Positions 1 to 35,360 of a stretch of DNA of 35,360 bases are shown here, piece by piece. The translations under genes and the position numbers were made by a program. The notes below the pieces were generated by a model that worked only from the letters and a program-made list of their open reading frames with translations, did not search any database and was not told the DNA's origin. Source of the stretch: Chloroflexota bacterium (GTDB lineage Bacteria > Chloroflexota > UBA6077 > SHYK01); the NCBI GenBank assembly GCA_016844585.1, contig JAERMM010000012.1, forward strand, positions 1 through 35,360, in the 5' to 3' direction. How positions within the stretch are numbered: the stretch's first letter is position 1; every line of letters starts with the position of its first letter.

Positions 1-212
1 ATCGTGTCGGCCGCGTGCAGATCAAGGCTGTCGCCCGTGTCGCAGCGAACGACCGCGGCAGCGCCCCCCTCGGCGGACACGGAATGGCTCCGCATCGGGT
101 AGACCTTGGAGATCAACGCGACATCGAGGCCCTCGTGTGCCGCCGCGATGGCGGCACGCAAGCCGGCAAGGCCACCGCCCACAATGAGGATGTCGTGCTG
201 CATGACGTCCAT
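1..212 (-). CDS. sdhA: Succinate dehydrogenase/fumarate reductase flavoprotein subunit (N-terminal part, runs off window)
   Basis: The first 70 residues are visible; the gene continues beyond position 1. The N-terminus has the FAD-binding dinucleotide fold motif [11 protein letters not shown] (glycines at 12, 14, 17). The segment [10 protein letters not shown] follows, in which H43 matches the histidine that carries covalently bound FAD in SdhA and FrdA. This subunit oxidises succinate, or reduces fumarate, at the cytoplasmic face of the membrane complex. The start at 212 is preferred because AGGAG lies nine bases upstream; an in-frame ATG at 203 is the alternative. Dehydrogenase and fumarate reductase cannot be told apart from this fragment, so the symbol is provisional. 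A perfect hairpin sits just upstream (236-274). Confidence 0.88.
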
Positions 213-235
213 GCGCTGCTGCTCCTGCCTTGGCC

Positions 236-274
236 TGACCGGTAACTCAGCCACTTATGCTGAGTTACCGGTCA
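236..274. repeat. Perfect 15-bp inverted repeat with 9-base loop
   Basis: Bases 236-250 (TGACCGGTAACTCAG) are exactly complementary to 260-274, separated by nine bases. No T-run follows on either strand, and no gene ends here from either side, so it is not an obvious terminator. It lies 24 bases upstream of the flavoprotein start on the minus strand. It could be an operator dyad or a leader hairpin. The rest of 213-528 holds two 12-bp near-identical direct repeats (278-289 and 304-315, TGAGCTTGCYGA) and the ribosome-binding site of the next gene. I see nothing else in it. Confidence 0.75.
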
Positions 275-528
275 CCATGAGCTTGCTGAGAGATCGCCTG
301 TCTTGAGCTTGCCGAATGACCGCGCGCACACGGCGGCTATTGCGCTGGGGCGGACGGGCGCCTAATGATAGCGCAAACGCGGGCGACCACCATGCCGGTG
401 GGCGCGAGCCTTGGCCCCTCCGTACAATAGCCGCGCTCCCTAAGGTTGCGTTATGCATTCGCTCGACGCTTCTTGATGTGTCCCTGAGGCTACGCGTCCG
501 GATTCCGGCCGGCCTCGAGGAGGGCGGA

Positions 529-3510
529 TTGATTCCCCGCTCACTGGCAGCCAGGGCCGGCGACGCCGTCGCCGGCCTCTTTCTACTTGGCGCGAGCCTT
601 CTCTATCACCTGCCCGCCCTGGTCGCCGGCATGATCCCGATGCAGGACGACGTCCGGATCTTCTACTTTCCGCTCCTCGTCGCAACAACTGATGCCCTCC
701 GTCAGGGAACGCTTCCGCTCTGGAGCCCGGGGATCTTCGGAGGCTATCCCCTTTTTGCCGACGGGGAGGGGGGCATGTTGTACCCGCTGCACCTGCTAAC
801 GCTCTCCTGGCTCGCCCCTGAAGCCAGCCTGGTGGTGCTGCGCGTGATCCACAGCTTCCTCGCCGGACTGTTCACGTTCATGCTGGCAAGGACGCTGCGG
901 ACCGGTCGCATCGGCGCAGTCATCGCCGGGCTCGTGTATGCGTACAGCGGATTTGCCGCCGGCCAGATCGTCCACAGCAGCATCTTCGAGGCTATGGTGT
1001 GGCTGCCGCTGGCTCTGGCCTACACCGAGCGTGCCCTGAGATCGCGGGGTAGACAGTGTTTGCAGCTCGCGCTACTAGCGGGCGCCGTCGTCGGGATTCA
1101 AGCGCTGGCCGTCCACGTCCAGGTCACAATCATGACCGGGCTGGCCATCTCCGCGTTCGCAGCGTACCGCGGGCCTTCGCGGGGCGATGCCAACAGCTAC
1201 GGGCGGCCGCCATCATTGCCCGGGCGGCTACTCCGATCAGCGGCGGTCGTGGCGATCGTCGGGACCCTCGGCATCGCTCTTGGCGCGATCCAGCTAGCTC
1301 CCCTCATCGAGCTTGGCACAAGCACTTCGCGCGGCGGCAATGGTCTGGGACCGTCCATAGGCGCTACTAACAGCCTCTGGCCAGGGGAGATCGTCACACT
1401 CTTCCTCCCGAATCTGCACGACACGGGAGTCGATGGTTTCTGGGGCCCCTGGGTCAAATGGGAGACAGTAATCTATGTGGGGGTACTGCCGCTTTTTCTG
1501 GCGGCCCTGGCCCTCGTCGTTCGCTCTGGTCCATACCGTGCCTTCTTCTCGGTGTTGGCCGCGCTGTCTCTCCTTCTGGTGCTGGGTGCGAATGGTCCGC
1601 TCTGGGGCGCCGTCCATCAACTTCCCGGGTTCGGCGCGCTGCGCTCTCCGGGGCGCTTCTCACTGTGGTTCGCTCTTTCCATCGCCGTGCTGGCAGGCTA
1701 CGGCGCAGACTGGCTCGCTTCGCGTTGGGTGCCCAGACCGCGGTTGGCCCTCGCCCTACTAAGCCTGGGCAGCTTGCTCACGGCCGGAGTTGGCGTTGGT
1801 TTGCAGCAGGCCAGCGACCGCGTTCTTTCACTCGCCCACCAGGCCGGACTCATACTGGACCTGTACGCACTCCTACCCGGAATGCCACGAGTCGTAGACG
1901 GCCAGCCCCTCACCGGACCACGCGTGGGCGAGCTGGCGTCGCAATCGTTGACGCCCTCGAACCCAGCGACCGCATGGCAGCTTGCGCTGCTGGGTGCTTG
2001 CATCGTCGTGATAGGCGTAGCACTGGTTGGCGGACGCGCTCGGGTCCCGTCCCTCGCGATGGGCACAGGCCTCATCTTCGCCGACCTCTGGATGTTGGGG
2101 CTAACTTTTCATCCGTACGCGCCTATTGCCGAGCTCCGGCCGCGAGTCCCCTCAGTGCTCGTTCGACCGGACGATGGCCCCTTCCGCGTGTACACGCCGC
2201 CAACGAGTGACGAAAGGCTCGGGCAGGTTGAGCCGAATCGTCTTATCTCCGTGGGCGTTCAGGATGCCAATGGGTACACGTCGCTCGAGCCTGACCGACA
2301 TGCGGCATACGTCAACGCCGTTCAGTACACGGACGGCGATCTCATGGACCTCTGGAACGTCCGCTACGTGATTCGACGGGTTGGTCCGCGACCCTTGCCA
2401 AGCTACGCGGGCACGTCGTTCCATCCGGAGCGCCCACTTCTCAGCGCAAAGCGACTGACGCCGGGTAGTGGCGAAGGGTTCCTGCCTGATGGGGGCGCCG
2501 CCGAGGCAAACCAGATCCGCGTGGTCGCGACCATGTGGGACGCAGCGGCGGTTCCCGACGGAACGATCATCGCGCGGATAGTCCTGGAGGCGGCTGACGG
2601 CCAACTACGTGAGGTGTCGCTGCGCGCGGGACGAGACATCTCAGATACCGATTCCGACAGACTGGGCGCTCAGTCCCGAATCCAGAATGGCGCGGAGGTA
2701 GCTTTTCAGCATCAGAGTGCCGATCCCTCCGCCTCGCGTTACGGCGAGCAGCTCTATCTGGGGCGTCTTTCGATCGATCCGCCAATGACCGTGAAGCGGG
2801 TGACGATTGAGCAGATGGCCTTTCCAGGCGGGCTGCAGGTCTTTGGGCTAGGTGTCGTGGACGGAGCTACTGGCGAGGTGACACAGGTCCGCGACAAGGC
2901 AAAGTACAACCTCGTGTATTCGGACTCGGAGATTCGAGTCTACGAGAATACCCAGGCGATGCCTCGTGCGTTCGTCGTAGGCACGGGGGTCGCGGCTCCT
3001 GCCGACCGGGACATCTTATGGTGGATGGTGGACGGTCCATTCGACCCACGAACGACGGCGATCATCGAGGGACCGATCCCCTCTGAGAGGCGTCTTCCAA
3101 ATAACGGGTCCGTGCCCATAAACGCCGAGGCGACGCTTCTCAAATATCGGCCCGAGGAAGTCTCTGTGCGGGCTACCGCGGACCGGGACGCGCTTCTGGT
3201 CTTGACAGATCCTATGTACCCGGGGTGGACGGCCGACGTTGATGGCCGCCCGGCGCCGATGCTGTTGGCGGACTATCTATTCCGGGCCGTACAAATTCCA
3301 GCTGGCACGCATGTCGTCACATTTCATTTCCAGCCGTGGTCACTGGCCGCCGGCGCAATGCTTTCGGCGCTTGGCTTCTTGTCGCTTGCGATCATCCCGC
3401 TGGCGTCGCTGTTTCCGCTGCTCTGGCGGGTGGCCGCTCCGGCAGGACGGCTGAGGTCACTGGCGCCGCGTCGTGAGGCGCCCTCAGACGTATTGGCCGA
3501 GGCGCCGTAG
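529..3510 (+). CDS. YfhO family polytopic membrane protein
   Basis: A 993-residue protein with a long N-terminal set of hydrophobic helices, an extracytoplasmic region, and a final membrane helix. Two features match the YfhO family: the N-terminal block with PLWSPGIFGGYPLFAD and YPLHLL, and the C-terminal block DPMYPGWTADVDGRP followed by LFRAVQIPAGTHVVTFHF. YfhO proteins resemble GT-C glycosyltransferases and act in cell-envelope glycan or glycolipid modification; the substrate here is unknown. The start is placed at TTG 529 because GAGGAGGG lies five to six bases upstream. An in-frame ATG at 316 would add 71 residues that look like translated non-coding sequence. The secreted glycosidase gene follows 67 bases downstream on the same strand. 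Confidence 0.85.
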   Translation: MIPRSLAARAGDAVAGLFLLGASLLYHLPALVAGMIPMQDDVRIFYFPLLVATTDALRQGTLPLWSPGIFGGYPLFADGEGGMLYPLHLLTLSWLAPEASLVVLRVIHSFLAGLFTFMLARTLRTGRIGAVIAGLVYAYSGFAAGQIVHSSIFEAMVWLPLALAYTERALRSRGRQCLQLALLAGAVVGIQALAVHVQVTIMTGLAISAFAAYRGPSRGDANSYGRPPSLPGRLLRSAAVVAIVGTLGIALGAIQLAPLIELGTSTSRGGNGLGPSIGATNSLWPGEIVTLFLPNLHDTGVDGFWGPWVKWETVIYVGVLPLFLAALALVVRSGPYRAFFSVLAALSLLLVLGANGPLWGAVHQLPGFGALRSPGRFSLWFALSIAVLAGYGADWLASRWVPRPRLALALLSLGSLLTAGVGVGLQQASDRVLSLAHQAGLILDLYALLPGMPRVVDGQPLTGPRVGELASQSLTPSNPATAWQLALLGACIVVIGVALVGGRARVPSLAMGTGLIFADLWMLGLTFHPYAPIAELRPRVPSVLVRPDDGPFRVYTPPTSDERLGQVEPNRLISVGVQDANGYTSLEPDRHAAYVNAVQYTDGDLMDLWNVRYVIRRVGPRPLPSYAGTSFHPERPLLSAKRLTPGSGEGFLPDGGAAEANQIRVVATMWDAAAVPDGTIIARIVLEAADGQLREVSLRAGRDISDTDSDRLGAQSRIQNGAEVAFQHQSADPSASRYGEQLYLGRLSIDPPMTVKRVTIEQMAFPGGLQVFGLGVVDGATGEVTQVRDKAKYNLVYSDSEIRVYENTQAMPRAFVVGTGVAAPADRDILWWMVDGPFDPRTTAIIEGPIPSERRLPNNGSVPINAEATLLKYRPEEVSVRATADRDALLVLTDPMYPGWTADVDGRPAPMLLADYLFRAVQIPAGTHVVTFHFQPWSLAAGAMLSALGFLSLAIIPLASLFPLLWRVAAPAGRLRSLAPRREAPSDVLAEAP

Positions 3511-3577
3511 CGGGCCCGGCGCAACAACACCGCCGGTTGTCTTACCATGCCGTCATGCGTCGTCAGCGAACCACCCG

Positions 3578-6500
3578 ATGAGCCATGTCGCCCTCGTCAG
3601 CCGCCTCGCGTCGCTGGCGGCGCTGCTGGCAATGGGCCTGCTCGGGTGGCAGCAAATGGTGCATCGACGCGCGGATGAAACACCGTTAGCTGCCGTCCAG
3701 CGGTCTCTCGCGACGGGGCCGATTCAGCAAATATCGCTTCCTCTCGACGGCCCTATCAACCAGTCGGGGGGCTCGCAGTCGGTGGGCTGGACGAGTCTGG
3801 TCGATCTCCCGTGGCGTGAAGCGAGCACGGGCTGGCAAGCGCTCGCAGACTTCGACACGCCGCTCATCGACAGCTCATTTACGTGGGAGCCGATGGTCAT
3901 CGCCGGCGAGGTCTTCGACCGCGGCATCGCCACCTACCCGTTCTCCGAGATTGTTTACGACCTCGACGACAATGCGCGTCGCTTCACATCCCGGGTCGGC
4001 ATCACCGACGATTCCAAACGGATGGCGGGCAGCGCCCGATTCCAGATTTACGGGGATGAATTCCTGCTGTACGACAGCGGCTTAGTGCGCGCCGGCGAGC
4101 GGGCAGGGATGGCCGACGTTGGCATTGGGGGCCTGCGCTCGTTGCGCCTGTTGATGGACGATGCCGGCGACGGGTCTCTCGGAGACTATGGCCTCTGGGC
4201 GGACCCTCGGCTCCTCGCCTCCGCCGAGCCGCTTGGTCCATCGAACTCGGACGCTATAGCGCGGGCGCGTGAGGAGCGAGCAACCGTGGAGGCCCCATTA
4301 CGGGGATTTGAGCGTGAGCGGCTAGCGGACATTGTCAGCCGCGCTGGGACGACGCTGGATGAACCCCGGCCCGCGGCGAGTGGCCGCTTCGACTCGGTTA
4401 CCTCGCTCCTGACACTCCAGAATCGACACCTCCTGGTCACGGTCGGATTTGGCGAACCATCGAACGGCCGAATCGACGTGATCCGGCGCGGTGATGAGCT
4501 GCCAACACTGGTCGGTGTTACGCCGACGCTCGTAACGACCGACGGTCGCCGCTTCTCCCTGGCGGAGTTGCGGCCTTTGAGATCGGACTCGTTCCAGGTT
4601 GAACGGCTCGACGATCCGATCGAAGGAGCAGGAATAGCATTCGTCTCGGACTATTCCGCGCCGGATTCGCACGGCACAGTCAAGCTGACCGTCATCGTGT
4701 TCGACGACCAGCCGGCGCTGAAGCTCAGCATCGACACTGAGGGGCTGCCGCTGAGGTCCATACACTACGCGGACGCCGAGAGCGCGTCGATCGTCCTGGG
4801 CGATGACGTTCGCTACCTGACGGACCGGTCCCACCTGTATCAGGGCACGGCGTATCCCGACGGCCACCTCAGAAGGGCCCCGCTCGAAGCGACAAAGCCG
4901 GCCATCGTGGGGAGTGCGGAGGCTGGGCGGGGGATCCTGCTGTCCCTGTTCGACTACGTCCCATCGCCGACGTGGATCACGCTGCGGCGACAGCCAAGTA
5001 CACTGGCGGCAAGCATCGGGATCGAGCTCGAGGCCATCCTCGACGACTTTGGGCCGACCGGCAACAGCCCGCCACCGCTGACGATAGAACTCCTGGACGG
5101 CGCTATCGGCGCTGACTCATTCACGCGATTCCGCCGCATCACCTCAGCTCGATACCCGGTCCCGCCCTGGCCGGACAACGCTCGTTACCAGTGGGGAAGC
5201 TGGTACGCATTCGGGCCGGCCCCAAACGAATCGCTCATGCTCAAGGCGGTCGATCTGCTGGCGCAATACCTTGGCGACCTCGGACCGTGGCAAGTGGTAA
5301 TCGACGCAGGCTGGCAACCTACGTACGCGCGTGAGGACGCCGAACTCGGCGTCGTGGACCGCGACAAGTTCCCGCGCGGGATCCGCGTCGTCTCGGACGC
5401 CGCCCACGATCGTGGCATGGCGCTCATCCTCTATCTCGGCACCGGATTCATTCACGATGGCAGCGGCGACGGTGGAGAATGGCTGGCGCTGCGGGGCCTC
5501 ATCGAAAAACACCCTGAGTGGATGATACCGTTCCAACCCGAGCCGTCCACGGTGCAACGCTTTCTCCTGGACTACCGGAATCCCGAGGTCAAAGCGTACA
5601 TAATCAATATCGTGCGCGAGTTCTTTCAGGTGCACGGCGTTGACGGAATCAGCTCCGACGGTCTGGCCGACGCCGAGGGAGGGCTCATCCCCCGGACAGA
5701 ACGCGACACTCCAGGCGGACCTGCACACCCGCTCCTTCCAGCCCTGGACATTTACCAGATGGTCCACGAGGCCGCTGCGGAGATGCATCCGAACCCGTAC
5801 ATCGAAACTGAGTGGGTCAACCCAACCGCGTCGAATCCGTATGCCCACAGCTTTCGTTACGGTGACGAGGTTGATCTAGCCAGCTGGCCCTACCCATTCG
5901 GTGGACTGCTCGAAAAGTTGGACTACGCGCTGTTCAGCGGGCTCGCGCTTGGGCAGAGAGCGTTTCTCGGAACCCTGACTGTGCCCCCAACCCAGCCCCA
6001 TTCGCGATGGTGGCTTCAGGCAGCCGCTGCCCTCGGAACGCAGGCGACCATCAGCCTCCGACTCGACGGAGTGGAGATCCCCGAGATGGCTGCCATACGA
6101 TCAGACCTGGTCGCGATTGACCCTCATAAGGGGACGACGACGTATGGGCCAGGGCTTTTTCCGGAGACCTTTGCAACCCAGCGAGGTGGACTGATCTACC
6201 TGGGAACGGTGAATCGCGAGCACGCAGCGCGCCAGATCAGGATCGATCCCGGCAGCCTCGGCCTCGACCCCACGGTGAGCTACATGGTGTACGACGTCGC
6301 CCGGGACACAGCGTTCCGTGCCAGCGGCCAGTTTTCGCTCGATGTCCCCAAACGTACATTTCGCTTGCTGGTGTTGCGCGCCGATCCCGGCGTCGTGTGG
6401 ACGGACAGCGTGGCCACATTGACCAGCGCTCCTGGTGGGCTGGTCTTCCAGGTCAGCGGCCCCGCCGAAATACCAGGCACCCTGCGCGCAGCCACCCCGC

Positions 6501-6658
6501 GGCCAACACAGGTACTGATTGACGGCAGTCCCCTTGCACGAGCCGCCGCTGACCCTCGCGACGGTCAATACGCCTACGACGACGAATCTGGTCTGCTGAG
6601 GGTCTCCTATGACCATCGGCCAGGAGGTCGCCGCGTTGAGGTCCGCTGGGTCACCTAG
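3578..6658 (+). CDS. Secreted NPCBM-domain and GH36-like glycoside hydrolase
   Basis: A 1026-residue protein. It begins with a hydrophobic stretch after MSHVALVSRL that serves as signal peptide or anchor. Residues about 60-210 look like an NPCBM/NEW2 sugar-binding domain (FTWEPMVIAGEVFDRGIAT, then FTSRVGITDDSKR). The middle is beta-rich, as in the N-terminal domain of alpha-galactosidases. A TIM-barrel segment follows from about residue 525 (YQWGSWYAFG, WQVVIDAGWQP). Candidate catalytic aspartates are D694 in DGISSDGL (nucleophile position) and D763 in SFRYGDEVD (acid/base position). It probably cleaves alpha-linked glycans outside the membrane; substrate unknown. The start at 3578 is chosen for the signal sequence; an earlier in-frame ATG at 3473 lies inside the YfhO gene. 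It is probably co-transcribed with that gene. Family level is fairly sure, activity is not. Confidence 0.78.
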   Translation: MSHVALVSRLASLAALLAMGLLGWQQMVHRRADETPLAAVQRSLATGPIQQISLPLDGPINQSGGSQSVGWTSLVDLPWREASTGWQALADFDTPLIDSSFTWEPMVIAGEVFDRGIATYPFSEIVYDLDDNARRFTSRVGITDDSKRMAGSARFQIYGDEFLLYDSGLVRAGERAGMADVGIGGLRSLRLLMDDAGDGSLGDYGLWADPRLLASAEPLGPSNSDAIARAREERATVEAPLRGFERERLADIVSRAGTTLDEPRPAASGRFDSVTSLLTLQNRHLLVTVGFGEPSNGRIDVIRRGDELPTLVGVTPTLVTTDGRRFSLAELRPLRSDSFQVERLDDPIEGAGIAFVSDYSAPDSHGTVKLTVIVFDDQPALKLSIDTEGLPLRSIHYADAESASIVLGDDVRYLTDRSHLYQGTAYPDGHLRRAPLEATKPAIVGSAEAGRGILLSLFDYVPSPTWITLRRQPSTLAASIGIELEAILDDFGPTGNSPPPLTIELLDGAIGADSFTRFRRITSARYPVPPWPDNARYQWGSWYAFGPAPNESLMLKAVDLLAQYLGDLGPWQVVIDAGWQPTYAREDAELGVVDRDKFPRGIRVVSDAAHDRGMALILYLGTGFIHDGSGDGGEWLALRGLIEKHPEWMIPFQPEPSTVQRFLLDYRNPEVKAYIINIVREFFQVHGVDGISSDGLADAEGGLIPRTERDTPGGPAHPLLPALDIYQMVHEAAAEMHPNPYIETEWVNPTASNPYAHSFRYGDEVDLASWPYPFGGLLEKLDYALFSGLALGQRAFLGTLTVPPTQPHSRWWLQAAAALGTQATISLRLDGVEIPEMAAIRSDLVAIDPHKGTTTYGPGLFPETFATQRGGLIYLGTVNREHAARQIRIDPGSLGLDPTVSYMVYDVARDTAFRASGQFSLDVPKRTFRLLVLRADPGVVWTDSVATLTSAPGGLVFQVSGPAEIPGTLRAATPRPTQVLIDGSPLARAAADPRDGQYAYDDESGLLRVSYDHRPGGRRVEVRWVT

Positions 6659-6675
6659 CGGCCGCAATCGTCTTG

Positions 6676-8727
6676 TCAGCAGACGTAGATGCCGTCGATG
6701 GGCCCGGTCGAGAAGGCTACAAGGCCAACCGGGCCGCCCCCCCAACTGTTTGCCTGCGAGCAATAGCTCGGCGCTCGATCGAGCGACGGGTCGCCACCCA
6801 CCCAGGTGGGGAGCCCGACGTTGGCCGTGCCGGCGATCTCTCCCCACTGGTAGCGCGTGGAATAGACCCCGACGCCGAAACCCTGACCCCGAAGATAGTC
6901 GATGGCGCCCTGGATCACCCTGGCGTTCAGCGCAGTGATATACGACCAGGTGTTTTCGGTTTCGACATCGAGCCACCACATCTGAGCGGTCGCCGCCTGC
7001 GAGTGGGCTATTGAGACAGCCGACTCCGCGGCGGCGTAGCCGTAGTTGTAAGCCTGGCAGGATAACTCCTCCCGTGTGCAGGCGCCAGCAGGGCCGGTCA
7101 TGCCCGCGGAGGCGGTTGTCGAGGAAGGATAGTTGAGGTTGAGATACAACCCGGGCGGCTGGCGTCCGCTTCGGGCCCATTGGAATTGGCTCGCGAGGCA
7201 GGGATTACGCGTAAATGCGCGGCCATTGTTCACGCCGATGATGGCGAAGCCGAACGGGGCCTGTGGATAGGGTGAGTCGCATTGCGGGAATGAGATCGTA
7301 AGGCCAGTCGCGCCACTTGGATAATAACGATTCGGCTGAAACAATTCCGTCGAGAGGACTCCCGTGACGGTGAACCGCAACTCCCGGTGCTGCCAGCCGT
7401 TCGTGATCGAGTGGGCGTAGATGTACAACGTGTGGTCGCCCGGCGTCACATTCGCAACCCGCCAGGTCAAGGTGAATCCCGTGTTCTGCCACGACGGTCG
7501 ACCAACGCCAGACGCAACGTCGGGCCGCGGTTGTCCGTAGGCGGCTGTGCCGATAATCGTGCCGCTGGCGCCCACCTCACCGTCGAGGTAAACGTGAACC
7601 GCGTCGACTCCCGTGCCGGCGCCGCCGGGATCCGCGGCCCACCCGCGGATCGTCATCATCTGACCGAGGTTGATCGATACGTTGCCCGAAGGCTCGTCGA
7701 CGGTAATTACGGTCGGCGCAGAAGGGGCCGCGACGACGACGCGCGTGGCGAACGTCCACCCGCACCCGGTGCGGGCATAGGCATAGATCATGTGGACGCC
7801 GGTGGTCATCGCTCCCGCGTCCCACGTAGCGTCCCACCCCGCAAGGCTGGCCACACGTCCCAACGCGGAGTCCACGTCAGGCCGGCTGAGGCGGGTTCTC
7901 GGCGCTCCAATCGGCTTTCCCCCGCGCTCGACCTCGCCGTCCAGGAACAGTTGAATCGCATCGATGCCGCTGCCGTTCGATTGCGCACGATCGATTGCCC
8001 AGCCTGCGATTCGCGTGAGCCCGCTCACGTTAGCGCTCGGGCTGGGCGTATCGATCACGATTATTGGGTCACACGAGGCGGCCCGGACACTCCCAGCCTT
8101 GCGGACGATATCTCCAACCTCAGCAACCCGGTCTGCTGACACGAGCCTGCCATCAAAGGGCGTGTTGCCTGCGATCACACGCCAGCCCGAAAAGACCAAT
8201 CCTTCAAGGTCCACCCAATCGCCGTCTTTCTGAACCCCGAAGCGCAGGACTGGTCCCTGCGGCGCACCGGTTCGGCCCGCTACACACGACGGATTCCCCA
8301 ATCGGTCCTGAATGCCGACGCTCTGCCCGAGTGCCAGAGACATGTTTGCCAGGTGGTCGTACACGGTGCGCCAGCCGCCGACGTGATCAACCTCCGCGTA
8401 GCCGCTATCGACCACCGCGACGGAGCCAGCAGCGGCCGGATGGACCCACCAGTCGTGAAGAACCACATTCTCCGGACACGGGTAGGGCCCGGGGTACCCG
8501 GAAGCGGGAGGCTGAAAGTTGAGAGTAGCCCACGGAGTGTTCGATCCCTGGGCTTCATGAGGCCCACCGGTGAGGACCCACGCCTCCCCGGCGGACCAGG
8601 GCAACTGAAAGTCCGGAGTGTCCTCGGCGTGCGCGCGCTGGGCCCACTGTGGGAGCACGAGCATGAGGATCAAGAAGGCCCGCGCAAGGCGGGGCGTGGA
8701 GGGTCGCAAGGTCGCCCCTGGGCACAT
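6676..8727 (-). CDS. Secreted protein: degenerate M23 domain, Ig-like modules, GH25-like (DUF1906-type) C-terminal domain
   Basis: A 683-residue secreted protein. Residues 1-34 form a signal peptide ending AQRAHA. Residues about 45-210 follow the M23 LytM fold (LTGGPHEAQGS, TVYDHLANMS, a WVDLEGLVFSGW tail). H57 is kept, but the usual zinc Asp is N70, and the HxH motif reads V160-L161-R162, so peptidase activity is unlikely. Two modules of about 110 residues follow (around 224-335 and 340-450). They share GWA(I/A)D, LDGEV, RPDV and Y(I/A)YA(R/H) patterns and look like extracellular Ig-type domains. The C-terminal 210 residues resemble DUF1906/GH25-like glycosidases, with WWLDVETENTW carrying acidic residues at the usual barrel position. 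A TTG at 8709 with AGGGG upstream is an alternative start. The gene converges on the glycosidase gene, 17 bases apart. Confidence 0.75.
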   Translation of the reverse strand: MCPGATLRPSTPRLARAFLILMLVLPQWAQRAHAEDTPDFQLPWSAGEAWVLTGGPHEAQGSNTPWATLNFQPPASGYPGPYPCPENVVLHDWWVHPAAAGSVAVVDSGYAEVDHVGGWRTVYDHLANMSLALGQSVGIQDRLGNPSCVAGRTGAPQGPVLRFGVQKDGDWVDLEGLVFSGWRVIAGNTPFDGRLVSADRVAEVGDIVRKAGSVRAASCDPIIVIDTPSPSANVSGLTRIAGWAIDRAQSNGSGIDAIQLFLDGEVERGGKPIGAPRTRLSRPDVDSALGRVASLAGWDATWDAGAMTTGVHMIYAYARTGCGWTFATRVVVAAPSAPTVITVDEPSGNVSINLGQMMTIRGWAADPGGAGTGVDAVHVYLDGEVGASGTIIGTAAYGQPRPDVASGVGRPSWQNTGFTLTWRVANVTPGDHTLYIYAHSITNGWQHRELRFTVTGVLSTELFQPNRYYPSGATGLTISFPQCDSPYPQAPFGFAIIGVNNGRAFTRNPCLASQFQWARSGRQPPGLYLNLNYPSSTTASAGMTGPAGACTREELSCQAYNYGYAAAESAVSIAHSQAATAQMWWLDVETENTWSYITALNARVIQGAIDYLRGQGFGVGVYSTRYQWGEIAGTANVGLPTWVGGDPSLDRAPSYCSQANSWGGGPVGLVAFSTGPIDGIYVC

Positions 8728-8805
8728 TTTCGATGTGCTGGATCAGCCGATTTACTTTAGCAGCGCTTCCGTGGTGTCCAGCGACACGATCGAATCACGA
8801 ATCGA

Positions 8806-10056
8806 TTAGTGCGCCACCGCTAGCGCCTGCGCCATTGCTGGTCGCCGGGTCGCAAGGTACCGCATTGCTGCGAGGACGCCCACCAGGCAGACGATCGCCT
8901 CGATGGTGAGCGTCGCTCGGATTCCCCAAAGGTCCGCCAGAGTGCCCGTCACCATGGCGCCCGGCGGAGTCATGCCGGCCAACAGGAGCGTGTAGAGACC
9001 CATGATTCTGCCCCTCATAGCGTCGGGCGCGTTCACCTGAACGATCGTGTTCGCGGTAGTTGTGAACAGCACTCCGGCCGTCCCAAGAAGGGCCAGAAGC
9101 GCCAGGCTGGTGGCAAGCCAGGGTGACAGTCCGACCGCCGCCAGGAGACCGGAGAACGCAATGCCACCCGCCACCATACGGCCGGGGGCCGTCGACGTTC
9201 GGCGCGCGATGAGCAGCGCCCCAACAAGTGCCCCAACTCCAAGGGCCGTGCTCAGCATCCCATACCCCGACGGCCCCAGATCCAACCCGTAGCGGGCCAG
9301 AAGCGGCATGAACGTCATGTAATTGAATCCGAATATCCCCAGCCAACTCAGAGCGCCCAGAGCAAAGACGATGGCGGGACGATGTGCGGCAAAGCCCAAT
9401 GCCTCGCGAATCTGGCCAAATGTGTTTAGTCCGCGCGATGGCGCGGCCACGGGAACGACGTCAATGCGCATGCGCAGGAGGAGGGCCACCACCACCACCG
9501 AGCTGCCGGCGTTCACGAGGAACGCGCCCGTCAGGCTGATCCATGCGATGGCAGCGCCTGCCAGGGCCGGGCCAAGGATTCGCGCTGTGTTGAAGGCGGC
9601 AGAATTCAGCGCGACGGCGTGCGGGATGAGATCACGGCCAACCAACTCGACAGGAAACGCCTGGCGGAGTGGCTGCTCCATTGCGCTGATCGTCCCCTGC
9701 ACGAGTGCGAGCAGGTAGACATGCCAGACTTCCACCCGACCGGTGGCAGCCAGCGCGGCGAGTGCCATTGACTGCGTCGCTGCGATCATCTGAAGAGCGA
9801 GAAGCGTGCGACGCTTGGGAAGCCGATCCGCCAGTGCTCCCGCGATCAATGAGAGGAGCAAGATCGGAAGGAACTGTAAGGTCGTCAGAGTGCCCAGCGC
9901 GAGCGGGGATTCGGTCAGGTCCAGTACCAACCACGCTTGCGCCAGGCGCTGCATCCAGCCGCAGGTTTGGGAGACAAGCTGACCCGACAGAAACAAACGG
10001 TAGTTGCCATTTGCCAGAGCCAGACGAGCACCGGGCGACTGCACGTTTATTCGCAT
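8806..10056 (-). CDS. MFS transporter (DHA3/EntS-like drug or metabolite exporter)
   Basis: A 416-residue polytopic protein with about twelve hydrophobic helices, the standard size for the major facilitator superfamily. The N-terminal pattern NGNYRLFLSGQLVSQTCGWMQ and the loop GALADRLPKRRTLLALQM between helices 2 and 3 are typical of the MFS_3/DHA3 group, which includes the enterobactin exporter EntS and macrolide exporters. It is predicted to be a proton-driven exporter in the cytoplasmic membrane; the substrate cannot be read from the sequence. It lies 78 bases upstream of the secreted M23-like gene on the same strand. Positions 10057-10188 hold no recognisable gene. Confidence 0.88.
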   Translation of the reverse strand: MRINVQSPGARLALANGNYRLFLSGQLVSQTCGWMQRLAQAWLVLDLTESPLALGTLTTLQFLPILLLSLIAGALADRLPKRRTLLALQMIAATQSMALAALAATGRVEVWHVYLLALVQGTISAMEQPLRQAFPVELVGRDLIPHAVALNSAAFNTARILGPALAGAAIAWISLTGAFLVNAGSSVVVVALLLRMRIDVVPVAAPSRGLNTFGQIREALGFAAHRPAIVFALGALSWLGIFGFNYMTFMPLLARYGLDLGPSGYGMLSTALGVGALVGALLIARRTSTAPGRMVAGGIAFSGLLAAVGLSPWLATSLALLALLGTAGVLFTTTANTIVQVNAPDAMRGRIMGLYTLLLAGMTPPGAMVTGTLADLWGIRATLTIEAIVCLVGVLAAMRYLATRRPAMAQALAVAH

Positions 10057-10188
10057 GGAGGATTCTAGAACGCGGAGCCGGTCGAGCTACCAGTCAGCCC
10101 TGTGCGCCGCACTCACAGGCCGTCGCCCCGTTGCGAGCCGAGTTAGCGGGGGCCGACGGACCAAGTTGAAGGGACTGTCGAGTCGCCT

Positions 10189-11526
10189 TCATCTCGCTAA
10201 GGCTTGGACCCCGCGACCTGTTGCGCACACGGCGACCCCGCTGTGATCTCGTTTAGCAGCGTACATAGCAGTGTCTGCGCCCCGCAGTAGGGAATCCGCG
10301 TCACCGCCATGAAGCGGATAAAGCGCCAGGCCCATGCTGGCAGCTACGTTTAGGGCGTGCCCATCCACGATTGACGAAGCTTGGGTCACACGGAGCAGCT
10401 TCCGAGCCACGGCGATTGCGTCGCGTTCGCCGACCGCGGACTGCATGATGATCGCGAATTCGTCGCCGCCAAGGCGCGCTACCGTATCCGAGGCCCGCAG
10501 CACGCTCGAAAGCCGGTCGGCAACGGCCTTGAGGAGCATGTCCCCAGCGTGATGTCCAAACCTGTCATTCACCTGCTTGAAATGATCGAGATCCATCACG
10601 GCAAATGCGAACCCGACTTGGCTGCGCTCCGCGGAGTGGATTGCCTGCTCCAGGCGGTCATGGAGAAGCGCTCGATTGGGAAGGTCGGTCAGCGAGTCAT
10701 GAAGCGCCCGGTGCTCGAGCATCTGCTCAATTCGCTTTCGGTCGGTGATGTCTCTTGCGATCCCCATGGCCCCCACGACGCGGCCGGCCTCGATCTTCGG
10801 CGCGCAGCGGAACTCTGCAACCAGATGCCTGCCATCCCGGGTGCGAATGCGAAGCTCGTATGGAGCCGGCGAATCGCCACGGACAGTCTGAGCAAACCGT
10901 TCCCGTTCGATCGCTCGGTCGTCGACGTGAACCAACTCTCCGAATGGCTTGCCGAGCCAATCGTCCACGGCCCAGCCGGTTGTTCGCTCGAAGGACGGGC
11001 TAATCGACGTAAAGGTCCCATCGTCGGCCGAGATGCCGTAAATGACGTCTGGGGCGATCTCGACCAGCGTCCGGTAGTGCTCCTCGTTCTGCCTGAGGGC
11101 ATCTTCAATCCGCCGATGCTCTTCCAGGTTGGCAACCTGGCGCTCTGCGAGCGCGAGCCGCGCGTCCAGCGTGGTGAGATGGAAGGGCTTCGCGAGGTAA
11201 TCGCTGGCCCCCGCCTCGAGGACTTTGCTGAGCGTATCCGGGTGATCCTGCGCGGTCACCACGAGGACCACCCGGCGGTCGCCGCCCGGCGACGCACGGA
11301 GACGGCGGCACAGCTCAATCCCATCCATGCGCGGGGGGCCCGAGTCGACGACGACGAGGGGAAAGGGCTCCGCGGCACATGCCGCGAGCGCCGCCTCGGC
11401 ATCGGTTGTCGCCGCGACGTCGTGACCGCGCTCGGCCAGAACATGCCCGATGAGCTTGCGCATCGTTGGATCATCGTCAACGAGAAGCGTTTTCACGTCA
11501 AACGTCCAGGCACGTAGTGGACCCAC
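10189..11526 (-). CDS. Response regulator with PAS and GGDEF domains (diguanylate cyclase)
   Basis: A 445-residue three-domain signalling protein. Residues 12-130 are a receiver domain with phospho-acceptor D61, T91 and K113, plus the acidic cluster VDDDP. Residues about 148-262 are a PAS domain (VIYGISADDGTFTSISPSFE, then the IARDITDRKR tail). Residues about 275-435 are a GGDEF domain with intact GGDEF at 353-357. An inhibitory I-site R344-A-S-D347 lies exactly five residues before it. It should make cyclic di-GMP, be controlled by phosphorylation and a PAS signal, and be feedback-inhibited by product. No partner histidine kinase is seen nearby. The longest frame starts with GTG 11526, with no clear ribosome site; GTG 11496, just before KTLLVDDDP, is an alternative. 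A promoter lies just upstream. Confidence 0.92.
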   Translation of the reverse strand: MGPLRAWTFDVKTLLVDDDPTMRKLIGHVLAERGHDVAATTDAEAALAACAAEPFPLVVVDSGPPRMDGIELCRRLRASPGGDRRVVLVVTAQDHPDTLSKVLEAGASDYLAKPFHLTTLDARLALAERQVANLEEHRRIEDALRQNEEHYRTLVEIAPDVIYGISADDGTFTSISPSFERTTGWAVDDWLGKPFGELVHVDDRAIERERFAQTVRGDSPAPYELRIRTRDGRHLVAEFRCAPKIEAGRVVGAMGIARDITDRKRIEQMLEHRALHDSLTDLPNRALLHDRLEQAIHSAERSQVGFAFAVMDLDHFKQVNDRFGHHAGDMLLKAVADRLSSVLRASDTVARLGGDEFAIIMQSAVGERDAIAVARKLLRVTQASSIVDGHALNVAASMGLALYPLHGGDADSLLRGADTAMYAAKRDHSGVAVCATGRGVQALAR

Positions 11527-11560
11527 AGCAATCGCAGACTGTCCGTTCGCCCATCACAAA

Positions 11561-11589
11561 TTAGTACCAAAATTTGGGCTGATGGTCAA
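11561..11589 (-). promoter_or_regulatory. Sigma-70-type promoter for the GGDEF gene
   Basis: On the minus strand, TTGACC (11589-11584) is followed after 17 bases by TACTAA (11566-11561). It can also be read as ACTAAT with an 18-base spacer. The likely start is near 11553, about 27 bases before GTG 11526. The spacer contains the near-palindrome CCAAAATTTGG, which could bind a regulator. The rest of the divergent region 11527-11785 shows no gene and no clear promoter for the plus-strand transporter genes. Confidence 0.5.
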
Positions 11590-11785
11590 CAGTCCAGGTG
11601 TGAAATGGGTGACACTCTGGGTATGAACTAGAGCACAGTCGCGCACCCGGATCGGACTCAGCGACGAGTGCCACACATTGCCTGGACCGGGGATCGCTGG
11701 TACAACAGGCCGGCGCTCGACAGGCGGGCCGGGAGCTTCATTCGCGCAGTCTGCTGCGTCCGCTCAGGCGGTGGAGAGGGGCGCC

Positions 11786-12514
11786 GTGGCGCAATCTGGC
11801 CGACACGGACGGGGACGACACATTCTGGCAGCCGGGCTCCTGGTCGCTGTTGGTGTAACCATCTGGCTGGCTTGGAGCGTCCGCGCCGGATCTCAAGCGC
11901 CCGGACCGCTGACTGCGTCCGGCACCATCGAGGCCGACGAAACCATGCTGAGCTTCGAGGCCCCGGGCCGGATCATCTCGCTGGCGATAGACGAGGGACG
12001 CGCTGTCAGCTCCGGTGAAGTTATCGGTCGTCTCGATGACACGCTGATCCAGCTCCAGGTTCGGCAGTCCTCCGAGCCGGCAACCCGGCAGCAACTCGAG
12101 CTGCAGGCAGAACGCTTCACGCTGCGTTCGCCCACTACGGGCGTCGTAACCCGGTTGTTTGCGCACGTGGGCGAGGTAGTCTCGGCAGGCCAGCCCGTGG
12201 CGACAGCGGCGGATCTTCGCAAGCTAAAGCTGGTTCTCTACCTGAGGGAGCAAGACCTTGGGCTTGTGCGGGTCGGCGACAGATTGGCGATCAGGGCCGA
12301 CCCCTTTCCATCACGGTCTTTCGCCGCCACCGTAACCTCAATCAACTCGCGAGCGGAATTCACGCCGAGAAACGTCCAGACGCAGCGCGACAGGCTCAAT
12401 CTCGTTTTTGGCGTACGGGTGGAGGTCGAGAACCCTGACCAGGCTCTCAAAGCCGGAATGCCGGTTGACGCTACATTTGAGGTTGCGGGAGAAAGGCCCC
12501 AGGTTCCACGTTGA
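11786..12514 (+). CDS. HlyD/YbhG-type membrane fusion protein, short form
   Basis: A 242-residue periplasmic-adaptor homologue. A membrane anchor (about residues 12-30, ILAAGLLVAVGVTIWLAW) is followed by the first half of a lipoyl domain (FEAPGRIISLAIDEGRAVSS), a short linker, and the second half (LRSPTTGVVTRLFAHVGEV). Beta-barrel regions follow, up to the terminus. The long alpha-helical hairpin that normally separates the lipoyl halves is missing; only about 25 residues connect them. The GTG at 11786 is preferred because AGAGGGG lies four bases upstream; an in-frame ATG at 11678 would add 36 residues without a ribosome site. It is followed 53 bases later by the permease, so it should work with that ABC exporter. 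Confidence 0.85.
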   Translation: MAQSGRHGRGRHILAAGLLVAVGVTIWLAWSVRAGSQAPGPLTASGTIEADETMLSFEAPGRIISLAIDEGRAVSSGEVIGRLDDTLIQLQVRQSSEPATRQQLELQAERFTLRSPTTGVVTRLFAHVGEVVSAGQPVATAADLRKLKLVLYLREQDLGLVRVGDRLAIRADPFPSRSFAATVTSINSRAEFTPRNVQTQRDRLNLVFGVRVEVENPDQALKAGMPVDATFEVAGERPQVPR

Positions 12515-12567
12515 GCGTCGGGCTGCTGCGCCAGCCGCCGTGCTCCCGTCCCTTGTAACCTTCACGT

Positions 12568-13683
12568 ATGTGGAGTCGGATTCGTTCGATAATTCGGAAA
12601 GAGTTCATTCAGATTCGCCGTGACCCGCGTACGCTTGCCATGGTCCTGGCGCTCCCCGCGTTACAGCTCCTGCTCTTTGGATACGCATTCAACACTGTTG
12701 TTGATCATTTGCCGCTGGTCATCTTCGACGAATCCAAGGATGCATACAGCCGCCAGCTCATCAGTGCGTTCGGCAACACCGGCTATTTCGATATCCGCGG
12801 CCACGTGGACTCTCGCGAGGCCGTCGCGGCGGCGATCGACGCCGGGGACGCCAAAGTTGGCCTTGTCCTGCCACCGCGGTTCGGGGACGACATCCTCCGA
12901 CGCCAGGTGTCCCTCGCTCAACTCATCGTTGACGGCTCGGATCCGAATACGGCGCAGACCGCCCTGTTCGCCGGCTGGATGATCGCAGCAGCCGTCTCAG
13001 AATCTGTACAGCAGCCGAACGTCGTGGCGGCACGACAGGGCGCCATTGAGCTGCGTCCAGTTGTGCTCTACAACCCGAGCATGCTCAGCGTGAACTTCAT
13101 GATCCCCGGATTGATCGGTCTGATTCTGCAGTTTCAGACCTTGATCCTTACGGCGTTCGCTATCGTCCGGGAGCGGGAACGAGGAACCCTGGAACAACTC
13201 GTGGTGACCCCTATCAAATCGTGGGAGCTGATGATCGGGAAAATCATCCCCTACGTGGCCACTGCCTTCATGGCAGTCGCGGTAGCACTGCTCGTTGCCC
13301 GAGTCTGGTTCGGCGTTGAAACCGCGGGGAGCCTGCCGCTCCTGGTGCTATTGTCCAGCCTCTTCCTGCTCAGCTCTCTGGGCATCGGGCTCTTCATCTC
13401 CACGATCTCGCAGACGCAGACGCAAGCAATGCAGCTCGCAGTGTTCGTGATGTTGCCATCGGTGCTCCTCTCCGGCTTCATGTTTCCACGCGAATCGATG
13501 CCGTGGATCATCCAGCAGCTCGGATTGCTGATTCCACTGACGTATTTCCTTCAGATCCTGCGCGGGATCATGCTGAAGGGCGTCGGGCTCGAGGTGCTCT
13601 GGGGGAGCGTCGTACCGCTCGCGATCTTCGGCGTAGCCGTATTTGGACTGAGCGCAGCCCGCTTCCGCAAGCGGCTCGGCTGA
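12568..13683 (+). CDS. ABC-2 type transporter permease (YbhR/YbhS-like)
   Basis: A 371-residue permease of the ABC-2 membrane family, full length. One helix near the N-terminus (LAMVLALPALQLLLFGYAF) is followed by a large extracytoplasmic domain (about residues 50-170). Five more helices follow. The conserved loop IVRERERGTLEQLVVTPI lies between helices, and ESMPWIIQQLGLLIPLTYFL lies near the end. The family exports drugs, lipids or polysaccharides together with a separate ATPase. It sits between the fusion protein and the ATP-binding gene, whose start is 11 bases downstream. There is only one permease gene, so a homodimer is likely. No strong ribosome site precedes ATG 12568. Confidence 0.9.
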   Translation: MWSRIRSIIRKEFIQIRRDPRTLAMVLALPALQLLLFGYAFNTVVDHLPLVIFDESKDAYSRQLISAFGNTGYFDIRGHVDSREAVAAAIDAGDAKVGLVLPPRFGDDILRRQVSLAQLIVDGSDPNTAQTALFAGWMIAAAVSESVQQPNVVAARQGAIELRPVVLYNPSMLSVNFMIPGLIGLILQFQTLILTAFAIVRERERGTLEQLVVTPIKSWELMIGKIIPYVATAFMAVAVALLVARVWFGVETAGSLPLLVLLSSLFLLSSLGIGLFISTISQTQTQAMQLAVFVMLPSVLLSGFMFPRESMPWIIQQLGLLIPLTYFLQILRGIMLKGVGLEVLWGSVVPLAIFGVAVFGLSAARFRKRLG

Positions 13684-13694
13684 CGAGCGAACGC

Positions 13695-14663
13695 GTGACC
13701 GCGTCCGACGTCGCCCCGGTCATCAGTGTGCGGGCGCTCACGAAGCGATTCGGCGATCTCGTCGCCGTCGACGCCTTGACGTTCGAGGTGCAGCGAGGCG
13801 AGGTCTTCGCGTTTCTCGGCCCCAACGGCTCGGGCAAAAGCACAACGATTCGAATGCTGTGCGGGATCCTCGAGCCGACGAGCGGAGAAGGACGAGTCCT
13901 CGGCTTTGACATCGCCCGCGAAGGCGAGCGGGTCAAGCAGCAGATCGGCTACATGAGCCAGCGGTTTGCGCTCTACGAGGACCTCACGGTCCGAGAAAAC
14001 CTGGAGTTCTATGCAGGCGTGTACCAGGTCGCCGGCGCATCCCTGTCAGGACGGCTCGACGAGCTGATGACGATGGCCGGTTTGCAGGACCGCCAGGGCC
14101 AACTCGCCGGCAGTCTTTCCGGCGGTTGGAAGCAACGGCTCGCGCTTGGCTGCGCTATTGTGCATAACCCGCCGCTGCTGTTCCTCGACGAGCCAACCGC
14201 TGGGGTTGACCCCGTATCCCGTCGACGCTTCTGGACCATGATTTATGGCCTTGCACAGGGTGGTGTCACCGTGTTCGTAACGACCCACTATCTCGACGAG
14301 GCGGAGCACGCGAATCGCGTCGCGATGATCCACGGCGGTACCCTTCGAGCCCTTGCATCACCGGCAGAGCTCAAGCGGTCGGCGATGCAGGGCCAGCTCC
14401 TGAATGTAACTTGTGCCTCCCCGATGGAGGCGGCGGCCTTACTGGAGCGTGCGCCGGGCGTGAACGAAGTCGCCCTTTACGGGGCCGCGATACACGTTCT
14501 GGTGGATCCAACGCGCACGTCTGAAGAATCTGTGAGTGACTGGCTCAGCGATCATGGGATCGCGGTCGGCAATGTTGCGCCGATCGAGCCGACGCTAGAA
14601 GACGTGTTCGTGAGCCTCATTGGGACTGCGACGGTTGCTACCGGTCAGTCGACCACCCGATAA
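13695..14663 (+). CDS. ABC transporter ATP-binding protein (drug/ABC-2 exporter type)
   Basis: A 322-residue ATPase. Walker A is at G42-T50 (GPNGSGKST), the Q-loop at Q89, the signature LSGGW at 141-145, Walker B LLFLDE at 161-166 with catalytic E166, and the H-loop at H198. The C-terminal 80 residues (from about 240) form the extension seen in CcmA/DrrA/YbhF-like exporters. It powers the permease encoded just upstream. The GTG at 13695 is chosen because the protein homologous to the family begins there; the open frame extends back to 13503 only by overlapping the permease gene. The YbhF type has two nucleotide-binding domains in one chain, but this one has a single domain. Confidence 0.92.
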   Translation: MTASDVAPVISVRALTKRFGDLVAVDALTFEVQRGEVFAFLGPNGSGKSTTIRMLCGILEPTSGEGRVLGFDIAREGERVKQQIGYMSQRFALYEDLTVRENLEFYAGVYQVAGASLSGRLDELMTMAGLQDRQGQLAGSLSGGWKQRLALGCAIVHNPPLLFLDEPTAGVDPVSRRRFWTMIYGLAQGGVTVFVTTHYLDEAEHANRVAMIHGGTLRALASPAELKRSAMQGQLLNVTCASPMEAAALLERAPGVNEVALYGAAIHVLVDPTRTSEESVSDWLSDHGIAVGNVAPIEPTLEDVFVSLIGTATVATGQSTTR

Positions 14664-14715
14664 TCCGCGCGAGCGGCAGAGTTCTCAACGCTGAGTTGAT
14701 GTGTGTTCGAGGCCC

Positions 14716-14750
14716 GCTCACCCTAACCTTCTCCCGGCGGGAGAGGGAAT
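14716..14750 (+). repeat. Palindromic repeat, intergenic copy
   Basis: A 35-base element in the gap between the ATPase and the flavin reductase gene. It contains a near-perfect stem, CCTTCTCCCG against CGGGAGAGGG, preceded by CTCACCCTAA. Related copies lie inside two protein genes at 16974-17010 and 29420-29460. It has no T-run after the stem. Confidence 0.65.
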
Positions 14751-14774
14751 CTTTCGAGAAATGCGAGGCGATGC

Positions 14775-15284
14775 ATGCTTCAGGAAGCGGCGCTCGATCG
14801 CGCCTATCGCGCGACGCCACAGGGTCTGTATCTCATCACGACAAGCCGCGACGGTAAGCCAAATCTGCAGTTCGCCTTCCGTTCGCTAGGCGTCATTCAG
14901 ACCCCACCATACTTTGTCTTCGGCCAGCAAACGGGCAACTACAGCTATGAGACCGTCAAGCTCACCGGTGAGCTGGTGATCAACACCTGTTCCCAGGCGC
15001 ATATCCACGCAATCCGCGCCAGCCAAAATCTGACCGGCCGAGATGAGGAGGACAAGTTCGCTGTTCTCGGCATCACGCCCCTGCCTGCCAAGCTCGTCAA
15101 GGCGCCGCTGGTAAAGGACAGCTACGCGAGCGTGGAGTGCCGCCTCGTGAAGGAGCTCGACGTTGTGAAGGGGCTCGCGATCCTGCTTCTAGAAGGGATC
15201 GCCTGCTACTACGATCCTGAGCACCCGCCCATCTTCCGCCTGGATGGCAAGAATTACCCAATGATGGACCCGCTGCCAGAGTAG
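14775..15284 (+). CDS. Flavin reductase-like, FMN-binding split-barrel protein
   Basis: A 169-residue protein with the pattern of the flavin reductase-like domain: TPQGLYLITTSRDGKPN at the start, an aromatic patch TPPYFVFGQQTGNYS, ELVINTCS in the core strand, and the later GRDEEDKF segment. Members bind FMN and either reduce flavins with NAD(P)H or act as related FMN oxidoreductases; the precise reaction is not visible. The start at 14775 has GAGG about seven bases upstream. An overlapping ATG at 14771 is out of frame. It lies 111 bases after the ABC ATPase and may be transcribed alone. It ends eight bases before the convergent VWA gene. Confidence 0.8.
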   Translation: MLQEAALDRAYRATPQGLYLITTSRDGKPNLQFAFRSLGVIQTPPYFVFGQQTGNYSYETVKLTGELVINTCSQAHIHAIRASQNLTGRDEEDKFAVLGITPLPAKLVKAPLVKDSYASVECRLVKELDVVKGLAILLLEGIACYYDPEHPPIFRLDGKNYPMMDPLPE

Positions 15285-15291
15285 GAGCGCG

Positions 15292-17490
15292 CTATTTGAT
15301 GGTCTTGCGCTTGTTGTCGACGTAGTCGACGAGGACGTATTCGCCGAGGCGGTCGGGAGTTGCGTAGAAGGCGCGCCCACGGTTGATCTTCGTCATCTGG
15401 TCTACAAAGTCGGTAAGGTAGCGCCCCCGCTCCATCATGAACGTGTTGATCGTGATGTTCTCGCGGGTACAGCGGCCAACCTCGCGAAGGGTCTCCTGAA
15501 AGGTTCGATACGTGGGCGGATAGGAGAATTCAATCTGTCCGCCCTCAAAGTAAGCGGTGGGCTCGCCGTCAGTGACCAGGATAATTTGCTTGGTGCCGCC
15601 CTTGTGACGCGCGAGGAGTTGCCTCGACACCATGAACGCATGCTGCATGTTGGTGCCATAGCCCCATTCGTTCCACGTCAGACGCGGGAGGTCCTCTGTC
15701 GTTATCTGGCGTGCGTAGTAGGAGAAGGCGATGATGTCGAGGCTGTCGCGTGGATAGAGCCCCTTGATGAGCGAGTTCAACGCAATGGCGACCTTCTTGG
15801 CAGCCAGGATGCAGCCGCGAAGGAACATAGACCGGCTCATGTCCAGAACGATGACCGTCGAGCTCTGCGTCACCAGCTCATGGCGATAGACCTCGAAGTC
15901 ATCGGGGACAAGGCGAACCGGCGTGCCGGGGCCCTCTCGCACGACCGAGTTCATAAGCGTTTTTTCCAGGTCGAGCGAGAACGGGTCGCCAAACTCGTAC
16001 AGCTTCGACTCGTCGACGCGCTCGCCCCCAAGGCCGCGGTAATTCATTGGGTGTTTGCCAAAAGCATCGCGCTTCAGGTGCTGAAAGATGTCGTGAAGCG
16101 CTTTCTCACCGATGCGCCGCATCCCGCGGGAGGTGAGCTCCAGCTCGTTTCCCCGCTTCGTGATGTAGCCAGCCTCTTCCAACAGGCGCTCGAGCTGCTT
16201 CAACTGGTCCAGGGCCTCAGCGGCCTCGTCACCCAGCAGATCACGCATCCTTTCTCCATCAATCTGGTCGATGGAGGAGAGATCGCGCGCTTGCTGCAGT
16301 TGGCGCTCGAGCGCGTCCATCTGCTGGAGCTGGTCCATCAACGACATTGCTTCGACCAGTGAGACGGGCTCGTCACCACGGAAGGGGTATTGCCGTGTAT
16401 GGCGCCCCCCTGGGTCGAGTTGGTCGAGCAGGTTCGCCAGCTCGGCAAGCTCGTCGGACATCCCAGCCTGCCGCATGAGCTGATCCGCCATACCTTGAAG
16501 CTGTCCGCGTTGATCCGGGGTCATGCTCTGCATCAACGACTGCATCTGGCTGATACGGTCCTGCAAGTGCTGGACGAGCTGATCGAGAGACTCGATGCCT
16601 GGCGGAAAATTGTCTCCCCAGCGCCGCATGAACTGCTCGATGTCCGGCTCCCGTCCTTCGGCGCGGTCGCGCAGCATCTGGTTCAACTCTTGCAGCATCT
16701 GGCGGCTCGCGGCCATGTCCTGGGGCGTGGCCGTCTGCATTGCCTGCTGCATTCCCTGGAAGTAGGTCTGGGTGATCTGCTGCTGCAGCATGCTCAGCAG
16801 CTCCTGGAATTTTTCACGCGCCTCCGGGCTCATGAAATCGTAGTCGTTCAGCGCCTGAATGGCGCCGCCAAGATCCTTCGGAATCTGTTCGAGGAACTGT
16901 TGCTTCTTTCCCGCGATGTTCTCGAGCATCTGCAAGGGGGTCGGAGGTCGGGGGTCAGGGGTCGGAGACTCTGAGGTTCCTTCGCCTTCTGGGTGAGGGC
17001 TAGGGTGAGCGTCAGCCCGCTGTTGGCCACCCTCTAGCGCAGTTGCCCCCGGTGATTGCTCGTCGTCCCCTGGCCCCTGCGCGCGCGCCTCCCCCAGCCG
17101 ACGCTGGATCCCCTCACGTTCGGTTCGGAGCACGTCATCGAGTTTTTCCTGGATCTGGTCGATCATGCCACCGAGATTGAAGCGATCCAGCCGCTGCTGC
17201 CTCTGCTGGCGAAGCCTCTCCATGATCTGCTGAAGGCCCATCGTGCGGTCGCCGGCGCGATTCTGAAACCCGCGCTGCATGATGCGCTGCAGCGCCGACC
17301 GCACATCGCCATCGGCCAGGAGGTCGTCGCCCAGACTCTCCATCAGCTCGTCGGGGTCGAACGGCGAGATCTCCTGGGAACCATCCCAGCGCGAGTAGCG
17401 GAAGTGCCGCGGCCACGGGCCCGAGATGTCGGAAGGCAGGTTTACGGACGCGGAAGGGGGAGGCTGATTGTCGGGCGTGAAAGGCATCAT
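15292..17490 (-). CDS. VWA-domain protein, partner of the MoxR-type ATPase
   Basis: A 732-residue protein. The first 480 residues are glutamine-, methionine- and leucine-rich and mostly helical, probably coiled. The C-terminal 190 residues are a von Willebrand factor A domain with a complete metal site: D550-M-S552-R-S554, T613 in GYGTNM, and D641 in TDGEP. Such proteins pair with MoxR-type AAA+ ATPases in metal insertion or protein-complex remodelling, as BchD does with BchI. Residues about 161-186 are a proline-rich linker made by two inserted DNA repeats (16938-16965 and 16974-17010). The start lies nine bases after the ATPase stop, so translation is probably coupled. The function of this pair is not known. 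Confidence 0.85.
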   Translation of the reverse strand: MMPFTPDNQPPPSASVNLPSDISGPWPRHFRYSRWDGSQEISPFDPDELMESLGDDLLADGDVRSALQRIMQRGFQNRAGDRTMGLQQIMERLRQQRQQRLDRFNLGGMIDQIQEKLDDVLRTEREGIQRRLGEARAQGPGDDEQSPGATALEGGQQRADAHPSPHPEGEGTSESPTPDPRPPTPLQMLENIAGKKQQFLEQIPKDLGGAIQALNDYDFMSPEAREKFQELLSMLQQQITQTYFQGMQQAMQTATPQDMAASRQMLQELNQMLRDRAEGREPDIEQFMRRWGDNFPPGIESLDQLVQHLQDRISQMQSLMQSMTPDQRGQLQGMADQLMRQAGMSDELAELANLLDQLDPGGRHTRQYPFRGDEPVSLVEAMSLMDQLQQMDALERQLQQARDLSSIDQIDGERMRDLLGDEAAEALDQLKQLERLLEEAGYITKRGNELELTSRGMRRIGEKALHDIFQHLKRDAFGKHPMNYRGLGGERVDESKLYEFGDPFSLDLEKTLMNSVVREGPGTPVRLVPDDFEVYRHELVTQSSTVIVLDMSRSMFLRGCILAAKKVAIALNSLIKGLYPRDSLDIIAFSYYARQITTEDLPRLTWNEWGYGTNMQHAFMVSRQLLARHKGGTKQIILVTDGEPTAYFEGGQIEFSYPPTYRTFQETLREVGRCTRENITINTFMMERGRYLTDFVDQMTKINRGRAFYATPDRLGEYVLVDYVDNKRKTIK
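16938..16965. repeat. Four tandem 7-bp units inside the VWA gene
   Basis: On the plus strand, four copies of GGGTCGG with one change in two of them run without a gap. They encode part of a Ser/Thr/Pro/Asp-rich linker (SPTPDPRPP). The array sits eight bases from the palindromic repeat at 16974-17010. Confidence 0.7.
16974..17010 (-). repeat. Palindromic repeat inserted in the VWA coding sequence
   Basis: On the minus strand this 33- to 37-base segment matches the copy in the Rieske gene (29420-29460) at about 28 of 33 positions. Both are read in the same frame, giving HPSPHPEGEGT here and NPSPLPGGEGT there. The stem is weaker here than in the intergenic copy at 14716-14750. Confidence 0.65.
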
Positions 17491-17499
17491 GGATTTAGG

Positions 17500-18894
17500 C
17501 TACCTACGATAGCGCGATCGGTGGTCCATGCGATCTTTGTTGAGCTTGCGGTTCAGGTGCAAGCCCTCGAGGATGAACTCGACTGCTGAGGCGATGCTGG
17601 CCGGATTGTTCTGAGCACCGAGTTTCGCCACCGCGGCCTTGAGGCCAACGGCGGACGAGGCCTGCAGCATGTACTCCATCGAAGCCATGTTGTCTCCCAC
17701 CTCCACGTTCATTCCGCCTTCGAAGGCGTGTACGAGCTCGTCGAATTCCTGAACTGTGAAGTTGCGGTTGAAGACGTTGAGCACGGCGCCCTGAACCAGT
17801 CTGTCGATGATGCGATCCTCTTTAGCGTCGCCAACCGTCTCGAGCTCGATCTTTCCGCTTGTCGAGGCAAGTAGCGCAGGCAGGTCGCTAACGCGCGGCG
17901 ACACTTCGGCCTCGCCAAGCCGGAGCGAGCGGCGGAGCGCGTTTGCCACCAGGTTCTCGTAGTTGCAGATTGACACGCGGACCGAGACGCCCGAGCGTTG
18001 CGAAATATCCGGGCTCTTACGGGCCAGGTGTGTGATCTCGGCCACGACCTCGCGCATGTAGCCTGGCGTGTCGACTGTTACACCGGGGAGCGAAGGGCGC
18101 CTGCTCTCCTGCTCCATGATGTCCATCTCGTGTTCAATCGTCTTCGGGTAGTGCGTGCGGATCTCAGAGCCGAACCGGTCCTTGATTGGCGTGATGATCC
18201 GACCGCGGTTGGTGTAGTCTTCAGGGTTCGCGCTTGCCACCATGAAGGTGTCGAGCGGCAATCGGATCTTGTAGCCGCGGATCTGGACGTCACGCTCTTC
18301 CATGACATTCAGCAGGCCTACCTGAATACGCTCGGCCAGGTCAGGCAGCTCGTTGATGCAGAAGATTCCGCGGTTTGTACGCGGAAGCATCCCGTAGTGG
18401 ATCGTCAACTCGTCGGAGAGATAACGACCCTCGGCAACCTTGATGGGGTCGACCTCTCCGATGAGATCTGCGATGGTCGTGTCGGGTGTTGCGAGCTTCT
18501 CACCGTAGCGGCGCTCGCGGGGGAGCCACGAGATTTCGGTATCGTCGCCCTCGGCTTCGACCCGCTCGATGGCATACCGGCTGATGGGCGCAAAGGGTTC
18601 GTCATTGATCTCAGATCCCGCGATGACGGGAACGTCGTCGTCAAGCAGATTGATCAAGCTTCGAGCGATACGAGTCTTTGCCTGCCCACGTTCGCCGAGC
18701 AAGATGATGTCCTGGCCAGACAGGATTGCATTTTCGATCTGCGGGAGAACGGACTCTTCGTAACCCACGATTCCTGGGAAGAGCTCTTCTCCTTTGCGGA
18801 TTCGGTCCGCCAAATTCTTGCGAAGCTCTTCCTTCACGGAGAGCGGCGCGTATCCGCTTCGTCGAAGCTCGCCCAGTGTTCGTGGCTTATTCAT
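17500..18894 (-). CDS. MoxR/magnesium chelatase-type AAA+ ATPase
   Basis: A 464-residue AAA+ protein. Walker A is G67-ERGQA-K73-T74. The Walker B region reads GIFCINELPDL with N181-E182 where many AAA+ proteins have DE. A sensor-1 asparagine lies in ASANPEDYTNRG (N223), and KDRFGSEIRTHYP follows. The overall match is to ATPases of the BchI/ChlI and MoxR group. It hydrolyses ATP and probably remodels a target protein together with the VWA protein encoded nine bases downstream. No chelatase H subunit or chlorophyll/cobalamin gene is in the window, so a tetrapyrrole role is not supported. A good ribosome site, AAGGAG, five bases before ATG 18894, lies in a 15-bp direct repeat. Confidence 0.88.
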   Translation of the reverse strand: MNKPRTLGELRRSGYAPLSVKEELRKNLADRIRKGEELFPGIVGYEESVLPQIENAILSGQDIILLGERGQAKTRIARSLINLLDDDVPVIAGSEINDEPFAPISRYAIERVEAEGDDTEISWLPRERRYGEKLATPDTTIADLIGEVDPIKVAEGRYLSDELTIHYGMLPRTNRGIFCINELPDLAERIQVGLLNVMEERDVQIRGYKIRLPLDTFMVASANPEDYTNRGRIITPIKDRFGSEIRTHYPKTIEHEMDIMEQESRRPSLPGVTVDTPGYMREVVAEITHLARKSPDISQRSGVSVRVSICNYENLVANALRRSLRLGEAEVSPRVSDLPALLASTSGKIELETVGDAKEDRIIDRLVQGAVLNVFNRNFTVQEFDELVHAFEGGMNVEVGDNMASMEYMLQASSAVGLKAAVAKLGAQNNPASIASAVEFILEGLHLNRKLNKDRMDHRSRYRR

Positions 18895-18899
18895 TCCGA

Positions 18900-18929
18900 C
18901 TCCTTAGCTCCTAACCCCTTAGCTCCTAA
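18900..18929 (-). repeat. Two tandem 15-bp direct repeats carrying a stop codon and a ribosome-binding site
   Basis: On the minus strand, TTAGGAGCTAAGGGG (18929-18915) is followed at once by TTAGGAGCTAAGGAG (18914-18900). The first copy contains the stop codon of the zinc-ribbon gene. The second provides the AAGGAG ribosome site of the MoxR-type gene. Confidence 0.8.
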
Positions 18930-19392
18930 TGGAAGGCTCGGGCGTTGCAACAACCGAACCAGGCCCGGGGTCCTCCGCAACCGTCGCAGGAACAACTTCG
19001 TCGCTTGCCGAGGAGGCGTCGGGTTCTGTCTCACCTACAAACACGGGGGGCGCGGGCACGGGGGACGCGGACACGGAGGGCGCGGACACGGAGGGCGCGG
19101 GATCAGCCGATTCGGCAGCGCTCACGAGCACATCAGAAGCAACCAGAGGAGTCAGATCGGCAGATGGAGCCGCAAGGGCGACAACGGCCGGGGCAAACGG
19201 TCGGGGTTCCATGGCAGAAGCGGAGGGGGCAATGCTCGGTCCGCGATCCATGTCGGGGTAGCGGGGACGCTCGTCACGGCGATGGGCACGCTGGTCGGGG
19301 CGCGGGTTGTGGGTGGTGCAGACAATACGACCATTGATGATAGATCGCGAGGGCTGCTGCACCTTGCGACCGCAAACTTCACAGCGGGCTAT
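18919..19392 (-). CDS. Small zinc-ribbon protein with Ala/Pro/Ser/Val-rich tail; probable ATA start
   Basis: I do not recognise a named family. Read from 19392, the protein has 157 residues and begins (M)ARCEVCGRKVQQ, with a CxxC knuckle and a later Cys and His in IVCTTHNP, which suggests a small zinc site. From about residue 60 it is low-complexity, rich in Ala, Pro, Ser and Val, and partly made by four tandem 15-bp units (19041-19100). The start is odd: AGGAGG lies six bases before ATA 19392. No ATG, GTG or TTG occurs between the upstream in-frame stop and the CxxC. The first usual start, GTG 19362, would remove the CxxC. Either ATA is used or the base is a sequence error. The gene lies between the anti-sigma and MoxR genes on the same strand. 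Confidence 0.6.
   Translation of the reverse strand: MARCEVCGRKVQQPSRSIINGRIVCTTHNPRPDQRAHRRDERPRYPDMDRGPSIAPSASAMEPRPFAPAVVALAAPSADLTPLVASDVLVSAAESADPAPSVSAPSVSASPVPAPPVFVGETEPDASSASDEVVPATVAEDPGPGSVVATPEPSIRS
19041..19100. repeat. Four tandem 15-bp units in the zinc-ribbon gene
   Basis: Four consecutive units of the form ACACGGAGGGCGCGG begin at 19041, 19056, 19071 and 19086. The last two are identical and the first two differ at one to three positions. The unit is a multiple of three, so length changes keep the frame. It encodes PSVSA-like pentapeptides on the minus strand. Confidence 0.8.
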
Positions 19393-19537
19393 GACGTACC
19401 TCCTACCGTTCGCTTTTTCGCTAGTCTACCAGATCGTTCCGGGGGCTATCGCCCTGATCCTGGACTCTCGGTGCCCACGGCATCAGGCAGACGTGACAGC
19501 GCCAAGCGAGCAGGCAGGGAGCCGCTGGGCTTCCGGC

Positions 19538-19765
19538 CTAGTCCCAAGCCCGCTGGTTGACTTGCAGGATGCGGACCCGAAGCGATTCTGGAGCGGACTC
19601 GCAGCACGCTCGACGCACGAGCCGCCGCATGCCAACTTCGAAGTGGAATAAGTGCAGGCACGGTGGGCATTCGTCAAGGTGAAGCTGCACCGCCGCCACT
19701 TCCTGATGGTTCAATTCGCGGTCTACAAACTGGTCTAACAGCCTGGCTAGCTCTATGCAGTTCAT
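19538..19765 (-). CDS. Zinc-binding anti-sigma factor, RsrA-like
   Basis: A 75-residue protein with the zinc-associated anti-sigma (ZAS) motif: C3, then H29-x3-C33-x2-C36 (HLDECPPC). These align with C11, H37, C41 and C44 of RsrA, where thiol oxidation releases zinc and frees the sigma factor. A further pair, C54-C55, follows. Its start ATG overlaps the sigma-factor stop in an ATGA arrangement, so the two are translationally coupled. It is predicted to hold the upstream ECF sigma factor inactive until oxidative or thiol stress. Redox sensing is inferred from the conserved cysteines. The gap 19393-19537 to the next gene shows no clear terminator. Confidence 0.85.
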   Translation of the reverse strand: MNCIELARLLDQFVDRELNHQEVAAVQLHLDECPPCLHLFHFEVGMRRLVRRACCESAPESLRVRILQVNQRAWD

Positions 19766-20367
19766 GCCTGTGCCGCGCTCTGCATGATTGGCGCCGCATA
19801 TTCCTGCAGCTCACGGCGCAGTATACGGCGACCACGGAACAGACGGGACATAACGGTCCCGAGAGGTACGTCCAGCATGTCTGCGACCTCCCTATAGGAG
19901 AATCCCTCTACATCGGAGAGGAGAACAGCGAGCCGAAAGGGCTCCGGCAATTCCTCCAGTGCTTGGCGTACATCGATATCCAGAATCTGCCCGAGGGCCT
20001 CGTCCTCGGCGCTGCCCTCCGCCGAAACCTGGCTCGCGGAATGGGCGAAGAGGTCAAAGTCTTCCATCTCGTCGAGCGAAGTGTTCGCCATGTCGTGGCC
20101 GCTGTGACGAAAGCGGCTGATCGACGCGTTGCTGAGGATTTTGAAGAGCCAGGCGCGAAGATTGGAGCCGGGGATGAACCGATCGCGGAAGCGGAACGCG
20201 CGCAGGTACGTTTCCTGGACGAGATCCTCGGCGTCGGCCGGATTCCGCGTCATGCGCAACGCTGTCCGATACAAGGCGTCGACATGCTCCATCGCCTGGT
20301 CTTCGGTAAACGCCAGTCCAGCGCGCTCGTCGGTTTCTGAAGGAGGCTCCGCTGATGGTTGCGCCAC
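19762..20367 (-). CDS. ECF RNA polymerase sigma factor, SigR/SigH-like
   Basis: A 201-residue group 4 sigma factor. Region 2 covers about residues 28-95 (YRTALRMTRNPADAEDLVQE, then GSNLRAWLFKILSNASI). Region 4 covers about 135-190 (LEELPEPFRLAVLLSDVEGF, SYREVADMLDVPLGTVMSRL). These blocks closely resemble Streptomyces SigR and mycobacterial SigH, which direct the thiol-oxidative stress response. The pairing with an RsrA-like gene by a 4-base overlap supports this. A matching SigR-type promoter lies upstream at 20503-20528, suggesting autoregulation. The start at GTG 20367 has only a weak, distant AAGGA; an internal ATG 25 codons later would still leave both DNA-binding regions. Confidence 0.9.
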   Translation of the reverse strand: MAQPSAEPPSETDERAGLAFTEDQAMEHVDALYRTALRMTRNPADAEDLVQETYLRAFRFRDRFIPGSNLRAWLFKILSNASISRFRHSGHDMANTSLDEMEDFDLFAHSASQVSAEGSAEDEALGQILDIDVRQALEELPEPFRLAVLLSDVEGFSYREVADMLDVPLGTVMSRLFRGRRILRRELQEYAAPIMQSAAQA

Positions 20368-20502
20368 GAGTAGCTCAATCCTTTATCACCACCCTGACCG
20401 CCGAAGCGTCGATCTGCGACGGGCCTGTCTGGCAGGGGATCGGTGCGCCCCTAATGGTACCCCACCGGTGCCCTCGACCAGACGCTCTCTGGCAACCGGT
20501 AA

Positions 20503-20528
20503 AACGACGCCCCGCCGAGGAAAATTCC
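20503..20528 (-). promoter_or_regulatory. SigR-type ECF promoter upstream of the sigma gene
   Basis: On the minus strand, GGAAT (20528-20524) and GTT (20505-20503) are separated by exactly 18 bases. This is the GGAAT-N18-GTT pattern known for SigR-controlled promoters. It lies about 130 bases upstream of the sigma start. It predicts that the sigma factor activates its own operon. The match was found by eye, and short motifs of this kind can occur by chance. Confidence 0.55.
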
Positions 20529-20588
20529 GTGACTCGGACCGGCTCCGGTCGGCGGAGTGCGAGCACATGTCGTCAGGCGCGGAATTCG

Positions 20589-20617
20589 TTGTGGCATCCG
20601 GAGCCGGCGGGTAGAAT
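20589..20617 (+). promoter_or_regulatory. Sigma-70-like promoter for the LON-domain gene
   Basis: TTGTGG (20589-20594), a 17-base spacer and TAGAAT (20612-20617) lie 24 bases before the ATG of the LON-domain gene. The -10 box matches five of six consensus bases and the -35 box is weak. Confidence 0.45.
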
Positions 20618-20640
20618 GCCGGTGGTGGAGTCGGAGACGT

Positions 20641-21297
20641 ATGCCCGAGGAAATCCCGCTGTTCCCTCTCAATACCGTCCTTTTTCCCGGCATGCCTCTG
20701 CCTCTCCACATCTTCGAGCCGCGGTATCGCGAGATGATCGCCCTGTGCTCGGAGGAGAAGCGGCCCTTTGGAGTCGTTCTCATTCGCGAGGGGATGGAGG
20801 TTGGCGAGGCCGCCAAGCCGTTCGACGTCGGAACGATGGCCAAAATCATTGGGGTCGACCGACTTGAAGATGGACGACTGAACATTGTCACCGTCGGCAC
20901 ACGACGGTTCCGACTCGTCAATTACTACACAGATCGCCAGTCGTACGTTGTGGGCGACGTAGAGATTCTGGACGACCAGAGTGAGCACAGCGAAGATGCA
21001 TCGCAGCTCGCCCGCGATGTGGGCGCGATGGCCCAGCGCTACGTGGCAATGGTGCAAGCGGCTTCGGAGCAAGAGCTTACGCCGCTGGAGCTAACCGCGA
21101 ACCCAGAAGAGATCTCGTACGTGCTCGGCGCCACGCTTCGCATCCGCAACCGCGAGCGCCAGCGCATCCTCGAGGCTGGCTCGACAATCGAGCGCCTTCA
21201 ACTCGAGAAGGCCATCTTCGAACGCGAGAGCGCCACCATCGAAGACTTCCTCAAACGCCGCAAGGCGGGAAATCTGGGTCCGTTTTCGCGCAATTAG
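20641..21297 (+). CDS. LON substrate-binding domain protein (stand-alone)
   Basis: A 218-residue protein equal to the N-terminal substrate-binding domain of Lon protease, with no AAA+ or protease part. Typical motifs are PLFPLNTVLFPGMPLPLHIF, EPRYREMI, GTMAKIIGVDRLEDGR and the middle strand VGTRRFRL. The second half is helical. Stand-alone LON proteins are common and probably bind unfolded proteins or act as adaptors; no precise role is established. The start follows GGAG about five bases upstream. The gene is divergent from the stress sigma operon and ends in a 4-base overlap with the convergent HAD gene (21294-21297). Confidence 0.9.
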   Translation: MPEEIPLFPLNTVLFPGMPLPLHIFEPRYREMIALCSEEKRPFGVVLIREGMEVGEAAKPFDVGTMAKIIGVDRLEDGRLNIVTVGTRRFRLVNYYTDRQSYVVGDVEILDDQSEHSEDASQLARDVGAMAQRYVAMVQAASEQELTPLELTANPEEISYVLGATLRIRNRERQRILEAGSTIERLQLEKAIFERESATIEDFLKRRKAGNLGPFSRN

Positions 21298-22088
21298 GAC
21301 TCCCAGAGCTCGGCGAGTGCTGACGGCAGCTCCCTCAGGCTCCTGATGCGTGCGTCGGGCGTGAATGCCGAGAGATCGATGTCTTCGTAGTCCTGCGTGC
21401 CCTCCAGGAAGATGGCGCGCAGACCCGCTCGTTGTGCGCCTTGCACGTCCTCCACGAGCCGGTCGCCGATGAATACCGCCCGCTCAGGAGCCACGCCGAG
21501 ATGGGCCAGCGAGGCGTCGAAGACGCGTCTGTCCGGTTTCCACAGGCCGGTCTCGGACGAAAAGAGCACGTGGTCGAAATGGTCGAGAAGCCCATAGCGG
21601 GAGAGATCGTCAAGGTGCGCTTCGGCCGGCCATATCGTGTTCGAGATGATCCCTAGCCGAATGCCGTGCTGATGCAGCCAAACGATCACATCTCGGGCGC
21701 CTTCCGCCACTCGTGAGCGCGCTGCGATGGGGGCCACGTAGCAGGCCACGCTCGCGGCGAGCAGATGATCCGGAAGACCGAACCCGACCGTGCCGCAGAC
21801 GTGGATGACCAGGTCGCCAAGTGTGGGCGGCGCATGCAGACCGGCGGTGGCGGCGCGCCAGCGTTCGTCCATCGCAGCGATGAAACTTTCGTGGAAGCTC
21901 GCGGAGTCCAGCGCCAGCCCAGCCGAGGACAGGCAAGCGTACGCTGCCTCTACACCGGGGTTCTCCATGGCCGGCCAGCTCGGCGCGCCGCCGAGATAGT
22001 CGATGAGGGTACCGCCGAGGTCAAAAACGACGGCCTCCAGTCCATCAGGTGGGCGGGGTCGTTCACCGAATTTGGACCCTGTTCTCAT
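21294..22088 (-). CDS. HAD-superfamily hydrolase
   Basis: A 264-residue HAD protein. Motif I reads VVFDLGGTLID: nucleophile D23 is present, but the usual second Asp two positions later is G25. Motif II is IISNT, motif III is the lysine in GLWKPDRRVF, and motif IV is FIGDRLVEDVQGA. The cap region about residues 40-130 is helical. The lack of the acid/base Asp is shared by some HAD subgroups and leaves a phosphatase role uncertain. Its ATG overlaps the stop of the IPP isomerase gene by four bases (ATGA), so the two are co-translated. A link to isoprenoid phosphates is possible but only inferred. The longer open frame up to 22379 lies inside the isomerase gene and is not used. Confidence 0.85.
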   Translation of the reverse strand: MRTGSKFGERPRPPDGLEAVVFDLGGTLIDYLGGAPSWPAMENPGVEAAYACLSSAGLALDSASFHESFIAAMDERWRAATAGLHAPPTLGDLVIHVCGTVGFGLPDHLLAASVACYVAPIAARSRVAEGARDVIVWLHQHGIRLGIISNTIWPAEAHLDDLSRYGLLDHFDHVLFSSETGLWKPDRRVFDASLAHLGVAPERAVFIGDRLVEDVQGAQRAGLRAIFLEGTQDYEDIDLSAFTPDARIRSLRELPSALAELWES

Positions 22089-23176
22089 CGTGGATCTTGC
22101 TCCAGGATCCTGACCCCAGGGGACGGTCCCCTCCCGCGGCCTAAACCGGGGCGTTCGCTCCCACCGCGCTGCGCCAGCCACTCGCCCGTCCTGCCCAGAA
22201 CGACCCTCTCGCACATGTTCAGATCGGCGATCGTGGTCGCTCCGACCAGGAACATCGCCACACTGAGCATCGGTCGAGCCACACCAACGAGGTCGGCCCC
22301 GAGCGCCAGCGCCTTGGCGGCGTCCAGGCCACCGCGAATGCCGCCAGTCGCGATGACGGGCACTCCCAGACCTAGGCATTCGACGACGGAAACGGCCGTG
22401 GGCAGGCCCCAGCCACCGAAGGCCTGGCCTAGCCGTTCGGCCTCTCCAAGGTGGCGATCGGCGGCGCGAAAGGACTCGACGAGCGCGAATGAGGTGCCGC
22501 CTGCGCCGCCGACATCCAACGCGCGGATGCCGGCATCTTTCAATTTCTGTGCCTGTGCACGATTGATCCCCGCGCCCGTTTCCTTCGCGATGATAGGCAC
22601 GTTTAGGCTGGCGGCCACGAGGCGAATGGCGTCCAAGCAGCCGCGTGCGCGCTGATCACCCTCGGGTTGGACGACTTCCTGCAAATAATTCAAATGGATG
22701 GCGAGCGCATCAGCACCCATCGCGTCCACGAGCGCCTTCACATCGCCGACGGACAGGGCGGGCTCGGTGTCCTGATCGATCAGCTGGGGAGCTCCGACGT
22801 TGGCGATCAGGAAGACGTCGGGCCCGTGCTCGCGCGCCACGGAGTAGGTTGGCATCAGGTCTGGATTTCGGATGGCTGCGCGTTGACTACCGACCCCCAT
22901 CGCGATTCCGAACTCCTGCGCGGCTTGTGCGAGACGGCGGTTGATCTCCCCCGCTCGCGGGTGGCCACCGGTCATTGAGGCGATGACCAAGGGCGCGCGC
23001 AAATCGCTCCCGAAGAGGCGAACGCCGAGCTTGACGTCCTGTAAATCGATCTCGGGCAGCGACTGGTGGATAAGGTGAATATCGTCCCAGCCGGGCGAAA
23101 CCTGTGGAGTCACAACGCGCTGGGTCGTGATATCGATATGGTCCGCTTTGCGCGCCGAGATGTCGGCCAATTCCAC
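22085..23176 (-). CDS. fni: Type 2 isopentenyl-diphosphate delta-isomerase
   Basis: A 363-residue FMN enzyme that interconverts isopentenyl and dimethylallyl diphosphate in the cytoplasm. Conserved IDI-2 blocks are in order: ARKADHI near the start, APLVIASMTGG, GVGSQR, HLNYLQEVVQPEGD (Q and E of the Mg/substrate site), IIAKETGAGI, and ATGGIRGGLDAAKALALGA (FMN phosphate loop). The C-terminal 25 residues (after GEWLAQRGG) are Gly/Arg/Pro-rich and not part of the usual core. GTG 23176, with GGGAG just upstream, is taken as start. The HAD gene follows with a 4-base overlap. Type 2 isomerases are common in bacteria and archaea that lack the type 1 enzyme. Confidence 0.93.
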   Translation of the reverse strand: MELADISARKADHIDITTQRVVTPQVSPGWDDIHLIHQSLPEIDLQDVKLGVRLFGSDLRAPLVIASMTGGHPRAGEINRRLAQAAQEFGIAMGVGSQRAAIRNPDLMPTYSVAREHGPDVFLIANVGAPQLIDQDTEPALSVGDVKALVDAMGADALAIHLNYLQEVVQPEGDQRARGCLDAIRLVAASLNVPIIAKETGAGINRAQAQKLKDAGIRALDVGGAGGTSFALVESFRAADRHLGEAERLGQAFGGWGLPTAVSVVECLGLGVPVIATGGIRGGLDAAKALALGADLVGVARPMLSVAMFLVGATTIADLNMCERVVLGRTGEWLAQRGGSERPGLGRGRGPSPGVRILEQDPR

Positions 23177-23292
23177 ATCGCTCCCGCGCTGTGATCGAAT
23201 TCTAAGGGCGAAACTATCGGGCTCGCTTAGCCTGATACCGTTCGTTTGCCGCTATGAGGCGTGCGGTCGGCTCATTTCAGCGAAAAAGGGGT

Positions 23293-23319
23293 CCGTGACA
23301 ACCGTGACAACCGTGACAA
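23293..23319. repeat. Three perfect 9-bp tandem repeats in the fni-aroC intergenic region
   Basis: CCGTGACAA occurs three times without a gap (23293, 23302, 23311). The array lies between the divergent isomerase and chorismate synthase genes, about 60 bases upstream of the aroC -10 box. It could be a binding site for a regulator or a slipped-strand product. Confidence 0.8.
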
Positions 23320-23373
23320 CCATTGGATCAGGACGGACTGGCCTAACCCCAGAGGCCAGGAACGACCGACTAG

Positions 23374-23390
23374 GGCGGGTATAATCCGCC
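23374..23390 (+). promoter_or_regulatory. aroC -10 box within a short inverted repeat
   Basis: A perfect TATAAT lies at 23380-23385. It is flanked by GGCGG (23374-23378) and CCGCC (23386-23390), a 5-bp inverted repeat that could be an operator. No good -35 box is seen 16-18 bases upstream. A start near 23392 would leave about 45 bases before ATG 23437. Confidence 0.45.
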
Positions 23391-23436
23391 ACTGCCGAGG
23401 ATGACCTCGGACACTGGCCCCTGGACTTTGACACGG

Positions 23437-24582
23437 ATGGGCTCCTTCCGATTCCTCACCGCCGGCGAATCGCACGGCCCTGGCCTCACCATCGTGGTCG
23501 AGGGAATGCCCGCCGGCGTGCCGATCTCTGAGGAGCACATCGCGGTCGACTTGCGCCGACGCCAGGGTGGTTACGGCCGCGGTGGGCGGATGCTCATCGA
23601 GGAAGACTACGCTTACATCACCGCCGGCGTCACACGCGGCGTCACAACCGGCGCGCCAATCGCACTCACCATAGAAAACAAGGACTACGCCAACTGGAAG
23701 GACAAGGTCCCCCCGCCGATCACGGTCCCCAGGCCTGGTCACGCTGATCTGTCTGGCGCGTTGAAATACCAGCTTGACGACATGCGCCTCGTGCTGGAGC
23801 GGTCGAGCGCCCGAGAGACCACTTCACGGGTGGCCGCTGCCGGCATCGCCAAGGCGTTGTTGGGTGAATTGGGCGTCCACGTGGCGGGTCACGTCGTCGC
23901 TATCGGTGGTGTCCAAGCACCGGTCTCGACGCTTCCGTGGGCCGAGCTATTCGACCGCGCGGAGGAGTCGGAAGTCCGTTGCGAGGACACCGAAGCAAGC
24001 CGACGCATGATCGAGCGGATCGACGAAGCGAAAGCCAACCGCGACACCCTCGGTGGGGTCGTCGAGATCGTGGCCTGGGGCCTCGCTCCCGGCGTGGGCA
24101 GCTTTGTGCACTGGGATCGAAAGCTGGATGGACGGCTGGCGGGCGCGGTCATGAGCATCAACGCCATCAAGGGCGTCGAGATTGGCGACGGGTTCGGGGC
24201 CGCGGCTCGACCCGGGACCCAGGTCCAGGATGCCATTCGGATGCGCGAGGGTCGTCTGATTAGAGCAACGAACCGCGCCGGAGGCACAGAGGGCGGCGTA
24301 ACAAACGGCGAGCCGATCGTCGTGCGAGCGGCCATGAAGCCGATCTCCACGACCCTGACGCCGCAACCCTCGGTCGACGTCAAGACCGGCCTCGAGACAG
24401 TGATGGAATATCAGCGCTCCGATATTTGCGCGGTGCCAGCCGCCGCCGTGGTCGTAGAGGCCATGGTAGCTATCGTGCTTGCCGACACCTACCTCGAGAA
24501 GTTCGCTGGCGACAACATCGCCGAAACCCGTGCCAACATGGAACACTTCCTCTCTTCAATCGGCTGGACCGCGCTGGTCTGA
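23437..24582 (+). CDS. aroC: Chorismate synthase
   Basis: A 381-residue enzyme that makes chorismate from 5-enolpyruvylshikimate 3-phosphate with reduced FMN, the last step of the shikimate pathway. Diagnostic blocks are FRFLTAGESHGPGL at the start, RRRQGGYGRGGRM, PRPGHADLSGALKY, ERSSARETTSRVAAA, NRAGGTEGGVTNGE and RSDICAVPAAAVVVEAM. The start is set at ATG 23437, where family proteins begin; an in-frame ATG at 23401 would add 12 unusual residues and lies almost on the predicted transcription start. No other shikimate gene is in the window. Confidence 0.96.
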   Translation: MGSFRFLTAGESHGPGLTIVVEGMPAGVPISEEHIAVDLRRRQGGYGRGGRMLIEEDYAYITAGVTRGVTTGAPIALTIENKDYANWKDKVPPPITVPRPGHADLSGALKYQLDDMRLVLERSSARETTSRVAAAGIAKALLGELGVHVAGHVVAIGGVQAPVSTLPWAELFDRAEESEVRCEDTEASRRMIERIDEAKANRDTLGGVVEIVAWGLAPGVGSFVHWDRKLDGRLAGAVMSINAIKGVEIGDGFGAAARPGTQVQDAIRMREGRLIRATNRAGGTEGGVTNGEPIVVRAAMKPISTTLTPQPSVDVKTGLETVMEYQRSDICAVPAAAVVVEAMVAIVLADTYLEKFAGDNIAETRANMEHFLSSIGWTALV

Positions 24583-24947
24583 AGCCAGGATCGAGCCCGA
24601 AGGCCGGTTCAGGACCACGAGCAGCCTCTTGTGTGGACATTCGGCTTGCGACTCGCTAAGATTGCCTTGGGCCAGACGACTCCGGCCCAGATAGGGACCT
24701 TGTGGACGACGACCTACCCAGTCAACGCGAGACCCAGGACAACCGAATAGCGCAGCAGTCGAGAGCGCTCGGGGCGCCCTGGGAACGCAGGGTGGGTCCA
24801 GCCTAGCGGCTAGTCCTCCTCCAACCTTCCCGCGCCTCTGCTTTGAACGTCCGGCCGTGCTAGCGGCTCGGGCATTGCTTTCATTGTTACCCGTTCTCCC
24901 TGCTCGCAGCCACTCGATTGTCTGCACCCAAACGATGAGGTGCGGCG
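24583..24947. other. Intergenic region before mgtE, no gene seen
   Basis: These 365 bases contain no supported coding region or RNA gene. I looked for an M-box magnesium riboswitch because a magnesium transporter follows, and could not recognise one. There is a weak hairpin (TGGGCC at 24668 with GGCCCA at 24684) and two copies of CTAGCGGCT (24803 and 24860). Confidence 0.5.
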
Positions 24948-26303
24948 GTGCGCCTGCAAAGCACGCACGTAGACACGCGACATCTGCGCGAGCTGTTGGC
25001 CGACGGCAACACGGCGGCCGCGGCTGAGCTGGCGTTCGCCCTGACGCCGACTGAGCTGGCGGATCTGCTGGTTCGCCTCGGCCCAACGGAGCTGGCCCTC
25101 CTCGAATCGCACCTCGGAACCGAGCGGATCGCTGACGCGGTCGCCGAGCTCGATCCAAGCGAGGCTGCCCGACTGCTGGTCCGTTTCAGCCGGGCCGAAG
25201 CGGCCGACATCCTCGAGGAGATGGAGCCAGACGACGCGACAGACGTCGTCGAAGAGCTGGGGGAGGGTGAGGCAGAGCACATCCTCGCCGAGATGCGCAG
25301 CGCCGACGCCGAGGAGATTCGCGAGCTGCTGGCCTATCCGCCCCAGACTGCCGGTGGGCGCATGACGCCGGACTTCGTCGCGATCTCGCCCGGCTTGACC
25401 GTGGCCGCTGCGATGCGTTTGATTCGCGCGCAGGCGCCGGACGCAGAGACCATCTATTACGTCTACGTGACCGACCGCTACAACCGCCTGCAGGGCGTCG
25501 TGAGCCTGCGGGATCTCGTGCTCGCGGAACCGCGTCAACTCATCGCCGACGTCATGCGCCGCCAGGTCATCCACGTGCCCGCGGCCGCCGACCAGGAGCA
25601 GGCGGCCCGGCTGCTCCTCGACCACAACCTGTTAGCGCTTCCGGTCGTGGACTATCAGGGCCGCCTGTTGGGCGTGATCACGATCGACGACGTGGCCGAC
25701 GTGCTGGAGGAGGAAGCCACCGAGGATATCGAAAAGCTGGGCGGCTCGCAGCCCCTGGAGGAGCCCTACCTCAGCGCCTCGATGTTCCAAATCTTTCGCA
25801 AGCGGATTGTTTGGCTCCTGGTTCTGTTTCTTGCTGCGACGCAGACGAGCACCGTAATCTCGATCTTTTCACTTGAGCTGGAGCACGTGGTCGCGCTCTC
25901 ATTCTTCATTCCGCTCCTGATCGGTACGGGCGGCAACGTCGGCTCTCAGATCGTCACCACCGTCGTGCGTGCAATGGCGGTGGGCGAGGTGCGCTTCACG
26001 CACCTCTGGAGGGTTCTCGGCCGTGAGCTGGTGATCTGCCTGGTTGTCGGGCTGGTTATGGCGGCGGCAACGATGATCCGAGCTGGCACAATGAACCTCG
26101 ATCTGGGCATTGCCGTAAGCGCCGCCCTCGCTGCGTTGTTCATCGTGCTGTGGGCAGGCTCGGTCGCGGCGATGCTGCCGATGGTCCTTCGCCGGCTCGG
26201 GCTCGATCCGGCAGTCATGTCGGCCCCGCTCATCACGACATTCGTCGACGGGACAGGCTTGCTTATCTATTTCTTGATTGCCCGCGCGGTCCTCAACCTC
26301 TAG
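24948..26303 (+). CDS. mgtE: Magnesium transporter MgtE
   Basis: A 451-residue protein, the same length as Thermus MgtE (about 450). An acidic, helical N domain (about 15-135, with DPSEAARLL and EEMEPDDATDVVEEL) is followed by two CBS domains (about 136-255, MTPDFVAISPGLTV and VMRRQVIHVPAAAD). A plug-helix segment and five membrane helices follow. FIPLLIGTGGNVGSQ and PLITTFVDGTGLLIYF carry the conserved pore residues. It is a gated Mg2+ channel in the cytoplasmic membrane. The GTG start at 24948 has GAGGTG about six bases upstream. The corA ribosome site overlaps this gene's stop codon, so the two form an operon. Confidence 0.96.
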   Translation: MRLQSTHVDTRHLRELLADGNTAAAAELAFALTPTELADLLVRLGPTELALLESHLGTERIADAVAELDPSEAARLLVRFSRAEAADILEEMEPDDATDVVEELGEGEAEHILAEMRSADAEEIRELLAYPPQTAGGRMTPDFVAISPGLTVAAAMRLIRAQAPDAETIYYVYVTDRYNRLQGVVSLRDLVLAEPRQLIADVMRRQVIHVPAAADQEQAARLLLDHNLLALPVVDYQGRLLGVITIDDVADVLEEEATEDIEKLGGSQPLEEPYLSASMFQIFRKRIVWLLVLFLAATQTSTVISIFSLELEHVVALSFFIPLLIGTGGNVGSQIVTTVVRAMAVGEVRFTHLWRVLGRELVICLVVGLVMAAATMIRAGTMNLDLGIAVSAALAALFIVLWAGSVAAMLPMVLRRLGLDPAVMSAPLITTFVDGTGLLIYFLIARAVLNL

Positions 26304-26311
26304 GAGTCAGT

Positions 26312-27277
26312 GTGGGACGACGATTGGCAGTGGTTCAGGCCGGCAATGGAACGATGGGCGAGGTCGACCCAAGCACCATTGATTCGGTGGTTGCCGACCC
26401 CGGATCGCTGCTCTGGCTCGACATCGCGCAGCCGTCGGACGACGACGTTACCCTGCTCCGCGACGAGTTCTGCTTTCATGAGCTGGCGTTGGAGGACGCG
26501 CTTCGACGCAGCCAGCGTCCAAAGGTGGACGAGTACGATGGCTACTACTTCATCGTGCTCTATTCGGCATCGACCGTGGACGGCGGGCAGATCGACACTC
26601 ATGAAGTCCATTGCTTCTGGGGAAAGAACTACGTCGTCACGCTGCACGACGACCCGGTCATCGAGATAGAAGAGGCCATCAAACGATGGCAGTCAAGCAG
26701 CGAACGCCGCCGCTTCGGCGTCGCGTCCCAGGTCTACTCGCTGCTCGACGCCGTCATCGACGGCTATTTCCCCGTCCTCGATGCGATGGCGGAACGCGTC
26801 GAAGACCTGGAAAGCCGCGTCTTCGAGAGTCGTCAGCCTGCAATTCGCGAGGTCTTTGAGGTGCGTAAAGCCCTCATCGGCGCTCGCCGCGTCATGGGGC
26901 CATCTCGCGACGTGCTCAACGTCCTGACCCGTCGTGACGTAGCCATCTTTCCGTCGGAGCTCGTGCCATATCTGGCCGACGTTTACGACCATTCGATCCG
27001 CGTGATCGACGCGCTCGACCTGCAGCGCGAGCTGCTGTCGAGCGTGATCGAGTCGCATCTTTCTATCGTGTCCAATCGGCTGAACGAGACGATGCGGACG
27101 CTCACGGCGCTGACGATTGGCGTGATGGTGCCGACGCTCATCGCCGGCATCTACGGGATGAACTTCCATTTCATGCCGGAGCTCGAACAACCCTGGGGCT
27201 ATCCGGCCGCGCTCGGCCTCATGGCCGCCTCGATGGTTGGCAGCTTCCTGCTTTTCCGCCGCGTTGGGTGGCTGTAG
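26312..27277 (+). CDS. corA: Magnesium/cobalt transporter CorA
   Basis: A 321-residue CorA channel. The cytoplasmic funnel domain covers about residues 1-255, including LLWLDIAQPSDDD, RSQRPKVDEYDGYYFIV and the long helix LLDAVIDGYFPVLDAMAERV. Two C-terminal membrane helices are joined by the signature Y281-G-M-N-F loop. It moves Mg2+ into the cell, with Co2+ or Ni2+ as possible other ions. GTG 26312 is chosen because AGGAG lies seven bases upstream and overlaps the mgtE stop. The open frame back to 26150 lies inside mgtE. Confidence 0.95.
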   Translation: MGRRLAVVQAGNGTMGEVDPSTIDSVVADPGSLLWLDIAQPSDDDVTLLRDEFCFHELALEDALRRSQRPKVDEYDGYYFIVLYSASTVDGGQIDTHEVHCFWGKNYVVTLHDDPVIEIEEAIKRWQSSSERRRFGVASQVYSLLDAVIDGYFPVLDAMAERVEDLESRVFESRQPAIREVFEVRKALIGARRVMGPSRDVLNVLTRRDVAIFPSELVPYLADVYDHSIRVIDALDLQRELLSSVIESHLSIVSNRLNETMRTLTALTIGVMVPTLIAGIYGMNFHFMPELEQPWGYPAALGLMAASMVGSFLLFRRVGWL

Positions 27278-27298
27278 AAGCGCGGCCGCGACGGACCT

Positions 27299-27379
27299 TG
27301 TCATTCTCAGCGGAGCGAAGGAACTGTTTACTGCCGTGCAATGGACTATGGGTTCTTCGCCTGCGGGCTTAGAATGACA
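27299..27379. repeat. Imperfect palindromic intergenic repeat between convergent corA and the solute-binding gene
   Basis: The left arm begins TGTCATTCTCAGCGGAGCG (27299-27324). The right arm (27352-27379) ends GCTTAGAATGACA and is its imperfect reverse complement, with a 27-base centre. Both convergent genes end just outside, so it could also stop transcription from either side. Similar TGTCATTCT...GCGAAG palindromes are common between genes in many bacteria. Confidence 0.65.
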
Positions 27380-27401
27380 GGTTTCCGTGTTTCGGTCCGC
27401 G

Positions 27402-29096
27402 CTATTGACGATCCCACAGATGGGCGTTGCGGGCGAGGCCTCGTGCTTGGATCGTATTGGGGTAGTCGTCTAGCGCGCGTACGCCTTTGACGACCGCGGC
27501 AAGCTGCACGCGAAAATAGGTCGGCAGCACGGGCAGATCGCTCGCCAGGATGTCCCCCATCTCCTTGAGCATGAGCCCCTGTTCCTGCCGATCGAGCGTG
27601 CCGGACAGCCGGTCGACCAGCCGATCAATGACGGGGTTGACGTAGCTCGTCGGGTTGCTCCCCACGTAGCCGTTCTCCGCAGTTGGGCGCCGCCGCGAGT
27701 CGAAGTTTGCCACGATCTTATCGCCCGGCTCGCGCGACTGCATCTCGAAGCCGCTGAACTTAGCACGGTACTCACGGTCCTGCTGACGGGCTGGAGGAAC
27801 GGCCTCCTCGACGACTTCGATGCCGAGCGACCGCCAGTACTGCGCGATGACCGAAACCTCTTTCTGGTCGGTGGGGCTGCCGCGAATGGCGAGTTGTACC
27901 TGCTCGCCGTTGCTGACCAAACGCCCGCCCGCTGATTGCCATCCGGCGTCCGCAAGATCGCGCGAGGCCGCCGCGGGGTCGTAACGGTAACGGGCGAACG
28001 GCTTGCCGACGATCGGAGCGCGCGGGTCGTTCTTCGGCATGAACGAGTCGGCCTCCGTGTCGGGGATGCCGGGCAGCGCCAGCTCGCGGAGGGCGTCACG
28101 GTCGATGCCCGTGTAAAGGCCGCGCCGCAGCCGTATATCGCTGCCCACGTCCGGTGGCCGCCCCCACTCGGTGTTCATCTGGGCCAGCATGTAGCGCCAA
28201 TTTTCCTGGCGCTGAGTGACCATGCCTTCACCGGACTGCTGCCACTCGTTGCGCAGGTTCAGCGCCAGGTCGGTTGGCAGCGTCTTCTCAGGCGCAATGT
28301 CGATCGCGCCCGACTTCAGATTGGCCAGGAGCGTGTTCGTATCGGGGATGGCGCGTATGACGATGCGATCGACCCTGGGTGCACCCAGAAAGTAGCGATC
28401 GAATCGCTCGAGGACCTGCGTCTCACCCATGCCCCAATCAACGAGGCGAAACGCCCCGAGGTGCACGTAGTCGCTGGTGAAGTACGGGAGGTTCCGATAG
28501 GCGACCTTGTCCACGCGGTAGGTGTCCTCGAGGAGGTGGCGAGGGTATGGCCACAGCTCCGAGAGCGGCAGGTCCAGCGGCTTGAAGTAGGTCGTCTTCC
28601 AGGTGATGACCGCGGTGAGCGGATCCGGGGTGTCGACTTGCTCGAAGAAGCGAAACGCGTTGCCTCCGTCGGGCGAAGGCAGCTCGGGATCGCGGCGGAC
28701 CTCGGCGGCGAAGGCGATATCGCCGGCGGTGAAGGGCGCCCCGTCGTGCCAGAAGACGTTGGGTCGGAGGTTCCAGGTCGTTCGCATACGACCGTCGGGA
28801 AGGAGCACGATACTTCCGTCGTCGAACGATGGCAGCTTCGAGGCAAGGCGCGGCTCGAGGCCGCCGTTGCCGTCAGTGACCAGAGCATTCGAAAGCAGCT
28901 CGCTGAGCGACGCGAGGCCGCCACCGGGGTACTCGAGATGGCCGTAGGCCTTGACGCCGTCGAGCACGCCCAGCGTGATCGTCTTGGTCGTGCGCTCAGT
29001 GGGCGCGGTCGCGGGTCCCGTGGTGTCGGCGGATGGCCGCGGTTGGGCGCACCCAGCGGCTAGCAATAGCCCGATCAAGATGTATTGAGCTTTCAT
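27402..29096 (-). CDS. Family 5 extracellular solute-binding lipoprotein (paralogue 1)
   Basis: A 564-residue lipoprotein: signal peptide with lipobox LAAG-C16, a short linker, then the SBP family 5 (DppA/OppA) fold. Family features include NVFWHDGAPFTAGDIAFA, LLANLKSGAIDIAPEKTLP and IRLRRGLYTGIDRDAL. The protein would sit on the outer face of the membrane and bind peptides, nickel complexes or other small organic molecules for an ABC importer. It is paralogous to the genes at 30552 and 32219, sharing GGGxASLxE(L/I), PKNDPRAP(I/T)VGKPFAR-type and ARNAHLWDR end motifs. No permease or ATPase is in the window. It is divergent from the Rieske gene, with a good promoter upstream. Confidence 0.9.
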   Translation of the reverse strand: MKAQYILIGLLLAAGCAQPRPSADTTGPATAPTERTTKTITLGVLDGVKAYGHLEYPGGGLASLSELLSNALVTDGNGGLEPRLASKLPSFDDGSIVLLPDGRMRTTWNLRPNVFWHDGAPFTAGDIAFAAEVRRDPELPSPDGGNAFRFFEQVDTPDPLTAVITWKTTYFKPLDLPLSELWPYPRHLLEDTYRVDKVAYRNLPYFTSDYVHLGAFRLVDWGMGETQVLERFDRYFLGAPRVDRIVIRAIPDTNTLLANLKSGAIDIAPEKTLPTDLALNLRNEWQQSGEGMVTQRQENWRYMLAQMNTEWGRPPDVGSDIRLRRGLYTGIDRDALRELALPGIPDTEADSFMPKNDPRAPIVGKPFARYRYDPAAASRDLADAGWQSAGGRLVSNGEQVQLAIRGSPTDQKEVSVIAQYWRSLGIEVVEEAVPPARQQDREYRAKFSGFEMQSREPGDKIVANFDSRRRPTAENGYVGSNPTSYVNPVIDRLVDRLSGTLDRQEQGLMLKEMGDILASDLPVLPTYFRVQLAAVVKGVRALDDYPNTIQARGLARNAHLWDRQ

Positions 29097-29130
29097 TACG
29101 GGAAACTCCGCTCAACTCGATTCTCCGCAG

Positions 29131-29159
29131 AGTCTAGAAGGGCATTAGTGGGCTGTCAA
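29131..29159 (-). promoter_or_regulatory. Sigma-70 promoter of solute-binding gene 1
   Basis: On the minus strand, a perfect TTGACA (29159-29154), a 17-base spacer and TAGACT (29136-29131) lie 35 bases before ATG 29096. This is the best vegetative promoter seen in the window. Confidence 0.65.
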
Positions 29160-29252
29160 GGGCGCCGCGGAGCGCCCGGAGAACCGTGCGGCGGAGTACC
29201 ATTTGTCCGTCCGCAGACGTGTGCACAATCTTCGGGCGAAGCGGGAGTTCTG

Positions 29253-30446
29253 ATGGATGCAGACATCGACTTCGTCCACACGGGCCCCGGCACGCTCGCG
29301 GGACGGTACCTCCGTCGGTTCTGGCAGCCAATCCATCGGGTCCACGATCTGGCCCCCGGCCGCGCGCTCCCCGTCCGCGTCATGGGCGAGGATTTCACAC
29401 TGTACCGGGGGGAGGCCGGCCCTAACCCTAGCCCTCTCCCAGGGGGCGAGGGAACTAATCCCCACTTGCTCGCTTTTCGCTGCGCGCACCGTGGGACGCA
29501 GCTCAGCACGGGCTGGGTCGAGGGCGACGATATCCGTTGCTTCTACCATGGGTGGAAGTATGGCCCGAACGGCCAGTGCATGGATCAGCCGGCTGAGCCG
29601 GAGCCTTTCTGCGCTCGCATCCAGATCCGCAGCTACCCCGTCGAGGAGTACATAGGTCTCGTTTTCGCCTACCTTGGCGAGGGCACGCCACCGTCCCTGC
29701 CGAGGTATCCGGACTTCGAAACCGAACGCGATCCACGAGTACAGGCCGCGTGGCCGTGCAACTACTTCGTTCGGCTCGAGAGCATTCGAGACGAGTGGCG
29801 GATAGGTCCCGTGGATCAAGGCTTTGCAGGCATGGCCGACATTCGTCAGATCGAAGCGGAAGAGACGGACTCCGGCCTCCTGCAACGGGGCATTCGATCC
29901 CATGACGACGTCACGGTGGGCTACGTGCACATGCCCAACGTCCATCAGTTCACGGTGTGTGGGAGCCCGCCCGATCAGAGCGGGAACGGCTCCTGGGAGT
30001 CGCTGCTCTGGATCGTACCTGTGGACGACGAGCACTTCACAACGTTCAACGTCACGCGAGCCGCACGCGGCGATGAGTCGAGTGCGAGCTACCAGGAGCG
30101 TCGTGCGGCCCGCGCCGGCAACATCGCTCGCCGCAAGCCAGCGGAGGAGCTCGGGGAGGAGATCCTTGCAGGGCGGCTGCGCCTTGCAGACGTGACCGAC
30201 CGGACCATGAACCTGAACGTGGTGCAGGACTACGTAGCGATAGTGGGGCAATCGCGGGTTGCCGACCGCGCAGGCGAGAACCTCGGCGCCCAAGACGCGT
30301 CGGTCGCACTGCTGCGCAGCATCTGGGAGCGCGAGCTGCGAGCTTTGGCGCACGATGAGCCGCTTAAGCAGTGGGAACGGCGAGTGGCAGTGCGGGCGGG
30401 CAAGACAGCGGCGGCAAGCCCCGAAAAGGGATCAGAGGGGTGCTGA
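29253..30446 (+). CDS. Rieske non-heme oxygenase-like protein, mononuclear iron ligands replaced
   Basis: A 397-residue protein. The Rieske 2Fe-2S domain is intact, with C77-A-H79 and C96-F-Y-H99 (HGWKYGPNGQC following). The C-terminal part follows ring-hydroxylating oxygenase alpha subunits, including VVQDYVAIVGQSRVADRAGE and the ENLGAQD segment. At the mononuclear iron site the family pattern NxxDxxHxxxxH appears as CNYFVRLESIRDEWRIGPVD. D180 is kept, but the two histidines are R183 and D188. Oxygenase activity is therefore doubtful. Residues about 56-70 (NPSPLPGGEGT) come from an inserted palindromic DNA repeat, just before the first cluster ligand. ATG 29253 has GGGAG five bases upstream. 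It may be co-transcribed with the downstream binding-protein genes. Confidence 0.82.
   Translation: MDADIDFVHTGPGTLAGRYLRRFWQPIHRVHDLAPGRALPVRVMGEDFTLYRGEAGPNPSPLPGGEGTNPHLLAFRCAHRGTQLSTGWVEGDDIRCFYHGWKYGPNGQCMDQPAEPEPFCARIQIRSYPVEEYIGLVFAYLGEGTPPSLPRYPDFETERDPRVQAAWPCNYFVRLESIRDEWRIGPVDQGFAGMADIRQIEAEETDSGLLQRGIRSHDDVTVGYVHMPNVHQFTVCGSPPDQSGNGSWESLLWIVPVDDEHFTTFNVTRAARGDESSASYQERRAARAGNIARRKPAEELGEEILAGRLRLADVTDRTMNLNVVQDYVAIVGQSRVADRAGENLGAQDASVALLRSIWERELRALAHDEPLKQWERRVAVRAGKTAAASPEKGSEGC
29420..29460 (+). repeat. Palindromic repeat inserted in the Rieske coding sequence
   Basis: A GC-rich element with stem CCCTCTCCC against GGGGCGAGGG. It matches the VWA-gene copy at about 28 of 33 positions and the intergenic copy at 14716-14750 more loosely. 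Its length keeps the Rieske frame open. Confidence 0.65.
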
Positions 30447-30448
30447 GG

Positions 30449-30480
30449 CGGCCGGGCCCGCCACGCGGGGCCCGGGCCGG
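30449..30480. other. GC-rich hairpin after the Rieske gene
   Basis: An inverted repeat built on GGCCGGGCCCG and CGGGGCCCGGGCC starts three bases after the Rieske stop. No T-run follows, so it is a weak terminator candidate or an RNA-processing structure. A TACAAT box at 30492-30497 could be the -10 of a promoter for the next gene, but I see no -35. Confidence 0.4.
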
Positions 30481-30551
30481 ACCGCAATGGGTACAATGGC
30501 GACCGATCAAGGTCGGCGGGAGTGCGCTCACACAGGGAGAGGGGGCGGTCC

Positions 30552-32200
30552 GTGTCAGTAAGGTGGCAGAGGGCGATAGTCGGCTGTCTCATAGTGTTGG
30601 TCGGGTGCGCATCGCCGCAAGTTGCCTCTCCAGGGTCCCGCGTCGCCGAGGCGCCCGCGGAACCCGGCACGCCAAAGACGGTCACCATTGGCCAGCTCAG
30701 CACCGTCAAGTACTACGGGCCGTGGGACTTTGGGAATCCCGGAGGCGGGGGCGCTTCTCTCACTGAGATCCACTCGGCGGGGCTGGTGACAGAGGACGCC
30801 CAGGGACGCATCATCCCGCGTCTTGCGACGAAGCTGCCCTCCGTCGACGAGGGCACGCTCACCGTCCTTCCAGACGGGCGCATGCGGGCGACGTGGCAGA
30901 TCCGTCCAGACGTGTTGTGGCACGACGGCGTTGCCCTCCAAGCGGAGGACCTCGCGTTTTCCTGGCAGGTGCATACGCACCCTGATCTCCCCTCGGGAAC
31001 GGGCCAGGACCTGCGCTGGATCGAATCCGCCGAAGCCACGGACGCGACCACACTCGTTCTCACCTGGAGGAGCACCTACTATCGGGCTATGAGCCTCGGC
31101 CACCGCGAGTTGTGGCCGCTCCCGAAGCGGATTCTTAGCGATGCATTCGCCTCCTTCCCTGGAAGGGCTTCGAGCGCTTCGACAGCTTTTTCCTGGGGCG
31201 CCCGAAGCTCACCCGCATCGTTCTGCGGACCATCCCCGATCCAAACGCCGTATACGCCAACGTCCTCGCGGGCGCTCTGGACATCCTCAGCGAACGCACG
31301 CTCACCGCGGAGTTGTTCGTGCAGCTTCGCGACCGATGGAAACAAACAGGCGAGGGGAGCGTCGTCCAGCGGCAAGACAACTGGCGCTTCATCGTTGTCC
31401 AATTCGATCCTCAGTGGTCGCGGCCAATCGAGCTCAGTCGTGACGTACGGATCCGACGCGGTCTCGCGCGGGGTTTTGATACCGTCCCCATCCGGGAGGT
31501 GCTCTATCCTGGGTTCGCCGACACCGAGGGAGACACGTTCATGCTCAAAAGCGATCCCCGGGCGCCCACGGTAGGCAAGCCCTTCGCTCGCCATTCTTAC
31601 GATCCGCAAGCTGCTCTGCAGGAGTTCGCTGACGCGGGATGGAAGCGTGGCGAAGATGGACGAATGGTCAACGTGGTGGGGGAAGCGGCGCGGATCGAGC
31701 TGCGCGGTGGGCCAGTCGAGGGCACCGAGGTTGCGCTCATGGCCGACTCGTGGCGGCAGCTAGGCATCGACGCGGCTGAGGAGATCGCGAGCGTCACGCT
31801 CGCCCGCGACAACGAGTACCAGGCCACATTCCCAGCCCTGGCGCTTCGCGCGTACCGCAGCAATGCGGAGCTGTTCCCGGTCTTCGACAGTCGCGCGCAG
31901 TCGACCGCGCAGAACCGATGGCAGGGCCTCAACTACAGTCACTACGTAAACCCTGCGCTCGACAGTCTCACGGATATGCTGTATGCCACCACGGACGAGC
32001 GGCAACAAGGTCAGCTTTTGAAGGAGCTGGGAGAAATCCTGGCGACCGATCTGCCAGCGCTTCCGGCCTACTTCCGCGTCCTGATGGCCGCGGTAACCAA
32101 GGACGTAAATGCGCTCGTCGAGGACTACGCGGGCGGCACCGGGCCTGGGAGCGGACCTGGATTGCTGTCGCGGAACGCGTATCTGTGGGACCGACGGTAG
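30552..32200 (+). pseudogene. Family 5 solute-binding lipoprotein, frameshifted with internal deletion (paralogue 2)
   Basis: The gene begins at GTG 30552 with a lipobox LVG-C19 and follows paralogues 1 and 3 closely as far as HRELWPLPKRIL. The reading frame then changes at about 31130-31165. The other frame resumes at GFERFDSFFLGRPKL and runs to NAYLWDRR and a stop at 32200. Both paralogues have 45 residues between ELWP and the ERFD motif; only about 17 can be placed here. So roughly 85 bases are missing as well as the frame being lost. The remaining sequence is well conserved, which suggests recent damage. An assembly error is possible but a simple one-base error would not explain the missing 28 residues. 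A separate protein starting at ATG 31313 is conceivable but would lack signal peptide and lobe 1. Confidence 0.78.
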
Positions 32201-32218
32201 AGGATAGGGGGTGCTCTG

Positions 32219-33919
32219 ATGCGAATGACTGCGGCGATTGTTTCGGCGCTGGTACTGCTGAGCTGTGCGCCGCAGACCCGGCCCGCTGGTGGGGGGACGC
32301 CCGACAGCCCACCCCAGCAGGCGGCGCCCAAGACGATCGTGATCGCGGCGCTTGCGCCGATCAAGGTGTATGGGCACACCGAGTTTCAGAGCGGTGGCGG
32401 CGCCTCTCTGACCGACATCCACTCGGCCGGGTTGGTGACCAACGACCCGAAGGGCGGGTTCGAGCCACGGCTGGCGGTGAAGCTGCCCTCCGTCGACGAC
32501 GGGACGATCGTTCTGTTGCCGAACGGGCGTATGCAGACGACCTGGAAGCTCCGGCCGAACGTCAAGTGGCACGACGGCACGCCCTTCACGGCAGATGATG
32601 TGGTTTTCGGCCTCGAGGTACGGCTCGACGTGCCCGGACCAGAGGCCGGGCTGTCGACGCCACAAATCGAACGAATGGAAGCGCCGGATCCACTCACACT
32701 CGTGGTGACCTGGCAGACGACGTTCTTCAAGCACCTGGAGCTGAGCATCAGCGAGCTGTGGCCGTATCCGCGCCATCTCGTTGGCGCAACACAGCGTGCG
32801 GACCGCGAGTCGTTTCTCAATCTGCCCTACTGGACAACCGGGTACGTGCACCTGGGCCCGTTCAAGGTCGTCGACTACGGGCTGGGGGAAACCCAGGTGT
32901 TCGAGCGCTTTGACGACTACTTCCTGGGGCGTCCAAAGGTCGATCGAATTATCATCCAGGCGATCCAGGATCCAAACACGCTGTTCGCGAACCTCCAGGC
33001 GGGCACGGTGCACGTCACTGCCGAAGAGGCGCTGCCCACCGAGCTTGCTATCCAGCTCCGCGACGAGTGGCGGCAGAGCGGCGGCGGGAACGTGTTCGCC
33101 CGCACCGAGAACCTGCGCTATGTGATGCTGCAGCTCAACCCGGACTGGGGAAGGCCGGCCGAGCTGAGCGGCGACGCGCGCGTGCGCCGTGGCCTGTACT
33201 ACGGGTTGGACCGCGCCGCCATTCGCGAGCTGTCCCTGCCAGGGCTGCCGGACACCGAGGCGGAGTCCTTCCTGCGGCCGAACGACCCGCGGGGCGCGGT
33301 CGTCGGGAAGCCGCTCGCGCGCTATCGCTACGACCCGCCACAGGCGCTTCGGGAGATGGCAGAGGCCGGCTGGCTCCGTGGCGCAGACGGGCGGCTGCTG
33401 AACGCGGCCGGCCAGCAGGTCCAGCTCGACATGCGCGGAAGCGCAAGCAGCGCAAAGGAGACGTCTTCGGTCTCGCAGCTGTGGCGGCAGACGCTCGGCG
33501 TGGAGATGGTCGAGGAGACGGTGCCGCCTGCTAGGGCACAGGACCGCGAATACCGCGCGAAATACCCGGGGATGGAGTTCCGCTCCAGCAACGGGGACAA
33601 CATCTTCGCGCTCTTCGACTCAACGCGACGCCCCAACGCCGAGAACCGCTACGTTGGGGGCAACCCGACGGGTTACGTGAACCTGGCGTTCGACCGCTTG
33701 CTGGACCGGTTGTACGCTGCGATAGAGATCAACGATCAGGCGAACATCATCAAGCAGATGAGCGACATGCTCGCTGACGACGTGCCGGTCATCCCGATGT
33801 ACGTCCGCGTGGACCTGACCGCGGTCGTCAAGGACGTTCGTGCGCTGGCCGACGATTACGCGGGCACAACGCTCACCCGTGGTATGGCCAGAAACGCGCA
33901 CCTATGGGAACGCATTTAG
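32219..33919 (+). CDS. Family 5 extracellular solute-binding lipoprotein (paralogue 3)
   Basis: A 566-residue lipoprotein: signal peptide with lipobox LLS-C16, Gly/Pro-rich linker, then the complete SBP family 5 fold. It keeps the segments lost in paralogue 2, including YWTTGYVHLGPFKVVDYGLG. Shared motifs are GGGASLTDIHSAGLVT near the start, NVKWHDGTPFTADDVVFG and the terminal ARNAHLWER. It should capture a peptide-like or other small solute outside the membrane. It starts 18 bases after the broken paralogue and 65 bases before the monooxygenase gene, so it is probably part of one transcript. No cognate permease is visible. Confidence 0.9.
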   Translation: MRMTAAIVSALVLLSCAPQTRPAGGGTPDSPPQQAAPKTIVIAALAPIKVYGHTEFQSGGGASLTDIHSAGLVTNDPKGGFEPRLAVKLPSVDDGTIVLLPNGRMQTTWKLRPNVKWHDGTPFTADDVVFGLEVRLDVPGPEAGLSTPQIERMEAPDPLTLVVTWQTTFFKHLELSISELWPYPRHLVGATQRADRESFLNLPYWTTGYVHLGPFKVVDYGLGETQVFERFDDYFLGRPKVDRIIIQAIQDPNTLFANLQAGTVHVTAEEALPTELAIQLRDEWRQSGGGNVFARTENLRYVMLQLNPDWGRPAELSGDARVRRGLYYGLDRAAIRELSLPGLPDTEAESFLRPNDPRGAVVGKPLARYRYDPPQALREMAEAGWLRGADGRLLNAAGQQVQLDMRGSASSAKETSSVSQLWRQTLGVEMVEETVPPARAQDREYRAKYPGMEFRSSNGDNIFALFDSTRRPNAENRYVGGNPTGYVNLAFDRLLDRLYAAIEINDQANIIKQMSDMLADDVPVIPMYVRVDLTAVVKDVRALADDYAGTTLTRGMARNAHLWERI

Positions 33920-33984
33920 GGATGGGGAAGTCGGCGCTTGGGCCGGACCGGGATGGTCGGGTTGGAATGGAAGGGAGCGGATAG

Positions 33985-35160
33985 GTGCAAGTATGGGTCC
34001 GACAGACGCTGAGCTTTCGACAGGCTATCGAGAAGAAGATCGAGACCGAAGAGGGACTGGTGCGATTCCCGGTACCGGGGTGGATGTGGGACCTGGAGTT
34101 GGGACGCGACATGTACGACCAGCGGATGCGGCACATCCGACGCATCGACGAGCTGGGCTTCGACGGCATCATCTTCACCGAGCAGCACTACGTAACGGTC
34201 TGCCCGTCACCTAATCTCCTCGTCGCAGCGGCGACCCAGGTTACGGAGCAGGCCAAGCTCGTGCTGATGGGAAACTGCCTCCCGCTCCATAACCCTGTCC
34301 GCCTCGCCGAAGAGCTTGCGATGCTCGACAACCTGTCTCGTGGACGCATCGTGGCCGGGTTCCTGCGGGGCACCGCGTCTTCGCACTACGCCTTCAATGT
34401 GCCCGGCACTGAGGTCCGCTCGCGGTTCGCCGAAGCCTACGACCTGGTGGTCAGGGCCTGGACGGACGAGAACCCATTCGAGTGGCACGGCGATCACTAT
34501 GACTATTCCGTCGTCTCGATTGTGCCGCGGCCCTACCAGCAGCCGCACCCCCCGGTTTGGACCGTGGCCGGGTCCGCTGAGAGTTTGGAGTGGGCGGCAA
34601 GCAAGCGGGTCGGGCTGATCGCCCAGGGGACGATTCAGGGGGCGAATGAGACGCTGGATTACTACCAGAACTATGCTGAGAGGGAGTGCGGCTGGAGCCC
34701 AACCGCGGCCAGCCGAGCGCTGAACCGCGATATGTACATCGCGCCGACCATGGCCGGGATCCGCGACCGTTTCGAGGATGTGATCGTGCCGCTGTACATG
34801 CAGACGCACGAGTACGAGATGCCGAATCAGCCGATCCCGCGCATCGCGGAGCTGCGGCGCGAGGAGTATTCGCCGCGGTCTTATGCATACCGAACGGTTC
34901 AGGGGCGTGGGGCGGTGGGAGACCGCGCACGCCGCTCGCCTGAGCAGGTGGCGGCGGACGGCGATTGGCTCGTGGGCGACCCGGACTCGATCACGGAGCA
35001 GATCCTTCGCCAGTGTCAAGCATGCAACGCCGACACGATGATCGTGCGACCCGAGATGGGCACGCTGGCCCTGAACGGCGAAGTGATCGACCAGCTGGAC
35101 CTGTTCGCGCGGACAGTACTGCCCGTGCTTCACAAGGCACAGTCGAAACAGTCTGCTTGA
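33985..35160 (+). CDS. Luciferase-like (LLM class) flavin-dependent monooxygenase
   Basis: A 391-residue protein of the bacterial luciferase superfamily, a TIM barrel that uses reduced FMN and oxygen. Family features are RIDELGFDGIIFTEQHYVT, LPLHNPVRLAEELAMLDNLS, GRIVAGFLRGT and PVWTVAGSAESLEWAASK. It most likely oxidises a small organic substrate in the cytoplasm; the substrate cannot be read. GTG 33985 is chosen because GGGAG lies about eight bases upstream and homology begins there. It follows paralogue 3 and precedes the cyclodeaminase-family gene by 59 bases. The flavin reductase-like gene at 14775 is far away, so a link is not supported. Confidence 0.9.
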   Translation: MQVWVRQTLSFRQAIEKKIETEEGLVRFPVPGWMWDLELGRDMYDQRMRHIRRIDELGFDGIIFTEQHYVTVCPSPNLLVAAATQVTEQAKLVLMGNCLPLHNPVRLAEELAMLDNLSRGRIVAGFLRGTASSHYAFNVPGTEVRSRFAEAYDLVVRAWTDENPFEWHGDHYDYSVVSIVPRPYQQPHPPVWTVAGSAESLEWAASKRVGLIAQGTIQGANETLDYYQNYAERECGWSPTAASRALNRDMYIAPTMAGIRDRFEDVIVPLYMQTHEYEMPNQPIPRIAELRREEYSPRSYAYRTVQGRGAVGDRARRSPEQVAADGDWLVGDPDSITEQILRQCQACNADTMIVRPEMGTLALNGEVIDQLDLFARTVLPVLHKAQSKQSA

Positions 35161-35219
35161 AGATCGCCGTCTGGGACGCGGACCCGCCTCTTCGATGAGC
35201 AAGAGAACTGGAGAATGAG

Positions 35220-35360
35220 ATGCTGCTGTTGTCGGAAGAGGACATCGTTCGAGCGCTGCCGCTTCGGGAGTGCATGCTCGAGGCGGTTGATGCAATCGAG
35301 GAAGCGGAGCGGGCGCATGCCCTTGGGCGGACCAAGGTTCACCAGCGGATCAGTCTTGGG
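35220..35360 (+). CDS. Ornithine cyclodeaminase/mu-crystallin family protein (N-terminal part, runs off window)
   Basis: The first 47 residues are visible. They begin MLLLSEEDIVRALPLRECML and continue EAVDAIEEAERAHALGRT, the usual start of the ornithine cyclodeaminase/mu-crystallin family (NAD(P)-dependent, includes ornithine cyclodeaminase, alanine dehydrogenase and imine reductases). The ribosome site GGAG lies seven bases before ATG 35220. The Rossmann domain and active site are beyond the window, so the exact reaction is unknown. It is probably the next gene of the binding-protein and monooxygenase transcript. Confidence 0.75.
   Translation, partial: MLLLSEEDIVRALPLRECMLEAVDAIEEAERAHALGRTKVHQRISLG

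Follow-up and report, generated by a model that had tools for sequence, protein, structure and literature searches.

In this study, we found that a 36-bp repeat, which by its sequence is a member of the known TM_ECO/PIT intrastrand triplex-motif family, is dispersed through the genome of a bacterium of the phylum Chloroflexota. Judging from the sequences, this tiny spreading repeat appears to add 12-residue segments to proteins, and in ten related enzymes it does so at one and the same surface loop. We consider it probable (about 0.8) that it is a non-autonomous dispersed element, which is copied to new sites and kept in genes only in surface turns or linkers and only if its orientation yields a hydrophilic peptide. 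The behaviour in this genome looks to be the new part, the repeat family itself being already known.

The window, which is the whole stretch of 35,360 nucleotides analysed, carries three copies of the repeat. The first (29420-29455, + strand) lies in frame in a Rieske [2Fe-2S] domain oxygenase gene (29253..30446, +; Pfam Rieske, 4e-16) and encodes (G)PNPSPLPGGEGT, while the second, a degenerate copy (16976-17011, - strand), lies in frame in the variable linker, located by orthologue alignment, of a VWA-domain gene (15292..17490, -; Pfam VWA_2) and encodes (D)AHPSPHPEGEGT. A covariance model found these two copies in the genome at E=7e-9 and E=4e-8, respectively, its seed having included all three window copies. 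The third copy (14715-14750, +) is intergenic, between an ABC-transporter ATPase ORF that ends at 14663 and an ORF that starts at 14775, and no ORF of at least 120 aa runs over it. The first-pass annotation had claimed a match of about 28 of 33 positions between the Rieske and VWA segments, read in the same frame, and an intergenic copy at 14716-14750; a direct count gave 30 of 36 identical positions, with PNPSPLPGGEGT and AHPSPHPEGEGT in the common frame, and the intergenic copy was recovered one position longer. When the whole window was scored with a 36-column profile whose training set was 35 copies of this genome from outside the window, the Rieske, VWA and intergenic copies obtained 49.4, 36.6 and 38.8 bits, compared with -10 for the fourth-best site and -2.9 for the best site over 15 shuffled windows. 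The presence of one palindromic repeat family in two unrelated proteins of the window was thus confirmed. When the copies were folded as single strands, the Rieske copy reached 11 paired bases, a 9-bp hairpin formed in the intergenic copy, and the VWA copy folded no better than its shuffles. A short GACCCCTGACCCCCGACC-type tract (16942..16972, -), which on direct reading encodes ESPTPDPRPPTP, adjoins the VWA copy on its downstream side.

Genome-wide, the covariance model detected about 66 copies (E<=0.001), both genic and intergenic, in an assembly of 3.85 Mb in 443 contigs that is 80% complete, so that the repeat seen in the window does have further copies; this and the other checks for which the first-pass annotation had asked turned out in its favour. 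A search with the 21-base left part, allowing at most two mismatches, returned 50 matches, against one for the reversed control. The repeat can be written as CCCTCACCCTARCCCTCTCCC-AGA-GGGAGAGGGRAC, and the alignment of 37 well-preserved copies from this genome gave the consensus CCCTCACCC TAR CCCTCTCCC AGA GGGAGAGGG RAC, with sharp limits at positions 1-36 and little conservation outside them. Folding of the hairpin part indicated a hairpin of 9 bp, closed by a 3-nt AGA loop, in the right part of the repeat, and the arm of this hairpin is mirrored by the left block CCCTCACCC; on the opposite strand the repeat reads CCCTCTCCC-TCT-GGGAGAGGG-YTA-GGGTGAGGG. Its length equals exactly 12 codons, and three of the six consensus frames are free of stops, two on the C-rich strand (PHPSPLPEGEG and LTLALSQRERG) and one on the other strand (SLSLWERARVR). 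A related form with a longer loop, CCCCCACCCCAACCCTCCCCC-N5-GGGGGAGGG, was also noticed in the same genome, mostly in non-genic positions (L061, L063, L065, L068 and others).

With respect to identity, the published TM_ECO pattern was matched exactly by 30 of 69 copies of this genome and with at most two substitutions by 51 of them, the window copies being degenerate members of it. Earlier work on the intrastrand triplex motif was reportedly done by Hoyne and Maher. The G-rich strand of TM_ECO follows CCCTCNCCC-N3-6-GGGNGAGGG-N3-GGGNGAGGG, with TTA or CTA as the second loop, and 3610 copies were described from 262 proteobacterial genomes; the motif forms an intrastrand triplex in vitro, its mechanism of spread is not known, and in E. 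coli MG1655 it is always intergenic, which was stated for that strain and not as a definition (Holder et al. 2015, PMC4666352). Our repeat shares with it the sequence pattern, the dispersed multi-copy habit, the overrepresentation in the genome and a copy number that varies widely between related genomes, but it differs in its host, a member of the Chloroflexota and not of the Proteobacteria, and in its location, since about 20 copies lie in frame inside conserved genes. Triplex formation by the copies in this genome is predicted, the folding having covered the hairpin part alone. Apart from Holder 2015, the search for papers on the repeat or its peptides gave only a few unrelated matches, and no report of a protein-coding role of this repeat was found in the open-access papers searched.

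Among palindromic repeats that time and again give rise to peptide segments within conserved proteins of bacteria, the Rickettsia palindromic element (RPE) is the best known, and the first-pass annotation had likened the present repeat to it. The likeness is supported as an analogy of behaviour, because both are palindromic, dispersed, and found in intergenic regions as well as in frame inside conserved genes; the RPE peptide is tolerated in a folded protein, as in the gmk example (PMC2229807). Membership did not stand: RPEs are Rickettsia-specific sequences of 105-146 bp with terminal inverted repeats, whereas the present element has 36 bp, another sequence and hosts in many phyla, and its family is the far more widespread TM_ECO. 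The 127-bp form of ERIC and the 107-bp Correia element (PMC2229807) are also small and have open frames that fuse in frame with genes, but they are larger than the 36-bp repeat, have other sequences and, unlike it, carry terminal inverted repeats and target duplications.

We counted a copy as genic only if the open frame around it showed homology to one gene both before and after the copy. Several long ORFs that were spurious, or in which the copy preceded the domain, were left out (L026, L029, L033, L036, L049 and L060), and about 20 in-frame copies in this genome satisfied this rule. Two VWA paralogues carry a copy, the second (C126:3301) in the corresponding linker; in the orthologue alignment this linker is variable and of low complexity in all orthologues, so that it represents a place where inserts are tolerated and not an exactly defined empty site. 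One copy lies between the catalytic and anticodon domains of IleRS, where the PDB homologues show a gap, three lie in one DnaE, and single copies were found in a LigD linker (assigned by the two Pfam domains that flank the copy), an M61 peptidase, a glycosyltransferase, a DUF6541 protein and Mfd (partial). The DnaE-type gene (L058:3-3197, contig C306) also contains a further repeated segment at two places (SKGRGSKEGSGG / SKERSGGFPPKSPS).

In all of these approximately 20 internal copies the coding strand is the C-rich strand, and the frames are distributed as about 16 PHPSPLP, three LTLALS and one other, so that most genic copies encode PHPSPLPEGEGT. If two forward and one reverse open frames are taken as equally likely, the chance of 20 out of 20 forward is about 3e-4, and with the extra Rieske copies left out (12/12 forward) it is about 0.008 under the same assumption. 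We infer that selection filters the reading frame and that the added peptides are roughly neutral.

This genome has about 33 Rieske paralogues of the window gene. Rieske expansions of the same kind were also noted in G001 and G002 and in G040, which is more distant. The empty loop reads LYRG-ESGTPHLVA-FRCAHR, with nine residues between the anchors, and ten loops carry the triplex motif, all at the LYRGE...PHLLAFRCAHRG beta-hairpin turn: those of the window gene and of genes on contigs C244 (two), C372, C51, C162, C329, C17, C89 and C437 (degenerate). Apparent shorter remnants occupy the turn in C225, C130 and a second C162 gene. In the window gene and in C244:2617 the loop exceeds the nine-residue one by exactly 36 nt, and the PDB homologue 7fhr has a 12-residue gap at the insert. 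No longer loop was found in the relatives G001, G002 and G040, whose sampled Rieske genes all have the nine-residue loop; the insert is thus missing at this place from other paralogues and from the relatives sampled.

These inserted loops might also descend from one ancient Rieske insertion, spread among the paralogues by duplication and gene conversion, which we regard as unlikely. Many of them start with E-A, having the 5' codons GAR GCS in common, and three genes that are not sisters (L122_1515, L124 and L013) share one compound insert, consisting of the triplex motif and CAGCACT heptads, with the same flanking GAAGAAAA-type codons, so gene conversion may explain part of the pattern. However, on a tree built with the insert columns removed, whose bootstrap had not fully settled, the nine rows with the motif need eight changes, a single clade is rejected (p-AU 0.00013), and sisters free of the insert are well supported (L124/L130, 100/99; L125/L136+L142, 100/99; L126/L149, 99/96); a single Rieske insertion was thus rejected on the tree. 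Flanking identity between inserted paralogues is not raised locally, as far as a crude and weak protein-level test can tell, copies occur in many unrelated genes beyond the reach of conversion among Rieske genes, and other repeats also occupy the same turn, namely ACTCAGC heptads (LSTQHSALST) and a palindrome encoding VIPTEGRNPYP...SAPRRND.

As for these other repeats, the tandem ACTCAGC heptads often stand directly after a triplex-motif copy and also occur inside genes (C244, C372, C329, C162, C220 and others). The longer palindrome, GTCATTCCGACCGAAGGGAGGAATC...GATTCCTCCGCTCCGCGTCGGAATGAC, sits in the turn of L134:1623-1900 (C278) and L146 (C110), and only three matches to one of its arms were found in the genome.

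Returning to the dispersed element as the preferred explanation, its architecture would comprise a putative third-strand block CCCTCACCC, a TAR spacer and the 9-bp hairpin with its AGA loop. Copying to new sites would add the element without evident target-site duplication, and the favoured copying step is structure-dependent copying of the hairpin or triplex DNA, or the action of some enzyme. Within genes, survival would be limited to sites at which the 12 added residues come to lie in a surface turn or linker, the surviving orientation giving a hydrophilic peptide rich in Pro, Gly and Glu, and selection would then retain only in-frame, hydrophilic inserts, as position, frame and orientation suggest. 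The proposal of the first-pass annotation that a spreading repeat is tolerated in loops and linkers and generates new peptide segments is supported, the copy number and scattered insertion suggesting elements that move rather than spread by recombination; neither an enzyme nor a pair of empty and filled alleles from a single species was found. A stronger statement, that a triplex-forming repeat acts as an active in-frame protein-insertion element which repeatedly enters one Rieske loop and housekeeping genes with no known transposase, is put forward tentatively, at slightly less than even odds.

Regarding the enzyme, REPs are likewise palindromic sequences of 20-40 bp in high copy number (PMC3733652; PMC2817692), and a REP-type element moved by a RAYT/Y1 transposase would account for the small hairpin, the many copies and the lack of evident target duplication; E. 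coli, moreover, carries both the repeat and a Y1 transposase. Such an origin is nevertheless improbable here, as the repeat, unlike the GTAG/CGTC REPs, is frequently intragenic, has neither tag in its consensus or the reverse complement, and shows no link to Y1 transposases. No Y1_Tnp was found in the own genome at its 80% completeness, in family f24, 10 genomes have 42-223 copies but gave no Y1 match, and in 151 genomes copy number and Y1_Tnp presence were unrelated (Fisher p 0.55-1.0). Because copy number does not track these transposases, the copying machinery is not attributed to Y1/RAYT, which was rejected as the mobiliser.

An assembly artefact of the metagenome bin, in which the repeat joins unrelated contigs, is very improbable: the genome is in 443 contigs and some copies lie near contig ends, but around the internal genic copies a single open frame continues, with coding sequence homologous to one gene before and after the insert, which chimeric joins would not produce. 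An ancestral functional peptide motif, with the DNA likeness due to coincidence or codon convergence, would fit the common frame of most genic copies, but it is scarcely credible and was rejected, since the peptide is missing from orthologues, paralogues and PDB homologues, the DNA is equally conserved in intergenic copies and in other phyla, and LigD, DnaE and DUF6541 use other frames.

Beside the RPE, this repeat would be another case of a palindrome that adds peptide segments; it is unrelated to the RPE, much smaller and far more widespread. The roughly ten paralogues with or without an insert at one position of the fold offer a natural series for studying the accommodation of inserts by proteins. 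The findings also sharpen the question by what means a sequence of 36 bp that lacks an associated transposase remains near-identical across phyla at dozens to hundreds of copies. Near-identical repeats are present in E. coli, Azospirillum, Pseudomonas, cyanobacteria, Planctomycetes and others, and exact 30-base matches were found in at least Pseudomonadota, Cyanobacteria, Nitrospirota, Planctomycetes, Acidobacteria, Armatimonadota, Entotheonella and Caldithrix, among others. Within the Chloroflexota, the number per genome ranges from 0 to more than 200, even between related genomes. Similar copies occur in 5378 of 5426 E. coli genomes, at a median of 17 places with a loose cut-off and 13 with a stricter one, and also on plasmids. 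All 60 sampled E. coli copies are intergenic, and 1 of 60 plasmid copies has an annotated gene underneath, the plasmid gene tables being incomplete. Of the 127 exact copies from other genomes, a single one looks gene-internal, in a metallo-beta-lactamase/beta-CASP protein of Stutzerimonas (L214). Two other Chloroflexota have internal copies, one in an ABC transporter linker (G006, of the same order as the own genome) and one in an Eco57I-type methylase (G097), so that the genic habit is strongest in the own genome but not unique to it. Two Campylobacter phage records (MG065686.1 and MG065691.1) were also observed to carry one copy of the repeat each, at 94%.
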